From the NCBI GenBank assembly GCA_945906725.1, contig CAMDRI010000006.1:1-64000 (forward strand): DNA of 64,000 bases, in the 5' to 3' direction. The DNA comes from Candidatus Kuenenia stuttgartensis. GTDB lineage: Bacteria; Planctomycetota; Planctomycetia; Planctomycetales; Planctomycetaceae. The notes under the pieces were generated by a model. That model worked only from the letters and a program-made list of their open reading frames with translations. It did no database searches and had not been told where the DNA came from. Positions 1 through 64,000 of the stretch are shown here, piece after piece. Position numbers and translations under genes: made by a program. Numbering within the stretch: the stretch's first letter is position 1; the number at the start of each line of letters is the position of its first letter.

Positions 1-77
1 CGAATATCCACCACCGTGATGACGATGTTGTCACCAATGATGATGCTCTCGTCGCGTTGTCTCGACAGGACAAGCAT
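1..77 (-). CDS. csrA: CsrA carbon storage regulator, 5' end only
   Basis: The reverse strand from 77 encodes MLVLSRQRDESIIIGDN and then continues as IVITVVDI up to the window edge, which is the highly conserved N-terminus of CsrA/RsmA. About 25 of the usual 60-75 residues are present, and the rest lies outside the window. The start is fixed by AAGGAG seven bases upstream of the ATG (about 84-89). CsrA is a small RNA-binding dimer that recognises GGA motifs in mRNA leaders and controls translation; in many bacteria it governs flagella and carbon storage. The ORF track misses it because it is cut off. Identity is near certain from the sequence; its targets here are unknown. Confidence 0.93.
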   Translation of the reverse strand, partial: MLVLSRQRDESIIIGDNIVITVVDI

Positions 78-492
78 CACAGAACTCCTTCTCAGTTCGC
101 CGGTGGCTTTCCGCCGGCCACAATCCGCTCGTGTGGTTTGCCTCGATCAAACACAAAAGCGAATCGAGTGGTCGAAGTCGCTTTTGACTGGCTCGTCCGG
201 CAGGTTGGTTTCATTCCGTTCGCCAGTGCGAATCGGTCCTGTCGGCGCAATCGTTGTGAGTGTCGTGCAAGGGTAATCGTCACCCAAACTCAGTCGCCGA
301 AGCCCTGATTCCCAAAAACGACAAGCACTTCCAAACGGTCGTTGGACTGTGCCGTCTATGCCGGGTGTTTCTGATTTGCCGGCATCTCAGTCGCCGTTTA
401 AGCTCTGCCACCCCCCGCCGCGAGCCAGAGATTCTACGCGGCCAACCGGATTTCGTCTCAAGTTTTTCCTCCTGTGACTCAAAGGATTCGCC
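78..492. other. Divergent intergenic region csrA / ThuA-like gene
   Basis: About 415 bases separate the divergent starts of csrA and the ThuA-like gene. The short ORFs here (16..276, 57..308, 92..283) have no recognisable family features and overlap each other on both strands. The region presumably holds both promoters, but no strong -35/-10 pair was identified. AAAGGA just before 493 is the ribosome binding site of the next gene. Confidence 0.5.
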
Positions 493-1374
493 ATGAATCG
501 TCTGATTGCGATTGCCGCTACGTTGGCCTTCGGCCTGTTTTCCGCGAATACTCAAGCCGCCGAGAAGCTGAAACTCCTGATCATCGACGGCCAAAACAAC
601 CACAATTGGAAGGCGACCACCCCGATCCTTCTGGAATTCCTGACCCGCAGCGGGCGATTCGAGGTTGCCGTCTCGACCACTCCTCCAAGTAAATCGCCGG
701 CCGAGGATTGGAACAAATTCCGTCCGAGATTCGCGGACTTCCAAGTCGTGCTCAGCAATTACAACGGCGAACTCTGGCCAGAGCCGGTGCAGCGAGATCT
801 CGAAAAGTTTGTCAGCAGTGGCGGAGGACTCATCATCGTCCACGCCGCGAATAACGCCTTCGAGCAGTGGTCGGATTTCAACAAGATGATCGGCCTCGGC
901 TGGCGCGGAGCAGGATTCGGCGACCGCATCACCACCAACGGCGCTGGCGAAGTCGTCCGCACTCCGAAAGGCCAAGGCCCCGGAGCGGGACACGGATCGC
1001 AGCATGAATTCACAATCCGTCTTCGAGACACCACTCATCCGGTTGTCAAAGGAATGCCCACCGAATGGCTGCACGCCAAGGACGAGTTGTATCACGGACA
1101 GCGAGGTCCCGCCGCTGACATGCATCTGATCGCGACCGCGTTTGCCGACACGACCAAAGGGGGCACCGGGGCACACGAGCCAATGATTTGGTGGATTCCC
1201 TACGGCAAAGGACGAGTCTTCACGACCGTCATGGGACACGCCGAATACTCGATGAAGTGCGTCGGCTTCCAATCGGTCGTCGCGCGCGGCAGCGAGTGGT
1301 CCGCCACCGGCCAGGTGACCTTGCCGATTCCAGAGAATTTCCCGACGGCTGAGAAAACCACTTCAGCCCCTTGA
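493..1374 (+). CDS. Secreted ThuA-like domain protein
   Basis: 293 residues. The first 22 residues form a signal peptide with a hydrophobic core and an AxA-type end (NTQAA/E), so the protein is probably periplasmic or exported. The mature part begins KLKLLIIDGQNNHNW, the typical first strand of ThuA domains, a glutamine-amidotransferase-like fold. It continues with a GGGLIIVHAANN strand-turn, corresponding to the amidotransferase-fold elbow, and HEFTIRLRDTTHPVVKGMP, a hallmark of the family. ThuA-like proteins are linked to sugar utilisation and are heavily duplicated in Planctomycetes, but their reaction is unsettled. AAAGGA precedes the ATG at 493. The gene converges with the giant TPR gene, whose stop is only 42 bases away. 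Confidence 0.85.
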   Translation: MNRLIAIAATLAFGLFSANTQAAEKLKLLIIDGQNNHNWKATTPILLEFLTRSGRFEVAVSTTPPSKSPAEDWNKFRPRFADFQVVLSNYNGELWPEPVQRDLEKFVSSGGGLIIVHAANNAFEQWSDFNKMIGLGWRGAGFGDRITTNGAGEVVRTPKGQGPGAGHGSQHEFTIRLRDTTHPVVKGMPTEWLHAKDELYHGQRGPAADMHLIATAFADTTKGGTGAHEPMIWWIPYGKGRVFTTVMGHAEYSMKCVGFQSVVARGSEWSATGQVTLPIPENFPTAEKTTSAP

Positions 1375-1416
1375 ACTCGATCAACTGTCGAACTTGTGAA
1401 TCGTGAGATGCCCGTG

Positions 1417-4400
1417 CTATTGCCGCATCAAGTTCAGCAGCACGTCGTCTTTCAAGTCTCGCGCACCTGACGCTGATTGCTTCGCGAGCATCTCTCCCAG
1501 TTCGCGCAACGACTCTTGCCGCGAGCACGCGACCGACAGTAACCAGTCATCCCAGACGCGCGTTCGAGTTGCCGAGTTGTTCTTGCCGGCTTGCACTTCC
1601 CACAGCGTGATCTGCTGCCGTACCAGAGTTTCGGCAACGGCGGGAGCCCTGTTTGCAAAATGAATCAGCGCCAGCAGGACATGAATTCGATCGCTGGGCC
1701 GCTGCTTCATTTGCTCTTCGACGAAGGCGTCCAACTCTGCCAACCGATCCGCCTCGCGAGCGGCCTCAACCAGCAAGAATGCCGAGGATTTCAAATCTGA
1801 GATTTGAGATTTGAGATCGGCGATTTCGGATTTCGGATTTCGGATTTCGGATTTCCCGGCCAACGAGCCGGTGAGCATCCGCATCGACTTCACACCGTCA
1901 TTCGGCAGCGACCACGCCCGCCACAACTCGTACCGTTCCTGAGCTGGACGCGACTTCAGTTTTGCTTCCAGAATCGCCAAAACCGGACCAGGATTTTCGT
2001 CGGAATACCGATCTGGCCAGCGTGCATCCGCGACTTGAGCCAGCAGAGTGATCGCCTCCTGAGTCAGCCCGGCCGAGGCGTAGTCGGTCGCGATCGCAAG
2101 CAGTTCCAGCCGTCGCAGATGTTGGCCGTCCATCGCACCGGTCGCGGACCAGACTTGATCCATGTGCCGAAAATGAGCCGAGACGGTCTCCTTGGCCTTG
2201 TCGATTTGACCGTCGGCCAGTTGTTGCTTCGCGATCCAACGGCGCATGTCGGCCAGTGGATGCTCGCTGCGTGAATAGGCTTTGCTGAGCGGCGCAATCA
2301 GATTCTCGAAGAGCTTGGCTACTTGGACGCGACGTTGCGTCAGCGGCGCGAGAAGCGAGACGATGTGTGTGGCGATGCGGCTGCTTTGAAACACCGGTTG
2401 CGACCAATCGAGGTCTTCGAGTTGCACCAGTTCGGCATCCAGTCGCTGCTCGTTGTTCGTCTGCCGCGCCAGCAGCAATTGAATCAACCGCAGCGGCAAC
2501 TTGTACTTCACGGTCTTCTCCCGCTCCGCCAGTCGCTGAGCGAGTTGGTCATTCCGCTTTTCTGCAATCGCCTGCTCGACGAGTCGCAGAGCGAGGCTCT
2601 GCGGCCGGGCCTCCGTAGGCCGGACGCTCACGTCCGGTCTCTCCACCGCGAACACAAAAACCTTGTCGGGCCGGTTCGTCGGCAGTACGCATTCCAACAA
2701 CGTCGTGAAGATCTCGTCTGCGGAAACTCCACTGGCTCGCCACTCCGGCTCCAGTGTGTCCCAGGTGGCCAGGATGTCCTCGCTGAGATTGACCACCGAC
2801 AAGAACACATCATCAAGCGGTTCAGCTTGAGTCTGCGTCCTGGAAGATATCTTCTTTGAGCCGTTGATCGCATCGCGGAAGATCGCCAACGACAGATCAG
2901 GCATCTCAGCGCTGAGCGTCAATCGGCAAAGGTCTCGTGCGCGATTCAACCGCGTGATTGTCCAATTCACCGACCAGACGAACTGTTTGCCAATCAGCAT
3001 CGGGACCGCATCCTCGGCCGAGCGTGGCCGCAGGACATCTTCGGCCAGCCGAGTCCACAGCGTCCGCGCGAGTTGCTTGTCGCCGGACTTGAGAGCCAAC
3101 TCGCCACGCTCACGCAGGATTGCCCATTGGAAACGCGGGTCGAAGTGCAGCGAGGCGGATTCGGTCGCGAGATCCGCGAGTTCGTGGCCGAGCTTTCGAT
3201 ATTCCTCGCGAGCGAGACATTCGCGTGCGACCAGCCACACGCCAAGTTGCGGATGAAAGCCCGCTGGAGCGTTGCGCGATCGCTCGGTTTTCAGGTACGA
3301 CTTCGCGGTCTCGACGAGTTGCGGAAGAGCAGTGCGTTCGGGCGAAGAATTCGGGGCGAAGAGTTCTGTCAGCGATGCGAGGATCGCGAGCGACAGATCC
3401 GTAGGATGCTCCGCCTTCGGCGGATTGCCCGTCTTGTTTTTTTCATTCGCGCTGTCGGACGGACGGTCAAGAGTGCCCATCCTGCGCAGCGACTCAGTCC
3501 ACTTCGCCCACAAGTCTTTGTCCTTCACGGTTACCTTGAGCAGCGACACGAACGGACTATCAAGCCGCAGGTTCGTCAGCGAATCACCGGTGACGTGCGA
3601 GAGCAGATCGATACCGCCGGGAGGGCGATCGTTCGCCGATGCGAGGATCGTCGGCAGCATCTCTGGTTTGATCGCCGCTCGCGAGTTCGCGAATCGCTGT
3701 TCGAGTTGCTCCAACCACGTCCCGCCATCGCTGTTGTTGGCTCCCGGCAATTGCCAGCGCGTGATCATCGCTTGAGCCAACTTCGCAGCGACGTAGGGCT
3801 GATCGATCTCAGCGGCGATCTTCGCCGCCTCGACGAACAGCGGGCTGCCGGCTTGCCGAGTCAGCTCGGCCGGATCATCCAGCCCCGCCAGCATCCGATT
3901 CACGATCCGCACCGCCAGTTGCTGCATCGACGGTTCTTTGCCGAACCAGCGGCAGTGTTCGAGAACCGTCTCTGTGTCGGATGAAAGTTCGTAGAACGAC
4001 GCGGCCGAATTGAAGTCCTGTGCATGCGCGAGTTCGACGCCGATGCCGCAGGTTAGCAAGTCAAAGCCTTGATAGTCCGATAACTTTGGTCCGAACTGGA
4101 TCGGGAATGCATCGGATTTGGGGATGACGATGGCGAACAACTTCTTGGCCTCGTCGAGCTTTCCTTGTTTGAGCCGAATCATTCCGAGCGTGACGTTCCC
4201 TCCGAGCGTCCAATCGGGATGCGTCTGTCTCGCCGCTTCGACGATCGCGGCGAGTTCATCGAGTCGCTTCAACTGCGCCGCGAGTTCAACCGTTCGCCGA
4301 GTCATCGAATCAATCTGTTTGCCGCTGTGCCGCCGAGACACATCGATGCCGTACCACGGTCCCGGTGATTTGCGGGTCTCGTCCGGCACGGCCAAATCGC

Positions 4401-7400
4401 GTGCGATTGGCCACATCTCTTCCTGTTGCCAGACCGACTCGCTCACGACCAGCAATTGAGCAGCCAGCATCGGACGAAAGTCGGGGGCTTCGCGGAATGC
4501 TTTCTCGAACAGTTGGATGATGAGCTTGGCTCGGATCGGCGGGCCTTCCAGGCGTTGGACAATGCGGCGGAAGAGTTCCACTCGCTGCTGATCGTTCACG
4601 GCGAGCTTCGATTTCAGCACGATGGCCGCCAGCTCATCGACGTGGCCGAGTTCCGACAGAATTTGTTCCGCCTCGAACAACACTTGAGCAGTCGCGTTGG
4701 GCAGGCGCTCGATGGCGAACAAGAAGTGCGGCACCGCGAGCTGCGCCTTGCCGGCCGAGACCAACGCTCGCGCGAGCGTCAGCCGGAACTGCGGATCTGG
4801 AGCGTTACTGTCTGCCAGTCGGACGAGCAGCTTCGCGATCTTCTCCCCCGAACCAGAACGACGCGCCAGCGAGTGGTCTTTGTTGTCCGACGTTCGACCA
4901 CTCGCTGGCGCGTCGTGCTGATGGTCTTCCGCCCCGTACAACTCGGCCAATTGCCCGAACAGTTTCAGCGACTGCGGTGAGCGATCGAATTGTTGCTCCG
5001 CCTGTTCGATGAGCGGCCCCAGGCGTCCTTGCTGACCCAGCAGCGCGAGCGCCCTCGTGCGGGCGGTCGAGGTCGTCGTGATGACGCGTGCCTGCTGACC
5101 GCCGCCGAACGTCGATTGCTGCACGCTGCCAATCAGCGTGTTGGCCGGCGAGGTGCGGCGAATGATCTGCTCCGCAATCTGACACGCCTCGTCGAGCTTC
5201 TTAGCCTCGATCCGTTCCTGCATGGCCTGTTGCAGCACCGCGAGGTTATTCCCCGCTCGCTGAGGCAACCGCTGCCGAATCGCCTCGGCCTGTTCGTGCA
5301 GCCCCAACCCCGACAACGTTGAGGCCAGTTGCTGTTCCTCGGCCGGGTCCAGCTTCATCCCAAACAACCGCTCGGCGGCCACGCGCAGGCGTTCGACGCT
5401 ATTCGTCTTCACTGCCAGTCGCACGGCGCGCTGCTCAATTTCTTTCCGCAGCTTGCCGTCGTTCGTCTCGATCCGATCGAGCAGTTCCAACGCCTCGGCA
5501 AATTGTTCGCGGTGCTGGAAGAAGAAGGCGATGTCGCTTTGCAAATCAGGATTTCGCTCGGTCACATCGAAGAGCCGCCGCATGACCGGCAACGCCGCGT
5601 CGTACTCGTTGCTCCAAACGTGGAGGCACGACAACGCCAGCAACCCGAGGAACTGCTTTCGCGACTTGGGCTCGGCCTGCGCGACCTTCGTTTGCCAACG
5701 CTCGCGCAACGCAGCCGACCATTTGTGCTCAGCGGCGATCGCGTGAGCCTGAAACAGAACTTGCAGCACGGCGGAGTCCAAGTCATCGGTGATCGTCGGG
5801 AAATCGACGGTGATCGGCTTCCAGCGTTCGGGTGTCAGCCAGACAAGCCAGTTTTGCCCCGACTGAGCGGTCGATGCGGCTTGCACCGGAGTCACGGTCG
5901 ATGCCGGCACGCTCGTCGAATGCAGGATGTAAACCAAACGAGTCGCGAACCCATTCGACCGTCGCGGCAACTGCGGATGCGAAAGCGGTTCCCAGACGTC
6001 GTCGAGCAGTTTCAGGATGCGCTCCTGCGACTGCTCAGCTGGGAGGGTTCTCCGAATCATCAACTGCTGTACCCACCACGCGACGAACTCTGGATTGCCC
6101 GGCCGGAATTCGGACTTTGGCAGGGCCGCGAATCCCGGAGTGGCCGCGACCGTTTGAACGTACTTCGACAAAAGTCGCAGCACTTCGTCGTTGTCGTTTC
6201 GCTCCGCCGCACGCCGCACGAGCCAGCCCAAGATGTTCGGATTCGGGCTTGTCTCTTCAGCTTCTTTGAGCAACGCCGCCAGTCGCTCCGACTGCCCAGC
6301 ACGGAGGAATTCGCGCGCGATCAACTCTGGCAACGAGTAATCCGAACCCCAACTCAGCACGTCATCTTGAGGCAGCAACCGTCGCAGCGAAGCCACCAGC
6401 CGATCAATCACCGCGCCTTCGAGCGGCTCGCCCGCGAGTGTTGGCTGCGGTCCGTACGAACTGCCGGTTCTTTCCGCTCGGAGAAATACCAGCGACTGCA
6501 CCGCCAGCCAATCGACGGCCGGATCATCCGGTGCCACCGCCTGTAAATCGAGGCACGCCTTGAAGAGTGGCTCATTGGGACCGGTAAACGACAGCCACCA
6601 GTAAACCTCATCCCACGCGCGGCGGAGTTGCGAGTCGTCACTCGTGTCGTGCGTGACTCGCGGGCGACGCGTCTCGCCAATTCGTCCGTAATCGTGCAGT
6701 CCTTGCACACCCACCATCAGCCGGCCGTCGATGGCGATTCGCCGAGCTTCGCCAAAATCAACGATCGGCATTTCCGGCATTCGCATCCGTCGACGTAGCC
6801 GCTCAACCCGATCGAACAGCGACCCCTTCGCCGTCGAATTGGGAACGAGAATGCTCGGCGCATCATCCGACAACGGCAGCTTGAGCAGTTCATTGCGAAC
6901 GACCAAGGCTTTGTCCGCTTCACCGAGCACCGCCAACGCGAAGGCCTGACGAACCAGGAACTCCCAATTCTGGGGGTCGCGATCGAGCGACGCCTGCGCG
7001 AGCGTCAACGCCAGCCGCAACTGTTGTTTTTCCGTCGGACCATTGGCTGACGTGAGCAATCGGTCGATCTCACGCAACACCTTGACCGGATCGCGTTCGG
7101 TTTCGAGCCATCGCGTCGCCAAGATGTCGGCATCGGCATCGTGACCGGCTCGGCGAAGCAACACAATCAAATGTTCGTCGGCCTCGCGTTTGCGAGTCAC
7201 TTCAGCCAGCCTCTGTTGATGAGCGATCGCAGCCGCCAAGTCTCCCGTCGATTCACACAGCGAGACCATTCGGGCCAGCAGTGCGGGGTCTCGCGGAGCT
7301 TGTGGCAACCAGCGCTCCAACTCACGCCGCGCCTGCTGCGTGTCTCCCGCTTGCTCGTGAACTTGGACCAACGCCAGCGACGCATCCCGCCGCAACTTCG

Positions 7401-10050
7401 GCTCGGTGCGATACCGCTCCAGTCGCTGCGTCAGCTTCGCGAACTCACCAGGGAAGACGGATAGCTCGGCGAGCTTGCGGACGATTTCGATGCGGTCGTC
7501 GGGCTTCGCAGTCTGCTCGAAGACGCGCCAGAGGATTTCGCGGGCCTCGATGAGGGGGCTGAGGGCTGAGGACTGCGAGGCAAGGGCCGCCGCATTCTTT
7601 GTTCTGTCCTCGCCCCTCAGTCCTTGCCCCTCAGCCGGTAATTCCATCAGCCGTTCGACCAGCTTCAGTCCCAGCCGTTTGTCCGCCACGTTCTGCCGTG
7701 ACGCTCGCCGCAGGATTTGCAACGCCTCGGTGCTCTGCCCGAACCGCAGACAGACATCGACGACGAACTCCACGTTTTCCGGATTCCCTGGAGTGGCCGC
7801 GAGCAATTGCCGCCCCGCCTTCAACGCCTTCTCTTTGCGGCCGAGCTTCTGTTCGAGTTCCGCGATCGAGCGGAGCGAATCGATCTTGAATCGTCGATCG
7901 ATCTTCAACAGCCGTTCATAAAGCTCGACCGCCGAAAGCCACTGGCTGTCGAGCGTCAGCATTCTCGCTGCAGCTTGAAGGAAGACGCCGTTACGCGGCG
8001 CGAGATGGATGGCTTTGCGCGCGGCAACGGTTGCTTCACGCAGTTTGTCGGCGGCTTCGAGGTATTTGGCCAAGCGGAAGTACTGTGCTGCGGGAGTCTC
8101 CGCCACATGCTCCAACTTCCCTTGGGTGAGGGTCTCGGTTTCTTTAACATTTTTGCCGGACTTGTCGTCGGTGGGCTTATTCAGTTTGGCTGTGCCGCGA
8201 TCGGGAGTCGCTTGGACCGACGGTCCCTTACCCGGCCTTCGGCCACCCTCTCCCAAGGGGGTAGGGGACGTTGACGATGCCTTTGCGAGTTCGGCTTGTA
8301 ATTCTTCGATGCGGCCGGTCAGCAACTCGGACTCAGACAACACCTTGACCTCGACCTGCACAACGCGGTCGAACGTCTCCGGCGTGTCGGCCAGCGCAGC
8401 GGCTTGGGCGAGCGCGGACATGGTCGAATCAAACTGCTTCCACTTACGACGCAGTTCGGCCTGCTGAAATCGCAGTTCCAGCGACTTGCGATCCAACTCG
8501 CACGCCGCATCGATGGTCGTCAGCGTCTCATCGCGATATCCGAACCGAGAAAACACGTCTGCCAATTGCGCCAGGTTGTTCGCGTTGCGTCGCGGTTCCT
8601 CGGCCATCGACCGCCACGCCGCCAGAGATTCGTCCTTCTTGCCGGCCGAGTCCAACACCTCGCCAAGTTGTTCGCGGTGCGAGAGCGTTTCCGGTTCCAA
8701 CTCGATCGCCCGCCTCAGTAACTCTTCCGAGTCGTGCAGCAGCGACTTGTCGGCCGATGACATCAACCCCGCGACCTGCGCTGCAACGACCGCGTCGTTC
8801 GGCTTCGCCTCGACGAGCTTTCGCCAGATGGAGGCAGCAGCCTTCGCTTGCTCGGACCGATCGATGTCGTCCTGACCTCTAACCTCTGCCCCCTGCCCCC
8901 TCAAAACTGCGAACCCCCAATCGCGGAGGTAATCGGGATTGTTCGGTGCGATTCGATCGAGCTGCGCGAATTGCGCGATCACTTCGGCGAACTGCTGGTC
9001 CGACTGCAACAGCTCGATCAGTTCCAATCGCAGGTCAACGGAGGACGGCGCGAGCATGATGCCCGCTTCCAACCGCGTCCGCGCATCCTTCCGACGGTCT
9101 TGCGAGACTAACGCTCGCGACAGCCGCACCACCGCATCGAGATCCTCCGGTTGCTTCAACAGCCGCTCTTCGTAGTGCTTTATGAGGCCCGCCGCATCGT
9201 CCTTCGTGAGGAACGCCTCCTCGACACGCCGCCGAGTTTCTCGAAACAGCCAGTGGTCCGGCTTCAGCCCACCGAGAAGTTGATCGGCCTCGGCCAGCGC
9301 TCTCTCAAACTGTCCCAGCTTCAGCCGCAGATCAACCGCTTCGAGTTCAAACTCCGACCGCTGATACAAGTCCTTCGTCGCTTTTGCCAACGCCTCGAAT
9401 CGAGGCAACGCTGCCTCCCAATGCCCATCGTCGAGTAATGTCTTCGCAACCAACTGCGGCACGCGCGGATCGTTTGGGACGAGTTTCTCCAACCGCGTCC
9501 AAACCTCGACCACCTTGTCTCCGGGAGCCAGCCGCTGTTGCACGCGGCCGAGCGTTTGGAACACATCGAGCAAATCGGTCGGTGCCGGCCGTCGCTGGAT
9601 CGCTCGTTCGAGAGCCTCGGCCGCATCCGGCCAGCGATTGAGTGTCATCAAGTTCTGGCCGAGCACGAATGATGCCACCGCGCTCTTCGGCAGCAATGCC
9701 TCCGAGCGTTCCAAGGCTGTCTGAGCGGATTCGGCATCACCCTGCGAGGCCTCAATCAGTCCGACCACCAACCAGGCTCGGCCCGCATCTTCGAATTCAG
9801 TCGCCTCGGCTTGCTCTCGCAACCGAGTGATCAACTCATCGAGCGACTCGTGATCGACATGAAACTCAACCACCTTGTCGAGCGCGGTCCCCCGTCTCGG
9901 ATTGCGCTCCAGAACGAGCAGAAACCGGTCAGCCGTTTTACGAGCTTCCGCCTCGGCTACGTCCTCGTCTTGCGAGAAAATCGGTCGTGCGACAAAGACG
10001 CACAAGCTGATCAAGAGGGCGAAGCCAAACACAAACAGGCGGGTATTCAA
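1417..10050 (-). CDS. Giant exported tetratricopeptide-repeat protein (2877 aa)
   Basis: This is one of the longest proteins expected in a bacterium. The start is a TTG at 10050 with GGAG about ten bases upstream; no in-frame ATG fits better. Residues 1-27 form a signal peptide or membrane anchor (LFVFGFALLISLCVFVA...FSQ). The rest is almost entirely helical TPR-like repeats, with recurring patterns such as A...L..A..L.P......L......L. It has no catalytic domain I recognise, so a scaffold or binding role in the periplasm or membrane is an inference. At least seven stretches do not look like TPR and match nucleotide repeats found elsewhere in the window: around residues 380-393, 592-620, 804-833, 1712-1731, 2189-2198, 2469-2491 and 2731-2752. 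All keep the frame open. ORFs such as 5329..6546 on the plus strand are shadows of it. Confidence 0.88.
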   Translation of the reverse strand: MNTRLFVFGFALLISLCVFVARPIFSQDEDVAEAEARKTADRFLLVLERNPRRGTALDKVVEFHVDHESLDELITRLREQAEATEFEDAGRAWLVVGLIEASQGDAESAQTALERSEALLPKSAVASFVLGQNLMTLNRWPDAAEALERAIQRRPAPTDLLDVFQTLGRVQQRLAPGDKVVEVWTRLEKLVPNDPRVPQLVAKTLLDDGHWEAALPRFEALAKATKDLYQRSEFELEAVDLRLKLGQFERALAEADQLLGGLKPDHWLFRETRRRVEEAFLTKDDAAGLIKHYEERLLKQPEDLDAVVRLSRALVSQDRRKDARTRLEAGIMLAPSSVDLRLELIELLQSDQQFAEVIAQFAQLDRIAPNNPDYLRDWGFAVLRGQGAEVRGQDDIDRSEQAKAAASIWRKLVEAKPNDAVVAAQVAGLMSSADKSLLHDSEELLRRAIELEPETLSHREQLGEVLDSAGKKDESLAAWRSMAEEPRRNANNLAQLADVFSRFGYRDETLTTIDAACELDRKSLELRFQQAELRRKWKQFDSTMSALAQAAALADTPETFDRVVQVEVKVLSESELLTGRIEELQAELAKASSTSPTPLGEGGRRPGKGPSVQATPDRGTAKLNKPTDDKSGKNVKETETLTQGKLEHVAETPAAQYFRLAKYLEAADKLREATVAARKAIHLAPRNGVFLQAAARMLTLDSQWLSAVELYERLLKIDRRFKIDSLRSIAELEQKLGRKEKALKAGRQLLAATPGNPENVEFVVDVCLRFGQSTEALQILRRASRQNVADKRLGLKLVERLMELPAEGQGLRGEDRTKNAAALASQSSALSPLIEAREILWRVFEQTAKPDDRIEIVRKLAELSVFPGEFAKLTQRLERYRTEPKLRRDASLALVQVHEQAGDTQQARRELERWLPQAPRDPALLARMVSLCESTGDLAAAIAHQQRLAEVTRKREADEHLIVLLRRAGHDADADILATRWLETERDPVKVLREIDRLLTSANGPTEKQQLRLALTLAQASLDRDPQNWEFLVRQAFALAVLGEADKALVVRNELLKLPLSDDAPSILVPNSTAKGSLFDRVERLRRRMRMPEMPIVDFGEARRIAIDGRLMVGVQGLHDYGRIGETRRPRVTHDTSDDSQLRRAWDEVYWWLSFTGPNEPLFKACLDLQAVAPDDPAVDWLAVQSLVFLRAERTGSSYGPQPTLAGEPLEGAVIDRLVASLRRLLPQDDVLSWGSDYSLPELIAREFLRAGQSERLAALLKEAEETSPNPNILGWLVRRAAERNDNDEVLRLLSKYVQTVAATPGFAALPKSEFRPGNPEFVAWWVQQLMIRRTLPAEQSQERILKLLDDVWEPLSHPQLPRRSNGFATRLVYILHSTSVPASTVTPVQAASTAQSGQNWLVWLTPERWKPITVDFPTITDDLDSAVLQVLFQAHAIAAEHKWSAALRERWQTKVAQAEPKSRKQFLGLLALSCLHVWSNEYDAALPVMRRLFDVTERNPDLQSDIAFFFQHREQFAEALELLDRIETNDGKLRKEIEQRAVRLAVKTNSVERLRVAAERLFGMKLDPAEEQQLASTLSGLGLHEQAEAIRQRLPQRAGNNLAVLQQAMQERIEAKKLDEACQIAEQIIRRTSPANTLIGSVQQSTFGGGQQARVITTTSTARTRALALLGQQGRLGPLIEQAEQQFDRSPQSLKLFGQLAELYGAEDHQHDAPASGRTSDNKDHSLARRSGSGEKIAKLLVRLADSNAPDPQFRLTLARALVSAGKAQLAVPHFLFAIERLPNATAQVLFEAEQILSELGHVDELAAIVLKSKLAVNDQQRVELFRRIVQRLEGPPIRAKLIIQLFEKAFREAPDFRPMLAAQLLVVSESVWQQEEMWPIARDLAVPDETRKSPGPWYGIDVSRRHSGKQIDSMTRRTVELAAQLKRLDELAAIVEAARQTHPDWTLGGNVTLGMIRLKQGKLDEAKKLFAIVIPKSDAFPIQFGPKLSDYQGFDLLTCGIGVELAHAQDFNSAASFYELSSDTETVLEHCRWFGKEPSMQQLAVRIVNRMLAGLDDPAELTRQAGSPLFVEAAKIAAEIDQPYVAAKLAQAMITRWQLPGANNSDGGTWLEQLEQRFANSRAAIKPEMLPTILASANDRPPGGIDLLSHVTGDSLTNLRLDSPFVSLLKVTVKDKDLWAKWTESLRRMGTLDRPSDSANEKNKTGNPPKAEHPTDLSLAILASLTELFAPNSSPERTALPQLVETAKSYLKTERSRNAPAGFHPQLGVWLVARECLAREEYRKLGHELADLATESASLHFDPRFQWAILRERGELALKSGDKQLARTLWTRLAEDVLRPRSAEDAVPMLIGKQFVWSVNWTITRLNRARDLCRLTLSAEMPDLSLAIFRDAINGSKKISSRTQTQAEPLDDVFLSVVNLSEDILATWDTLEPEWRASGVSADEIFTTLLECVLPTNRPDKVFVFAVERPDVSVRPTEARPQSLALRLVEQAIAEKRNDQLAQRLAEREKTVKYKLPLRLIQLLLARQTNNEQRLDAELVQLEDLDWSQPVFQSSRIATHIVSLLAPLTQRRVQVAKLFENLIAPLSKAYSRSEHPLADMRRWIAKQQLADGQIDKAKETVSAHFRHMDQVWSATGAMDGQHLRRLELLAIATDYASAGLTQEAITLLAQVADARWPDRYSDENPGPVLAILEAKLKSRPAQERYELWRAWSLPNDGVKSMRMLTGSLAGKSEIRNPKSEIADLKSQISDLKSSAFLLVEAAREADRLAELDAFVEEQMKQRPSDRIHVLLALIHFANRAPAVAETLVRQQITLWEVQAGKNNSATRTRVWDDWLLSVACSRQESLRELGEMLAKQSASGARDLKDDVLLNLMRQ
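1797..1856. repeat. AT-rich repeat (family A) inside the TPR gene
   Basis: Tandem GATTTGAGATTT and CGGATTTCGGATTT units interrupt GC-rich coding sequence. On the coding strand they give KSEIRNPKSEIADLKSQISD, unlike the flanking TPR helices. The same units recur between genes at 16723, 34696 and inside the DUF1553 gene at 40976. Confidence 0.8.
2580..2645. repeat. Palindromic repeat inside the TPR gene
   Basis: Consecutive hairpins occur here: CAGAG/CTCTG, then GGCC turns, then CCGGACG...CGTCCGG. The coding strand reads ERPDVSVRPTEARPQSLAL, which breaks the helical repeat pattern. No second copy was found in the window, so assignment as a mobile repeat rests on its structure and on the break in the protein pattern. 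Confidence 0.5.
3457..3487. repeat. Partial family D repeat inside the TPR gene
   Basis: GACGGTCAAGAGTGCCC matches one arm of the perfect inverted repeat at 55897-55963, with a near match continuing into CATCCT. In the protein it gives RRMGTLDRPSD, located in a low-complexity break between TPR segments. Confidence 0.7.
4858..4916. repeat. Family B inverted repeat inside the TPR gene
   Basis: A perfect 21-base inverted repeat begins with ACGACGCGCCAGCGAG; its arms are 4858-4878 and 4896-4916. It is translated as HQHDAPASGRTS followed by HSLARRSGSG. Copies occur after lepA (12215-12272) and inside the heme dehydrogenase (57343-57369), where the peptide HQHDAPASSR reappears. Confidence 0.88.
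7553..7640. repeat. CT-rich repeat inside the TPR gene
   Basis: GGGGCTGAGGGCTGAGGACTG faces CCTCGCCCCTCAGTCCTTGC, giving a loose inverted arrangement of CTGAGG-type units. It encodes GQGLRGEDRTKNAAALASQ, an abrupt departure from the TPR pattern. Confidence 0.6.
8195..8275. repeat. CCCTCTCCC-type repeat inside the TPR gene
   Basis: The block ACCCGGCCTTCGGCCACCC plus CTCTCCCAAGGGGGTAGGGG forms short nested hairpins. It encodes SPTPLGEGGRRPGKGPS, a proline/glycine-rich insert in otherwise helical sequence. Confidence 0.62.
8872..8912. repeat. Short CCTCTGCCCCCTG tandem repeat inside the TPR gene
   Basis: Degenerate tandem units (CCTCTAACCTCTGCCCCCTG) encode LRGQGAEVRGQD. The insert lies between two TPR segments. 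It is simple-sequence-like and no second copy was seen in the window. Confidence 0.5.
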
Positions 10051-10401
10051 AGCAGGAATCTCCGGCGCAGACCGATCGTCACGACGAGTCTATCGCGAGC
10101 CAAGATGGCCAGCCAGCAGCGGTTTTGATGCCGTCGTGATCGCTGTCCGCTGGAGTTCAGCACGTGGTTCGAGCCAAAACCAGCACTCGACCAACTCGCC
10201 GGAAACCGCTACCATCCCCTCCCCTCGAATGACACACCGAAATGACTTTCCCCGACCGGGCATGCTCAGGTGAGTTCCAGGCTTCTGCACTACTCGCTGT
10301 CGAGTGGTCGATCGCAAGTAACATGTGATCCCGGAGTCGCGCAAAAGCCGACGAGCCACCGGGGCAAGCTCGGTGGATTGGCTTTGTTGGTTAAAGGTTT
10401 C
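10051..10401. other. Divergent intergenic region TPR gene / lepA
   Basis: This 351-base gap holds the promoters of the divergent TPR gene and lepA. The track extends lepA to a GTG at 10270, but that part has no family similarity. An imperfect palindrome (CACTACTCGCTG/CGAGTGGT, 10287-10312) resembles a degraded family B repeat. No gene is supported. Confidence 0.5.
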
Positions 10402-12207
<1,806 letters not shown>

Positions 12208-12214
12208 GTGGCCT

Positions 12215-12272
12215 AGCACGACGCGCCAGCGAGTAGTCGCACATCAGCAGTCACTCGCTTGCGCGTCGTGCT
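12215..12272. repeat. Family B inverted repeat after lepA
   Basis: The arms AGCACGACGCGCCAGCGAGT and the nearly complementary ACTCGCTTGCGCGTCGTGCT flank a loop of about 15 bases. It is the same sequence as the intragenic copy at 4858-4916. It could serve as a transcription end structure, but no T-run follows directly. Confidence 0.85.
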
Positions 12273-12328
12273 CGTTTTGCGGTCACTCGTTAAAACGGTG
12301 TCACTTCAGCGGGCGAAGGAGACATTTC

Positions 12329-12979
12329 ATGCGTCGCACTCGATTTGTTCCGTAGTTCTCCGTGTTGTTGTTGGCCAGCTTCGCCGCGAGGATTGATGCC
12401 GCTGAGGAATGGATTGACCTCCTTCCAGCGACCGATCCCGCGAAGCAACGAGTCGAGGGGGCGTGGACAAAGTCGAGCGAGGGGCTCGTCACGAATGCCG
12501 CCACCGTTTCGCGGTTGGTTCTGCCCATCAAGCCTGCTGGCGAGTACGACTTCAAAGTCGCCTTCACGCGGCGAACCAGCCGGCATTCGGTAGGGTTGTT
12601 CTTCGTCGCGGGAGGCAAGCAGGCGGCGTTTGAAGTCGATGCCTGGGGCTAGCACCTCGCCGGCATTCAGGACATTAAAGGGTAACCGATCACCTCGAAT
12701 CCAACGCGTGTGGCGGATCAAACATTGGAGAACGACCGCAAGTACACTGCCGAGGTCCGTGTCCGCCGTGACAAAGTCCAGGTCTTTCTCGATAAAAAGC
12801 TGTTGACAACGTATCGCGCCGAGACCAATGGCGCACGCATGGTTGCTCCAAATTCCGTCGGCGGTCCCAGCACCCTGACTGACGACGTCGTAATCGACGG
12901 CAAGATCATGACCGGTCAAGACGACCCGACCGCTGGCGAGATGGGCCGGCAACTCGCGATGGCATTGCTGGCCAAGTGA
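12329..12979 (+). pseudogene. Small secreted DUF1080/LamG-like protein gene with three in-frame stops
   Basis: A single reading frame of 217 codons runs from an ATG with a strong GAAGGAG site to TGA. It is interrupted by TAG at 12353, TAG at 12650 and TAA at 12692, and has no frameshift. Reading through gives a signal-peptide-like start (MRRTRFVP*FSVLLLAS), then EEWIDLLPATDPAKQRVEGA, VGLFFVAGGKQAAFEVDAWG, *HLAGIQDIKG*, and TRVADQTLENDRKYTAEVRV with further sheet-like sequence. This resembles planctomycete secreted proteins of the DUF1080/3-keto-disaccharide hydrolase (LamG-fold) type; the family call is tentative. Each stop is one C-to-T change from a glutamine codon. The ORF track splits the gene into 12362..12652 and 12710..12979. 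Confidence 0.72.
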
Positions 12980-13001
12980 GCCTCAGCGGTCGTGGGGCAC
13001 G

Positions 13002-13610
13002 TCAACGCGATCCGAAGTAGAACAGTGTCAACCCGAGTGCGATTCGGTCCACCAGTGGTGGCAGATTCAAGCCGAAGTCGAACACAGCTGGGACGGCCGC
13101 GACGATGATCGCTCCAAGCATGATCAGGGCTTTGATGTCTCCCCAAACCCCGGTGATAGGTTGAGCGCGGCGTTTACTGAACCAACTCGAAATGCCCCGT
13201 ACGATCGCGCCCAGTAAGTACGCGAACACCATGCTGAGCAGCGCGATCGCTTCAGGCGTCACCAGCTTTGGTTCTCGATACAGGTAGATCCCCAGTCCCA
13301 CAAAGTTCCCGATGATGATCGTGCGGATCGAGTTCTTGGGCAGGTAGAGCGGATGACGTTCCTTTTCGATGACCCCTTCTTGTTCCAGTCGCTGTAGCAC
13401 GGCTGGCGATAGCGACACGAATCTCCTCGATGTGAAGTAGTGCGCCAGCGCGATCAGTAATGTTTCAATCCACAACGGGTCCGGTGATCGACCGAGCGCG
13501 ACTCGCGTGACGACCACCGCCACGACGATCAGCGTCAGTAAAGCTCGCACACTGCCGGTCGGCAGTCCCAAAGGTGGCCACGTCTTCGGTGAACTCTCAA
13601 ACTCGTTCAT
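13002..13610 (-). CDS. Integral membrane protein of unknown function
   Basis: 202 residues with about five hydrophobic segments: near residues 21-39 (LLTLIVVAVVVTRVAL), 93-110 (IIIGNFVGLGIYLY), 118-138 (IALLSMVFAYLLGAIV), 155-175 (LIMLGAIIVAAVPAVF) and the C-terminal end. A short soluble N-terminus and a charged loop with VLQRLEQEGVIEKERHP lie outside the membrane. An excellent AGGAGG site precedes the ATG at 13610. I recognise no family. It lies 47 bases downstream of the DUF1015 gene on the same strand, and a family H repeat fills that gap, so co-transcription is plausible. Confidence 0.75.
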   Translation of the reverse strand: MNEFESSPKTWPPLGLPTGSVRALLTLIVVAVVVTRVALGRSPDPLWIETLLIALAHYFTSRRFVSLSPAVLQRLEQEGVIEKERHPLYLPKNSIRTIIIGNFVGLGIYLYREPKLVTPEAIALLSMVFAYLLGAIVRGISSWFSKRRAQPITGVWGDIKALIMLGAIIVAAVPAVFDFGLNLPPLVDRIALGLTLFYFGSR

Positions 13611-13627
13611 CGCGACCTCCTGAAAGC

Positions 13628-13656
13628 TGCCCTGCCGCAGGGCGACAGGGCTACGA
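13628..13656. repeat. Family H repeat
   Basis: CTGCCGCAGGGCGACAGGGC is closely related to the copy at 19537-19562 (CTGTCGCAGAGCGACAGGGC). It fills the gap between two minus-strand genes. Confidence 0.7.
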
Positions 13657-13657
13657 A

Positions 13658-14965
13658 CTACTCCAGCGAATTGAACACTAGCCCGGTGAGCAGCTTCGGA
13701 TAGAAGAACGTGCTCTTCGGCGGCATCTTTTCGAGCTTGCTGGCGATCTCTTGGACGTGACCGATCTCAGCCGGCGGGACCAACACCGCGAGTTGACAGC
13801 TCTTCGCGTGTTGAGCTTCGATGACCTCGTCGAGGATGTGCGGGAACTTGAACGTCGGATTCGCCTCGGGATACGCCCGCTTCAGGCAATGCTCGACAAC
13901 CAACTTGTGCAGCAGCGCGACGCCGAGTCCGTGCCAAGCATCGCTCTGATCGGGAGCAATCGTTTTCATTGGCGACGCATCGGTGACTCGGCCAAACAAC
14001 CAGCGGCCATCTTTGATCGTGCCGAAGCCAAAGACGTCCTGGCCACCGTCGGCGGTGACCATCTCCCAGGCTTCCTTCGCGCCGGCAGCTCCAGTCCCGC
14101 AGTCCTCGAATTCAAAGTTGGCAGAAAGAGCGGATTGGAGTTCGTCGGCCGTCAGTTCCGGCAGACCGGAGAACAATCGGTGTGTCGGCAGAATCGCGAG
14201 ACCGGGGTCGTCCATGCCGACCAGCATCATCAGCACGAAGTTGGCCGGATGATTCTCGTCGACATCGTGGCCCTGCTCGATCAGCCAGCGGCGGTAGTTG
14301 CACGAGGTCTCGTAACGGTGATGTCCGTCGGCGATGAAAATCGGCTGCGACTTGAGCGAGTCGCGGACCTGATCGATCACCGCTCGGTCGCTCACCGGCC
14401 AGAAACGATGCTTCACGCCGAGATGATCGGTCGCTTCCAGCGGCGTCAGTCCGACGATCGCCTTCTCCAAAACTGCCTGAGCCTTCGTCTCTAGATCGGG
14501 ATACAGACCGAAGACCGGCGACAGATTCAAATTTGTCGCTTTGGTGAGCAACAGCCGATCCGCCTTCGGACCAGAGAGCGTTTGCTCGTGCGGGTAGACG
14601 CAGCCCCGGCCGAACTCTTCGAGGCGGCAACGGCCAATGAATCCCTTGCGGCAGTAGGTGCGGCCTTCCCAGTCGAACTCCTGGTGATAGACGTAGAGTG
14701 TGTCTTCTTTCTCCCGCAGCCAGACCCCTTCGGCCTGCCACTGCTTGACGAAGCCCGCGGCTCGCGCGTACTTGTCGTCCGGTGACGTATCTCCCGGTTC
14801 CTCGCGATTGAAGTCCACCCGGATGACGTTGCACGGATGCTGCTTGTAAAGCCGCGAGCGAAACGCCTCGTCGATGACGTCGTAGGGAGGCGCGACCACG
14901 TCCGAAAGATCGCCCACCTGAGCCAAGTCGTACCGCCACGCGCGAAAGGGAAGAATGTCAGCCAT
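13658..14965 (-). CDS. DUF1015 family protein
   Basis: 435 residues from the ATG at 14965, which has GAGG upstream; the track adds nine leader residues. The protein begins MADILPFRAWRYD and carries VVAPPYDVIDE and YKQHPCNVIRVDF, then the later IFIADGHHRYETSCNYR block. These are the signature segments of DUF1015 (PF06245), a cytoplasmic family of unknown reaction. The DGHHRYET motif, with paired histidines, is the most conserved part and suggests metal or substrate binding. The gene sits downstream of trpF and upstream of a membrane protein on the same strand. Confidence 0.87.
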   Translation of the reverse strand: MADILPFRAWRYDLAQVGDLSDVVAPPYDVIDEAFRSRLYKQHPCNVIRVDFNREEPGDTSPDDKYARAAGFVKQWQAEGVWLREKEDTLYVYHQEFDWEGRTYCRKGFIGRCRLEEFGRGCVYPHEQTLSGPKADRLLLTKATNLNLSPVFGLYPDLETKAQAVLEKAIVGLTPLEATDHLGVKHRFWPVSDRAVIDQVRDSLKSQPIFIADGHHRYETSCNYRRWLIEQGHDVDENHPANFVLMMLVGMDDPGLAILPTHRLFSGLPELTADELQSALSANFEFEDCGTGAAGAKEAWEMVTADGGQDVFGFGTIKDGRWLFGRVTDASPMKTIAPDQSDAWHGLGVALLHKLVVEHCLKRAYPEANPTFKFPHILDEVIEAQHAKSCQLAVLVPPAEIGHVQEIASKLEKMPPKSTFFYPKLLTGLVFNSLE

Positions 14966-14973
14966 GAATTCCT

Positions 14974-15004
14974 CGTAGTGTGGGTCGAGCATCGAGACCC
15001 ACCA
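14974..15004. repeat. Single arm of family C repeat
   Basis: The run GTGGGTCGAGCATCGAGACC is one arm of the inverted repeats at 21256-21335 and 61050-61127. It lies just upstream of the DUF1015 start. Confidence 0.8.
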
Positions 15005-15038
15005 TCAAATTTTTGGAGTCTCTTTGCAGGTGATGGGT

Positions 15039-15722
15039 CTACGTTTTGGCGAATGCCCGCTGGGCCTCTGCCACGAAGCGGGCGAGGAGTTTAGTGTCCT
15101 TCACACCGGGAGACGACTCCACGCCGCTGGCGGTATCGACTCCCATCGGTCGCACGGCTTTGATCGCGGCCGCGACGTTGTCGGGAGTCAGTCCGCCAGC
15201 CAGGATCAGCGGCGGCCAGTTCGTTCGGTCGTAATCGCAGGCGATCAGTTCCCACGGCGCGACTGCCCCAGTGCCGCCGAACGAACCATCCACGCGAGCA
15301 TCCAACAAGCACCCTGCCAATGGCACGTTGAGCCGATTGCACTCAGCAAGGAATCCGGCGACTGGCTGCAAACTGTCACCGACACGAAACGCTTTGAGGA
15401 TCGCCCAGTCGGGATGACGTTGATGAAGGTCGGCGACGAATACCGGAGTCTCGTCCCCGTGAAATTGAATCGTCGTCAATCCGGATTGAGCGGTGATGGA
15501 CTCGATCTCATCCCGCGAGTGATTGACGAAGAGTCCGATTGGTCGGGCTGAAGTCGCAGAGAGTGCCGACACTATCTCTGCCGCGTCAGTCAGCGTGACG
15601 ATTCGCGGCGACTTCGTGAAGAAGTTTATGCCGATGGCAGCGGCTCCGGCATGAACAGCCGCCTTGGCCGATGCGACGTCTCGCAAGCCGCAGACTTTGA
15701 TCCAGCCAGGAGTGATGACCAT
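15039..15722 (-). CDS. trpF: Phosphoribosylanthranilate isomerase
   Basis: TrpF catalyses the Amadori rearrangement of N-(5'-phosphoribosyl)anthranilate to CdRP in tryptophan synthesis. 227 residues from the ATG at 15722 (GAGG about nine bases upstream); the TTG in the track lies before the ribosome binding site. WIKVCGLRD near residues 8-15 contains the catalytic Cys. GINFFTKSPR, TIQFHGDE, the catalytic Asp in LLDARVDGSFGGTG, PLILAGGLTPDNV and GVDTASGVESSPGVKD complete the (beta/alpha)8 barrel. No other trp gene is nearby, so the pathway is dispersed. Confidence 0.96.
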   Translation of the reverse strand: MVITPGWIKVCGLRDVASAKAAVHAGAAAIGINFFTKSPRIVTLTDAAEIVSALSATSARPIGLFVNHSRDEIESITAQSGLTTIQFHGDETPVFVADLHQRHPDWAILKAFRVGDSLQPVAGFLAECNRLNVPLAGCLLDARVDGSFGGTGAVAPWELIACDYDRTNWPPLILAGGLTPDNVAAAIKAVRPMGVDTASGVESSPGVKDTKLLARFVAEAQRAFAKT

Positions 15723-15752
15723 CGCAAGCGTCCTCAAAGTAGCCCTGGCGCT

Positions 15753-16709
15753 CTACTTGGTTTCCTGCATCGCCTCGAACTTGGCGATCCACTTTTCCGG
15801 ATCTTCCTCGAATGCCGCTTTGCAGCCGGAGCAGCAGACCCAATACGACTTTCCTTTGTGGCTGACCTGCATCGTCCCCAAGCCTTGCGAGATCACGCAG
15901 GTCTTCTCTTTGAAGTCGCTGTCGTCGAGTGCGAAGGACGTCCCCTCGCGCTGACTGGCCATCGTGTCAAATCGGACAAACCGCGAGCCGCGCAATTGGG
16001 CGAGTTCGAACAAGTAGCGGTTGTTGTCCTGCTGGTTCATCACGATTTGCCAGCGGTCCTTGGCGTCACCGGTCTCGGTGAGCTGCAGCTTGTAGGTCCG
16101 CTGCGGAGTCTGCTTCTTGTCCTCACCGGGCTTGTCAGTCGGCTCGGCGGTGAAGGTGCCTTGCAGCACGCGCTGTTTCCCGTCCTTGTCCGTGAGCGTC
16201 ATCTGGAATTTCTCGTCTTCGACGAGATACGTCAGCCGCGCCGTCTTGAAGTACGCGCCGTCCTCCTTCGTGGCCAGCGCCAGCGCTGGCTGAGCGCGAT
16301 CGGTCTTCCAATCCCAGACCCATTGCAGGTCTTCGTACGATTTCGTCTTGTCGATGATCGCGTGCCACGGGCCGAGCACCACTTGGATCGGCTTGAGCGC
16401 CTTCTTGACGTCGTCGAGTTGCTTTTCCGGCGGCACCTTCTTTTTCGCCGTCGTGTTCGTGCTGGACGTGTCTCCTCCTCCGAGCTTCACCGGAGCGAAC
16501 GACTCCGCGGGCGTGTCCTCTTTCGATGCTGAGGATTTGGATTCACCGCTGGACTCTTCACTTGTACTTGCCACAGGAGTTGATTTCTTCGAGTCGTTCT
16601 TCGGAGCCTTGCTCGTTTGTGGCTCGGTCGAACCACCGCAGCCGAGAATCCAACCGCTGACAACCAGCGAACCCAACAACGCACAGCAGCAACGTGTGAA
16701 AGCAGTCAT
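15753..16709 (-). CDS. Lipoprotein with C-terminal TRASH/YHS-like metal-binding domain
   Basis: 318 residues. The N-terminus has a signal sequence ending in the lipobox WILGC with Cys24, so a lipoprotein is expected. Residues about 25-95 are a Ser/Lys/Glu-rich linker. The middle part is a small beta-rich domain of unknown family (WHAIIDKTKSYEDLQWVWDW). The last 50 residues contain KTCVISQGLGT and YWVCCSGCKAAFEEDPEKW, the C...CxxC...F arrangement of TRASH/YHS domains that bind metal ions such as copper or zinc. It lies 30 bases upstream of trpF and downstream of the M81 gene. A metal-sensing or metal-delivery role is an inference from the domain only. Confidence 0.78.
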   Translation of the reverse strand: MTAFTRCCCALLGSLVVSGWILGCGGSTEPQTSKAPKNDSKKSTPVASTSEESSGESKSSASKEDTPAESFAPVKLGGGDTSSTNTTAKKKVPPEKQLDDVKKALKPIQVVLGPWHAIIDKTKSYEDLQWVWDWKTDRAQPALALATKEDGAYFKTARLTYLVEDEKFQMTLTDKDGKQRVLQGTFTAEPTDKPGEDKKQTPQRTYKLQLTETGDAKDRWQIVMNQQDNNRYLFELAQLRGSRFVRFDTMASQREGTSFALDDSDFKEKTCVISQGLGTMQVSHKGKSYWVCCSGCKAAFEEDPEKWIAKFEAMQETK

Positions 16710-16722
16710 GACAATTCTCTAC

Positions 16723-16750
16723 GGGTTTCGGATTTCGAGTTTCGGACTTC
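16723..16750. repeat. Family A AT-rich repeat
   Basis: GGGTTTCGGATTTCGAGTTT units fill almost the whole 41-base gap between the M81 gene stop and the lipoprotein start. They match the units inside the TPR gene at 1797-1856. Confidence 0.72.
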
Positions 16751-18274
16751 TCAATTCACCCAGCCGCTCTCGCACCAGGTTGCCTCATTCGGCGTCGCGA
16801 TCGAATTGAGTGGCCACAGCGGTCGAGTGATCTTGTCGAATCGCATCTCGCCCCAATGAGGCGACGCACAGCCTGGACAATCAGCCAGGAGCGATCCGGC
16901 GACGAACGGATCATAGTCGGCTCGGAACCCCGACGGCGACTTCGCGACGACAATTCCGCAGGTCCGCGGGTCGAGGCCGACTGACTCGTACAACCGAGGC
17001 GAACTGCCGGGGCCGCCCCGTTCGACGAGCAGGATTTGGACGTCCCCTGCTCTCACGATTGCTCCGCGGCCCATGTTCACCGGCAGGTTCTTGCTGATGT
17101 GGCCGGTCAGAATCCACTCGACGTTTTGCAGTTTTTCGACGACGCCTCGGACACGGACGGGAGACGAGTACTCTGGGGCAAGTCTGCCGCCGACGTCGGC
17201 GTCGAAGACCCCGCCGACTCCGACGCGAGACGCGTCGGCCACGGCGACGGGATCAACCATGAACGTGAGCGCGCCATGCGGAATCGTCGGGACCGCGAGC
17301 AGTTCACGGAGCAGGCACGTCGAATCGCCGGGAGCGCCGCTGTTCGTCGCATCGGCTCCGTCCCCGATCACGATCGGATACTTGCCAAGCGCGAGCGCTT
17401 GTCTTACGACTTCGGCTGGTGGGAAACGATCGACGGCTTCCAGTTCGTGGCGGATGTCCCAGCAGGCCGCGCAAAGCTGATCGACGGTTTGTTCCCAGCG
17501 CGATTCGCGGCGAGCGGTCGTCAGCATGACCGTCCAGCCCAACTGCGGAGCATCGAACCAGGGCATGACCATCGCAACGTTTGCGGCCAGCACTTCCTCT
17601 TCGGATTCAAGTTGTTTCAGCCGCTCGTAAATCGGAGCCGGTATGCCGGTGAACGTGTTGTGATTTTCCGCAGCCGTGAACATCGGCAGCTTGCGCCAGA
17701 TCGTCTGCGGGCGGACGCCATTTTTCAGAATCTTCCACAAACCCCGCACCGCGCGTTCACCCGTTTGCCACGAGTCGAGATGCGGCGCAGTGTGGTAGCC
17801 GCATAGCAGGTCCGCGTTCGTGAGCATCCGCCGCGTCAGATTCGCGTGCAGATCAAACGTCGCGACGATCGGCACGTCGGGACCGACCTTCGCCCGGACT
17901 CGTTCGAGCAACGCGCCGCTCAGGTCCGGCTCGTCCTCGGCCGCCATCGCTCCGTGCAGAACGAGGCACACGGCATCAAGCGGCCCTGCGATGCGAAGCT
18001 GCTCGTCGAACGTCTCGAAGATGCGCTTCGCCGTCGGGGATTCGACCGCGCCCCACGGCCAGCAAGTGAATCGAGCCAAACCGATCAACTCGCTCGGCGG
18101 CTCCGGCCACTGACGAAGACCCGCCAAGACGCCACCGATCTCGCCAGTCTGCCCGTACTTCTCAAAGATGTCTGGTCCGACCGCGACACCCCAATTCTCG
18201 AAGTCCGACCAGCGGGTCAGGTTTCGGTTAAATGTGTTCGACTCTTGCCACATCTGGCCGATGGCGATTCGCAT
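16751..18274 (-). CDS. M81 family metallopeptidase (MlrC/microcystinase-like)
   Basis: 507 residues from the ATG at 18274, where the protein opens MRIAIGQMWQESNTFNRN, the expected M81 beginning; the 28 extra track residues come from a repeat-filled leader. ATFDLHANLTRRM and CGYHTAPHLDSW supply the Asp/His zinc ligands of the family, and AENHNTF and VIGDGADATNSGAPGDS are further conserved blocks. The prototype MlrC cleaves linearised microcystin products, but most environmental homologues have unknown substrates. No export signal is visible. The gene lies between hemH and the lipoprotein gene on the same strand. Confidence 0.88.
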   Translation of the reverse strand: MRIAIGQMWQESNTFNRNLTRWSDFENWGVAVGPDIFEKYGQTGEIGGVLAGLRQWPEPPSELIGLARFTCWPWGAVESPTAKRIFETFDEQLRIAGPLDAVCLVLHGAMAAEDEPDLSGALLERVRAKVGPDVPIVATFDLHANLTRRMLTNADLLCGYHTAPHLDSWQTGERAVRGLWKILKNGVRPQTIWRKLPMFTAAENHNTFTGIPAPIYERLKQLESEEEVLAANVAMVMPWFDAPQLGWTVMLTTARRESRWEQTVDQLCAACWDIRHELEAVDRFPPAEVVRQALALGKYPIVIGDGADATNSGAPGDSTCLLRELLAVPTIPHGALTFMVDPVAVADASRVGVGGVFDADVGGRLAPEYSSPVRVRGVVEKLQNVEWILTGHISKNLPVNMGRGAIVRAGDVQILLVERGGPGSSPRLYESVGLDPRTCGIVVAKSPSGFRADYDPFVAGSLLADCPGCASPHWGEMRFDKITRPLWPLNSIATPNEATWCESGWVN

Positions 18275-18287
18275 GATTGTTCCGATC

Positions 18288-18372
18288 GTGGCGCACGCAG
18301 CTCGCGTGCGTCGATTTCCAATTTGTCGAGAACTGCAACCACAAACAATTGCACGCAAGCCGCGTGCGCTAC
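18288..18372. repeat. Family I inverted repeat at the hemH / M81 junction
   Basis: GTGGCGCACGCAGCTCGCGT at 18288 faces an inverted copy at 18351-18372 (GCACGCAAGCCGCGTGCGC), with roughly 19 of 22 bases complementary. The distal arm contains the hemH stop codon. The repeat occupies nearly all the space between hemH and the M81 start. Confidence 0.78.
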
Positions 18373-19403
18373 AACCGACGTATCGGATACGGACAGCAAT
18401 CCGCCGGGCAGACGTCGTGGTTCGGGGCGAATGATCCGACGGCTTGTCGCTCGCAAGGCTGAGCTGATTCGATTGCGAGTCGCTCGGCGATCAACTCGAC
18501 GATCATCTCCACAAATTTCGGATGCGTGCCGACGGTCCCAGCTCGGACCATCGTCAGGCCGAGTTCCTGCGACATCTTGGCCGCTGCGTCGTCGAGGTCG
18601 TACAGCACTTCGATGTGGTCCGACAGGAAGCCGATCGGTGCGAGGACGACTTGTGAAACCGACTGCTCCTTCAAGGATCGCAGATGGTCGAGAATGTCCG
18701 GTTCGAGCCACGGATCGGTCGGCCGGCCGCTGCGACTTTGGTAGACCACGCGCCAACGATCCGTCGGGATCTCCAGCCTCTCGGCGACCAGCCGAGCGGT
18801 CTCGGTCAGTTGTGCGGCATACTGGCAGTTGTCGGCCATCAGCATCGGGAGACTGTGAGCCGTGAAGGCGATGTGCACCGCATCGCGACCCTCGGTCGGC
18901 AGCCGAGCGATCGCGTTGGCGACTCGATCGGTGGTCGCCTCAATGAAGTCCGGGTGATTGAAGAAAACTCGAACCTTGTCGATCACCGGAGCCGATGGTC
19001 CCACCGCTTGTCGAGCAGCCTCGATGTCCTCGCGATACTGCCGGCAACTGGAATACGAGCTGAACCCCGCCAGCACGAAAGCAAGCACTCGTTGGATTTT
19101 GACGTCGACCATCGCCTCGACCGTCTCGGTCAGCAGTGGGCGCCAGTTGCGATTCCCCCAGAAGATCGGCAGGTCGATGCCGCGACGAATCAGCTCCGGC
19201 CGCAGAACCTGAATCAGGTCGCGCACCTGCTGGTTGATCGGGCTGACGCCGCCGAAACTCTGGTAGTGCTCGGCGACTTCCAGCAGCCGCTCGCGCGGCA
19301 CCGGTTTGCCGCGAGTCACGTTTTCGAGAAACGGCATGACCTCGTCCGGCCCTTCGGGGCCGCCGAAGCCAACAATCAACAAAGCATCGTAAGGAGCAGG
19401 CAT
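18369..19403 (-). CDS. hemH: Ferrochelatase
   Basis: The enzyme inserts Fe2+ into protoporphyrin IX or coproporphyrin III at the end of heme synthesis. 344 residues from the ATG at 19403, beginning MPAPYDALLIVGFGGPEGPD; the extra 208 residues in the track are leader sequence without similarity. Conserved blocks are GGVSPINQQ, GFSSYSSCRQY, the catalytic His in FTAHSLP, YQSRSGRPTDPWLEPD and GFLSDHIEVLYDLD with the conserved acidic residues. The C-terminus carries CPADCCPYP, three cysteines that could take part in a [2Fe-2S] cluster, as in several bacterial and animal ferrochelatases. The stop codon is supplied by a family I repeat. The many cytochrome-type proteins in the window fit a need for heme. 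Confidence 0.95.
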   Translation of the reverse strand: MPAPYDALLIVGFGGPEGPDEVMPFLENVTRGKPVPRERLLEVAEHYQSFGGVSPINQQVRDLIQVLRPELIRRGIDLPIFWGNRNWRPLLTETVEAMVDVKIQRVLAFVLAGFSSYSSCRQYREDIEAARQAVGPSAPVIDKVRVFFNHPDFIEATTDRVANAIARLPTEGRDAVHIAFTAHSLPMLMADNCQYAAQLTETARLVAERLEIPTDRWRVVYQSRSGRPTDPWLEPDILDHLRSLKEQSVSQVVLAPIGFLSDHIEVLYDLDDAAAKMSQELGLTMVRAGTVGTHPKFVEMIVELIAERLAIESAQPCERQAVGSFAPNHDVCPADCCPYPIRRL

Positions 19404-19709
19404 CAGTCGTCTCGTCTCAAAAGGTGCAAGGAGAATGTAGCCCTCTCGCTCCGCGAGAGGAAAGCCGTGCGTCGTTCTGGCTCGGGTTGCGGATGAGACC
19501 TCGATCAAAAACAGCAGCCCAACGCGTGTTCGGCTTCGCTGTCGCAGAGCGACAGGGCTACTTTGCCTAGCCTGCTTGAACGCCGGGAAAACGGTCTTTT
19601 GCGGATTCGGCCTCGCCGCTACATTCCGCCCCGCTTTGAGGAGCCAAGACGCGGAAACTGCCGGACGATCCGGTTCAATCCGATCTTTGTCGGCGGAAAG
19701 GAGTCTGCC
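19404..19709. other. Divergent intergenic region with repeats (hemH / phosphoesterase-like gene)
   Basis: This 306-base gap contains GCCCTCTCGCTCCGCGAGAGG near 19441, a hairpin of a common small-repeat type, and a family H copy at 19537-19562. The sequence between them has no supported gene. AAAGGAG just before 19710 is the ribosome binding site of the next gene. Confidence 0.55.
19537..19562. repeat. Family H repeat
   Basis: CGCTGTCGCAGAGCGACAGG plus GCTAC matches the copy at 13628-13656 and can fold into a short stem (CTGTCGC/GCGACAG). Confidence 0.72.
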
Positions 19710-21254
19710 ATGCCGTATGAAACCATGCGCTTTATCCATGCGGCGCGTGTGTCGATCGATCAGCCGTTGAGCGACACCGGGGTGATCGTCTCGGACCTGC
19801 GAGGGCTGGCGCGCGATGCGACCACGCAAGCTTTTCGAAATCTCGTCGCCGCGTGCCTGGAGCACGACGTCGACTTTTTGCTGCTCACCGGCGACACGAT
19901 CGAGCAAGCCGATTACAGCATCAAAGCTCGCGTCGAATTGCGGCACGGATTTGAGGAACTCGAAGATGCCGGGGTCCAAGTCTTCTTGGTTCCCGGCGCG
20001 AGCGATCCGGTTTCCGTTTGGGAACAATTCCCCGAACTGCCGAGCAACGTCACCGTCTTCAAGCCGGACTCCGATGACCCGGTGGCCGTGCTACGAGACG
20101 GCTCGGTGATCGCCTCGATCCGTGCGCTGAGTTGGCGGCAATCGTGGTTCGCCTGGGACGACGAAGAGCCACACTCCGATCGCACGCAGCGCCGCAAGAA
20201 AGAAGCGGACGATGCGGAGAACTCGCTCGACAAGGCTGATCCGCAAACGAACTCGCTGATCGACGGTTCCGAACTCGACGACCAATCGCTGGACGATCTC
20301 GAAGCGACCGACGTTGCAACTCCCGCGCGCCACGAAGCTCGTCGAGAGATTCGCCGAGTGCAATCCCCCGCCGATCTGCGGCCGAATCATTTTGCCATCG
20401 CAATCGTGCGCGACGGAGTCGATCAACCCGGCAACGATCCGCAGGCCGATTACCTTGCTGTCGTCGGCGGCTGTGAGCGAACGACCTCCAAAGGCGCGGA
20501 TTGGCTGATGCACTTCCCCGGCAGCACTCAAGGCCGCATGCCCAACGAATCGGGATTGCATGGCTGCTCGCTGGTGGATCTCGACAGCGACGGCGTCATC
20601 CGCTGCCGCTTCCTTCCGACCGCGACAGTGCGCTGGGAGAACTTCGCTCTCGACATCGACCCCGACACGACCTTCCAGCAGTTAGTGCAACTCGCTCAAG
20701 GCACCTGCCGAGGCCTGTGCGGAATCGAATCGAAGCCCGAACAAGGAAGCCTCGTCGCCGAGTACGGCGATGCGGCCGACGAGAATTCCGAGTCCAATGC
20801 GACCGCCAAAGACCAGGCGGCGGTCTCGGAAGCTCTGCACGCCCAAGCCTGTTTCCTGCGTTGGACGATTCGCGGACATGGACCGCTGTTCGAGGCACTC
20901 TTCAAGGAAGAGATGCAAACCGAGTTGATCGAGTGGCTCGACGATGACGTGCATTGGCCGCTGGAGGTGCCTCGTCTGCACCGCATCCGCTTGCTCGCCG
21001 CCGAACCCGCCGTGACGCGCACCGAATCGGACGCCGACGACGAACAACTTGATGTCCCAACCGAATTCTTCTGGCGGATCGATCAAGCTCAACCGCTCGG
21101 CAAGTCGGCTTGGGATGATCTCGGCGGAGACTCGTCTGTCGAACGAGAACGATTCGCACGCATTCAAGCAGCGAACTCCGAAGGAGACGCGGCCGTCGTC
21201 TTCAGCCTCGCACGCCGCCGTGGATGGAAATGGTTTCGAGGGGCAAGCACGTAA
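19710..21254 (+). CDS. SbcD-like metallophosphoesterase fold, apparently lacking metal ligands
   Basis: 514 residues from the ATG at 19710, chosen for the AAAGGAG site eight bases upstream. The order of segments follows SbcD/Mre11-like exonuclease subunits. FIHAARVSIDQPL stands where HAADLHLDSPL is usual, VDFLLLTGDTIEQ is motif II, GVQVFLVPGASDP stands for V.GNHD, and YLAVVGGCERT stands for the GHxH strand. FPGSTQGRMPNESGLHGCSL closes the domain. The Asp/His of motif I, Asn/His of motif III and His of motif IV are all changed; only the GD of motif II remains. An acidic linker near residues 150-205 and a C-terminal region of about 170 residues follow. It precedes the SMC-like ATPase by 122 bases, mirroring sbcD-sbcC. 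It is probably a partner subunit without nuclease activity. Confidence 0.78.
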   Translation: MPYETMRFIHAARVSIDQPLSDTGVIVSDLRGLARDATTQAFRNLVAACLEHDVDFLLLTGDTIEQADYSIKARVELRHGFEELEDAGVQVFLVPGASDPVSVWEQFPELPSNVTVFKPDSDDPVAVLRDGSVIASIRALSWRQSWFAWDDEEPHSDRTQRRKKEADDAENSLDKADPQTNSLIDGSELDDQSLDDLEATDVATPARHEARREIRRVQSPADLRPNHFAIAIVRDGVDQPGNDPQADYLAVVGGCERTTSKGADWLMHFPGSTQGRMPNESGLHGCSLVDLDSDGVIRCRFLPTATVRWENFALDIDPDTTFQQLVQLAQGTCRGLCGIESKPEQGSLVAEYGDAADENSESNATAKDQAAVSEALHAQACFLRWTIRGHGPLFEALFKEEMQTELIEWLDDDVHWPLEVPRLHRIRLLAAEPAVTRTESDADDEQLDVPTEFFWRIDQAQPLGKSAWDDLGGDSSVERERFARIQAANSEGDAAVVFSLARRRGWKWFRGAST

Positions 21255-21255
21255 T

Positions 21256-21335
21256 CGTAGGGTGGATCGAGTCATCGAGACCCACCACGAATGACGACGG
21301 TTTTGGTGGGTCTCGATGACTCGACCCACCCTACG
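21256..21335. repeat. Family C inverted repeat between the phosphoesterase-like and ATPase genes
   Basis: Two 32-base arms (21256-21287 and 21304-21335, one mismatch) begin CGTAGGGTGGATCGAGTC. They match the repeat between speA and speB and a single arm at 14974. The element could form a very stable hairpin in a transcript covering both genes. Confidence 0.9.
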
Positions 21336-21376
21336 AATGTCTGACAAAACGCGAGTCGCACAAGGATGAGCACTCG

Positions 21377-24300
21377 ATGAAGATCACTGAAATCGAGATC
21401 GAACAATTTGGTCCGTGGATCGATCTGTCCCTGCCAATCGCCGGCGAAGGGCTGACGGTGGTGTCGGGCGTGAACGAGTCGGGCAAGTCGGCGCTGCGTC
21501 GGTTCATTCGCGGCGTGCTGTTCGGCTTTCAAGCCGAGGACACTCGGAGACACCCCAACGTCGGCTCGTTGCAGATTCGGCATCGCGGCCGGCTGTTCGA
21601 GATTCGCCGAACCGCTCACGACGGCGGCAGCGGATTGGTAACGTCGCGCTGGCTTACGCCTGCGAACGCTTCGAGAGCTCACGGCAGCAGTCTGATCGAG
21701 CACTGTGATTTCGAGATTGAAGACGACGTCGAAGAAGAGACTCGCTTCGAACCCGAATCGACGACTCTGCCGCTGACCGACACGTTGTCCGATGTCGTGG
21801 GTAACCTGTCCGAAAAACTGTTCGATCAAATCTTCTCGCTGGGGTTGAACCAACTTCACGAACTGTCGAACCTCGCGGACGCGGATGTCGCGAAGGCGAT
21901 TCACGGCGAAACGCTCGGTCCGTTCGGGCAAACGCTGCTCGCCGCGCGCGATGAGATGTCGCACAATTCGGAGCGGCTGTGGGACGAGGCTCGACAAAAC
22001 GGGCTGCCGTCGCTGCTCGCCCGCTACGAGCAACTGACCGAACAGGTCGAAGATCAAGAGCAACGGCTGAAACGTTACGGCGACATGATCCGACTGCGGC
22101 GACATCACGAGCGGCGGCTGGCCGCATTGCGATCCCGACGCTCGCAGGTTCAAGAATCGCTGCGCGGCTACACGCACATTGAACGGGTCTGGACTCCATG
22201 GCAGCGGCTGCGCAACTTACAAGCCGAACTGCTGCGGCTGCCGCGCATCGACGACTTTCCGGAAGGTGGCATCGCTCGGTTCGATCACATCGAACAAGAA
22301 TTGCAGACCGCCCTGAAGTGCCGCGAGGCATTGATCGGCGAGGCAAAGCAATTCCATCGGGACGCCAAGAAGATCACCGTCGCTCGCGAACTGCGACGCT
22401 GCTCCGCCTCAATGCGAGCGCTGCTCGATCAGCGTGAGCACATCGGCCGAGTCGAAGAACGTGCGCGAGCCTCGCACGCAGCTGTCAAACAGCAAAAGGA
22501 AAAGCTCGACGCAGCGGTCACGTCACTGGGTGAAGGCTGGACAACGGTGAAGCTCGAAGCCTTGGACACCTCCGTCGCGGCACATTATCGGCTGGTCGAA
22601 AAAGCTCGGCAGTTCCGCCGAGCGGCTTCGAAACGGAATAAGTGGAAGCAGCGACTGACTCGGCTGTCGCAGCTTTGCCAGCAACAGTCGGCCGATCTTG
22701 AAGCGGCGGCCAAGAAGTTGCGCGGCATCAGTCTGGAAGACGCACTGCGCCAAGCAAGACAGCAACGAGCCGGTTCGATGCTCTCGATTCCGATCGCGCG
22801 AGCGGTCTCGACGATCAGCACGAGCGACCCAGAAATCGAACACCTGCATTCACGGATCGTCGAACTTGAACAGCGCCGCGTCAGCATCTCGCGGCAAATC
22901 GAGCGGCTCGAACCGCGATTGATTCTGCCGAAGTGGGTGCTGGGTGTGCTCGGCTTCTTCGCTGTCGGCGGCATCGTGTTGGCACTGCTCGGCTTGGCAA
23001 CCGGCTTCGCGTCGAACGCGCTGGCCGGAGCGGCGTATGCAATTCTCGGCACCGTCTGCGGCGGACTCGCCTTGGCGCTGAAGTTGCACTTCGAGCAACA
23101 AGTCCGCGACAGCCTCGCCGCGATGAACGACGAACTCCGCGACAACGAAGCTCGCCTCCGTGAAGCCCGCGAATCGTGGCAGACGCTGACCGGCATCGAG
23201 TCGAATAGTAGCCGGCACATTCCGTGTGCCGACGATTCCGCACACGGAGTGTGTGGTCTGCAAACTGGGTCTGGCGAGCAACCCGCCGGCTTGAACGCTG
23301 GCGGGCTGTTTTCCAAATCCACGAGTCGCGAAGAGGAATTCACCGTCGAGGAACTCGAACGGCTCATCGAGTCGAAACGGGAGCTTGCTCGCAACCAGCA
23401 AAAGCGAACTCCGTGGCGAACGCGCTTCGATGCGGCGTCTCAAGAACTGACAACGGCGAGGCAATCGTGGTGCGACACACTCAAGCAACTCGGCCTAACG
23501 GAAAGCGTCCGTGTCGCCGAGACATTTGATCTGTGGCAACGACTGGCCGCGACAAATGAACTGCTCAAGGCATTTCAATCGGCCGAGATGGAATTCAAGC
23601 GGCACCTGGAAGGAGTACAGACGACTCGCAGCCGGATTGTCGAACTGCTGCATCGCCTGAACCGCCGTGACCTCGAACAACGCACCACCGCCGAGGTCTT
23701 TCAGATTTGGGAGCAAGACCTTGCGAAACTCACCGCGACACTGCAAGAGCGACTGCGACTCCGCCGAGAAGAGCGTCGCCGCCGCGCGGAAGCCGCCGAG
23801 TACTCCGAAAAGATCGACGATCTGCGATTGCAGCGTTCGGCGTTGTTGCGGCAAGGCTGCGCGACCGACCGCGATGACTACGCCCGCCGAACCATCATCG
23901 TCGAACGACACAGACAACTGCATGACCAGATCGACGAGACAAAGGACGAACTCGCTGCTGCAGGTCGAGCGAATCCCGAATTGGCCATCGTCGAAGACGA
24001 CCTCGTGCGGTTCGACTCCAGCCAGCACGCGACACAGTTGACGAACCTGCGGCGCGAGTCCGCAGACAATGACGAGGAGATCGAACGGCTCCACGAAGAA
24101 CTCGGCCGTGCTCGCCTCGAAATCGAACAAATGGAATCCGATGACGAACCGTCCGACGTGCGGCTCGATCGCGAGATCGTTCGTTCGCAAATCAAAACTC
24201 TCGCCGAAGAATGGCTGGCCGATGAATGGACGGCGCAGGCCATTGATGGCATCTGTGCCCGCTACGAACGAGTCTGTCAGCCCGGAATTCTCGCCGCCGC

Positions 24301-24706
24301 ATCGCGCTACTTGGCGCGGTTGACCTCTGGCAAGTACCGCACGCTGTGGACCCCGCTGCGTCATCGCTCATTGCGAGTCGATGATGCAACTGGGACAACC
24401 TGTCGGTTGGAACAACTCAGCGGCAGCACTCGCGAACTGCTGCTGTTGGCGATTCGGTTGGCTCTCGTCGAGGACTTCAACCGTGGCGGCGTCAATCTGC
24501 CGCTGTTGCTGGACGACGTCCTGCTGACGCTCGACCCGTCACGAGCCGCTGTCGCCGTAAATGAACTGGTCGCCTTCGCGCAGCGCGGACATCAAGTGCT
24601 GTTCTTCACCTGCCACCCGCACCTGACGAGCTTGTTCACGAATGCGGGATGCCCGAATCTACGGCTCAGCCAGTACGCGGCGGCTACTGAGCGACTGGCA
24701 GGGTAG
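21377..24706 (+). CDS. SbcC/YhaN-like AAA ATPase with central membrane hairpin
   Basis: 1109 residues. The N-terminus MKITEIEIEQFGPW leads to Walker A GVNESGKS at residues 31-38. Two long coiled-coil arms follow. Between them, about residues 518-575, lie two hydrophobic segments (WVLGVLGFFAVGGIVLALLG and YAILGTVCGGLALALKL), as in YhaN-type proteins, so the coil apex may be membrane-anchored. The C-terminal half-domain has the signature LSGSTRELLLLAIRLAL near 1014 and Walker B LPLLLDDVLLTLD near 1045, followed by a conserved His (FFTCH). Related Rad50/SbcC proteins work with an SbcD/Mre11 nuclease on DNA ends. In-frame repeat sequence occurs at residues about 611-645. The stop TAG belongs to another repeat. 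Confidence 0.85.
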   Translation: MKITEIEIEQFGPWIDLSLPIAGEGLTVVSGVNESGKSALRRFIRGVLFGFQAEDTRRHPNVGSLQIRHRGRLFEIRRTAHDGGSGLVTSRWLTPANASRAHGSSLIEHCDFEIEDDVEEETRFEPESTTLPLTDTLSDVVGNLSEKLFDQIFSLGLNQLHELSNLADADVAKAIHGETLGPFGQTLLAARDEMSHNSERLWDEARQNGLPSLLARYEQLTEQVEDQEQRLKRYGDMIRLRRHHERRLAALRSRRSQVQESLRGYTHIERVWTPWQRLRNLQAELLRLPRIDDFPEGGIARFDHIEQELQTALKCREALIGEAKQFHRDAKKITVARELRRCSASMRALLDQREHIGRVEERARASHAAVKQQKEKLDAAVTSLGEGWTTVKLEALDTSVAAHYRLVEKARQFRRAASKRNKWKQRLTRLSQLCQQQSADLEAAAKKLRGISLEDALRQARQQRAGSMLSIPIARAVSTISTSDPEIEHLHSRIVELEQRRVSISRQIERLEPRLILPKWVLGVLGFFAVGGIVLALLGLATGFASNALAGAAYAILGTVCGGLALALKLHFEQQVRDSLAAMNDELRDNEARLREARESWQTLTGIESNSSRHIPCADDSAHGVCGLQTGSGEQPAGLNAGGLFSKSTSREEEFTVEELERLIESKRELARNQQKRTPWRTRFDAASQELTTARQSWCDTLKQLGLTESVRVAETFDLWQRLAATNELLKAFQSAEMEFKRHLEGVQTTRSRIVELLHRLNRRDLEQRTTAEVFQIWEQDLAKLTATLQERLRLRREERRRRAEAAEYSEKIDDLRLQRSALLRQGCATDRDDYARRTIIVERHRQLHDQIDETKDELAAAGRANPELAIVEDDLVRFDSSQHATQLTNLRRESADNDEEIERLHEELGRARLEIEQMESDDEPSDVRLDREIVRSQIKTLAEEWLADEWTAQAIDGICARYERVCQPGILAAASRYLARLTSGKYRTLWTPLRHRSLRVDDATGTTCRLEQLSGSTRELLLLAIRLALVEDFNRGGVNLPLLLDDVLLTLDPSRAAVAVNELVAFAQRGHQVLFFTCHPHLTSLFTNAGCPNLRLSQYAAATERLAG
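23208..23310. repeat. Composite repeat inserted in frame in the ATPase gene
   Basis: GTAGCCGGCACATTCCGTGT is followed by CCGCACACGGAGTGTGTGG, giving alternative stems, and then by the hairpin CCCGCC...GGCGGG. Translation gives SSRHIPCADDSAHGVCGLQT and AGLNAGGLF, which have no coiled-coil character, in the middle of a predicted coil. The context indicates insertion of two adjacent repeat units. Confidence 0.78.
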
Positions 24707-24786
24707 GTCAGGCTTTCCAGCCTTATCCGAACATGAACACGACCTCGATCACCAATCGGGTCAGCCTGGATAGGCTAACCTACTAT
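24703..24786. repeat. Imperfect inverted repeat after the ATPase gene
   Basis: GTAGGTCAGGCTTTCCAGCC at the ATPase stop faces CCTGGATAGGCTAACCTAC near 24770. The arms are imperfect. The first arm contains the stop codon of the ATPase gene; the second lies directly before the ribosome binding site of the next gene. Confidence 0.65.
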
Positions 24787-24797
24787 GGAGACCAACG

Positions 24798-25733
24798 ATG
24801 CTTTCCACTCGTCGCATATTTCTGCAGACCGGCGTCGCCGCAGTTGCCGCCGGCACGTTGCTCGACACGCTCTCGGCGGTAGACCGTCTGCCGATCGTGG
24901 ATTGCCACACGCACTTCTACGATCCGACTCGGCCGGAAGGTGTCCCTTGGCCGGGCAAGGGCGATGCGGTCCTGTATCGAACGATTCTGCCGAAATTTTT
25001 TTTGGAACAGGCGGCTCCGGTCGGCGTCACGAAGACGATTGTGGTTGAGGCCAGTCCACGCGTGGAAGACAACGCTTGGCTGCTCGATCTGGCCGCGAAG
25101 AATCCGTCGATCATCGGCGTGGTCGGCAACCTGACTCCGGGCAAGCCGGAGTTTGCCGGGCACCTGAAACGCTTCACGGCGAACAAGCTCTATCGAGGTA
25201 TTCGCGTCGGTCACGGTGCTGTGAAAGCGGGGCTCGATCAGCCGGAATTTCTGGCGGACATCAAACGATTGGCGGAACTCGGACTGGAACTGGATATCAA
25301 TGGCGGACCCGACATGCCGGCCGACGTCGCGCGGTTGGCGGAGAAACTGCCCGATCTGCGAATCGTCATCAATCACCTCGGTAACGTGGACGTGGACGGT
25401 GCTGAGCCACCGAAATCGTGGCAAGACGGAATGCTTGCCGCCGCGAAACATCCGCGCGTCTTCTGCAAGGTGTCGGCACTCGTCGAGCATGCCAAGCCGA
25501 AGTCAGGTGAGAAAAAAGTTCCCGAAGAGGTCGAGTTCTATCGGCCGATCCTGGACTCGATTTGGAATATTTTTGGCGACGACCGCTTGATCTACGGCAG
25601 CAACTGGCCGGTCAGCGACCACGCCGCTTCGTACAAGACGCTCTTCTCGATCGTGAACCAGTACGTGACCGCTCGCGGTCCAGCGACTGCCGAAAAGTTC
25701 TTTTGGAAGAATTCTCACGCAGCGTATCTGTGA
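24798..25733 (+). CDS. Tat-exported amidohydrolase (amidohydrolase 2 family)
   Basis: 311 residues from an ATG with GGAG upstream. The N-terminus STRRIFLQTGVAAVAAGTLL is a twin-arginine signal, so the folded enzyme is exported. LPIVDCHTHFYDPTRPEGVP carries the HxH metal site on strand 1 of the TIM barrel. IVVEASPRVEDNAWLLDLA, IGVVGNLTPG, VINHLGN and LIYGSNWPVSD follow the order of amidohydrolase-2 lactone or carboxylate hydrolases and decarboxylases. The substrate is unknown. The gene stands alone; glnN converges on it. Confidence 0.85.
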   Translation: MLSTRRIFLQTGVAAVAAGTLLDTLSAVDRLPIVDCHTHFYDPTRPEGVPWPGKGDAVLYRTILPKFFLEQAAPVGVTKTIVVEASPRVEDNAWLLDLAAKNPSIIGVVGNLTPGKPEFAGHLKRFTANKLYRGIRVGHGAVKAGLDQPEFLADIKRLAELGLELDINGGPDMPADVARLAEKLPDLRIVINHLGNVDVDGAEPPKSWQDGMLAAAKHPRVFCKVSALVEHAKPKSGEKKVPEEVEFYRPILDSIWNIFGDDRLIYGSNWPVSDHAASYKTLFSIVNQYVTARGPATAEKFFWKNSHAAYL

Positions 25734-25737
25734 GAGC

Positions 25738-25795
25738 CGTAGCGGACGAGCCTCGTCCGCCGTGGCGGAATCGACGCGAGACGCGTCGACCACGA
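25738..25795. repeat. Family G-like repeat between amidohydrolase and glnN
   Basis: GCGGACGAGCCTCGTCCGC is a near-perfect hairpin and is followed by GACGCGAGACGCGTCGACCA, related to the sequences at 40180-40252 and 59066-59122. Confidence 0.65.
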
Positions 25796-25832
25796 AAAAA
25801 GGCGAGTCCGTGTCGGGTGACTCGGACTCGCC
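25794..25832 (-). terminator. Intrinsic terminator of glnN
   Basis: Read on the minus strand, GGCGAGTCCG and CGGACTCGCC form a perfect 10-base stem with a 12-base loop, immediately followed by six T. It lies 28 bases beyond the glnN stop codon and is a textbook Rho-independent terminator. Confidence 0.88.
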
Positions 25833-25859
25833 TGTTCGATTCAAAACTCGTTCCGCAAA

Positions 25860-28037
25860 TTAACGGATGAAGAGCATTTCGCGGTAGGTTGGCAGCGGCC
25901 AGAGGTCGTCAGCGACGATACCCTCGAGTTCATCGGCCACATTGCGGACCTTCAGCATCGCGGGGCACACTTCGTCGCGGTAGTGCTTGGCGTGAGCCAA
26001 AACATCGCCGCTGGTAGAGTGCTCGACCGCGTGCTCCAGTTGCTTGATTGCTCCTTCGAGTTGGCCGGTTAGTTCGGTCACCCGATCCAGCGAGCTGGTG
26101 TCGGGAGTGCGGCCGCAGCCCTTCATCGCGACGGCGGTTTGAGCCAGCTCACCTTGATAACGGTACGCGGCGGGTAGGATCGACGAGCGAGCCATGCCCA
26201 GGCACAAGCGGCCTTCGGAGTTGATGTCTTTGCAATACCGCTCCATGTAAATCTCGTAGCGGCTTTCGGTCTCACGCGGGCTGAGCACTCCGTACTTGTC
26301 GAACAGAGCGATTGCTTCCGGAGCTTTGATCGAACCGAGAGCGTCGACCGTGTTGCGAAGGTTCGGCAGGCCGCGTTTCTCGGCTTCGCTGTGCCACTCT
26401 TCCGAGTAGTTGTTGCCGTTGAAGACCACCGCCTTGTGTTGCTTGTAGATGCTCTGAACGAGCGACTGCACAGCGGCAGGGAGTTTGCTGGAGTCGCCAC
26501 CGGTGGACTTTTCCAATTCGGTCGCGACGAAGTCCAAGCTCTCGGCGATGATCGTGTTGAGCACGACCAACGGGCCGGAGATGGATTGGTTCGATCCGAC
26601 CGCTCGGAACTCAAACTTGTTGCCGGTGAACGCGAACGGACTGGTGCGGTTGCGGTCGCCAGCGTCCTTCGGAAGCGGAGGCAGCGTGTCGACGCCGATC
26701 GTCAGGTAGCCACCCTTCTTCGAGGACTCGGCCTTGCCCCTTTCGATCTGCTCGAAGACATCGGTCAGCATGTCGCCGAGGAAGATCGAGATGATCGCTG
26801 GCGGAGCTTCGTTCGCACCGAGGCGATGATCGTTGCCCGCGTGAGCAATCGAGGCTCGCAGCAGCTTCGAGTGCTTGTGGACCGCGCGAATTACGGCGGC
26901 GCAGAAGACCAGGAACTGCATGTTCTGGTGCGGGTTGTCGCCTGGTTCGAGCAGGTTCGCCGACTCGGTGCCGAGCGACCAGTTGAGATGCTTGCCGCTG
27001 CCGTTGATGCCAGCGAACGGCTTCTCGTGCAGCAAGCAGGCGAGGCCGTACTTCGGGGCGATCTTTTGCAGCATCAGCATGATCTGCTGCTGATGATCGG
27101 TCGCGACGTTCGCGTTCTCGTAGATTGGAGCCAACTCGTACTGCGACGGAGCGACCTCGTTGTGTCGCGTCTTCACCGGGACACCGAGCTTGTACAGCTC
27201 ACGCTCGGTTTCGAGCATGCAGGCGAGGACTCGATCCGGGATCGCACCGAAGTACTGATCTTCGAATTCTTGCCCCTTCGGCGGCTTGGCTCCGAACAGC
27301 GTCCGGCCGCAGATGTTCAAGTCGGGCCGCGAGAAATAGAAGTTGCGGTCGATCAGGAAGTACTCTTGTTCCGGTCCGCCGGTCGCGAAGACGTAATCGG
27401 GATTGCTGTTGCCCAGCGCCTTCAGCACTCGCTGAGCTTGCTTGTTGAGCGCCTGCATCGAACGCAGCACGGGGGTCTTCTTGTCGAGAGCCTCGCCGGT
27501 CCACGAGCAGAACGCGGTCGGGATGCACAGCGTGGTGCCGTTCGGGTTCTCCATAATGTACGCCGGGGAAGTCACGTCCCACGCCGTGTAGCCACGAGCC
27601 TCAAACGTTGCGCGGATGCCGCCGCTGGGGAAGGACGATGCGTCCGGCTCACCTTGAATCAACTGCTTGCCGGTGAACTCGGAGATCGCACTGCCGTCGC
27701 CGGTCGGAGCGAGGAACGAGTCGTGTTTCTCGGCGGTGATGCCAGTCAACGGCTGAAAGACGTGAGCGTAGTGGGTCGCACCCTTCTCCAAGGCCCAGTC
27801 GCGCATCGCGGTGGCGACGGCGTCGGAGATGCTGGGGTCGATCTTCTCGCCGCGCTTGATTGTCCGCTGCAAAGCCTTGAAGGCCGGCTTCGGCAGGCGT
27901 GCCCGCATTTCCTTTTCGTTGAACGTGTTGACGCCGAACAGCGACGGGCTGGGAACTTCGCGGAAGTTCAACGGCGTGGCGTCCGACTTGTAGTTGATCA
28001 CGGCGGCGATGGCAGATGCACGAGCATTGGAAGACAT
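25860..28037 (-). CDS. glnN: Glutamine synthetase type III
   Basis: The enzyme makes glutamine from glutamate, ammonia and ATP in the cytoplasm. 725 residues from the ATG at 28037 (GGAG upstream), the usual GSIII length; 55 leader residues of the track are dropped. Family features are [21 protein letters not shown] at the start, [53 protein letters not shown], and the GS catalytic-core region [20 protein letters not shown] with [19 protein letters not shown] enzymes are not regulated by adenylylation at the GSI site. No other nitrogen genes are adjacent, although a PTS-Ntr-like cluster lies at 45478-48565. Confidence 0.97.
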
Positions 28038-28469
28038 TAAGCGCAACTCCTGGGACAAAAATCTGGCTCGAAAACCAAAATGACATGACGACGTTCCACG
28101 AAAAGAGTGTCCTCGAGCAACACACTCTCCCCGCAATCTCTGCTGCTGGAGCACGACTTGTGCCGGCCCCGCGATGCTCGGTCGCAACCCACTGCGCCGC
28201 ACCGCTATTTCGGAAGTCGGCCGAACTCCTGCTGACGCGGATTGCTCCGAGCCTCAGCAATCTTGCCGCTGACTCAGGCAACCCGCCCGACTTCGCAATC
28301 GTTCTTCGCGGCGGCCGCCAAGCTAGGCGATTACCGCGAACGGGGGCATCCTAATAGTGCTTTCGTCCGCCTTCAACGCAGCGCCGCGACAATGTGCTCC
28401 TGACCTCGCCGAGATTCATTTTCGCGGCCTCGCGGGTACAGTCATCGCCCCCAAATTCAGGATGCCCGC
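28038..28469. other. Divergent intergenic region glnN / phyH-like gene
   Basis: 432 bases hold the leaders of two divergent genes. AGAGTGT...ACACTCT (28104-28128) can form a 7-base stem with an 11-base loop in the glnN leader. No consensus promoter, recognisable glutamine-sensing RNA or ORF with family features was found. Confidence 0.5.
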
Positions 28470-29261
28470 ATGAGCCATTTCCGCATTTCCGCTGGTCAAA
28501 TTGACCAATTCGAGGAGGACGGATTTTTCATCGTTCCGAACCTGCTCGACTCCGAAGAAGTCATGCTGCTCAGCCAGATCGCTCGCGCGGATCGCGAACT
28601 GACTTTGAAAAAAGCCACCCGCGCCGACGGCGAAGGGGGGGCGATCGAACTCGTCGTCGAGAACGAACTCCCGGACGATTCGATCTACAGCGCGATCGTC
28701 CGCAGCGAACGAATCGTCAACGCGATGGAAACGCTGTTGCTCGACGAGGTCTACCACTACCACCACAAGATGATCCTGAAGGAGCCGCGCGTCGGCGGCG
28801 CGTGGGCTTGGCATCAGGATTACGGCTACTGGTACAACAACGGCTGTCTGTTTCCACACCTGGCAAGCTGCATGATCGCGCTCGACAAGGCGACGCGTGA
28901 GAACGGCTGCTTGCAAGTCCTCCGCGGCTCGCAGCATCTGGGCCGCATCGACCACGGCAAGACCGGCGATCAGACTGGAGCCGACCTCGAACGAGTCACC
29001 GCCGCGCTGGAACGGTTCGAGTTGGTCCACTGCGAACTCGATCCCGGCTCGGCGATTTTCTTCGACTGCAACTTGCTGCACCGCTCCGACCAAAACAAGA
29101 GTGAACAACCGCGTTGGGCCTTCATCTGCTGCTACAACGCCAAGCACAACGACCCGTACAAAGATTCGCGTCACCCGCGTTACTCGTTGCTAGAACGATG
29201 GGACGACGCGCGTGTCTTGGAAGTCGGGCGACGACAATTGGCGGCGTTGTCGCCAAACTAA
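28470..29261 (+). CDS. Phytanoyl-CoA dioxygenase (PhyH) family protein
   Basis: 263 residues from an ATG with AGGA upstream. Members are Fe(II)/2-oxoglutarate-dependent oxygenases. FEEDGFFIVPNLLDSEEV is the typical start, and WAWHQDYGYWYNNG supplies the H-x-D iron ligands. CMIALDKATRENGCLQVLRG and GSQHLGRIDHG are the usual core strands, and NLLHRSDQNKS provides the distal His and a nearby polar residue for 2-oxoglutarate. No signal peptide is present. The substrate cannot be told from sequence. The stop codon lies in a family F repeat arm. Confidence 0.9.
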   Translation: MSHFRISAGQIDQFEEDGFFIVPNLLDSEEVMLLSQIARADRELTLKKATRADGEGGAIELVVENELPDDSIYSAIVRSERIVNAMETLLLDEVYHYHHKMILKEPRVGGAWAWHQDYGYWYNNGCLFPHLASCMIALDKATRENGCLQVLRGSQHLGRIDHGKTGDQTGADLERVTAALERFELVHCELDPGSAIFFDCNLLHRSDQNKSEQPRWAFICCYNAKHNDPYKDSRHPRYSLLERWDDARVLEVGRRQLAALSPN

Positions 29262-29351
29262 CCCGAAGCGTCAGCGAGGGCGGACGCTTCACCGATTCCC
29301 GGAATCCAAGTCATTTGAAGCGCCGGCCCTCGCTGACGCTTCGGGTTGGTT
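29255..29351. repeat. Family F inverted repeat after the phyH-like gene
   Basis: The arms (about 29255-29281 and 29325-29351) begin AAACTAACCCGAAGCGTCAG and end CTGACGCTTCGGGTTGGTTT. A single related arm is found at 46752-46780. The first arm supplies the TAA stop of the preceding gene. Confidence 0.87.
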
Positions 29352-29375
29352 TGCGTACTCGAAAGGGCCGTTCTC

Positions 29376-30542
29376 ATGTCTCCTCAGCTTTTGCGATTCC
29401 TGTTGGGCGTGCTGCTGTTGAGCGTCACAGTCCCCGCGTCACCGGCCGCTGATCTTGTTGCTAGCGACAAGGGGAAACTCAGCGACGACAAGATGACTCG
29501 CTGGTTTAATCTGCGAGTCCTCAACGTCGAAGGTCAGGCGTGGAAGGAAACGAAGTCTCCGTTCGATCGCTTCCCGGCCAAGGCGGAGAAAACCGTCCGC
29601 GCGGGTGTGTGGGGTCTGAGCCAGCATTCTGCCGGTCTGTGTGCTCGCTTCGAGACGAATGCCCCGTCGCTCAAAGCCAAGTGGGTGTTGACCTCGGCGA
29701 AGCTGGAGATGCCGCACATGCCAGCTACAGGAGTCAGCGGCCTCGATTTGTACGTCCGCTCGGAGGACGGTTTTTGGCGCTGGCTGGCGAACGGGCGGCC
29801 GTCTGCTCAGTCGAACGACGCGACGTTGGTCTCAAATCTTCCGCCGCTGCGAAAGCCGACGGAGACGCGAGAGTTTTTGCTGTACTTGCCGCTCTACAAC
29901 GGAGTCAGTGCGGTCGAGATCGGCTTGCCCGCTGACGCGAAGCTGTCAAAGGCAGAACCTTACAAAAACGAAGACGGCTCGCTGCGTAAGCCAATCGTGT
30001 TCTACGGCACGTCGATCACACAGGGAGGCTGTGCGTCTCGGCCGGGGATGGTTCACACGGCGATTCTTCAGCGGCGACTGGATCATCCGGTCGTGAATCT
30101 CGGCTTCAGCGGAAACGGCAAGATGGAAATGGAAGTCGTCGAACTGATGGCCGAGATCGACGCTTCCTGCTACGTCATCGACTGTCTGCCGAACCTTGAA
30201 CCCAAAGAGGTCGCCGAACGGACCGAACCGCTGGTCCGCAAGCTTCGAGAAGTGCGGCCGAAGACACCGATCCTGCTCGTCGAGGACCGCAGCTACAGCG
30301 ACTCATTCCTGGTGACGTCGAAGCGCGAGCGAAACGAATACAACCGGCACGCACTGCACTCGGCACATGCTCGGCTGAGAGGTGATGGGGTTGAGGGCCT
30401 GTTTTATCTCGACGGCGATTTCCTGCTGGGTGCGGACAACGAGGGGACCGTCGATAGTTCGCATCCAACCGACCTCGGCTTCTTCCGCCAAGCGGATGCG
30501 TTCGAGCAAATCCTGCGGCCGATTTTATTCGGTGACAAATGA
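29376..30542 (+). CDS. Secreted SGNH/GDSL-family hydrolase
   Basis: 388 residues from the ATG at 29376, dropping ten track residues. A signal peptide (LLRFLLGVLLLSVTVPASPA/A) indicates export. Residues about 30-190 form a beta-rich N-terminal domain typical of two-domain SGNH proteins. The catalytic part starts PIVFYGTSITQGGCASRPGM, with the nucleophile Ser in block I. NLGFSGNGKMEMEV gives block II Gly, YVIDCLPNL takes the block III position, and SSHPTDLGF carries the C-terminal Asp/His of block V. The family contains esterases acting on acylated carbohydrates; the exact substrate is unknown. The stop codon abuts an AT-rich repeat. Confidence 0.88.
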   Translation: MSPQLLRFLLGVLLLSVTVPASPAADLVASDKGKLSDDKMTRWFNLRVLNVEGQAWKETKSPFDRFPAKAEKTVRAGVWGLSQHSAGLCARFETNAPSLKAKWVLTSAKLEMPHMPATGVSGLDLYVRSEDGFWRWLANGRPSAQSNDATLVSNLPPLRKPTETREFLLYLPLYNGVSAVEIGLPADAKLSKAEPYKNEDGSLRKPIVFYGTSITQGGCASRPGMVHTAILQRRLDHPVVNLGFSGNGKMEMEVVELMAEIDASCYVIDCLPNLEPKEVAERTEPLVRKLREVRPKTPILLVEDRSYSDSFLVTSKRERNEYNRHALHSAHARLRGDGVEGLFYLDGDFLLGADNEGTVDSSHPTDLGFFRQADAFEQILRPILFGDK

Positions 30543-30617
30543 CCAATGAGCAATTACGAATATCTCACGTTCGTGTTTTGCGATTCGAATTTTGTCATTC
30601 GTCATTCGTAATTCACG
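30535..30617. repeat. AT-rich inverted repeat after the SGNH gene
   Basis: GACAAATGACCAATGAGCAA then TTACGAAT faces TTTTGTCATTCGTCATTCG then TAATTC. It resembles family A in base composition and in its short tandem units. The TGA stop of the SGNH gene lies inside the first arm. Confidence 0.65.
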
Positions 30618-30719
30618 TCGCCGCACCGCCTTGACGGTCGAAAGAGGGCACTCGTATCATCGCCCGCCTTTGACCAAAATCCGCCGCAAGAAACCGGAAA
30701 ATCTCGCTGAAAGACCGAT

Positions 30720-31634
30720 ATGAAACCTGAGCCGATGCAACATTCCAACGCCTTGCCGAACTCCCAGTCGCCACTGGTGAAATGGTTCGACCAGTACGGC
30801 AACGGGACGACCATCGTCGCCTGCGTAGCGATGATTGGCGGAGCGATTTGGTACTCGTACACGAAGACGTCGTCCTCTCGCAGCGAGGCCGCTTGGGCGC
30901 AGTACAGCCAGGCACGCTCGGCCGAGGACTTCGGCAACATCGCTGACGTCTACTCGAACACCGAAGTCGGCACCTGGGCACGCTTGGGCGAGGGAGAACG
31001 CCTGGCCGATTCCGGCATCGCGCTGATGTTCACCGATCGCGAGGCGGCGTTGGGAGAACTCAAGAAAGCGGATGAGGCCTTCCGCAAGGTGCTTGACAAT
31101 AAGTCCGCATCCGACGTCGCTCGCGAGCGTGCCGCGTGGGGCTTGGCGAAATTGACGGAAGCTCAATCCGACAGCGACACGATCAAGGCCATCGAAGGCT
31201 ACACCGCGCTGCTCAGCCAATTCCCGAAGTCGATCTACAAAGCGGCTGCCGAAGAACGGATCGAATCGCTGAAGTCGCCGGATGCCAAAGAGTTCTACGC
31301 CTGGTTCCACAAGCAACATCCGAAGCCACCCGATCCCAAGAAGCCGAAGGACGGACTGCCGGACGGACATCCATTGCTCGACTCATTGTTGGATGACAAG
31401 CCAGAAGGAGAAAAGTCCGAGAGCAAAAAATCGGAAGCCAAGGACGACGAAAAGCCGGACGAATCGAAGCCAGATGCCAAGAAGGATGCGAAGGATTCTG
31501 AGACCGAGAAAGCTCCCGACGACAAGTCGAAGAAAGACGAGAAGCCGGCCGAGGAACCGAAATCGGACAAGCCCAAAACGGATGACCCGAAATCGGAGAG
31601 CAAGGACAAGGATGCCCCGGCGGAATCCAAATGA
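30720..31634 (+). CDS. Membrane-anchored TPR protein with Lys/Asp/Glu-rich tail
   Basis: 304 residues. A single transmembrane segment near residues 30-46 (GTTIVACVAMIGGAIWYSY) follows a short cytoplasmic N-terminus. Residues about 60-190 are TPR-like helices (AAWAQYSQARSAEDFGNIAD and AALGELKKADEAFRKVLDNK), an arrangement similar to YfgM/AncM-type proteins. The last 85 residues consist almost only of Lys, Asp, Glu, Ser and Pro and are surely disordered. The stop overlaps the start of the pseudouridine synthase gene (ATGA), so the two are translationally coupled. The function is unknown; a binding or chaperone-linked role is conceivable from the fold. Confidence 0.77.
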   Translation: MKPEPMQHSNALPNSQSPLVKWFDQYGNGTTIVACVAMIGGAIWYSYTKTSSSRSEAAWAQYSQARSAEDFGNIADVYSNTEVGTWARLGEGERLADSGIALMFTDREAALGELKKADEAFRKVLDNKSASDVARERAAWGLAKLTEAQSDSDTIKAIEGYTALLSQFPKSIYKAAAEERIESLKSPDAKEFYAWFHKQHPKPPDPKKPKDGLPDGHPLLDSLLDDKPEGEKSESKKSEAKDDEKPDESKPDAKKDAKDSETEKAPDDKSKKDEKPAEEPKSDKPKTDDPKSESKDKDAPAESK

Positions 31635-32803
31635 ACGGTTCTAAAGTGTCCGTGCCGGACGGGGGGGTTGAAAACCTGCCCATTGAGTTGCTCGACAGCG
31701 AGGAAGAATCGGATGCTGGCTCCGCTGACAGTGAATCTTCGGTAGTCACGCTTTCTTCCGAGCCAGTCCGCGTTGTTGTCGAAGCTCGCGCGCACGGCTG
31801 GCGAGTCGATCACTATCTCTCGCGGCTGTTTCCGAACTACAGCCGAGCGTTGTTTCAACGGGCGCTCGAGCAAAAGTCGGTCGTGTTGAACGGTCTCGCC
31901 GTCAAAGCCGCTCGCCGATTGCGAGTCAACGACGTGCTTGACGTGCGGCTGCCCGAACTGCCTGACAGCAGCTTGCCGCCGGAAGACATCCCGATCGACG
32001 TGCTGTTCGAGGACGAGCATCTCGTGGTGCTCAACAAGCCGGCGAACATGATCACGCATCCGGGCAAGGGACACTATCGCGGCACGCTGGCGGGAGCGTT
32101 GCAGTTTCATTTCAACCAACTCAGCAACGTCGCAGGGCAGCTTCGGCCGGGAATCGTGCATCGGCTCGACAAGGACACTAGCGGCGTCATCGTCATTGCT
32201 AAGAACAACCAGGTCCACTGCAAGCTGAGCGAACAGTTCGAGGCTCGCACGACCGTCAAAGAATACCGAGCCATCGTCTGGGGTGAGGTCGCTCAGGACA
32301 GCGGCGTCATCGACACACATCTCCGCATCAACCCAAAAGTCCGCGAAAAAATGCAGGTCTGCGAGGCGGGGGGGAATGCTCGTCAAGCCGTCACGCACTT
32401 CGAGGTCGCCGAACGCTTTCGCGGTTTCACGTTCATGCACCTCAAACCGAAGACCGGTCGTACGCACCAACTCCGTCTGCACATGTCGCATCTCGGCCAC
32501 TCGATCGTCGCCGACGAACTCTACGGTGGCGGCAAATGCCTGCGGGTTGCCGATGTGGATGGCAGTGTCGTTCAAGCCGAACGGGAAACGCTGCTTTCTC
32601 GCAAAGCCGAATCGGCTGCCAAGAAGTCCGGCTTCGACTCGGTGGTCGACACGTTCGACGACGTCCTGATCCGCCGCCAAGCTCTGCACGCCTTTCGATT
32701 GAGCTTTCGGCATCCGGAGAGTGGAATACCGATGACGTTCGAGGCTCCGTGGCCACAGGACTTCGAGGCCACTCTTTCCACGCTGCGTCAGCAGCAGAAA
32801 TAG
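31631..32803 (+). CDS. RluA/RluD family pseudouridine synthase
   Basis: Converts uridine to pseudouridine, probably in large-subunit rRNA. 390 residues. An acidic N-terminal extension of about 50 residues is unusual. The S4 RNA-binding domain follows (RVDHYLSRLFPNYSRALFQR). The catalytic domain has VLNKPANMITHPGKG, the motif GIVHRLDKDTSGVIVIAKN with the catalytic Asp, KEYRAIVWG and KTGRTHQLRLHMSHLGH. A further insert (residues about 315-355) separates this from the final LHAFRLSFRHP strand. It overlaps the upstream TPR gene by four bases. RluD is the closest characterised type; I leave the symbol open because RluA-family specificities differ. Confidence 0.93.
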   Translation: MNGSKVSVPDGGVENLPIELLDSEEESDAGSADSESSVVTLSSEPVRVVVEARAHGWRVDHYLSRLFPNYSRALFQRALEQKSVVLNGLAVKAARRLRVNDVLDVRLPELPDSSLPPEDIPIDVLFEDEHLVVLNKPANMITHPGKGHYRGTLAGALQFHFNQLSNVAGQLRPGIVHRLDKDTSGVIVIAKNNQVHCKLSEQFEARTTVKEYRAIVWGEVAQDSGVIDTHLRINPKVREKMQVCEAGGNARQAVTHFEVAERFRGFTFMHLKPKTGRTHQLRLHMSHLGHSIVADELYGGGKCLRVADVDGSVVQAERETLLSRKAESAAKKSGFDSVVDTFDDVLIRRQALHAFRLSFRHPESGIPMTFEAPWPQDFEATLSTLRQQQK

Positions 32804-32828
32804 GTCGGGCAAGAGTGCCCAACCTACG
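32803..32828. repeat. Family E hairpin repeat
   Basis: GGTCGGGCAAGAGTGCCCAA then CCTACG forms a GTCGGGCA/TGCCCAAC hairpin. The sequence recurs in inverse orientation at 48572-48597. The preceding TAG stop is part of the same repeat edge. Confidence 0.75.
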
Positions 32829-32851
32829 ATACAGACCAAGGATCAACACCC

Positions 32852-33730
32852 ATGAAACTTGCCAAGGTTCGTCTCGCCGACGGTTCCGTCCGCGTGGCCA
32901 GTGTCGAAGATCACTCCGTGCGACTACTCGATCTGTCGCGGTCGGCGACGATTCATTGCCTCGCCGACATCCTCAATGAAGTAGACCCTCCCGCGCTCGC
33001 TAGATTGCTGATCGACGAAACGAGCGACCCTCTGCCGGCTGGTGCCGTGCGATTTCTCGCACCAATCGACTCGCAGGAAGTCTGGGCCGCCGGAGTCACC
33101 TACAAGCGCAGCCAAGTCGCGCGGATGGAAGAGTCCGAGTCAGGCGCATCGCACTACGACAAGGTCTACACCGCGCCGCGTCCGGAACTGTTTTTCAAAG
33201 GGAACGCCCGCCGTACCTCCGGTCCAGGTGAACCGGTGCGCGTCCGAGCCGACAGCCACTGGACTGTGCCGGAGCCGGAATTCACGCTCGTGGTTTCCCC
33301 GAAGGGCAAACTGGTCGGCTACACAATTGGCAATGACATGTCGGCCCGCGACATCGAGGGGGAAAACCCGCTCTATTTGCCGCAGGCAAAGGTTTACAAC
33401 CAGTGCTGTGCTCTCGGTCCGTGCGTTCTGTTGGCCGATTCCGCCGCAGGTGGACTGGATCGTGACTCAACCAAGGTCATCCTCACGATCCATCGCGCGG
33501 GCCGCGAAGCGTTCCGAGGCGAAACCCATCTGGGAATGATCGTGCGTGGCTGGGATGAATTGATCGGCTGGTTGATACGTGAAAATGACATCCCCGACGG
33601 GGCATTCTTGCTGACGGGAACCGGCGTTGTCCCGCCCGATGAATTCACGCTCGAAGAGGGAGACAGCGTGTCGATCGAGATCACCGGCATCGGAATGTTG
33701 ACGAACCCGGTCGTCAAAGCGAAAGCGTAG
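32852..33730 (+). CDS. Fumarylacetoacetate hydrolase (FAH) family protein
   Basis: 292 residues from the ATG at 32852 (AAGGA upstream). The N-terminal part is a small variable domain. The FAH core carries EVWAAGVTYKRSQVARMEES, ELFFKGNARRTSGPGEPV, WTVPEPEFTLVV with the E-x-E metal ligands, GYTIGNDMSARDIEGENPLY, and GDSVSIEITGIGMLTNPV at the end. The family hydrolyses C-C bonds or decarboxylates beta-keto acids in aromatic and sugar-acid catabolism. Similarity to 2-keto-3-deoxy-arabinonate dehydratase-like members is possible but cannot be decided by eye. Confidence 0.88.
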   Translation: MKLAKVRLADGSVRVASVEDHSVRLLDLSRSATIHCLADILNEVDPPALARLLIDETSDPLPAGAVRFLAPIDSQEVWAAGVTYKRSQVARMEESESGASHYDKVYTAPRPELFFKGNARRTSGPGEPVRVRADSHWTVPEPEFTLVVSPKGKLVGYTIGNDMSARDIEGENPLYLPQAKVYNQCCALGPCVLLADSAAGGLDRDSTKVILTIHRAGREAFRGETHLGMIVRGWDELIGWLIRENDIPDGAFLLTGTGVVPPDEFTLEEGDSVSIEITGIGMLTNPVVKAKA

Positions 33731-34097
33731 GGCACGCCAAAACCACAAACAACATCAGCCCGGCTGATGCTTGTTCCAATCTCTTCCAACCTGTCTTCGT
33801 CGCTAACAACCCACCGAGTTCTCCCCGCCGTGAAGAGCCTGTGATCCTCGGCTGCCCACCGTGAACGAGTCACGAGCTAACAGTCGCAACAACCTGAGTT
33901 TGTCATCCGTGTTGACATAACCCGGCAGTTGTTCGCGAACGACTCCCACTCGATTGCGGCATCCGGTCCGGCAGCTCGTTTGGGGGTCGGAAGTGGCAGT
34001 AGGGTATCGGTCGCGAGTGGAATTGCAACGAACATCTCGTGTCGTTTTTTCGACCGCGATTTTGAACTTGCAATTCAAAGTGCCCGCGCTTAACGGG
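33731..34097. other. Convergent intergenic region FAH gene / hisB
   Basis: This 367-base region between two convergent genes contains the perfect palindrome CATCAGCCCGGCTGATG (33753-33769), a possible transcription end structure without a good T-run. ORF 33803..34078 has no recognisable family features. Nothing else is supported. Confidence 0.5.
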
Positions 34098-34691
34098 CTA
34101 CTTCGTCAGCGTCCCTTTCGAGGACGGCACACCCGCTTGACGCGGATCAATGACGATCGCTTGTCGCAGCGCGCGAGCGGTGCCCTTGAAGCACGCTTCG
34201 CTGATGTGATGGCTGTTCTGCCCGTGATGCAGCACGAGATGCAAATTCATCAGAGCATTGGCTGCGACCGCTTCCCAGAAGACCGGGACCAGTTGGCAAT
34301 CAAACTCGCCAATCTTCTCCGTCGGAAAATCGACGCGGAACACGAACGCCATGCGCCCGCTCAAATCGACAGCCGAGGTGACCAGCGTCTCTTCCATCGG
34401 CAGCGCGATGCTGCCGTAACGCACGATCCCCTTCTTGTCTCCGAGCGCTTCGGCCAACGCTTTGCCGAGACAAATGCCAGCGTCTTCGACGGTGTGATGA
34501 TGATCGACGTGCAGATCGCCCGTCGCTTTGACCGTCAGGTCCATCAGCGAGTGCTTCGCGAGCAGCGTCAGCATGTGATCGAAGAAACCAACTCCGGTGT
34601 CGATCTGCGCTTGGCCGGAGCCGTCGAGATCGAGCGACAAGTCGATGGTCGTTTCGGCGGTCTGTCGGTGGATTGTGGCGGTGCGTGGCAT
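34098..34691 (-). CDS. hisB: Imidazoleglycerol-phosphate dehydratase
   Basis: Catalyses the Mn-dependent dehydration of imidazole glycerol phosphate in histidine synthesis. 197 residues, the normal length of the monofunctional enzyme. [66 protein letters not shown] and [11 protein letters not shown] contain the His and Glu metal ligands of the two repeated half-domains. The ATG at 34691 has no Shine-Dalgarno sequence; a family A repeat occupies the upstream 35 bases. No other his gene is in the window. Confidence 0.97.
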
Positions 34692-34695
34692 GAGC

Positions 34696-34731
34696 AGATT
34701 TCAAATTTGAGATTTGAGATTTGAGATCTCG
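34696..34731. repeat. Family A AT-rich repeat upstream of hisB
   Basis: GATTTCAAATTTGAGATTTG units fill the entire gap between the upstream gene's stop and the hisB start. The same units are at 1797, 16723 and 40976. Confidence 0.82.
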
Positions 34732-34733
34732 GA

Positions 34734-36152
34734 TCAGGCGGCACCGTCTTTATCGGCGGGTTTCGCAGGTTCGGAGCGGGCTTTCGAGGGAGCGGCTGGA
34801 GTCGTCGGTTTTGACGAATTGCTCGGTGAAACTGGCGACTTGCTGGCCTGCGACTGATCGACGACGACAAACAAGACTTGCATGGGGCGTTGATCGGTCA
34901 GAGCCTGCACCGCGTTCTTGTCGTCCGCCGATTTTGAGCGGGGCAAACTTCGGGACATGCTGCGATTGCGTGACTGTTGGCTCACTTGATTCTGGACCAA
35001 CGCGTCGCGTGAAACTTCAAATGCAAACTGCCTTGCCGGCCGATCTTTCGAGTCTTGCGATTCTTTGGCACGCGACGGTTCGGACTTTGCCGCGAGCTTC
35101 GGAGCCGCAATCTCCTTTGCGAGTTTCTTCCCGACGGCGGACGGCGCGGGGACTGCGAATCGGCGAGCCACCAACTGCGAATCGCGTCCGCTTCCGACCT
35201 GGTTCAACTGAGCCAGTTCGATGGGCTGATCGACTTTCAAACTTTGCAGGAAGTTCTCGTCGCGGAGTCGTTGCAACGTCGCGGTGAGTTGCTCGGCATC
35301 CGATTCAATAAAGACCGCATGCAGTTGGCCAGAGGGAGCATTCGGCGTCTTGGCGAGGTCAGATTTCTTGTCGGCAACCGCACGAGTGGCCTCTTTGTTG
35401 CCGAGCAACAACTGCAACCCGGCCTGTCCTTCTTGAAGATCGACGATGGTTAGCCAGACGACGGCGACTTCGGTTCCTTCAGTTCGCATCGCGCGGACAA
35501 CGTCACCAATTCCCGCGCCACGCAACGCGTCGTGATCGAAGAAGAGAACATCCGACTCACGCGAGGCGATGCCAGATAGCGAACTCGCGCCACTGAGCGG
35601 CGCGGTGGCTGAAATCGAATTAGTGCCAGCCGCTCCGCTGTTTCGCAATTCGGCGGCCGGTGCGGTTGCTGTTGGTAACGGAGCGGCTCCACCACCGAAG
35701 GAGGCATCGCTTGATGACTCCACAGCAGCGAACTGCTTTGAATAGGCGAGATCCTCGTTACGGACCTGGGCAATCTTCGTGGTGCTTCGGTCGTCCATCG
35801 CTCGGACCAGCAGCAGCAAGCCAGCTGCAGACGTCAGCACTGCGACCGCGCCGATCCAGCGACGAGACGAACCGGCACCGCTCGCCACCACTCGCATCCG
35901 CGAACTGGCGTCGTCTCGCTGGGAGGGAATCAGCATCTCACGCTCGATCGACTGCAATACCTGCTGTGGAAACTCCGATGGCAGACGCTCTCGCGGCAGT
36001 TCTTGCAAGAGGGCGGAAACTTGTCGGATCTCCAACAGCTCGCGGCGAGCCTCGGCGGAGGTCGCCAGCCGCTGCTCTACGACAGCACGTTCGGCGGAAT
36101 TCACTGCGCCATCGTGGAAGGGAGACAGAAGGTCGTCGGCAGGGAGGGACAT
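34734..36152 (-). CDS. Anti-sigma-factor-like membrane protein
   Basis: 472 residues. The N-terminal 75 residues (LLSPFHDGAVNSAERAVVEQ and RRELLEIRQVSALLQELPRE) resemble the helical, zinc-free cytoplasmic domain of planctomycete anti-sigma factors. A transmembrane segment near residues 98-118 (WIGAVAVLTSAAGLLLLV) follows. The large extracytoplasmic part contains one ordered region (EGTEVAVVWLTIVDLQEGQA and QLHAVFIESDAEQLTATLQR) between Ala/Ser/Lys-rich stretches, and a disordered Pro/Lys tail. Such genes normally follow an ECF sigma gene, but the 248 bases upstream contain none, so it may be an orphan or not an anti-sigma factor. The start lacks a clear ribosome binding site. Confidence 0.62.
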   Translation of the reverse strand: MSLPADDLLSPFHDGAVNSAERAVVEQRLATSAEARRELLEIRQVSALLQELPRERLPSEFPQQVLQSIEREMLIPSQRDDASSRMRVVASGAGSSRRWIGAVAVLTSAAGLLLLVRAMDDRSTTKIAQVRNEDLAYSKQFAAVESSSDASFGGGAAPLPTATAPAAELRNSGAAGTNSISATAPLSGASSLSGIASRESDVLFFDHDALRGAGIGDVVRAMRTEGTEVAVVWLTIVDLQEGQAGLQLLLGNKEATRAVADKKSDLAKTPNAPSGQLHAVFIESDAEQLTATLQRLRDENFLQSLKVDQPIELAQLNQVGSGRDSQLVARRFAVPAPSAVGKKLAKEIAAPKLAAKSEPSRAKESQDSKDRPARQFAFEVSRDALVQNQVSQQSRNRSMSRSLPRSKSADDKNAVQALTDQRPMQVLFVVVDQSQASKSPVSPSNSSKPTTPAAPSKARSEPAKPADKDGAA

Positions 36153-36400
36153 CGCAGTCGTCTACTTCGGAAGGTCAAAACGGAAGCTTGAGTGGCAAGC
36201 CAGGATCGGTCATTTCCGGCAGGGCTGCTCAGACAAACGTCCGGGTCGGAAAGTTCCCTCGGGCACGAGCGTTGCGAAAAAACGCCGCCATTTCAATGCC
36301 GAAGTCCCCAAACATCAGCGGCAAAGACTCCAGAAGAGGTAATTTCCGCCTGTTCGCTACAAGCCCCACGGAAAAAAGCTCCCGACCCCTTCACGATGCT

Positions 36401-37663
36401 CTACGCCAGTCGACCGGCTTTGATGACTCCGGCTTGCATCACCGCGAGAAACTTCGAGCGGTCGCGGAGTAATGAGATATTTTTCACGACGTCTCCTTCG
36501 ACGATCAAAAGGTCCGCAAGCTTGCCGACTTCGACAGTGCCGAACTCGTCGCTGCGGCCCATGATTTCCGCACCGGTTTTCGTCGCACAGCTGATGACCG
36601 TCAGCGGATCGAGGCCGACGTAGTTGACGAAGAACTCCAGTTCCTTGGCGTAGTCGCCGTGCGGGTTCCAAGCGAATCCGTAGTCGCCCCCCATACCTAG
36701 CCGGCCGCCGGCTTTGAGGATGCGGCGGGCCGATTCAGCTCCCCCTTCGAGCGTTTCCTGATGACCATCGATCACCTTTTGAGGCAAACCGAATTCGGGA
36801 CCGCGTTCAATACTGGCAAGCTCAAAGTACAGCGCGGGGACACATGGCACGTCTCGTTGCAGCAGCAAGTCTAGCGCTTCGTCATCCATGAAAGTGCCAT
36901 GTTCGATGGCGTCGTAGCCGGCACGCAGAGCGTTCTTAATCCCCTCGGTGGCTCGGCAGTGGCCGGTGACTTTCTTGCCGTGGTTGTGCGCGGTCGTGAC
37001 GACCGCGTGCATCTCCTCGAACGTCATGCAGAGCGTGTGATGATCGTTCGTGTCCGGCGCGGCGGCGTCTCCGGTCGGGTACGTCTTGATCCACTCGACG
37101 CCATCTTTGGCGAGCATTCGGACAGCAGCGCGAGCTTCATCCGCTCCGTTGACCAGCAGGATCAAGCCTTCCATGCCGATCTTGCGGAAGTCGGGATTCC
37201 AATCCATGAGTCCGCCGACGCCGCAGATTTCTCGGCCGCTCGAAGCCAATCGTGGACCGAGCGTGACATCACCTTCGATCGCCTTCTTCAGCCAGACGTC
37301 GATGTTGAACAAGCTGCCGCCGCTGCGCGCCGCCGTGTAGCCGCATTCCAACGCGAGCTTCGCGTTAGCCGCCGCCAGCAGAGTGACGTATTCGACCGGG
37401 TACTTGATATCGAGATCTTCCAGTGCCGCGACGTCAAAATACGTCGGATGAAAGTGCGCCTCAACGAGTCCCGGCATGATCGTCCCGCCGTGAGCGTCGA
37501 TGACCGTCGCGTCGCGAGAGAGCAGCGGTGCGTTTTCCTCCCGTCCGACGAACGTGATCTTGCCGTCCTCAATGACGACCGCGCCGCTCGCGAGCGGCGC
37601 GGCTCCGGTGCCGTCCACGATCTGGCCGTTGCGAATCAGCGTTGTTCCAGTAGCGGTTTGCAT
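36401..37663 (-). CDS. Metal-dependent amidohydrolase (imidazolonepropionase-like)
   Basis: 420 residues without an export signal. The small N-terminal beta-sandwich (LIRNGQIVDGTGAAPLASGA) leads to GGTIMPGLVEAHFHPTYFD with the HxH metal pair. Later metal ligands are in KKVTGHCRATEGIKNALRAG and DAIEHGTFMDDEAL. A final GGDYGFAWNPHGDY strand gives the conserved Asp, and the sandwich closes with FGTVEVGKLADLLIVEGD. This places it with prolidase- and imidazolonepropionase-like hydrolases; the substrate is unknown. The hut pathway is not present here, so a true HutI is unlikely. Confidence 0.85.
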   Translation of the reverse strand: MQTATGTTLIRNGQIVDGTGAAPLASGAVVIEDGKITFVGREENAPLLSRDATVIDAHGGTIMPGLVEAHFHPTYFDVAALEDLDIKYPVEYVTLLAAANAKLALECGYTAARSGGSLFNIDVWLKKAIEGDVTLGPRLASSGREICGVGGLMDWNPDFRKIGMEGLILLVNGADEARAAVRMLAKDGVEWIKTYPTGDAAAPDTNDHHTLCMTFEEMHAVVTTAHNHGKKVTGHCRATEGIKNALRAGYDAIEHGTFMDDEALDLLLQRDVPCVPALYFELASIERGPEFGLPQKVIDGHQETLEGGAESARRILKAGGRLGMGGDYGFAWNPHGDYAKELEFFVNYVGLDPLTVISCATKTGAEIMGRSDEFGTVEVGKLADLLIVEGDVVKNISLLRDRSKFLAVMQAGVIKAGRLA

Positions 37664-37673
37664 GTGCGACTCA

Positions 37674-37812
37674 CTTTGGAGCGCGGTGTGTCAGCACCGC
37701 TTTGGATTGTTCGAACTCTGCGAGCCTTGCGCCTCTGTGTGACAAATGCCCTTTTCACACAGAGGCACGAAGCTCACAGAGGAAAGTGGTGCTGACACAC
37801 CGTACTCCAAAG
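37674..37812. repeat. Nested inverted repeat
   Basis: Outer arms CTTTGGAGCGCGGTGTGTCA and GGTGCTGACACACCGTACTC enclose a second hairpin with perfect GCCTCTGTGTGA/TCACACAGAGGC arms. The composite looks like one small repeat inserted into another. It fills the gap between two minus-strand genes. Confidence 0.8.
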
Positions 37813-37813
37813 G

Positions 37814-38545
37814 TCACGGTACCAAATCCGGCAGCTTGGCCTTCGCCTCGTTGCCGTGGTCTTTCAACGTCATCTTGATGGTCGCCGTTTGCTTCTGGCC
37901 GCCGAAGTTGATGTTCAATTCTTGCTGCATTCCGGCCAGGCCGAACGGCACGTCCTTGTGACGGAGGATGCGATGCGTCATGCCAAACTTGGTGTTGCCG
38001 AATTCAATCGCGTTGTGGCCGCTGACCACCGAGCATTCCAGATCACCTTGCTGCCAACTGACCTTCTCTTTGGCCTCTTCGGTCTTGAGATTCTGCTTTG
38101 GCCCGGCCAACAGCATCCCGAAGGCGGGATCTTTGAGTGGGATCGATTCCACCACTTCCGGCTCGCCGGAATCGAACTTAACCCAGCATTTCACCATCTT
38201 GCTGATCGGGTCTTTCCCGTCACCGAATTCCTCTTCGGGGACAAGCATTCGCCAGGTCGCGTTCTGCAGTTGCGGGTGATCGCAGGTCTGTTCCATTTCG
38301 ATGAACCGGCACTGCTTGCCACCATGAAACGCCTGGCCGACCGACCGCAGCTTCCACGAAGGGACGATCTCTTGCCCGTTGAGCTTCACGTTCACATTGA
38401 ACTCGGTCCAAGTCCCGTCTTTGGGGAGCATCTGAATCAACGCCCCCGACTTCGGTTCCTCGGCGACGGCAATCTCGAAAACGGACAGAAGCGGACTCAG
38501 CGCCAGACCGCTGACGGCGGCTTGCAAGATTTGACGACGGCGCAT
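37814..38545 (-). CDS. Exported protein of unknown function
   Basis: 243 residues from the ATG at 38545 (GGAG upstream); the 62 extra track residues lie upstream. The N-terminus MRRRQILQAAVSGLALSPLL is a twin-arginine-like or Sec signal ending near VAEEPKS. The mature part is beta-rich (GTWTEFNVNVKLNGQEIVPS and RFIEMEQTCDHPQLQNATWR) with a single notable Cys and no recognised catalytic motif. Similar small exported proteins are common in Planctomycetes. Its neighbours, an amidohydrolase and a divergent ceramidase-like gene, give no clear clue. Confidence 0.7.
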   Translation of the reverse strand: MRRRQILQAAVSGLALSPLLSVFEIAVAEEPKSGALIQMLPKDGTWTEFNVNVKLNGQEIVPSWKLRSVGQAFHGGKQCRFIEMEQTCDHPQLQNATWRMLVPEEEFGDGKDPISKMVKCWVKFDSGEPEVVESIPLKDPAFGMLLAGPKQNLKTEEAKEKVSWQQGDLECSVVSGHNAIEFGNTKFGMTHRILRHKDVPFGLAGMQQELNINFGGQKQTATIKMTLKDHGNEAKAKLPDLVP

Positions 38546-38650
38546 GATGACTTCTCCAGCGTGCGAAAGAAGTGAGATGTGATTCCGCGGCGCAAAACAG
38601 CGTAACGACATCACGACGACAGCCAAAGCAATTGCACCAGTTCTTTGGAA

Positions 38651-38708
38651 GCGACGAATTCTCCTGGCAACCATTTGTCGTCTCCCTCGATTCGTCGTCT
38701 CCTTCCCC
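38651..38708. repeat. Family K repeat
   Basis: GCGACGAATT...CCATTTGTCGTCTCCCTCG and TTCGTCGTCTCC form overlapping stems. A related inverted repeat lies at 44006-44070. This copy lies in the divergent region upstream of the ceramidase-like gene. Confidence 0.68.
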
Positions 38709-38786
38709 ATGCTGCCGTTCGTCGGGTGCAACGATTACAACTTCGTCGATTTCGTTGTTCGTCATCACCCGCTGGAGCGATTCGCC

Positions 38787-40181
38787 ATGAACAACTTCTC
38801 TCGCCGCGACTTTCTCAAAGAGACCGTGCTCACGACCGCCGCCGGTTGGTCGCTCTCGGTCAGCCAAGCACTCAACGCCGCCCAGACAAGCGCCGGTGAT
38901 TTGCACATCGCTCCGTTCAAGTTCGACGTCACGCCGCCGATCGGTCATTCGTGTTGCGGCGGGTGGATCAAGCCGATTGAGGTCGTCGATGACACGCTCG
39001 AAGCCTTAGGAGTCGTGTTGCTCGGAGCGGGCAAGCCGATCGTCTTGTGTGCGGTTGATTGGACGGGACTGCTCAATGAGGCTCACGTCGAATGGCGGAC
39101 GGCGTTGGCTCAGGCGGCAGGGACGACGGCCGATCGAGTCGCCGTGCATTGCGTACATCAGCACAACGCGCCGTTCGCGTGCCTCGAAGCCGAACGACTT
39201 GTGGCCGCCGAGGGGGACTTGCCTCACATCGTCGATCTCGACTTCTTCAAACGCTGCCTCGACGCCGGCCGAACGGCGGTTGAGAAGGCGATCAAGCAAG
39301 CGACGCCGGTGACGCACATCGGTTGGGGACAGGGGAAGATCGAAGGAGTCGCCTCGAACCGCCGCGTTCATCGCGACGAGACCGGAAAAGTGCTGGCGAT
39401 GCGAGGCAGCGCCTGCACTGATCCGAAATTGATCGCGCTGCCCGATGGCCTGATCGACCCGTTCTTGAAAACAGTCGCGTTCTTCAATGCCGATAAGAAG
39501 CTCGCCTCACTGCATTACTACGCGACGCACCCGATGAGCTACTACGCCGACGGCCGAGCCACCAGCGATTTCGCCGGGCTGGCTCGCAAGCAGCGGCAAC
39601 AGGACGAGCCGGATTGCCTGCACGTCTACTTCACCGGCTGCGCGGGCAACGTCTCGGCCGGAAAATACAACGACGGCTCGAAAGCCGTGCGGCCAATCCT
39701 GACAAAACGCGTGTACGACGGCATCGTCGCCTCGGAAGCGAAATTCGACCGAGCCGAGCTCAAAACGCTGTCGTGGAAGACGGCTGAGATTCTGCCGCCG
39801 CCGCTCAAATCACTGCACGCGGAAAAGATCGCTCAACAAGTCTCGACGAAGACCAACGCCGTCGTGAACCGCAACCGCCCGTCGTACCAACTCTCATGGC
39901 TGCGCCGCGTCGAGAAACGGACCCTGATCGTGCTCAGCTCGTTGCACCTGGGAGGTGTGAAGCTGCTGCATCTCCCCGCCGAGTCGTTCATCGAATACCA
40001 ACTCCGCGCCCAGAGCCTCGCGAAGGACAGCTTCGTCTGCACCTCGGCCTACGGCGACGGCGGCCCGTGGTACATCCCGGTCAAAGAGGAATACCCGAAC
40101 GGCGGCTACGAAGTCAGCGTCGCCTTCTGCGAACCAGAGATCGACGACGTGCTGACGGAGGGGATGAAGCGGATTTTGTAG
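38787..40181 (+). CDS. Tat-exported neutral ceramidase-like protein
   Basis: 464 residues from the ATG at 38787. The signal NNFSRRDFLKETVLTTAAGW has a clear twin-arginine motif. The mature N-terminus HIAPFKFDVTPPIG is the typical start of neutral/alkaline non-lysosomal ceramidase domains. IVLCAVDWTGL and VAVHCVHQHNAPFACLEAER give the HxH zinc motif region, and LHYYATHPMSYYADGRATSD holds another conserved His. Planctomycetes have many such exported proteins whose substrates are unlikely to be ceramide. A family G repeat follows the stop. Confidence 0.83.
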   Translation: MNNFSRRDFLKETVLTTAAGWSLSVSQALNAAQTSAGDLHIAPFKFDVTPPIGHSCCGGWIKPIEVVDDTLEALGVVLLGAGKPIVLCAVDWTGLLNEAHVEWRTALAQAAGTTADRVAVHCVHQHNAPFACLEAERLVAAEGDLPHIVDLDFFKRCLDAGRTAVEKAIKQATPVTHIGWGQGKIEGVASNRRVHRDETGKVLAMRGSACTDPKLIALPDGLIDPFLKTVAFFNADKKLASLHYYATHPMSYYADGRATSDFAGLARKQRQQDEPDCLHVYFTGCAGNVSAGKYNDGSKAVRPILTKRVYDGIVASEAKFDRAELKTLSWKTAEILPPPLKSLHAEKIAQQVSTKTNAVVNRNRPSYQLSWLRRVEKRTLIVLSSLHLGGVKLLHLPAESFIEYQLRAQSLAKDSFVCTSAYGDGGPWYIPVKEEYPNGGYEVSVAFCEPEIDDVLTEGMKRIL

Positions 40182-40252
40182 GTGTGGTGGATGCGTCTCG
40201 CATCCACGTGTTTTGTTTTTCGACACGGACGCGAGACGCGTCCACCACGGCA
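40180..40252. repeat. Family G inverted repeat
   Basis: GTGGTGGATGCGTCTCGCAT then CCACG and GGACGCGAGACGCGTCCACC form an imperfect inverted pair. Related sequence lies at 25738 and 59066. It separates two convergent genes. Confidence 0.75.
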
Positions 40253-40256
40253 AGCA

Positions 40257-43200
40257 TCAATCTTTCGTGACGGCTTCGTCCAAGTTGAGCAACGCTCGTG
40301 CGACGAGCGACCAGGCGGCGCGTTCGTTGGCGTCTCCCTCGCCCGGACCTGCGAGAGTTGGGGCATCGAGTTCCTTCGTGGCGAGGCGTTCGCGCTGAGT
40401 CTTGAGGAAACGACTCAACAGCGCGATCTCTGCATCGGTGGGCGGTCGCGTGAGGCAGCGGCGGAAGAGTTCGGCGAGTCGCGCGTCGTCGCTGTTCGGC
40501 AACGCCGCGAATCGCCGGCCGAGAGCTTGTGACGCTTCGGTGAAGACGACGTCATTGAGCAGCGTCAGCGCTTGCAGCGGCGTGTTCGAGACTTCGCGGC
40601 GAATGACACACGCCTCGCCGCTGGGTGCGTCGAACGTCGTGAACATCGCGAACGGCGAGGTCCGCTTCGCGAACGTGTAGAGGCTGCGGCGATGCCGATC
40701 GAGTCCCTCGCTGACCTTCCAGGCGAGTTGCCCGTAAGTCCCTTCAGTCGTGATGTTCGTTGGCTGCGGCGGAAAGACGCTCGGCCCGCCCAGCTTGCGG
40801 CCGAGCAGTCCGCTGACGCTCAGTATCGAATCGCGGACTGCCTCGGCTTCGACTCGGAAACGCGGGCCACGAGCGAGCAGTTCATTCGGAGCATCGCGAC
40901 GCAACAACTCCGGCGTGACGTGGCTCGACTGCTGGTAGGTCTCACTCGTGACGATGAGGCGGTGCAGACGTTTAAGGGATTTGAGATTTGAGATTTGAGA
41001 TTTCAAATCTCCGAAGAATTCGATCGCCAGCCAGTCGAGCAATTCTGGATGCGTGGGGAGCGCGCCTTGGAAGCCGAAGTCTTCTTGCGTGCGGACGAGA
41101 CCACGGCCGAAGAAGGTGGCCCAGTGGCGGTTGACGGTGACTCGCGAGGTCAGCGGGTTGCTCGGCGAGACCAGCCATTGGGCCAACTCGGCTCGATTGG
41201 GAACGACTGTCTCAGGCAGCGGAGGTAGGAATGATGGAGTCCCCGGCTCGACACGTTCCTTCGGTTGCAGGAATTCGCCGCGATGCTGGCGATGCGTCGG
41301 ACGCGGGTTATTCGCCGGTCGTTCCTGCATCACGAGCGACGTTGGCAGCGCGGGTCGTTGAGCGCGAAGCGACTCGATCACTTGGCGTTCGCTGGCGAGT
41401 TCGGGAGCCGTCGCGCAGAACTGTTTCACGAGCGACTTGACGTTCAACGGATTCTTGATGGCGAATAGATCAAGTTCCGAAATGACCTCATCGGCCAGAA
41501 TAGGCGACTCGACCGCGCGTGGGTCGCTCGTCATGGAGATGCGAAACTTGCCGAGCCCCGGAGCGTAGTACCGCTCGAAGAGCATTCGAAGCTTGATGAG
41601 GCCGGAGTTCTTCAGCGGTTCGGCGAGCTGAAAGACGGCGGTGTGCGGCTTCCCTTGGCCGCCGTTGATCGACCAGCCAGTCTGCTTGTTATCGTCGAGC
41701 GCGGCCATCGCGTTGCTGTTGCCAGCGGCAAACGTCTGCGTCGCGCGGGCGAATCGCTGCCGCGCGTCGCCGACGGCCAGTTCGATGTCGCTCAGAAAGA
41801 AGTCGCCGAACGGGCCTTCGTAGTAGACTCGGCCGGGGCCGTGTTTCGGCAAGCGATCGTCTGGCAGAGCTTCGAGGCGGACGGCGACGATCTCTTTGAG
41901 GCTCGACTTCAGCGTCAGTTCGTAGAGGTCGCTCTTCGACATGTCGCCGCTGACGATCACGATGCCGTTGTCTTCGACGGTCAGCAGCGGCAGGTTGCTG
42001 GTCGCGGAGACGATCTGCGGCGACTCCCAGCGGACGAGCGACTTCTGTGTCGCCTCCCGCCACGACCGAAACTTTTGAGCGAAGTGCTGCTTCCGACGTT
42101 CGGCTTCCGAACCACTCGTGGTGTTGCGGCGACCGAGGCTGAGCCGAAACTTGCCGAGCGTGTGCTTCATGCCGTGCCGCTGTTCGAGCTTGATTGTCCA
42201 GCGAGCGGGCTTGTCCGCGAAGCCGCTCGGCTGCATGAGCACGAATGTCGCGGTGCGGTTGACGTTCCAAGTGCCGGGACCGTGAATCGCCCAACCGCCG
42301 GTCTTGGCGTTGCCGTCGATCGCTTGAGCGACGGCGAATTGATCCTGCGAGAAGTCGGCCGAGGCATGCGTGAATTTGTTCGGCTGTGAATCGTCCGGCT
42401 TGTCGCGCGGCGCGATCGCGGCAGTGATCTCGCTGAGCACGAAGTTACCGTGCGGCGCGCGGCCGGGGCCTTTGCTCGGCAACTTGTCGTCAACCAACGC
42501 TTCGAGCCGAATCGCGGCGACGTCCTTCAGGTCGCTGTCGAGTTGAATCTCATACGAATCGGTTTCCGGATTCGGTCCGCTCAGCAGGACGCTCGCGTCG
42601 GATTGAATTTCCGCTGTCGCCCCGTTCTCGCTCGTCACGGCGATTGGCTTGAACGGCGTCCAAGTGAACTCGTCCGGCAGCGGGAATCGATGCGGCAGGT
42701 CGGCCTCGAGTGCGACGATACGACGGTCGATCTCGACCTGCTGGGCGACAAGCTCCGGGACCCGGATGTCCAGTTCCGGCTCCTCGGCGTTGTTGAGCAG
42801 GCCAAAGAAGCGGTAGTAATCGGTGTGCGTGAGCGGATCGTACTTGTGCGTGTGACACTGAGCACAGCCGATCGTCAGCCCCAGCCAGACCGAACCGGTC
42901 GTCGCGACTCGGTCAGTCATCGCGTGGAAGCGGAACTCCAGCGGGTCGATGCCCCCCTCTTCGTTGAGCATCGTGTTGCGATGAAATCCGGTCGCGATCC
43001 GTTGCTCGACGGTCGCATCGCGTCGCATGTCCCCGGCAAGTTGGTCAATCGTGAATTGATCGAATGGCATGTCGGCGTTGATCGCATTGATGACCCAATC
43101 GCGATACGGCCAGACGCTGCGAGCGCGATCCTTCTCGTACCCGTTCGTGTCAGCGTACCTCGCGAGGTCGAGCCAGCGCCGCGCCCAGCGCTCGCCGTAG

Positions 43201-43862
43201 GCCGGCGAGGCGAGCAGTCGATCGACCAGTTGCCCGTAGGCGTTGGGCGACGAGTCGTTGACGAACTCATCGACCTCGGATGGAGTCGGCGGAATGCCGA
43301 TTAAGTCGAGAAACACGCGCCTCGCGAGCGTGTGCCGATCCGCTGGCGGCGACGGCTTGAGTCCTTCCGCTTCGAGCCGCGCGAGCACGAACTGGTCAAT
43401 GCCGTTGCGCGGCCAACTGGCATCGCGCACTTGCGGAAGTGCCGGACGCTTCGGTGCGACGAACGCCCAATGCGGCTGATATTCCGCGCCGCTGGCAATC
43501 CAGCGTTTGAAGATGCCACGTTGCTCGACGGTGAGTTCAAACTTTGTCGAAGCGGGCGGCATTCGTTCTTCGGAACCGTCTGGCAAGTCAATGCGGCGGA
43601 TCAACTCGCTCGTCTCGGGTTTGTTTGGCACGATCGCCGGTTTGCCGCTGTCGGCCGATTTGATCGCGGATTCACGAACATCGAGTCGCAAGCCGCTTTG
43701 TCGCTGCCCCTCGTCCGGGCCGTGACACTTGAAGCAGTACCGCGACAAGATTGGCCGCACCTCGCGCTCAAACGACGGTGCGTCGGCGGCATCGGCTGTT
43801 CTCAGGGACAGGCTAAGGCACATCACCATCCAGCCAGCAATGTGGTTTCGCTTTGTGGGCAT
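40257..43862 (-). CDS. PSCyt1/DUF1549/DUF1553 planctomycete cytochrome-domain protein
   Basis: 1201 residues from an ATG with GAGAGGA upstream. A signal peptide of about 26 residues is followed by the PSCyt1 domain with SRYCFKCHGPDE (one CxxCH heme site, residues 43-48). DUF1549 follows near 150-360 (LARRVFLDLIGIPPTPSEVD and RWARRWLDLARYADTNGYEK). The long central part contains two similar beta-rich segments (AIRLEALVDDKLPSKGPGRA and AVRLEALPDDRLPKHGPGRV). DUF1553 near 870-1170 carries RVTVNRHWATFFGRGLVRTQ and VRDSILSVSGLLGRKLGGPS. These proteins are hallmarks of Planctomycetes and are suspected to act in extracellular polysaccharide breakdown; the reaction is unproven. An in-frame family A repeat gives [11 protein letters not shown] near residue 955. 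Confidence 0.92.
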   Translation of the reverse strand: MPTKRNHIAGWMVMCLSLSLRTADAADAPSFEREVRPILSRYCFKCHGPDEGQRQSGLRLDVRESAIKSADSGKPAIVPNKPETSELIRRIDLPDGSEERMPPASTKFELTVEQRGIFKRWIASGAEYQPHWAFVAPKRPALPQVRDASWPRNGIDQFVLARLEAEGLKPSPPADRHTLARRVFLDLIGIPPTPSEVDEFVNDSSPNAYGQLVDRLLASPAYGERWARRWLDLARYADTNGYEKDRARSVWPYRDWVINAINADMPFDQFTIDQLAGDMRRDATVEQRIATGFHRNTMLNEEGGIDPLEFRFHAMTDRVATTGSVWLGLTIGCAQCHTHKYDPLTHTDYYRFFGLLNNAEEPELDIRVPELVAQQVEIDRRIVALEADLPHRFPLPDEFTWTPFKPIAVTSENGATAEIQSDASVLLSGPNPETDSYEIQLDSDLKDVAAIRLEALVDDKLPSKGPGRAPHGNFVLSEITAAIAPRDKPDDSQPNKFTHASADFSQDQFAVAQAIDGNAKTGGWAIHGPGTWNVNRTATFVLMQPSGFADKPARWTIKLEQRHGMKHTLGKFRLSLGRRNTTSGSEAERRKQHFAQKFRSWREATQKSLVRWESPQIVSATSNLPLLTVEDNGIVIVSGDMSKSDLYELTLKSSLKEIVAVRLEALPDDRLPKHGPGRVYYEGPFGDFFLSDIELAVGDARQRFARATQTFAAGNSNAMAALDDNKQTGWSINGGQGKPHTAVFQLAEPLKNSGLIKLRMLFERYYAPGLGKFRISMTSDPRAVESPILADEVISELDLFAIKNPLNVKSLVKQFCATAPELASERQVIESLRAQRPALPTSLVMQERPANNPRPTHRQHRGEFLQPKERVEPGTPSFLPPLPETVVPNRAELAQWLVSPSNPLTSRVTVNRHWATFFGRGLVRTQEDFGFQGALPTHPELLDWLAIEFFGDLKSQISNLKSLKRLHRLIVTSETYQQSSHVTPELLRRDAPNELLARGPRFRVEAEAVRDSILSVSGLLGRKLGGPSVFPPQPTNITTEGTYGQLAWKVSEGLDRHRRSLYTFAKRTSPFAMFTTFDAPSGEACVIRREVSNTPLQALTLLNDVVFTEASQALGRRFAALPNSDDARLAELFRRCLTRPPTDAEIALLSRFLKTQRERLATKELDAPTLAGPGEGDANERAAWSLVARALLNLDEAVTKD
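40976..41008. repeat. Family A AT-rich repeat inside the DUF1553 gene
   Basis: GATTTGAGATTTGAGATTTG followed by AGATTTCAAATC lies in frame and encodes [11 protein letters not shown] on the minus strand. Homologues usually pass directly from the FFG strand to LHRLIVTS, so this looks like an insertion of about 11 codons. Confidence 0.82.
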
Positions 43863-44237
43863 GAGGATCGTCCTCTCATTTTGGTTTCGGTTGACTCACC
43901 GTATGTTTCTTACCGCTCGCGAGCAACTGGATCGCTATCTGCGTGTCGGGAAGTGTGCGACTGCGAACGACGCCTCCCAAAAAGAAATGGCAGGCTTTAA
44001 GAAGAGGGTGCGACGAATTAAAGGAGACGACGAATGGTCACACACCAGTCAATTCGTCGTACCCTTCCCCTTGAAAACACCGTGGTCGCCAACCGGAGGA
44101 GCGAGATTCGTTGCACTGATGCGTGAGATTAATTCCGGGCATGACTCGGCCATGCTTGTTTGCGAGTCCCGATCACCAATGGCTACGCTTCCTCAGTCGT
44201 GTCTGAAATCCGTTCGACGAATTGGGAACTGGGAACC
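43863..44237. other. Divergent intergenic region DUF1553 gene / PLP enzyme
   Basis: 375 bases contain a family K inverted repeat (44006-44070) and otherwise no supported gene. The track start at 44160 for the PLP enzyme lies in this leader and shows no homology. Confidence 0.55.
44006..44070. repeat. Family K inverted repeat
   Basis: GGGTGCGACGAATT (44006-44019) pairs with AATTCGTCGTACCC (44051-44064), 13 of 14 bases. The intervening AAAGGAGACGACGAATGG matches the sequence at 38671-38700 in inverse orientation. Confidence 0.75.
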
Positions 44238-45380
44238 ATGCAATTTGAAACGAAGTGCGTTCACGTCGGAGTCGATAAAGACCCGTCGTTTAATAGCTGC
44301 ATCACGCCGATTTATCCGACCTCCACGTTTCGGTGGATCGATTTGGAAACCAATAAGGGGTTCGACTACACGCGGTCGGGGAATCCGACTCGGCAGGCGC
44401 TGGAGCAGAGCATCGCGGCCCTCGAAGGGGGCATCGACTGCCGAGCCACGAGTACGGGCATGTCGGCGATCACCTGCGCGATGTACCTCTTCAAGTCGGG
44501 CGATCACATCATTGCTGGACACGATATTTACGGCGGGACGTTCCGGCTGTTCTCAAAAGTCCTGCCGGACTACGAACTGAAATTCTCATTCGTGAACATG
44601 AGCGATCCGGCCAACGTGCGAGCCGCTCTGACGCCGCAGACCAAGGGAATTTGGATCGAGACACCCAGCAATCCTTTGCTCAATCTGGTGGACTTGTCGG
44701 CGATCGCGGCGATCGCGAAAGAAGCCGGAGCGATCACCATCGCGGACAACACGTTCCTGTCGCCGTACCTGCAACGTCCGTTCGAGTTCGGCGTAGACGT
44801 CGTGGTTCACTCGACGACGAAGTACCTCAACGGGCACTCGGATGTTGTTGGTGGAGCGGTCGTGACTCGGCATCAGGCTCACGCTGAGCGGATCGCGTAC
44901 ATTCACAACGCGCTGGGCTTGGCGTGCTCGCCGTTCGATGCGTGGCTGGTGTTGCGCGGGATCAAGACGCTGGGGCCTCGCATGGAGGCTCATCAGCGCG
45001 GGGCGATGGCCGTCGCGAAGATGCTGGCGGAACATCCGAAGGTTGAGCATGTCTATTATCCGGGATTGCCGACTCACCCGCATCACGAATTGGCGAAGCG
45101 GCAACAGTTCGGGTTCGGAGCGATGCTGAGCTTCGACATCAGAGGGGGACGCGTTCAGGCCGAGAAGATGATGATGCAGACAAAACTGTTTCAAATGGCC
45201 GAATCGCTGGGTGGTGTCGAATCGCTGATCGCTTATCCGGTGACGATGAGCCATGCCTCAATGACGCCGGAAACTCGCCTTGCGGCCGGCATCACCGAGA
45301 AGACGATTCGTCTGTCGGTTGGCATTGAGAGCCCCGAAGACTTGGTCGAGGACTTGCGACAAGCGTTGAATCATGCGTAG
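44238..45380 (+). CDS. Cystathionine gamma-synthase/lyase family PLP enzyme
   Basis: 380 residues from the ATG at 44238 (MQFETKCVHVGVDKDPSFNS). Cys/Met-metabolism PLP-family blocks are present: ITPIYPTSTFRW, YTRSGNPTRQALEQSIAALE, ATSTGMSAITCAMYLFKSGD, TPSNPLLNLVDLSAIAAIA, and the PLP lysine in VVHSTTKYLNGHSDVVGGAV. The end SVGIESPEDLVEDLRQAL is also typical. Members add or remove sulfur groups in methionine and cysteine metabolism (MetB, MetC, MetY, MetZ or CGL); sequence alone does not settle which. It precedes the hpf-pts cluster by 97 bases but is probably separate from it. Confidence 0.93.
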   Translation: MQFETKCVHVGVDKDPSFNSCITPIYPTSTFRWIDLETNKGFDYTRSGNPTRQALEQSIAALEGGIDCRATSTGMSAITCAMYLFKSGDHIIAGHDIYGGTFRLFSKVLPDYELKFSFVNMSDPANVRAALTPQTKGIWIETPSNPLLNLVDLSAIAAIAKEAGAITIADNTFLSPYLQRPFEFGVDVVVHSTTKYLNGHSDVVGGAVVTRHQAHAERIAYIHNALGLACSPFDAWLVLRGIKTLGPRMEAHQRGAMAVAKMLAEHPKVEHVYYPGLPTHPHHELAKRQQFGFGAMLSFDIRGGRVQAEKMMMQTKLFQMAESLGGVESLIAYPVTMSHASMTPETRLAAGITEKTIRLSVGIESPEDLVEDLRQALNHA

Positions 45381-45406
45381 GGCAAGATCGCATCAAGATG
45401 GCTACT

Positions 45407-45436
45407 TGTGGCTGCGGACTTAGCCCCGATAGAATC
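45407..45436 (+). promoter_or_regulatory. Candidate promoter of the hpf-pts cluster
   Basis: TTGTGG and TAGAAT are separated by 18 bases, with the -10 element about 40 bases before the chosen hpf start. The -10 matches the TATAAT consensus in 5 of 6 positions; the -35 is weak. Confidence 0.35.
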
Positions 45437-45477
45437 CATGCCAGACATCACAAATCAACATGCCAGGAGAATGCACC

Positions 45478-45807
45478 GTGCATGTGGAAATCACTTGCCG
45501 TCACGGGCACGTCAAAGACGACGTGCGGGCCTACATGGCCCAGAAAGTCGAAAAGCTGCTGACCTACTTTGAGCGAATTACCGCGATCAACGTGACGATC
45601 AGCTTTGAAAACACCCACGCCAAAGTCGAAATCCTCGTCGATGCCGAGCACAAGCACGATTTCGTGGCACACGACGAGGACGCCGAGGCACAGGTCGCGT
45701 TCGACCGAGCCTACCACAAGATCGAGCAGCAAATTCACAAGTACAAAGAAAAGGTGCAGAACCACCACCGGCACGAACCGGCCACACAACCGGCCGATGA
45801 TGAGTGA
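45478..45807 (+). CDS. hpf: Ribosome hibernation-promoting factor (short HPF/RaiA)
   Basis: 109 residues from the GTG at 45478, chosen because AGGAG ends eight bases upstream; the track's ATG at 45460 lies before that site and has none of its own. The fold is beta-alpha-beta-beta-beta-alpha: VEITCRHGHVKDDVRAYMAQ, AINVTISFENTHAKVEILVD, then AFDRAYHKIEQQIHKYKEKV. It lacks the C-terminal dimerisation domain of long HPF. The protein binds the 30S subunit and inactivates ribosomes in stationary phase. In Proteobacteria hpf sits directly before ptsN in the rpoN cluster, and the same order is seen here. Confidence 0.92.
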   Translation: MHVEITCRHGHVKDDVRAYMAQKVEKLLTYFERITAINVTISFENTHAKVEILVDAEHKHDFVAHDEDAEAQVAFDRAYHKIEQQIHKYKEKVQNHHRHEPATQPADDE

Positions 45808-45817
45808 TTGGTGTGAA

Positions 45818-45893
45818 TGTTCGATTTTCGATTTGTGATGGAACTGGCTGTTGCGGCGAACGTTTTCAATCAAAAATCAAAACTTGAGAGGAG
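45818..45893. repeat. AT-rich repeat (family A-like) between hpf and ptsN
   Basis: TTCGATTTTCGATTTGTGATGG and the later TCAATCAAAAATCAAAACTT form a loose inverted pair in the 94-base gap. The units resemble family A but are divergent. Confidence 0.5.
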
Positions 45894-45901
45894 TTTCTTT
45901 C

Positions 45902-46375
45902 ATGAAGTTGATGGACTTTGTCGTGTCCAATGCGATCGTTCCTGATTTGCAGGTGACGACCAAAGAGGGCGCGATTCGTGGGCTGGTGACGGCGCTCAAA
46001 AGTGCCGGAGTGATTGCCTCAGACAGCGAAGAGGGGATTGTCGCAGCCATCCTGAAGCGTGAAGAATTAGGCTCGACGGGCATCGGCAATGGAGTGGCTG
46101 TGCCGCATACGAAACATGCGTCGGTGGCCAAGTTGGTGGCCGCGATCGCGTTGGTAAAGGACGGAGTGGACTTTCAAAGTCTCGACGGCGGACGGGTTCA
46201 CATCATGTTCTTGTTGGTCTCGCCTCCGGATCGTCCGGGAGATCACCTTCGCGGATTGGAGAACATCTCGCGCCACCTTCGAAATCACAGCTTCTGCAAC
46301 TTTTTGAAACAGGCGAAGACCAAGGACGAAGTGCTCACACTGCTAAATGAAGCAGACAACAATCAACTCAGCTGA
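45902..46375 (+). CDS. ptsN: PTS EIIA-Ntr-type protein
   Basis: 157 residues from the ATG at 45902, which has GAGAGGAG upstream; the track adds 17 residues. The PTS EIIA type 2 fold is shown by [20 protein letters not shown] followed by PHTKH, where His69 is the phosphorylation site, and by [20 protein letters not shown] with [10 protein letters not shown]. The protein is expected to take phosphate from the HPr encoded just downstream. In other bacteria PtsN regulates nitrogen, potassium and stress responses rather than carrying sugar. No EIIB/EIIC permease is present. Confidence 0.93.
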
Positions 46376-46378
46376 GCT

Positions 46379-46699
46379 GTGGCGGAGATCATTCACGCTT
46401 CGGCACCAGCGCCTTGGGACTTTTCGATGGACGGACAATCCGTCTCACGCACCGTGACTGTCAGGCTGGAACACGGCCTGCATTTGGTGCCGTGCTCGAA
46501 GCTGGTAAAGCTGGTGAACGGCTTCGGTTGTGAGGTACGCGTTCGTAATGGCTCGAAGCTCGCCGATGCCAAGAACATCTTCGATCTGATGGGCATGGCG
46601 GCTTTCGGCGATCAACTCGAAGTGATTGCCTCCGGGGACGACGCCGAGGCGGCACTGGCGAAGATTGTGCAGTTGTTCGAGTCGAACTTCGCCGAGTGA
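46379..46699 (+). CDS. HPr-like phosphocarrier (NPr type)
   Basis: 106 residues from a GTG three bases after the ptsN stop, or 90 residues if the ATG at 46427 is used; the shorter form matches the normal HPr length better, but neither start has a strong ribosome binding site. VTVRLEHGLHLVPCSKLVKL contains the phosphorylatable His of the GLHxxP motif. VRVRNGSKLADAKNIFDLMG is the second conserved block, with Asn where Gram-positive HPr has regulatory Ser46. Between ptsN and ptsI it completes a phosphorelay: PEP to PtsI to HPr to PtsN. Confidence 0.9.
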   Translation: MAEIIHASAPAPWDFSMDGQSVSRTVTVRLEHGLHLVPCSKLVKLVNGFGCEVRVRNGSKLADAKNIFDLMGMAAFGDQLEVIASGDDAEAALAKIVQLFESNFAE

Positions 46700-46751
46700 G
46701 CACGGGCCTGAAGCAGGCTGCTCTTCGCCGTGAATCAAATCGGCTGAACGC

Positions 46752-46780
46752 TCGCCCTCGCTGACGCTTCGGGTTAGTTT
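46752..46780. repeat. Single arm of family F repeat
   Basis: CGCCCTCGCTGACGCTTCGG followed by GTTAGTTT matches an arm of the inverted repeat at 29255-29351. It lies in the 96-base gap between the HPr gene and ptsI. Confidence 0.8.
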
Positions 46781-46795
46781 GTAGCAGAGGTTTTT

Positions 46796-48565
46796 GTGAG
46801 CAACATGTTCGTCAAACGCGGAATTGCCGTGTCGCCCGGAGTGGCGATTGGGCCAGCGGTGTTGTTTGGGGCAGAGAGCTTCAAAGTCCAGCGGCATTAC
46901 ACCAGCAAGGGGGAAATCGACGCGGAGATCGGCCGGTTTCACGCGGCGCTCGACGCGATTTGCACCGACATTGAGGAGAATCAGCGAGTCGCGACGGAGC
47001 GGCTCGGCAGCGAACTGGGTGCGATCTTTGGGGCGCACCTCTTGATGGCTCGGTCGCCGGAACTGGTTGGCGAGATCGAACGACTGATCCGCGACGAAAC
47101 CAATACGCCGGAGCGGGCGTGCGACATCGTCCTCAACAAATACGCGAAGCTCTTTTCCGATCTCGGCAGCCGGTATCACGCCGAGCGGGCGCAGGACATC
47201 TACGACCTGAAGAACCGCCTGCTGCGGCAATTGCTCGGCAAGCGTCGGCAGGAGCTGTCCGACCTCACCGAGTCGGCGATCATCCTTGCGCACAACCTGA
47301 CCCCCAGCGAGACGGCGAATCTCAAAAAAGAATTCGTGCTCGGTTTCGCAACGGAAGTGGGCGGGCCGACGAGCCACACAGCGATCCTCGCCGGTGCCCT
47401 CGAACTGCCAGCGGTCGTCGGCGTCGGCGATTTCTTGTCCGAGGTCAACAACGGTGACATCGTCATCATCGACGGCGATCGGGGCGAAGTGATCGTCAAC
47501 CCGGTCGAGTCAGTCATCGCCGAGCGGCGTGAGGCTCAAAAGAAAAGCGACGCGAATTACGCGGCCCTCGAAGTCGATCGCACCGCCGAGCCGATCACCT
47601 CCGACGGCGAACGCATCCAATTGCTCGGCAACATCGAGTTCCCGACCGAGACCGAGCATTGCCTCGAACGCGGCGCGGATGGCATCGGCCTGTACCGCAC
47701 CGAGTTCCTGTATCTTGGCCGCGATGTTGAGCCGACCGAGGAAGACCACTACCAAGCCTATTGCCGAGTCATCGACGATCTCGGCGGCCGCGAGTGTGTC
47801 ATCCGCACGTTGGATCTCGGAGCGGACAAAGTGCCGACGTCCAACGGAATGCTTGCCGAAGTCCCAAATCCGGCACTCGGACTCCGCAGCATCCGCCTGA
47901 GTTTGAAGTACATCGAAGGCTTCAAAACCCAACTGCGGGCGATCCTGCGAGCGGCGGCGAACGCTCCGCCTGGCAGCGTGAAAATCATGTTTCCGCTGAT
48001 TTCCTCGCTGTATGAGTTCCGGCAGGCGAAGATGGTGGTCCGCGATGTGATGGACGACCTCGAAGAGGCCGGCGGGCCGTTTCAGCGAGAGATGCCCCTG
48101 GGAATGATGGTCGAAGTCCCCTCGGCGGCGATCCTCGCCGACCATTTTGCGACTGAGGTTGATTTCTTCTCCATTGGCACGAACGACCTAATCCAATACA
48201 CCCTCGCCGTGGACCGTGGCGATCCGGCTGTCTCCAGCCAGTATCGTGCCGGCGACCCCGCGATCTTGCGCATGATCCGCATGGTCGTGGATGCCGCCGA
48301 AAAGTCCGACCGTAAAATCCCCGTGACGGTTTGTGGTCAGATGAGTTCCGATCCGAAATTTCTCCCGCTGCTGATCGGCTTGGGGATTCGACGAATCAGC
48401 GTCACACCACATTCCATCCCCGAACTGAAGGCCGTCATACGCCGGCTGACCATCCCGAAAGCCAAAGACATCGCGACTCATGCCGAGTGGCTCGGCCTGT
48501 CACACGGAGTCGACAACTATCTGCAAGGCGAACTGACAAAAATCTGTCCGCAACTTGGCCACTAA
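46796..48565 (+). CDS. ptsI: Phosphoenolpyruvate-protein phosphotransferase (EI)
   Basis: 589 residues from a GTG at 46796 (an ATG three codons later is possible); AGAGG lies just upstream. GIAVSPGVAIGPAVLFG opens the protein. The phosphorylated His is in EVGGPTSHTAILAGALELPA. The C-terminal PEP-binding barrel has GADGIGLYRTEFLYLGRD, CVIRTLDLGADKVP, NPALGLRSIRLSL, FFSIGTNDLIQYTLAVDRGD and the conserved Cys in VTVCGQMSSDP. There is no GAF domain of the PtsP type, so it is a plain EI serving the HPr/PtsN pair upstream. Confidence 0.96.
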   Translation: MSNMFVKRGIAVSPGVAIGPAVLFGAESFKVQRHYTSKGEIDAEIGRFHAALDAICTDIEENQRVATERLGSELGAIFGAHLLMARSPELVGEIERLIRDETNTPERACDIVLNKYAKLFSDLGSRYHAERAQDIYDLKNRLLRQLLGKRRQELSDLTESAIILAHNLTPSETANLKKEFVLGFATEVGGPTSHTAILAGALELPAVVGVGDFLSEVNNGDIVIIDGDRGEVIVNPVESVIAERREAQKKSDANYAALEVDRTAEPITSDGERIQLLGNIEFPTETEHCLERGADGIGLYRTEFLYLGRDVEPTEEDHYQAYCRVIDDLGGRECVIRTLDLGADKVPTSNGMLAEVPNPALGLRSIRLSLKYIEGFKTQLRAILRAAANAPPGSVKIMFPLISSLYEFRQAKMVVRDVMDDLEEAGGPFQREMPLGMMVEVPSAAILADHFATEVDFFSIGTNDLIQYTLAVDRGDPAVSSQYRAGDPAILRMIRMVVDAAEKSDRKIPVTVCGQMSSDPKFLPLLIGLGIRRISVTPHSIPELKAVIRRLTIPKAKDIATHAEWLGLSHGVDNYLQGELTKICPQLGH

Positions 48566-48571
48566 AGTTTC

Positions 48572-48597
48572 CGTAGGTTGGGCACTCCTGCCCGACC
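48572..48597. repeat. Family E hairpin repeat
   Basis: GTAGGTTGGGCACTCCTGCC then CGACCC is the inverse of the copy at 32803-32828. It lies a few bases after the ptsI stop. Confidence 0.78.
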
Positions 48598-48628
48598 CCA
48601 ACAACATTGAACACTTTTTTTCAAAGAG

Positions 48629-48659
48629 GGACGGGGAATCCGCCGAGGGCGGACCGTCC
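48629..48659 (+). promoter_or_regulatory. Bulged hairpin in the rne/rng leader
   Basis: GGACGG pairs with CCGTCC and the inner TCCGCC pairs with GGCGGA around a GAG loop; a GGAA bulge separates the stems on the 5' side. Both stems are perfect. No function is known, but it is the most stable-looking element in the long leader and is not one of the window's repeats. Confidence 0.4.
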
Positions 48660-49093
48660 GACTGGATCCACTAGGGTGCGTGCTTGTTCTCAAGGCGTCT
48701 GTTTTTCGCCGAGATTGGCCGAAGCTGAAAAGCTTGCTGCCATGACGGCTCCGGGAGTCGAAACTTCCTGTTCCGCGCTACGACGCGGCGGAAGTGGACT
48801 GATCCGCGAGCTGATTTCGTGTCTCGACGAACCGCCGTGCTCAACTTTGCCGACCCTGCTCGCTGGCCCGCCCCGTTCGTGTAACCGACGAACGCCGCAG
48901 CCAAAACGCCGAACACCGCTCGCCGCACTCACTGTCTCACGCGTCACACGCGCGAGCGATCCGCGACGACTCAGCGAACAGACCGACGGACACGCTCGTC
49001 CGTCGCCGGCATCCGAGCAGGTCGCCACACTCCGCACAGCAACAGCTCCGACCAACACAACGAGCCGCACCCGCAGAACTCAAAGGGTGCTCC

Positions 49094-50662
49094 ATGAAGA
49101 AGGAAATGCTCGTCAACGTCCTGCAGCCCGAAGAGAGCCGCATTGCCATCATTGAGGATGGCCTGCTCGAGGAACTCTACGTCGAACGCAACAGCGTCGA
49201 GAGCTTCGCCGGCAATATCTACAAAGGCCGAGTCGTCAACATCGAGCCGAGTATTCAAGCCGCATTCGTCGATTTCGGCGTCGGCCGCAACGGCTTCCTG
49301 CACGTCAGTGACGTCGAATACCAGTACTACAAACACCTCGTCCCCGAACGGGAGGAAGAGGGCCGCGGCCGCCGCCCGTTCAATGAGCGGAGCGTCCGCA
49401 ATAAACCGCCGATTCAAAACATCTTCAAGCGCGGCAGCGAAGTCCTCGTGCAGGTCATCAAGGAAGGGATCGGCACGAAAGGCCCGACTCTTTCGACGTA
49501 CGTCAGCATCCCCGGCCGCTACCTGGTGCTGATGCCCGGCCTCGCACGAGTCGGTGTCAGCCGCAAGATCGAAGACGACGACAGCCGTCGCCGGATGCGG
49601 AAGATCCTCAACACGCTGCAACCGCCTCCGGGCCTCGGCTTCATCATCCGCACCGCCGGCCTCGAACGTGACGCGGCCGATCTGCAACGGGATCTCGACT
49701 ACCTCGTCCGCTTGTGGAAGGTGCTCGTCCGCCGCGTCCAAAAATATCACTCGCCGATCAGCATCTACGAAGACAGCGACCTGATGATCCGCACGATGCG
49801 CGACATCTACCGCGACGACGTCGAGTCCGTCTGGATCGACGAACCCAAAACCTTCGAGCGTGCCCGCGAGTTTATGACGGTCATCTCCCCTGACCACGCC
49901 GACCGCGTGAAGCTCTACACTGGCAAGGATTCGATCTTCCACCACTACCACATCGAAGACGATATCGCTCGCATCCACGAACGGCATGTGCCGCTCAAGG
50001 GAGGCGGATCAATCGTCATCGACCAAACGGAAGCGTTAGTTGCCATCGACGTGAATAGCGGCAACTTCCGGTTCGACGACAACGCCGAGGAATCCGCCTA
50101 CCAGATGAACCTCCGCGCGGCCGAGGAAATCTGCCGGCAGCTTCGTCTGCGCGATCTCGGCGGAGTGATCGTCAACGACTTCATCGACATGCGCGACGAC
50201 CGTCACCGTCGCGGTGTCGAGCGACACTTCCGTGACCTGCTCCGCCGCGACCGAGCCCGGACGAAAGCGCTTCGCATCAGCCCGTTTGGCTTGATCGAGA
50301 TGACTCGGCAGCGCATCCGTCCGTCGCTCCGCCGCAGCGTGTTTGAGAATTGTCCGAGCTGCGCCGCCGTCGGCCTCGTGAAGACCGCCGAAAGCGTCGC
50401 GATCGAGGTCATGCGACTGCTAATGACCGTCGCCCAGCGCGAAGGGGTCCGAAAAATCGGAGTCGATGTTCACGAGCGGGTCGCCAATTACCTCAACAAC
50501 CGCCGCCGCCGCGAAGTCAACCAGCTTGAGGACAACGGCGGCCTGACCATCACGATCACGGCTCGCACGGACGTCAGCCCCAACCACCTCGAATGCCAAA
50601 CCCAGGACGACTCCGGGACCGTTACTCGGATTCCAGTGGGGATTGACTCGAAATCACGCTAA
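49094..50662 (+). CDS. Ribonuclease E/G family endoribonuclease
   Basis: 522 residues. EMLVNVLQPEESRIAIIEDG and then GNIYKGRVVNIEPSIQAAFV with FGVGRNGFLHVSD form the S1 domain. An insert of about 35 residues with many Arg and Glu (EREEEGRGRRPFNERS) sits within it. GGGSIVIDQTEALVAIDVNS carries the Mg-binding Asp of the DNase I-like catalytic region, LGGVIVNDFIDM the second, and FENCPSCAAVG the Zn-link cysteines used for dimerisation. There is no long C-terminal degradosome scaffold, so the length is closer to RNase G. The enzyme cuts AU-rich single-stranded RNA in rRNA processing and mRNA decay. Confidence 0.95.
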   Translation: MKKEMLVNVLQPEESRIAIIEDGLLEELYVERNSVESFAGNIYKGRVVNIEPSIQAAFVDFGVGRNGFLHVSDVEYQYYKHLVPEREEEGRGRRPFNERSVRNKPPIQNIFKRGSEVLVQVIKEGIGTKGPTLSTYVSIPGRYLVLMPGLARVGVSRKIEDDDSRRRMRKILNTLQPPPGLGFIIRTAGLERDAADLQRDLDYLVRLWKVLVRRVQKYHSPISIYEDSDLMIRTMRDIYRDDVESVWIDEPKTFERAREFMTVISPDHADRVKLYTGKDSIFHHYHIEDDIARIHERHVPLKGGGSIVIDQTEALVAIDVNSGNFRFDDNAEESAYQMNLRAAEEICRQLRLRDLGGVIVNDFIDMRDDRHRRGVERHFRDLLRRDRARTKALRISPFGLIEMTRQRIRPSLRRSVFENCPSCAAVGLVKTAESVAIEVMRLLMTVAQREGVRKIGVDVHERVANYLNNRRRREVNQLEDNGGLTITITARTDVSPNHLECQTQDDSGTVTRIPVGIDSKSR

Positions 50663-50725
50663 CCCCCGGCTATAGTCCCCGACCCTTGACCCTCCCAAGC
50701 CAGTGTTTTGAGGAATTTCCGAGCC

Positions 50726-51085
50726 ATGTTCGCGTACATCGAAAACGGCAGCCACCAGTACCGAGTTTCCAACGGCGACACTCTGTTGATTGACTTCGTC
50801 GACACGGCAAAAACCGGCGATTCGATCACGTTCGATAAGATTCTGCTCGCCAACGGCGGTGGAGCCAGTGTGATTGGAGCCCCCTCCATTTCGGGCGCAA
50901 GCGTCACTGCGGAAGTCGTTGAGCCGCTGGTCAAAGGCCCGAAGCTCGAAATCCAAAAGATGCGCCGCCGCAAGAACTATCGCCGGCATACCGGCCACCG
51001 CCAGGGCTACACCCAAGTGAAGATCACCGCCATCACCGTTCCTGGCATGCAAGTCGTCGAAACGGTGCCTGCTGCCGGTGCGTAG
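50726..51085 (+). CDS. rplU: 50S ribosomal protein L21
   Basis: 119 residues from the ATG at 50726; the track adds six leader residues. MFAYIENGSHQYRVSNGDTL is the canonical L21 start. GDSITFDKILLANGGG and TAEVVEPLVKGPKLEIQKMR followed by RRKNYRRHTGHRQGYTQVKI form the rRNA-binding loop and strand. rpmA (L27) often follows rplU, but here a terminator follows instead. RNase E/G immediately upstream recalls the rng/rne-rplU-rpmA association of many genomes. TATAGT at 50671 may be a -10 element, but no -35 lies at the right distance. Confidence 0.97.
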   Translation: MFAYIENGSHQYRVSNGDTLLIDFVDTAKTGDSITFDKILLANGGGASVIGAPSISGASVTAEVVEPLVKGPKLEIQKMRRRKNYRRHTGHRQGYTQVKITAITVPGMQVVETVPAAGA

Positions 51086-51104
51086 TCGAGCTGAGAAATC
51101 GCGA

Positions 51105-51132
51105 GAAAACCCAGTCTTTGACTGGGTTTTTT
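51105..51132 (+). terminator. Intrinsic terminator of rplU
   Basis: AAACCCAGTC and GACTGGGTTT form a stem with a very short loop, followed directly by a run of T. It lies about 20 bases after the rplU stop and is a strong Rho-independent terminator. Confidence 0.93.
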
Positions 51133-51313
51133 CATGCGCAGCAGGCAGTGATTTCACCGCCGCAGCGGCGATCAGGGCAGTCACGAAACCGAACCGTGAC
51201 GAGCCGCTCTTAATGATTCTTTCATTTTTTCTGAACTCGCTAAGCCTGCATTTCATCGACAGGTTACGGCCACTCGGAATTGAATTTTGGACGTTCCGAA
51301 AGAATTCATCACC

Positions 51314-51341
51314 TTGACAATTCGGGCTGCCGATTTATAGT
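51314..51341 (+). promoter_or_regulatory. nrdJ: Sigma-70-type promoter upstream of nrdJ
   Basis: TTGACA (51314-51319) is a perfect -35 and TATAGT (51336-51341) a 5-of-6 -10, with a 16-base spacer. Transcription would start near 51348, giving a leader of about 200 bases. Confidence 0.75.
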
Positions 51342-51390
51342 TTCGACCCTGTTCGCACATACTAGATGCGGGGTCAGGAATAACTTTTCC

Positions 51391-51406
51391 CCACAATTAG
51401 TTGTGT
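51391..51406 (+). promoter_or_regulatory. Candidate NrdR box upstream of nrdJ
   Basis: CCACAATTAGTTGTGT agrees with the NrdR consensus ACACWATATATWGTGT at 12 of 16 positions, with both half-sites (CACAA/TTGTG) intact. NrdR represses ribonucleotide reductase genes in many bacteria. Usually two boxes occur about 31-32 bases apart. A clear second box was not found; CGCA...TGCG at 51355-51371 is the nearest palindrome. Confidence 0.5.
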
Positions 51407-51548
51407 TTCAGTTCTCAGCGGGCGACTGGTTCTTGTTCGCCTAAAGTCGCTTTTTTCACGGCATTTTCCTGGCAAGAGGTCGCTTTTGAGCGGGTCATGA
51501 GGCCCCGGCTCCCCCTTGGTTTTTCTTCCTTTGTTGAAGGAGTGCATG

Positions 51549-54500
51549 ATGCACGACGCCAACACGCTTTTGGATGCAGACTACCTCTCCGCTTCGAGCA
51601 CTCGTTCCCACAACGGGAACGGCAATGGAGGCAACGGACAGATGACTCGCGAAACTGCAGTTCGCAGCACATCCGCGCCAGGGCCGCACTTCACTCCGCA
51701 GACAACCCCGATGAAAATCGCTCCGCACTTTTGCCCAGCGAACGTCGATCCGTTTTCGACCACCGAATGGGACTATCGCACAGCTGCGATTAAAGACGAG
51801 AACGGCAAAGTGCTGTTCGAGCAAACTAACTGCGAAGTCCCGAAGGATTGGTCGCCGCTCGCCACCAACGTTGTCGTCAGCAAATACTTTTACGGTGAGC
51901 CGAGCACTCCGGAGCGTGAGACCAGCGTCCGACAAGTGATTCATCGCGTGTCGCGCACGATCTCCGATTGGGGCATCAAGGACGGCTACTTCGCGACACC
52001 AGCCGATGGCGAGACGTTTTACCGCGAACTGACCTGGCTGCTGCTGCATCAGCACGGCTGCTTCAACTCGCCGGTATGGTTCAACGTCGGGCTGTATCAC
52101 CAGTACGGCGTCAAAGGCTCGCAGGGCAATTATCGTTGGGACGTCGAGACGCAGTCGATCCGCCGGCCGGACACGCCGTATGAGTTCCCGCAAGGCTCGG
52201 CCTGCTTCATTCAGTCGGTCGAGGACAACATGGAGGACATCATGCGTCTCGCTCGCAGCGAGGCGATGTTGTTCAAGTTCGGCTCCGGCACCGGCACGGA
52301 TCTCTCCACGATCCGCTCTTCCAAAGAGAAGCTTTCCGGCGGTGGAGTCCCATCAGGGCCGCTGTCGTTCATGCGGGTCTACGACCAGATCGCAGCCGTC
52401 GTGAAGTCGGGTGGGAAGACTCGCCGCGCGGCCAAGATGCAGAGCCTCAAGGACTGGCATCCGGACATTCTCGAATTCATTCAGTGCAAAACGAAGGAAG
52501 AGAAGAAGGCTCGCTTGCTGATCGACTCGGGCGAGTACGAAGCGAACTTCAACGGCGAAGCGTACAGTTCGATCATGTTCCAGAACGCGAACTTGTCGGT
52601 GCGGTTGAGCGACGAATTCATGCATGCTGCTCTCGACGGCAAGAAGTGGCGGACGCACTGGGTCACCGATCCCAAAAAATCCGGCCCGGAATACGACGCC
52701 AAGTACGTGCTCCGCGAGATGGCGTCCGGCACGTGGTACTGCGGTGATCCCGGCGTGCAATACGACACGACGATTAACCGTTGGCACACTTGCTCGAACA
52801 CGGGCCGCATCAACGCCAGCAATCCGTGCTCCGAGTACATGTTCCTCGACGACACGGCCTGCAATCTGTCGAGCATCAATCTCCGTAAGTTCTCTCGTGA
52901 GGGGAACAAGTTCGACATCGACAGCTTCCGCCGAGCCTGCGCGATCTTCATCACCGCTCAGGAAATCCTCGTCGATCACGCCAGCTATCCGACTCCGGCG
53001 ATCGCCGAGAACAGCCATCTGTTCCGGCCGCTGGGACTCGGCTATGCGAACCTTGGCAGTTTGCTGATGTCATGGGGCATTCCGTATGACAGTGACGCCG
53101 GTCGCGGAGTTTGCGGATCGATCACAGCGCTTCTCAATGGGCAGGCGTATCTCACGTCGAGTCGCATCGCCAGCAGCATCGGGACGTTCGCCGGGTACGC
53201 CGAGAACGAGCAGCCGATGCTTCGCGTGATGTCGATGCACCGCGAGGCGGCGTATCGCATCGACCCATGCTGCCCGGACTATCTGCGTCAAGCGGCTCAG
53301 CAAGTCTGGGACGAGTGTCTCGAATCGGGCCGCAAGTACGGATACCGGAACGCTCAGGCGACGGTGCTCGCGCCGACCGGCACGATTGCCTTCATGATGG
53401 ACTGCGACACGACCGGCATCGAGCCGGACATCGCGCTCATTAAGTACAAGCAGCTCGCGGGCGGCGGCATGTTGAAGATCATCAACCGCACCGTTCCGTT
53501 CGCGCTCAAGTCGCTCGGCTACGATCAACCGCAGATCGAGGGCATTCTCGACTACCTCGAAAAGAACGACACGATCGAAGGTGCTCCGAACCTACGGAAC
53601 GAAGACTTGCCAGTCTTCGACTGTGCGTTCAAGGCTCCCAAGGGATTGCGGACGATCCATTGGCGCGGGCACGTCAAGATGATGGCCGCCGCTCAGCCGT
53701 TCTTGAGCGGAGCGATCTCGAAGACCGTCAACATGCCGACCGATTCGACCGTCGAGGACATCGAGAGCGCGTACATCGAAGGCTGGAAGCTGGGCCTCAA
53801 GGCGTTGGCGATCTACCGCGACGGCTCCAAGCAATCGCAGCCGCTGAACACGTCGAAAGAGGGTGACAAGCAGAAGGTGGACGGCACCATCGAAGCCGTT
53901 CCCGGACGTCCGATTCGCCGCCGTCTGCCTGCGACGCGCAGCTCGATCACTCACAAGTTCAGCGTCGGTAATCACGATGGCTACATCACGGTCGGCCTGT
54001 TCGAGGACAACACGCCCGGCGAGTTATTCATCACGATGGCGAAAGAAGGGAGCACGATCGGCGGCCTGATGGACGTCATCGGCACACTGACGTCAATGGG
54101 CCTGCAATATGGAGTTCCGGTGCAAGTCTTCGTGGACAAATTCTCGCACAGCCGGTTCGAGCCGAGCGGTTGGACGAAGAACCAGGACATCCCGCACGCC
54201 AAATCGGTGGTCGATTACATCTACCGCTGGCTCGGCATGGAGTTCGTCCCCGGTTACCGCGAAGCGAACAGTCCGAGGTTTAATGGCAACAACCACGGCA
54301 ATGGGCACTCCCAAACTGCCGTCGCTCCGACCGCTGAAACGGTTGCGAAAGAGATGACGACGATCATTGAGATGCACGTCAACGGAGTTGGCTTGGCCGA
54401 ATCGACTTCGTCGCGCAGCGGCCTTCCGGTCATCAGCGACGGACCAGGCATCCGCAACGACCAGTTCAAAGGTTTCCAAAGCGACGCGCCGGCTTGCGAC

Positions 54501-54578
54501 AGTTGCGGACAGATCACCGTCCGCAATGGCAACTGCTACCTCTGCCACAACTGCGGAGCCAGCATGGGCTGTTCGTAA
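51549..54578 (+). CDS. nrdJ: Adenosylcobalamin-dependent ribonucleotide reductase (class II)
   Basis: Reduces ribonucleotides to deoxyribonucleotides using a radical generated from coenzyme B12. 1009 residues from the ATG at 51549, six bases after AGGAG; the ATG at 51546 is possible and the track start at 51516 is not. A Gly/Asn-rich N-terminus of about 60 residues is followed by FNSPVWFNVGLY, SACFIQSVEDNMEDIMRLAR, FKFGSGTGTDLSTIRSSKEK, ASNPCSEYMFLDDTACNLSS with active-site residues, and LAPTGTIAFMMDCDTTGIEP. A C-terminal regulatory-type domain ends in CDSCGQITVRNGNCYLCHNC, a four-cysteine zinc-ribbon-like tail. No intein is present. The gene has its own promoter and terminator. Confidence 0.96.
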   Translation: MHDANTLLDADYLSASSTRSHNGNGNGGNGQMTRETAVRSTSAPGPHFTPQTTPMKIAPHFCPANVDPFSTTEWDYRTAAIKDENGKVLFEQTNCEVPKDWSPLATNVVVSKYFYGEPSTPERETSVRQVIHRVSRTISDWGIKDGYFATPADGETFYRELTWLLLHQHGCFNSPVWFNVGLYHQYGVKGSQGNYRWDVETQSIRRPDTPYEFPQGSACFIQSVEDNMEDIMRLARSEAMLFKFGSGTGTDLSTIRSSKEKLSGGGVPSGPLSFMRVYDQIAAVVKSGGKTRRAAKMQSLKDWHPDILEFIQCKTKEEKKARLLIDSGEYEANFNGEAYSSIMFQNANLSVRLSDEFMHAALDGKKWRTHWVTDPKKSGPEYDAKYVLREMASGTWYCGDPGVQYDTTINRWHTCSNTGRINASNPCSEYMFLDDTACNLSSINLRKFSREGNKFDIDSFRRACAIFITAQEILVDHASYPTPAIAENSHLFRPLGLGYANLGSLLMSWGIPYDSDAGRGVCGSITALLNGQAYLTSSRIASSIGTFAGYAENEQPMLRVMSMHREAAYRIDPCCPDYLRQAAQQVWDECLESGRKYGYRNAQATVLAPTGTIAFMMDCDTTGIEPDIALIKYKQLAGGGMLKIINRTVPFALKSLGYDQPQIEGILDYLEKNDTIEGAPNLRNEDLPVFDCAFKAPKGLRTIHWRGHVKMMAAAQPFLSGAISKTVNMPTDSTVEDIESAYIEGWKLGLKALAIYRDGSKQSQPLNTSKEGDKQKVDGTIEAVPGRPIRRRLPATRSSITHKFSVGNHDGYITVGLFEDNTPGELFITMAKEGSTIGGLMDVIGTLTSMGLQYGVPVQVFVDKFSHSRFEPSGWTKNQDIPHAKSVVDYIYRWLGMEFVPGYREANSPRFNGNNHGNGHSQTAVAPTAETVAKEMTTIIEMHVNGVGLAESTSSRSGLPVISDGPGIRNDQFKGFQSDAPACDSCGQITVRNGNCYLCHNCGASMGCS

Positions 54579-54598
54579 CCGACTCGTCCTAGCGTCGA

Positions 54599-54640
54599 GT
54601 ACCCCGGCCCAAGTTGAGGGAACCGGGGTGCTTTCTTTTT
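54599..54640 (+). terminator. Intrinsic terminator of nrdJ
   Basis: GTACCCCGG and CCGGGGTGC pair around a 15-base loop and are followed by TTTCTTTTT. It begins about 20 bases after the nrdJ stop. Confidence 0.88.
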
Positions 54641-54771
54641 GTGGTCACAGCCACACACCCGCTTGGTTCCCATTCGCGAAGTCGGATCGCATACTGTTCA
54701 CCCGATGTTGCTGGGTGGCTTGGTCGCGTGGCCGCAGACACCGAGCGGAAATTTTACAGCAGGAGTGAATC

Positions 54772-55857
54772 ATGCGAGCGATTCGTTTGGCGCCCTGTGT
54801 CATGGCTGGTCTGTTGGTCTCGATGAGCGCCTCGTTCGGAGCCGAATGGGGCTTGAAGGAAGGAACTCCGGAAATCAAATCCGCCGGGGCGTTGGCGTTT
54901 GGACCAGATGGGATTTTGTTTGTCGGCGATGCCAAGGGAGCCACCGTCTTTGCCATCGGTACTGGCGACACGAAGGGCAATCCAAGCAAGGTGCAGCTCA
55001 ACGTCTCTGGCCTGAATGCGAAAATCGCCGAGACGCTCGGTGTGAATGCCGACAAGATCACGATCAACGATCTGGCCGTGAATCCGCTGACGGGCAATGT
55101 CTTCTTGTCGGTCTCGAAGGCGGGCAGCGCGGCGGTCGTGAAGGTCGCGGCCGATGGCAAGCTCAGCCATGTCAGCTTGGCGAAGGTGGCGTTCCAGAAG
55201 GTCGAGTTGCCGAACGCTCCAGAGGACAAAGAAGTTGCGACGAAGCGAGGCCCGGCCAACCTGCGTGCTCAATCCATCACCGACCTCGCGTATACCGAAG
55301 GAAAAGTTTACGTCTCCGGCGTGGCGGGCGGATCGCCCTCGAACGTGCGTGAGATTCCGTTCCCGTTCACGGACGCGAACGCCGGCACCAGCGTTGAGAT
55401 TTATCACGCGGCTCACGGCAAAGTGGAAGACTACGCCGTTGTCCGCACGTTCCTGCCGATCAACATCGACGGCGAAGCGAGCTTGCTGGCCGGCTTTACC
55501 TGTACGCCGCTTGTGAAGTTCCCCGTAAATACCTTGAAGCCCGGCGAGAAGACTCGCGGCACGACCGTCGCCGAACTGGGCAACAGGAATCAGCCACTCG
55601 ACATGATCGTCTATCAGAAGGAGGGCAAGACCTTCCTGCTGATGTCCAACAACAATCGCGGCGTGATGAAGATCACGACCGAAGGGATCACCAAGAACCC
55701 GGGCCTCACTGAGCCCGTCAAAGTTGGTGGAGTCGCTGGCCAAACCTACGAGACTATCAAGGAACTCGAAGGGGTCGTACAGCTCGACAAACTGAACAGC
55801 ACGCACGCCGTGATCGTCACCAGTTCGTTTGAGCTGCGGACAATCGCGCTGCCGTAA
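54772..55857 (+). CDS. Secreted beta-propeller-like protein of unknown function
   Basis: 361 residues from an ATG with CAGGAG upstream. A signal peptide (APCVMAGLLVSMSASFGA/E) indicates export. The mature protein has repeated strand patterns (ALAFGPDGILFVGDAKGATV, DLAVNPLTGNVFLSVSKAGS and DLAYTEGKVYVSGVAGG) resembling NHL or SMP-30-type propellers, but no metal or catalytic residues can be assigned. It lies 139 bases upstream of the heme-binding dehydrogenase gene, with two hairpin repeats between them, so joint function is possible but not shown. Confidence 0.75.
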   Translation: MRAIRLAPCVMAGLLVSMSASFGAEWGLKEGTPEIKSAGALAFGPDGILFVGDAKGATVFAIGTGDTKGNPSKVQLNVSGLNAKIAETLGVNADKITINDLAVNPLTGNVFLSVSKAGSAAVVKVAADGKLSHVSLAKVAFQKVELPNAPEDKEVATKRGPANLRAQSITDLAYTEGKVYVSGVAGGSPSNVREIPFPFTDANAGTSVEIYHAAHGKVEDYAVVRTFLPINIDGEASLLAGFTCTPLVKFPVNTLKPGEKTRGTTVAELGNRNQPLDMIVYQKEGKTFLLMSNNNRGVMKITTEGITKNPGLTEPVKVGGVAGQTYETIKELEGVVQLDKLNSTHAVIVTSSFELRTIALP

Positions 55858-55866
55858 CGTGGCGTG

Positions 55867-55886
55867 GGGCAGGTTTCTAGCCTGCC
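55867..55886. repeat. Short hairpin GGCAGG/CCTGCC
   Basis: GGCAGGTTTCTAGCCTGCC has perfect 6-base arms. It follows the stop of the propeller-like gene and directly precedes the family D repeat. Confidence 0.5.
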
Positions 55887-55896
55887 ATTGGCTTTT

Positions 55897-55963
55897 GGAG
55901 GACGGGCACTCTTGACCGTCCTTTTTTCGTGATCCGCAGGACGGTCAAGAGTGCCCGTCCTCC
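55897..55963. repeat. Family D perfect inverted repeat
   Basis: Two 26-base perfectly complementary arms (55897-55922 and 55938-55963) begin GGAGGACGGGCACTCTTGAC, with a 15-base loop. A partial copy lies inside the TPR gene at 3457-3487. It sits directly upstream of the heme dehydrogenase ribosome binding site. Confidence 0.93.
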
Positions 55964-55996
55964 ACTTGGCCTGTGCCTTTCAATTTGGAGGCCTCA

Positions 55997-58900
55997 ATGC
56001 TCAGAACCGCTCGCAGGGTTTGTCTCATTGTTATTGGCCTGTTGTCGCACCTCGAGACAACAGCATTCGGCCAAGGCTACTCGCCCGATGAAGCCATCAA
56101 GCGGATGAAAGTGGCGGACGGGTTCGGGGTCAACGTCGTCGCCAGCGAGCCGCTCGTACGGCAACCGGTCGCCATCGAGTTCGATGACCGCGGCCGGTTG
56201 TGGGTCATTCAGTATTTGCAGTACCCAAACCCGGCGGGGCTGAAGCGAGTGCAGGTCGATCGCTTCTCGCGGACGAAGTACGACCGAGTGCCGGAACCGC
56301 CCCCGAAGGGGCCGCGCGGAGCGGATCGAATCACGATCCTTGAAGACACCGACGGCGACGGCCGCATGGACCGCGGTCGCGATTTCATCGACGGGTTGAA
56401 CCTCACAACCGGGATTGCGTTCGGTCACGGCGGCGTGTTTGTGCTCAATGTGCCGTACTTACTGTTCTATCCCGACAAGAACCGAGATGACGTGCCAGAC
56501 AGCGATCCCGAAGTGCTGCTTAGTGGCTTCGGCATGGAGGACGCTCACAGCGTCGCAAACTCGCTGACATTTGGGCCGGACGGTTGGCTCTACGGCTGCC
56601 AAGGGAGCACTGTGACCGCGAACGTGCGCGGCATCGAGTTTCAACAGGGCGTGTGGCGGTATCACCCGCTGACGCGTGCGTTTGAACTCTTCTGCGAAGG
56701 AGGCGGCAACTCGTGGGGCCTGGACTTCGACCGCACCGGCCAATTGCTCTACAGCACGAACTGGGGCGGGCATGTCCTGCTGCATGGCGTGCAGGGGGGC
56801 TACCTCGTGAAGGCGTTTGCCAAACACGGAGCGTTGCACAACCCGCACGCTTACGGCTTCTTCGATCATGCTCCGCACAAGAATTTTCGGGGCGGGCATG
56901 TGACGGTCGGCGGCATCGTCTATCAAGGGGACTCGTTTCCGGATTCGTTCCGAGGCAAATACATCGCGGGAGACTTACTCGGCCACGGAGTTTATTGGCA
57001 CGACATCGAACCGCGCGGCTCGACGATTCAGACCGCTCATGGCGGCGAGTTGCTGGTGGCGAACGATTCATGGTTCGCACCGACCGACGTGACGATGGGG
57101 CCGGACGGCGCAATCTACGTTTCCGATTGGCACGACTCGCGTACGGCACATCCCGATCCCGACGCCGAATGGGACCGCTCGAACGGCCGGATTTACCGGA
57201 TCGCCGCGAAGGGATCGAAGCCCGCCGCGCTGATCGACTTTGCTAAGTTGCCAAATGACGAATTGTTGAAGCTGCACACACATCGTAATCAGTGGTACGT
57301 GCGGAGCGCACGGCAGGAGTTGGCGCGGCGCACGCCTCACCAGCACGACGCGCCAGCGAGTAGTCGGAACGAGGAAAAGGAAAAGCCGCCAGTCAACCAC
57401 CTGCTGCCGCTTCGGTCTGGTATCGAAACCTTGCGTCAGGTGGCGGTGATAGCAGCCGACGAAACGACGGCACTCGAAGCATTCTGGACGCTCAATGTCT
57501 GTGGTGGTTTCGACGAGGCGTTGGCGTTCAAACTGCTCGACAGCCCGCACGCGGCCGTGCGGATGTGGACGGTGCGTTTGCTCGGAGATCCGAAACAAGT
57601 GGTCTCGACCAAGATGGCTCATCGGCTGGATGACTTCGCGGAGACCGATCCGTCGGTCCATGTGCGAATGCAACTGGCTTGCACCGCCGCACGACTGCCG
57701 GCCCATCTGGCGATGCCGATCATCAACGCGAACATCAATCGAGACATCGACAACGCCGATCCGTTCGTGCCGCTGCTTTGGTGGTGGGCGATCGAACGGC
57801 ACAGTGTCAGTTCGGAGAACGGCGTCAACGGCCGAGACGAAGTGATGAAGCGCTTCGTCCGGTCCTCGCTGTGGAAATCGAAGCTGGGCAGCACGACGTT
57901 GCTACCGCGACTGCTTCGACGATACGGGGCCGAGGGAACATCTGCTGGTCATGCGGCGTGTTTGCAATTGCTCAAAGCCGCGCCGAATGATGCGGAACGA
58001 GACACGTTGCTGGCGTCGTTGCTCTCCGGTTGGCGAGAAACTCCGCGCGACGCGACTGCGCTGTCGCTGGAACTCACCGATTCGATCGTGTCACGCTGGA
58101 ATGCGAAGCCGGACGACAGCACGTTGCTCACGTTCGCGCTGGCGCTGAAGCATCGACCGGCCTACGACCGGACGTTAGCTGAGTGCCGGAACTCGCAGGC
58201 GGACCCCAATCGCAGGATCGCCCGACTCAGCCTGCTCGCCGAGGTGATTCAGCCGGACGCCACCGAACCGCTGTTGGCCATTGTAACCTCGGAGAAAGAG
58301 CCGGAATCGGTTCGATCCGCGGCGCTGGCCACGGTAGGTCGGTTCGGTAGCGATGAGGTCCGGACGCGATTGCTGGCGGAACTTTCGAAGTTGCCGCCGA
58401 AGCTGAAGAGCCAAACGATCGACCAGTTGCTCGGCCGCAAGTCGTCCGCCGCCGCGCTGCTCAATCGAGTCGATCGAGGTGAACTCAAGCCGAGCGATCT
58501 GCCAGCCGACCAAGTCCGCCGCGTCGCGCTGTTCGAGGACACAGAACTCGACGCGCTGGTCACGAAGCATTGGGGCAAGCTCGGTGCGGCGACTCGCGAG
58601 GAGAAACTGGCCGAGGTGCGGCGGCTCAACAACGACCTGCGAGCGGCTGGCGGCAACGCTGAAGCCGGAAAAGCGGTCTACAAAAAGCACTGTGCCGCGT
58701 GCCACCAGATTTTCGGCGAGGGAACGAAGCTCGGCCCGGACCTCACGACTGCAAATCGCAAGGACCGCGACTACTTGCTGATCAGCCTGGTCGATCCCAG
58801 CGTGGTCATTCGCAAAGAATTTCTCAGCCACATCGTGCAGACAGTCGACGGCCGGGTGCTCAACGGACTGATTGTCGAACGGAACGAATCGGGGCTGACG

Positions 58901-59053
58901 CTGGCCAACGCGAAAAACGAACGAGTCACGCTCGCCGTGGCTGACATCGAAGAGCTGCGCGAATCGCCCGTCTCGCAGATGCCGGACGATCTGTATCGGC
59001 AACTCAAGCCTCAGGAACTGCGCGATCTGTTTGCCTATCTCGCCAAGGATTGA
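55997..59053 (+). CDS. PVC-type heme-binding CxxCH dehydrogenase-like protein
   Basis: 1018 residues from the ATG at 55997, preceded by GGAGG; the track adds eight. A signal peptide (VCLIVIGLLSHLETTAFG) is followed by the putative membrane-bound dehydrogenase propeller (FGVNVVASEPLVRQPVAIEF, RITILEDTDGDGRMDRGRDF and GPDGAIYVSDWHDSRTAHPD). A helical HEAT-like middle comes next. Near residue 898 a cytochrome c motif HCAACHQIFGEGTKLGPDLT opens the Pirellula/Verrucomicrobium-type heme domain, closed by SVVIRKEFLSHIVQTVDGRV. These are exported redox proteins of uncertain substrate. An in-frame family B repeat (HQHDAPASSRNEEKEK) lies near residue 452. Confidence 0.91.
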   Translation: MLRTARRVCLIVIGLLSHLETTAFGQGYSPDEAIKRMKVADGFGVNVVASEPLVRQPVAIEFDDRGRLWVIQYLQYPNPAGLKRVQVDRFSRTKYDRVPEPPPKGPRGADRITILEDTDGDGRMDRGRDFIDGLNLTTGIAFGHGGVFVLNVPYLLFYPDKNRDDVPDSDPEVLLSGFGMEDAHSVANSLTFGPDGWLYGCQGSTVTANVRGIEFQQGVWRYHPLTRAFELFCEGGGNSWGLDFDRTGQLLYSTNWGGHVLLHGVQGGYLVKAFAKHGALHNPHAYGFFDHAPHKNFRGGHVTVGGIVYQGDSFPDSFRGKYIAGDLLGHGVYWHDIEPRGSTIQTAHGGELLVANDSWFAPTDVTMGPDGAIYVSDWHDSRTAHPDPDAEWDRSNGRIYRIAAKGSKPAALIDFAKLPNDELLKLHTHRNQWYVRSARQELARRTPHQHDAPASSRNEEKEKPPVNHLLPLRSGIETLRQVAVIAADETTALEAFWTLNVCGGFDEALAFKLLDSPHAAVRMWTVRLLGDPKQVVSTKMAHRLDDFAETDPSVHVRMQLACTAARLPAHLAMPIINANINRDIDNADPFVPLLWWWAIERHSVSSENGVNGRDEVMKRFVRSSLWKSKLGSTTLLPRLLRRYGAEGTSAGHAACLQLLKAAPNDAERDTLLASLLSGWRETPRDATALSLELTDSIVSRWNAKPDDSTLLTFALALKHRPAYDRTLAECRNSQADPNRRIARLSLLAEVIQPDATEPLLAIVTSEKEPESVRSAALATVGRFGSDEVRTRLLAELSKLPPKLKSQTIDQLLGRKSSAAALLNRVDRGELKPSDLPADQVRRVALFEDTELDALVTKHWGKLGAATREEKLAEVRRLNNDLRAAGGNAEAGKAVYKKHCAACHQIFGEGTKLGPDLTTANRKDRDYLLISLVDPSVVIRKEFLSHIVQTVDGRVLNGLIVERNESGLTLANAKNERVTLAVADIEELRESPVSQMPDDLYRQLKPQELRDLFAYLAKD
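57343..57369. repeat. Single arm of family B repeat inside the heme dehydrogenase gene
   Basis: CAGCACGACGCGCCAGCGAG then TAGTCG matches the arms at 4858 and 12215. It is translated as QHDAPASSR between the propeller and helical domains. Confidence 0.85.
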
Positions 59054-59065
59054 GCGTTGGGCTAA

Positions 59066-59122
59066 CGTGGGCGGCGCGTCTCGCGTCGTAGAGGAGTCGG
59101 ATGCGAGACGCATCCACCACGC
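59066..59122. repeat. Family G inverted repeat upstream of speA
   Basis: GTGGGCGGCGCGTCTCGCGT faces GGATGCGAGACGCATCCACC, an imperfect inverted pair related to 40180-40252. The ORF-track start of speA (59101) lies within it. Confidence 0.72.
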
Positions 59123-59136
59123 AGAAGGATCGCGGC

Positions 59137-61035
59137 ATGAATTCAGCCACGTTAGAAGACGTCCTACGGATTTACGGGATCGAGAATTGGGGAACCGGGT
59201 ACTTTTCGATCAACCGCGACGGGCATCTCGCAGTGCATCCGGCCAACGGCGATGCACGAGTCGCCGACGTCTACGAACTCGTGCGCGAGCTGATCGACAA
59301 ACGGAAACTCACGCCGCCGTTTGTGCTGCGGTTTCCGCAGATTCTGGCGGCTCAGTTGCAGCGATTATGCTTGGCCTACGAGTCGGCGGCGAAGCAGTTC
59401 GAGTTCACCGGCGGGCACTTTCCGGTCTTTCCGATGAAAGTGAATCCACGGCGTGAGGTCGTCGAGGAATTCTTGCGCGAGGGGCGAAAGCAAAGCGTCG
59501 GCGTTGAATGCGGTTCAAAGGCGGAGTTGTACGCCTCGCTGTCGCTCGAACAGCCGGCCGACAGCCTGCTGGTCTGCAACGGTTTTAAAGACGAGACGTT
59601 CCTGCGGCTGGCGTCGCTCGGCGTGCAGGCAGGCAAGCGCGTGGTCATCGTGGTCGAGAAGCTCAACGAGTTGAAGATGGCGTTAGAGGTCGCCGACGAG
59701 ACCGGTGCGTTGCCGTGGATCGGATTGCGAGCCAAGCTGTACTCGAAAGGATCGGGCAAATGGGCTTCGTCTGGCGGCGAATCGGCGAAGTTCGGACTGA
59801 CGACATCGGAGATTTTGGAGTGCGTCCACCTTCTGCAAGCGGCCGGCAAGATCGATTCGCTGAAGCTGCTGCACTTCCATATCGGCTCGCAAATCACCGA
59901 TGTCAAACGTGTGAAGAACGCGATGAAAGAGGCGGCTCGCGTCTACGCCAAAATTCGGCAGATGCGCGTCGCGGTCGAATACCTCGACATCGGAGGCGGC
60001 CTGGGAGTCGACTACGACGGATCGAAGACGACGTTTGACGGATCGGTGAATTACTCGGTCGAAGAGTTTGCCAACAATGTCGTCTACACGATCAAGACGG
60101 TCTGCGACGACGAGCAGGTGCCGCATCCACATCTCGTCACCGAAAGCGGCCGAGTGATGACCGCGTACCACACACTGTTCGTCACGGAGATTCGGGACGA
60201 GATCGAAACCTTTGCCGAGGACATCCCGACCGTCGCCGTCGATGACGACGATCCGCAGGTCATCTTCGAACTCAAGTCACAGCTCGACGACATCAGCATC
60301 AAGAACTACCGCGAGTACTACCACGACGCGCTCGATCAGAAGGACGAACTCCACACTCAGTTCAATCTCGGACTGGTCAGCCTCGAAGACCGCGCCAAGG
60401 GGGAAGTGCTGTTCTGGGAAATCTGCGCGAAGGCCTCGCAGTTCGCGCATCAGGCCGAGACTGACGAGCCTGAGTTCGACGAGCTGAAACGGATACTCGC
60501 CACGAAATACCTGTGCAACTTCTCGGTCTTTCGGTCGGCTCCGGATTCTTGGGCGATCAATCAACTCTTTCCGATTATGCCGATCCATCGACTCAACGAA
60601 CGCCCGACCGATTTCGCAACGCTGGTCGATGTGACCTGCGATTCGGATGGCTGCATCGACCGCTTCGTCGATCTCAAAGACGTCAAACAAGTTTTGGAGT
60701 TGCACAAGTTCGACGACCAGCCGTACTTCGTCGCGCTGTTTCTGACCGGAGCGTATCAAGAGGTGATGGGGAGCCATCACAACCTCTTCGGACATCCAAC
60801 CGAAGCCCAGGTCGTGATCGACACGGACGGACGGTATCACATCACGAAGCTCATCGCCGGCAGCCGAATCGCCGACATGCTCAGCTTTGCGAAGTACGAC
60901 AAGCAGCAATGCCTGGAGAACTTTCAGCGGCAGATTGCGGTTCAAGTCACGGCTGGCCGAATCGATCAAGCTCGTGCGACCGAGGCGGTCAAGCAGTACG
61001 AACTGTCCGCGAACGGTTCGACGTATTTGGAGTAA
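59137..61035 (+). CDS. speA: Biosynthetic arginine decarboxylase
   Basis: PLP enzyme converting arginine to agmatine. 632 residues from the ATG at 59137, seven bases after AGAAGGA, which matches the usual SpeA length. YGIENWGTGYFSINRDGHLA, HFPVFPMKVNPRREVVEEFL with the PLP lysine, GVECGSKAELYASLSL, LLVCNGFKDETF, LLHFHIGSQITDVKRVKNAM, EYLDIGGGLGVDYDGSKT, HLVTESGRVMTAYHTLF and YQEVMGSHHNLFGHP are all typical. It lies 108 bases upstream of speB, with a family C repeat in the gap; together they form the agmatine route to putrescine. Confidence 0.97.
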   Translation: MNSATLEDVLRIYGIENWGTGYFSINRDGHLAVHPANGDARVADVYELVRELIDKRKLTPPFVLRFPQILAAQLQRLCLAYESAAKQFEFTGGHFPVFPMKVNPRREVVEEFLREGRKQSVGVECGSKAELYASLSLEQPADSLLVCNGFKDETFLRLASLGVQAGKRVVIVVEKLNELKMALEVADETGALPWIGLRAKLYSKGSGKWASSGGESAKFGLTTSEILECVHLLQAAGKIDSLKLLHFHIGSQITDVKRVKNAMKEAARVYAKIRQMRVAVEYLDIGGGLGVDYDGSKTTFDGSVNYSVEEFANNVVYTIKTVCDDEQVPHPHLVTESGRVMTAYHTLFVTEIRDEIETFAEDIPTVAVDDDDPQVIFELKSQLDDISIKNYREYYHDALDQKDELHTQFNLGLVSLEDRAKGEVLFWEICAKASQFAHQAETDEPEFDELKRILATKYLCNFSVFRSAPDSWAINQLFPIMPIHRLNERPTDFATLVDVTCDSDGCIDRFVDLKDVKQVLELHKFDDQPYFVALFLTGAYQEVMGSHHNLFGHPTEAQVVIDTDGRYHITKLIAGSRIADMLSFAKYDKQQCLENFQRQIAVQVTAGRIDQARATEAVKQYELSANGSTYLE

Positions 61036-61049
61036 ACACGACCGATTTT

Positions 61050-61127
61050 GTAGGGTGGGTCGAGTCATTGAGACCCACCACGATTTGTGATCGTTTTGGT
61101 GGGTCTCAATGACTCGACCCACCCTAC
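61050..61127. repeat. Family C inverted repeat between speA and speB
   Basis: Two perfect 30-base arms (61051-61080 and 61097-61126) begin TAGGGTGGGTCGAGTCATTG, with a 16-base loop. The same element lies between the phosphoesterase-like and ATPase genes. Confidence 0.93.
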
Positions 61128-61143
61128 GAGGAATTCTCGATTC

Positions 61144-62091
61144 ATGACCACAACCGACTCACCGTTTTCCGCTCAGCCGTACCAAGGCATCTGTACCTTC
61201 GGCCGACGGCCACACACGCGCGAGTTGTCGGGAGTGGATGTCGCGATTCTCGGCGTGCCGTATGACAGCTCGACGTCGTACCGCAGCGGAGCGCGCTTCG
61301 GGCCACGAGCCATCCGCGAACAATCGTTGTTGCTGTGGGGCTACAACAACGCGCAGCGGGTCGCTCCGTTCGAGGTGCTTAACGTCGTCGATTACGGGGA
61401 CGTCGAGATCATTCCAGTCGACATTCACGCCACTCATCAAGCGATCGAGAAAATCGCCGCAACGATCCAGCAAGCGGGAACGCGGCTGATCTCGTTGGGG
61501 GGCGACCACTCCATCAGCCTGCCGTTGCTGCGAGCACATCACAAACAGCACGGGCCGCTCGCTGTCGTCCACTTCGACGCGCATCCCGACACTTGGGACG
61601 AAGAATATCCGACGTTCAAATACAGCCACGGCACTCCGTTTCGTCGCGCGATCGAAGAGGGCTTGATCGACACCGCCGCGTATTTGCAGATCGGCATTCG
61701 TGGCCCGACAGCGGGACCGCAGGACTATGCCGACGCTCGGCAACTCGGTGCTCGGCTCATTACCTTTGACGAAGCATTGGAACTCGGCACGCAAAACCTC
61801 CTCGCGGAAATTCAACAACGGGTCGCGCAGCGTCCGCTGTACGTCACGCTCGACATTGACGCGATTGACCCGGCGTTCGCCCCCGGCACTGGGACTCCGG
61901 AAGTCGGTGGCTTCTCCAGCTACCAGATGCTGCAACTGCTGCGCGGGCTGGGCGATTTGAATCTGGTCGGAGCCGACCTTGTCGAAGTCGCGCCGCCGTT
62001 CGACTCACAGCACATCACCGCCATCTTGGCCGCGAACCTGGTGTTTGAGCTACTCTCCCTGATGGCTCGCCAATCACCGAAGCGAAATTGA
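61144..62091 (+). CDS. speB: Agmatinase
   Basis: Hydrolyses agmatine to putrescine and urea with two Mn ions. 315 residues from the ATG at 61144 (GAGGA upstream). Ureohydrolase motifs are ISLGGDHSISLPLLRAH, VVHFDAHPDTWDE and VTLDIDAIDPAFAPGTGTPE, which provide the His and Asp metal ligands. GVPYDSSTSYRSGARFGPRA is the typical start region. It is paired with speA upstream. Other ureohydrolases (guanidinobutyrase and similar) cannot be excluded by motif alone, but the neighbour supports agmatinase. Confidence 0.94.
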   Translation: MTTTDSPFSAQPYQGICTFGRRPHTRELSGVDVAILGVPYDSSTSYRSGARFGPRAIREQSLLLWGYNNAQRVAPFEVLNVVDYGDVEIIPVDIHATHQAIEKIAATIQQAGTRLISLGGDHSISLPLLRAHHKQHGPLAVVHFDAHPDTWDEEYPTFKYSHGTPFRRAIEEGLIDTAAYLQIGIRGPTAGPQDYADARQLGARLITFDEALELGTQNLLAEIQQRVAQRPLYVTLDIDAIDPAFAPGTGTPEVGGFSSYQMLQLLRGLGDLNLVGADLVEVAPPFDSQHITAILAANLVFELLSLMARQSPKRN

Positions 62092-62096
62092 GGACC

Positions 62097-62780
62097 ATGC
62101 ACGTCATTCTTTTTGATATCGATGGAACGCTGCTGCACTCCGGAGGCGCTGGGCAGGGGGGCATTGAGCGTGCGTTGGAATTGGCATTCGGCGTCACCGC
62201 TCCGACAGACGGCATCCCGACGGCGGGGCGAACCGATCGTGGGATTGGGCGCGATCTGATTCGGTTTCACGGGCTGGAAGAATCTGATTCGACGTACGCT
62301 CGGTTGCAGGAGGCGTATTTGAAAGTGCTTCCGGAAGAATTGGCCCGACGACAGGGAACCGTCTATCCCGGCGTGCGTGAGTTGCTCGCGCGGTTGAGCC
62401 TGCGAGATGACGTGCGACTGGGATTGCTCACCGGCAACTATCGCGAGGCGGCGTGGCAGAAGCTGCGTCACTTCGGTTTGGCCGAGCATTTTTCATTCGG
62501 CGGATTCGGCGACGATCACGCCGATCGTGATGACGTCGCGCGGCAAGCACTCATGGCTGCGGCCGAGCAGCATGCTCCGCAGGCGATTGACCGTGCGAAG
62601 CTGTGGGTGGTTGGCGACACGCCCGCCGATGTCCGCTGCGGCCGAGCGATCAGGGCACGCGTCATCGCAGTCGGTACGGGGTTGTACTCCATCGAGGAAC
62701 TCAAACTGTCCGACCCGGATCACCTGTTTACTGACTTCGCCGATGTGGAATCAGTCCTGTCGCTTTGGCCTTCAACGTAA
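62097..62780 (+). CDS. HAD-superfamily phosphatase (phosphoglycolate phosphatase-like)
   Basis: 227 residues from the ATG at 62097; GAGG overlaps the end of speB. MHVILFDIDGTLLHSGGAGQ is motif I with the nucleophilic Asp, GLLTGNYREAAWQKL contains motif II Thr, and KLWVVGDTPADVRCGRAIRA provides motif III/IV acidic residues. The helical cap is of the C1 type (GGIERALELAFGVTAPTDGI). Its substrate may be phosphoglycolate or another small phosphate ester. It ends three bases from the convergent recombinase gene. Confidence 0.88.
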   Translation: MHVILFDIDGTLLHSGGAGQGGIERALELAFGVTAPTDGIPTAGRTDRGIGRDLIRFHGLEESDSTYARLQEAYLKVLPEELARRQGTVYPGVRELLARLSLRDDVRLGLLTGNYREAAWQKLRHFGLAEHFSFGGFGDDHADRDDVARQALMAAAEQHAPQAIDRAKLWVVGDTPADVRCGRAIRARVIAVGTGLYSIEELKLSDPDHLFTDFADVESVLSLWPST

Positions 62781-62783
62781 CCG

Positions 62784-64000
62784 TCATCGCTCGCGGTGAT
62801 AGACATTTCTTGATGACTTAGCCTCTCCATCGGAGCCAGATTCAGATTCGTGCTTGGAGGACTTGCTGTCCTTCGAGCGTCCCTTCTTCAGAGGTTTCGT
62901 CGCCTTGACCGCGGTGGTGGCGGTTGGGCCTGTGTATTTCTTGGTCGGGGGCAAGGCGTCTCCCAATGTGATGACGCCGCTGCTGACCTTGTGCTCGACT
63001 CGTACCTTTTTCTTGATCGGCTGAAATCGGACAAACATTTGCAAATTGAGGATGCGAAAGGCTTGGCCGATGTCAGCCAGATTATGGTCGTCATCGGCAA
63101 GTTCAGGAAGTTGCCGGAGTATGGCCAATGCGGAGTCCATGAGGTCGGTGGCAGAAATCGCTGAATTGGTTCCTTGAATCTTGGAGAGTTCCTGATTCAA
63201 GATGGCTTCGCGATCGCACAGTTCCGTGATGAAGGTCTTCACTCCCTCCGCCAACTGAGGGGTATCCGCGATGGCGAAATTGCGGATCGCTTTTTGGTGC
63301 TGGGACTGCACCGCGCGCAGTTCGGCCTGCAAGCGTTCGAGTTCCTGTTCGACTCGTGGCTGCGCTACGGATTCCGCGACGCGGGCGCGGAGACGTTTTT
63401 CAATCTGCTGAAGCCGATGAGGAGCCAGAATCTGTTGCCAAATCGTTCCCAGAGCCAATTTGGTGGCGGCGAGTCCTCGGACATGATTGTGGCTGCAACG
63501 GGTGGCGTGGCTTTGTTGATACAAGCCACAGGTGTAATTGAACGTGTCACCGTGCGGGATGCGATACATCAGCCAGCCGCAGTTCCAGTCGAAGATGCGT
63601 CCGCCGAGCGGATTCTTGTTGGGATCGCGTGATCGTGGCTTGGACCGCTGAGTGCCAGCCCGTTGCTCATGGATTTTCAGCAACCGGTGGGCGCGGTCCT
63701 CGGTGATGAGTGGTGGAAACTTCGCGGCCGATTTCACGGTGAGCTTGGGATCGTTGCGAACCGTCTTCAGTTTGCCGTCTTCTTGGCGATCGTTGTCTTC
63801 CAACAACCGCGGTCCCTGCGGTGTGAAACGACGTCGGTCGCCAATCGAGCGGCGTCCATATTCCGTCACCGCAACAAGCAACGAGTTGCGCACGATGTTG
63901 TTGATGGTCCACGGACGCCACAGGCCGCTGACCGGTTGTTTGACCCCTCGTATCTTCCGAGTTCGGCCCGCATTCGGTGACGGGATTCCTTCGGCATTGA
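62784..64000 (-). CDS. Large serine recombinase, C-terminal part (5' end beyond window)
   Basis: The minus strand is open from 64000 to the TGA at 62784-62786. Upstream of the track's start (63893) the same frame gives AEGIPSPNAGRTRKIRGVKQ and SGLWRPWTINNIVRNSLL, the DNA-binding Recombinase domain (PF07508) of resolvase/invertase-type integrases. It is followed by a zinc-ribbon-like segment (FDWNCGWLMYRIPHGDTFNY, then TCGLYQQSHATRCSHNH), in which the usual first CxxC is incomplete. A coiled coil near EQELERLQAELRAVQSQHQK precedes a Lys/Ser-rich tail. The catalytic resolvase domain must lie beyond the right edge. Such enzymes integrate phages, ICEs or genomic islands, so a mobile region may start here. 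Confidence 0.85.
   Translation of the reverse strand, partial: NAEGIPSPNAGRTRKIRGVKQPVSGLWRPWTINNIVRNSLLVAVTEYGRRSIGDRRRFTPQGPRLLEDNDRQEDGKLKTVRNDPKLTVKSAAKFPPLITEDRAHRLLKIHEQRAGTQRSKPRSRDPNKNPLGGRIFDWNCGWLMYRIPHGDTFNYTCGLYQQSHATRCSHNHVRGLAATKLALGTIWQQILAPHRLQQIEKRLRARVAESVAQPRVEQELERLQAELRAVQSQHQKAIRNFAIADTPQLAEGVKTFITELCDREAILNQELSKIQGTNSAISATDLMDSALAILRQLPELADDDHNLADIGQAFRILNLQMFVRFQPIKKKVRVEHKVSSGVITLGDALPPTKKYTGPTATTAVKATKPLKKGRSKDSKSSKHESESGSDGEAKSSRNVYHRER

Follow-up and report, generated by a model that had tools for sequence, protein, structure and literature searches.

Short palindromic repeats that lie inside bacterial genes and are translated with them have been described before. 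Intragenic REPs tagged with GTAG or CGTC, including REP dimers 20-100 bp apart, are inserted in frame and encode 20-30 amino acids (Di Nocera et al. 2013, PMC3733652); there are genes with two REP inserts (uvrA and uvrB), two Xanthomonas recB genes hold different REPs at about the same site, in-frame REPs are known from Rickettsia, Opitutus and Xanthomonas, and planctomycetes are among the named carriers (PMC3733652). The classic case of dispersed palindromes that are translated in frame is that of the Rickettsia palindromic elements (Ogata et al. 2000, 2002, cited in PMC5896051 and PMC3733652). The REPINs of Pseudomonas fluorescens are pairs of inverted repeats with a spacer that are predicted to form a hairpin and move as a unit (Bertels and Rainey 2011, PMC3116915), and in the mitochondria of Nematomorpha the arms of coding palindromes encode conserved protein regions (PMC6649704).

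The gene studied here encodes a long TPR protein and lies in a 64,000-nucleotide stretch of planctomycete DNA, referred to below as the window. Its inserts resemble the intragenic REPs in being short palindromes, often dimers, that lie in frame, but the gene differs from those cases in that, over 12 species, more than ten families have refilled its eight predicted inter-helix sites, and in that most of its doublets lack GTAG. With the Rickettsia elements, compared by description only, the inserts share the character of in-frame dispersed palindromes, while for the concentration of inserts in one host gene, where several families replace one another at the same sites, we found no parallel in the second-hand accounts of those elements. 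Like REPINs, the doublets are inverted repeat pairs with a spacer; REPINs, however, are described as extragenic and tied to specific RAYTs, whereas the doublets of this genus are also intragenic and their link to a RAYT is unproven. The Nematomorpha palindromes are likewise inverted repeats inside translated genes, but the inserts of the TPR gene encode variable linkers and derive from dispersed repeats. In the literature searched, we found no description of one conserved gene in which many families occupy eight linker sites genus-wide with a choice of frame that matches linker chemistry. In-frame REPs are already known, and what is new is the repeated turnover of many families at the same eight sites of one gene.

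The TPR gene occupies window positions 10050..1417 on the minus strand as a single open frame of 2,877 codons with a TTG start. The 2,877-aa product matches several Pfam TPR families and is of the TPR/alpha-solenoid type; a search of NCBIfam gave only sub-threshold TPR-family matches, and therefore no specific function is claimed. The periplasmic location given in the original prediction has one feature to point to it, a signal-peptide-like N-terminus judged by eye. The source genome of the window (G000) is metagenome-assembled (5.45 Mb, 268 contigs), as are the 11 congeners that together with it make up the 12 insert-bearing genomes. Named public counterparts of the congener MAGs come mostly from lake metagenomes, and the host bacteria are a group of freshwater-lake planctomycetes. 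Public MAGs of the same genus (records L066 and L070) bear the name Candidatus Kuenenia stuttgartiensis, which is clearly wrong because they carry the same TPR gene and are genus-level relatives. An orthologue was found in all 11 congeners, split over contigs in two of them, and its frame is open in every one. The core of the gene is under strong purifying selection (dN/dS 0.09-0.14 at dS 0.4-0.65 between orthologues), and the orthologue alignment consists of long conserved blocks interrupted at a handful of fixed positions.

In the window gene the TPR pattern is broken by seven repeat-like stretches, all in frame, at about 1795-1854, 2600-2646, 3415-3490, 4849-4929, 7557-7644, 8116-8292 and 8848-8906, and an eighth site, 3613-3630, is almost empty there and filled in relatives. 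Across the 12 genomes these are eight fixed hypervariable positions that hold repeat-like DNA in each species, the type of repeat depending on the species. The alignment with 11 orthologues thus bears out the seven interruptions of the original prediction. Clean presence or absence of the segments, which it had expected among orthologues, is the exception, since most sites are filled in most species by different families, and orthologues sharing the same segments as conserved protein sequence were looked for and not found.

All eight sites are read from the minus strand. Site s1 (8848..8906, aa 385-401) holds direct GGGGCAG/GGTCAG repeats in the window genome (VLRGQGAEVRGQ) and five other repeat families in congeners, giving six different occupants across the 12 genomes. 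Site s2 (8116..8292, aa 586-645) holds a SPTPLGEGGRRPGKGPS repeat, which a 455-kb sample of the window's genome matches three times (E<1e-3), and has eight different occupants among the 12 genomes. Site s3 (7557..7644, aa 803-830) is an imperfect inverted repeat with 29-nt arms (7557-7585 and 7608-7636, 79% complementary) and is empty in G001 and G009. Site s5 (4849..4929, aa 1707-1734) is a palindromic doublet with 25-nt arms and a 17-nt spacer, encoding HQHDAPASGRTSDNKDHSLARRSG; it is filled in seven genomes and empty in five (G011, G003, G002, G001 and G009). At s6 (3613..3630, aa 2141-2146) the window gene retains a short remnant, and full palindromic doublets are present in G007, G010, G002 and G004. 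Two contigs of G006 (C31 and C53; L039 and L040) both stop inside the TPR gene at this site, within an NPSPRRGEG-type repeat that probably broke the assembly. Site s7 (3415..3490, aa 2191-2212) carries a GTAGGATGGGCACTCTTGCCC-type doublet (RRMGTLDRPSD...) whose second arm has been overwritten by a CCGCC..GGCGG palindrome. Site s9 (2600..2646, aa 2469-2478) holds half of a GGACG-CCTA-CGTCC type element (ERPDVSVRPTEARPQS), for which the 455-kb sample gives no more than a weak match, and s10 (1795..1854, aa 2733-2752) is an AAATC-type direct repeat array (GKSEIRNPKSEIADLKSQISDLKSS) in which the number of units differs from species to species. HQHDAPASGR and MGTLARPSDDANDK are examples of peptides predicted within the protein.

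The insert segments are repeat-derived. Self-comparison of the window gave copies elsewhere for 1787-1831, 3461-3483 and 4851-4944, and inverted repeats at 4854-4920 and 7557-7636. When segments from all orthologues were searched against the 455-kb sample of the window's genome (E<1e-3), 53% of 79 insert segments matched, compared to 2.75% of 400 length-matched core segments. Because these queries come from the TPR gene itself, a repeat library was also built solely from the intergenic DNA in 864 kb of the window's genome. Outside genes this library matched 157 places, or 1.44 per kb. Within genes it matched 33 (0.044 per kb), of which the TPR gene contributes three, at 1788-1830, 3426-3490 and 4851-4923. 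These are the very places (1797, 3457 and 4858) for which matches elsewhere in the window had originally been reported, and they are the only ones in the gene that the library finds. The s5 family has 60-81 matches in each of six congeners, with both strands counted and only 40 candidates scored per genome; in the window it is also found at 57317-57371 and at 12215-12276, the latter copy directly after an ORF (10270-12207) that resembles elongation factor 4 (LepA). As is the case for REP dimers and REPINs, the high copy number lies mainly outside genes.

An inverted-repeat search of the orthologues, made without any family as query, found 36 inverted repeats in the 12 genomes, with arms of 16-39 nt and spacers mostly of 5-72 nt, compared to about 0.04 per sequence after shuffling of synonymous codons. 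Every one of the 36 lies at a linker site of the TPR gene, and seven of the eight sites are represented; the inserts thus have the two similar inverted arms and short spacer of a REP dimer or REPIN. The number of intact doublets varies by genome, with none qualifying in G011 and one each in G000, G003 and G009. GTAG or GTGG with a stem-loop at the outer end is present on at least one arm in 10 of the 36 and on both arms in five, against 0.14% of shuffled arms, and the remaining 26 are untagged palindromic doublets. Inverted doublets account for most occupants, and direct-repeat arrays make up s10 and some occupants of other sites.

All 79 insert segments are stop-free in the gene frame, as had been read from the window gene, whereas the other five frames are each open in just 40-47 of these segments and contain 40-59 stops. 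Cysteine, tryptophan, tyrosine and phenylalanine together make up 0.67% of residues in the used frame compared to 5-13% in the other five, and the used frame is strictly best in 51 segments and tied best in 27. Three repeat families, of the GGATGGGCACTC, GTGGGGCACG and GGGAGGGCGAGG types, each keep to a single frame in all 19 forward-arm copies found in different genes. As in intragenic REPs, the repeats lie inside an open frame without stops and are predicted to be translated with it.

Structure prediction is supportive of a linker role. AlphaFold models of aa 300-900 and 1680-2877 were made from ten-sequence alignments (mean pLDDT 67 and 63), and in them all eight sites fall in segments with pLDDT<50, seven of the eight in breaks between helices. 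By model residue number, s1 in model 1 overlaps a loop (86-102, with pLDDT<50 at 88-94), the low-confidence segments of s2, s3, s5, s6, s7 and s9 are 292-352, 506-530, 30-55, 459-483, 514-538 and 788-804, and that of s10 (1037-1076) is partly modelled as helix. This placement is not decisive, because gappy columns are partly expected to give low pLDDT, and the models are consistent with the sites being linkers, mostly between helices. The proposal that the inserted peptides act as linkers in inter-repeat loops agrees with their fixed positions, with these low-confidence segments and with their linker-like composition.

The same elements occur in other genes of the genus, and the strong form of a gene-specific sink was rejected on this ground. 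In-frame doublets in coding DNA number 0.033 (G000) and 0.085 (G004) per kb, compared to 0.64 and 1.73 per kb between genes, densities that are approximate given a simple codon-usage gene caller and samples taken from contig starts; doublets are thus scarcer in genes than between them, a deficit that the removal of most insertions from genes would produce. Other hosts of in-frame doublets are a DEAH helicase with DUF3418, PSCyt/PSD1 proteins, a hydantoinase A/B fusion and a kinase-TPR protein. The DEAH-box helicase gene at L055:12647-16921 carries three in-frame palindromic doublets, two of which lie between domains (aa 261-287 and 877-931). In sampled stretches, doublets overall number 0-0.15 per kb in six other genomes, against 0.12 in G000 and 0.31 in G004. 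The repeat-tolerant sink of the original prediction therefore stands as an enrichment and falls as a unique property, as many genes carry doublets. The TPR gene of G004 has seven doublets where the other genes of that genome would predict 0.59 (P = 3e-6), and that of G000 has three library matches compared to 0.35 expected (Poisson P = 0.005, a value that is optimistic because the gene was chosen for having such repeats). The TPR gene is enriched for doublets, yet it is no unique sink.

On a core tree built without the insert columns, the eight sites account for at least 50 changes of occupant among the 12 genomes, with the occupants of each site labelled by eye. The same sites are refilled by different dispersed repeats, or by none, from species to species. 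Comparison of the genomes points to insertion and replacement, and dispersed DNA probably keeps replacing linkers of the protein while its reading frame stays unbroken. Insertion, purging, linker tolerance, decay and replacement together are, in our judgment, the most likely overall explanation, as far as can be read from the sequences. Short dispersed palindromic repeats, REP-dimer- or REPIN-like doublets with a few direct-repeat arrays, would insert genome-wide. Purging would remove any insertion that causes a frameshift, introduces a stop or sticky or oxidisable residues, or strikes a helix, whereas an insertion whose length is a multiple of three, and whose frame is soluble and free of stops, would be tolerated and translated when it lies in a linker between helices. 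Inserts would later decay by substitution, be overwritten by a newer repeat or be swapped through recombination between alleles, and the many inserts of the TPR gene would reflect its length and its many permissive linkers. A tentative extension is that an occupied palindromic linker is a preferred target for the next repeat, so that in such "sockets" one family would be overwritten by another and the protein would receive ready-made linkers in a compatible frame.

Allele exchange by recombination evidently occurs as well, since the gene is mosaic. Between species it could also place different families at the same site, and it probably contributes alongside insertion. The proteins of G000 and G005 are 93-98% identical over much of their length and only 19-28% over aa ~1070-1480, where G000 resembles G011, and at s5 the flank type (EKIAKLL or EKQTGLL) tracks whether the site is filled or empty and not the core tree. 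Exchange alone, however, makes no new families at a site, and at least six occupants at s1, eight at s2 and seven at s6 call for separate arrivals, which makes exchange unlikely as the main source of the diversity. The central segment (window 5600-6850, aa ~1070-1480) occurs in divergent allelic versions that cut across overall similarity. There G000 is 74-80% identical to G011 and 19-44% to G005, G007 and most others, and outside it G000 and G005 are at least 90% identical over long stretches; the pattern suggests domain exchange by recombination.

We also considered whether selection, acting on the RNA or the DNA, favours the hairpins themselves, for instance for ribosome pausing between TPR superhelices or for stability of the long mRNA, the family being irrelevant as long as a stem forms. 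The doublets would make very stable RNA stems (mean predicted MFE -60 kcal/mol) and occupy most sites in most species. Yet several species have one intact stem or none, as listed above, some species lack an occupant at s3, s5 or s7, the array at s10 consists of direct repeats, and eight distant homologues from other genera or families, of similar or greater length (3,354-4,266 aa), have no inverted doublets. Terminator-like sites in the TPR gene are no commoner than chance. Hairpin function was rejected as the main cause, and we regard it as quite improbable. Fast evolution of disordered, low-complexity linkers, with the likeness to repeats arising by slippage and chance, is less probable still. 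It would fit the direct-repeat arrays at s1, s3 and s10 of the window genome, which could grow in this way, and the content of disorder-promoting residues (70% of inserts against 48% of core), but it does not lead one to expect long, near-perfect inverted arms that are lost on synonymous shuffling, nor elements that are many-copy between genes and present in unrelated genes. An assembly or binning artefact is extremely unlikely, even though all insert-bearing genomes are MAGs and G006 contigs end within the s6 repeat, since wherever the gene lies on one contig its frame is unbroken through the inserts, as it is in all fragments of the two split copies, since MAGs of different lakes and projects show the same sites, and since the doublets common to relatives are diverged, not identical.

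For repeat insertion, the preferred explanation, the most plausible candidate mover is a Y1/HUH (RAYT-like) transposase. Y1_Tnp genes are present in 11 of the 12 genomes. The exception, G011, counts against the explanation, since neither a Y1 transposase nor an intact doublet of the TPR gene was detected there, yet degenerate inserts are present. A further point against it is that the GTAG/GTGG-tagged hairpin arm typical of REPs is borne by only about a quarter of the doublets. Proximity gave no clear tie to a RAYT, as the neighbourhoods of 20 sampled Y1 genes show no clear excess of the insert families. The number of Y1 genes correlates by rank with that of intact doublets in the TPR gene (rho 0.68, n=12), a relationship dropped as evidence because relatedness confounds it, as does genome size, which itself correlates with doublets (rho 0.74) and with Y1 count (rho 0.81). 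In G010, a CCCAGGGC..GCCCTGGG palindromic repeat lies on both sides of a Y1 transposase gene in L146 and is clustered beside a Y1 gene in L144, a REPtron-like arrangement; none of this family was seen in the TPR gene.

Identical linkers in unrelated proteins can cause false similarity matches and broken contigs. The TPR gene provides a natural replicate experiment, in which one conserved protein with eight linker positions has undergone many independent swaps of repeats for linkers in 12 species. Two questions thereby become testable: whether proteins merely tolerate the mobile palindromes of bacteria or draw usable linkers from them, and whether the insertion of these palindromes is targeted. 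If occupied linkers do act as sockets, they would be a standing mechanism to diversify the joints of long bacterial proteins.
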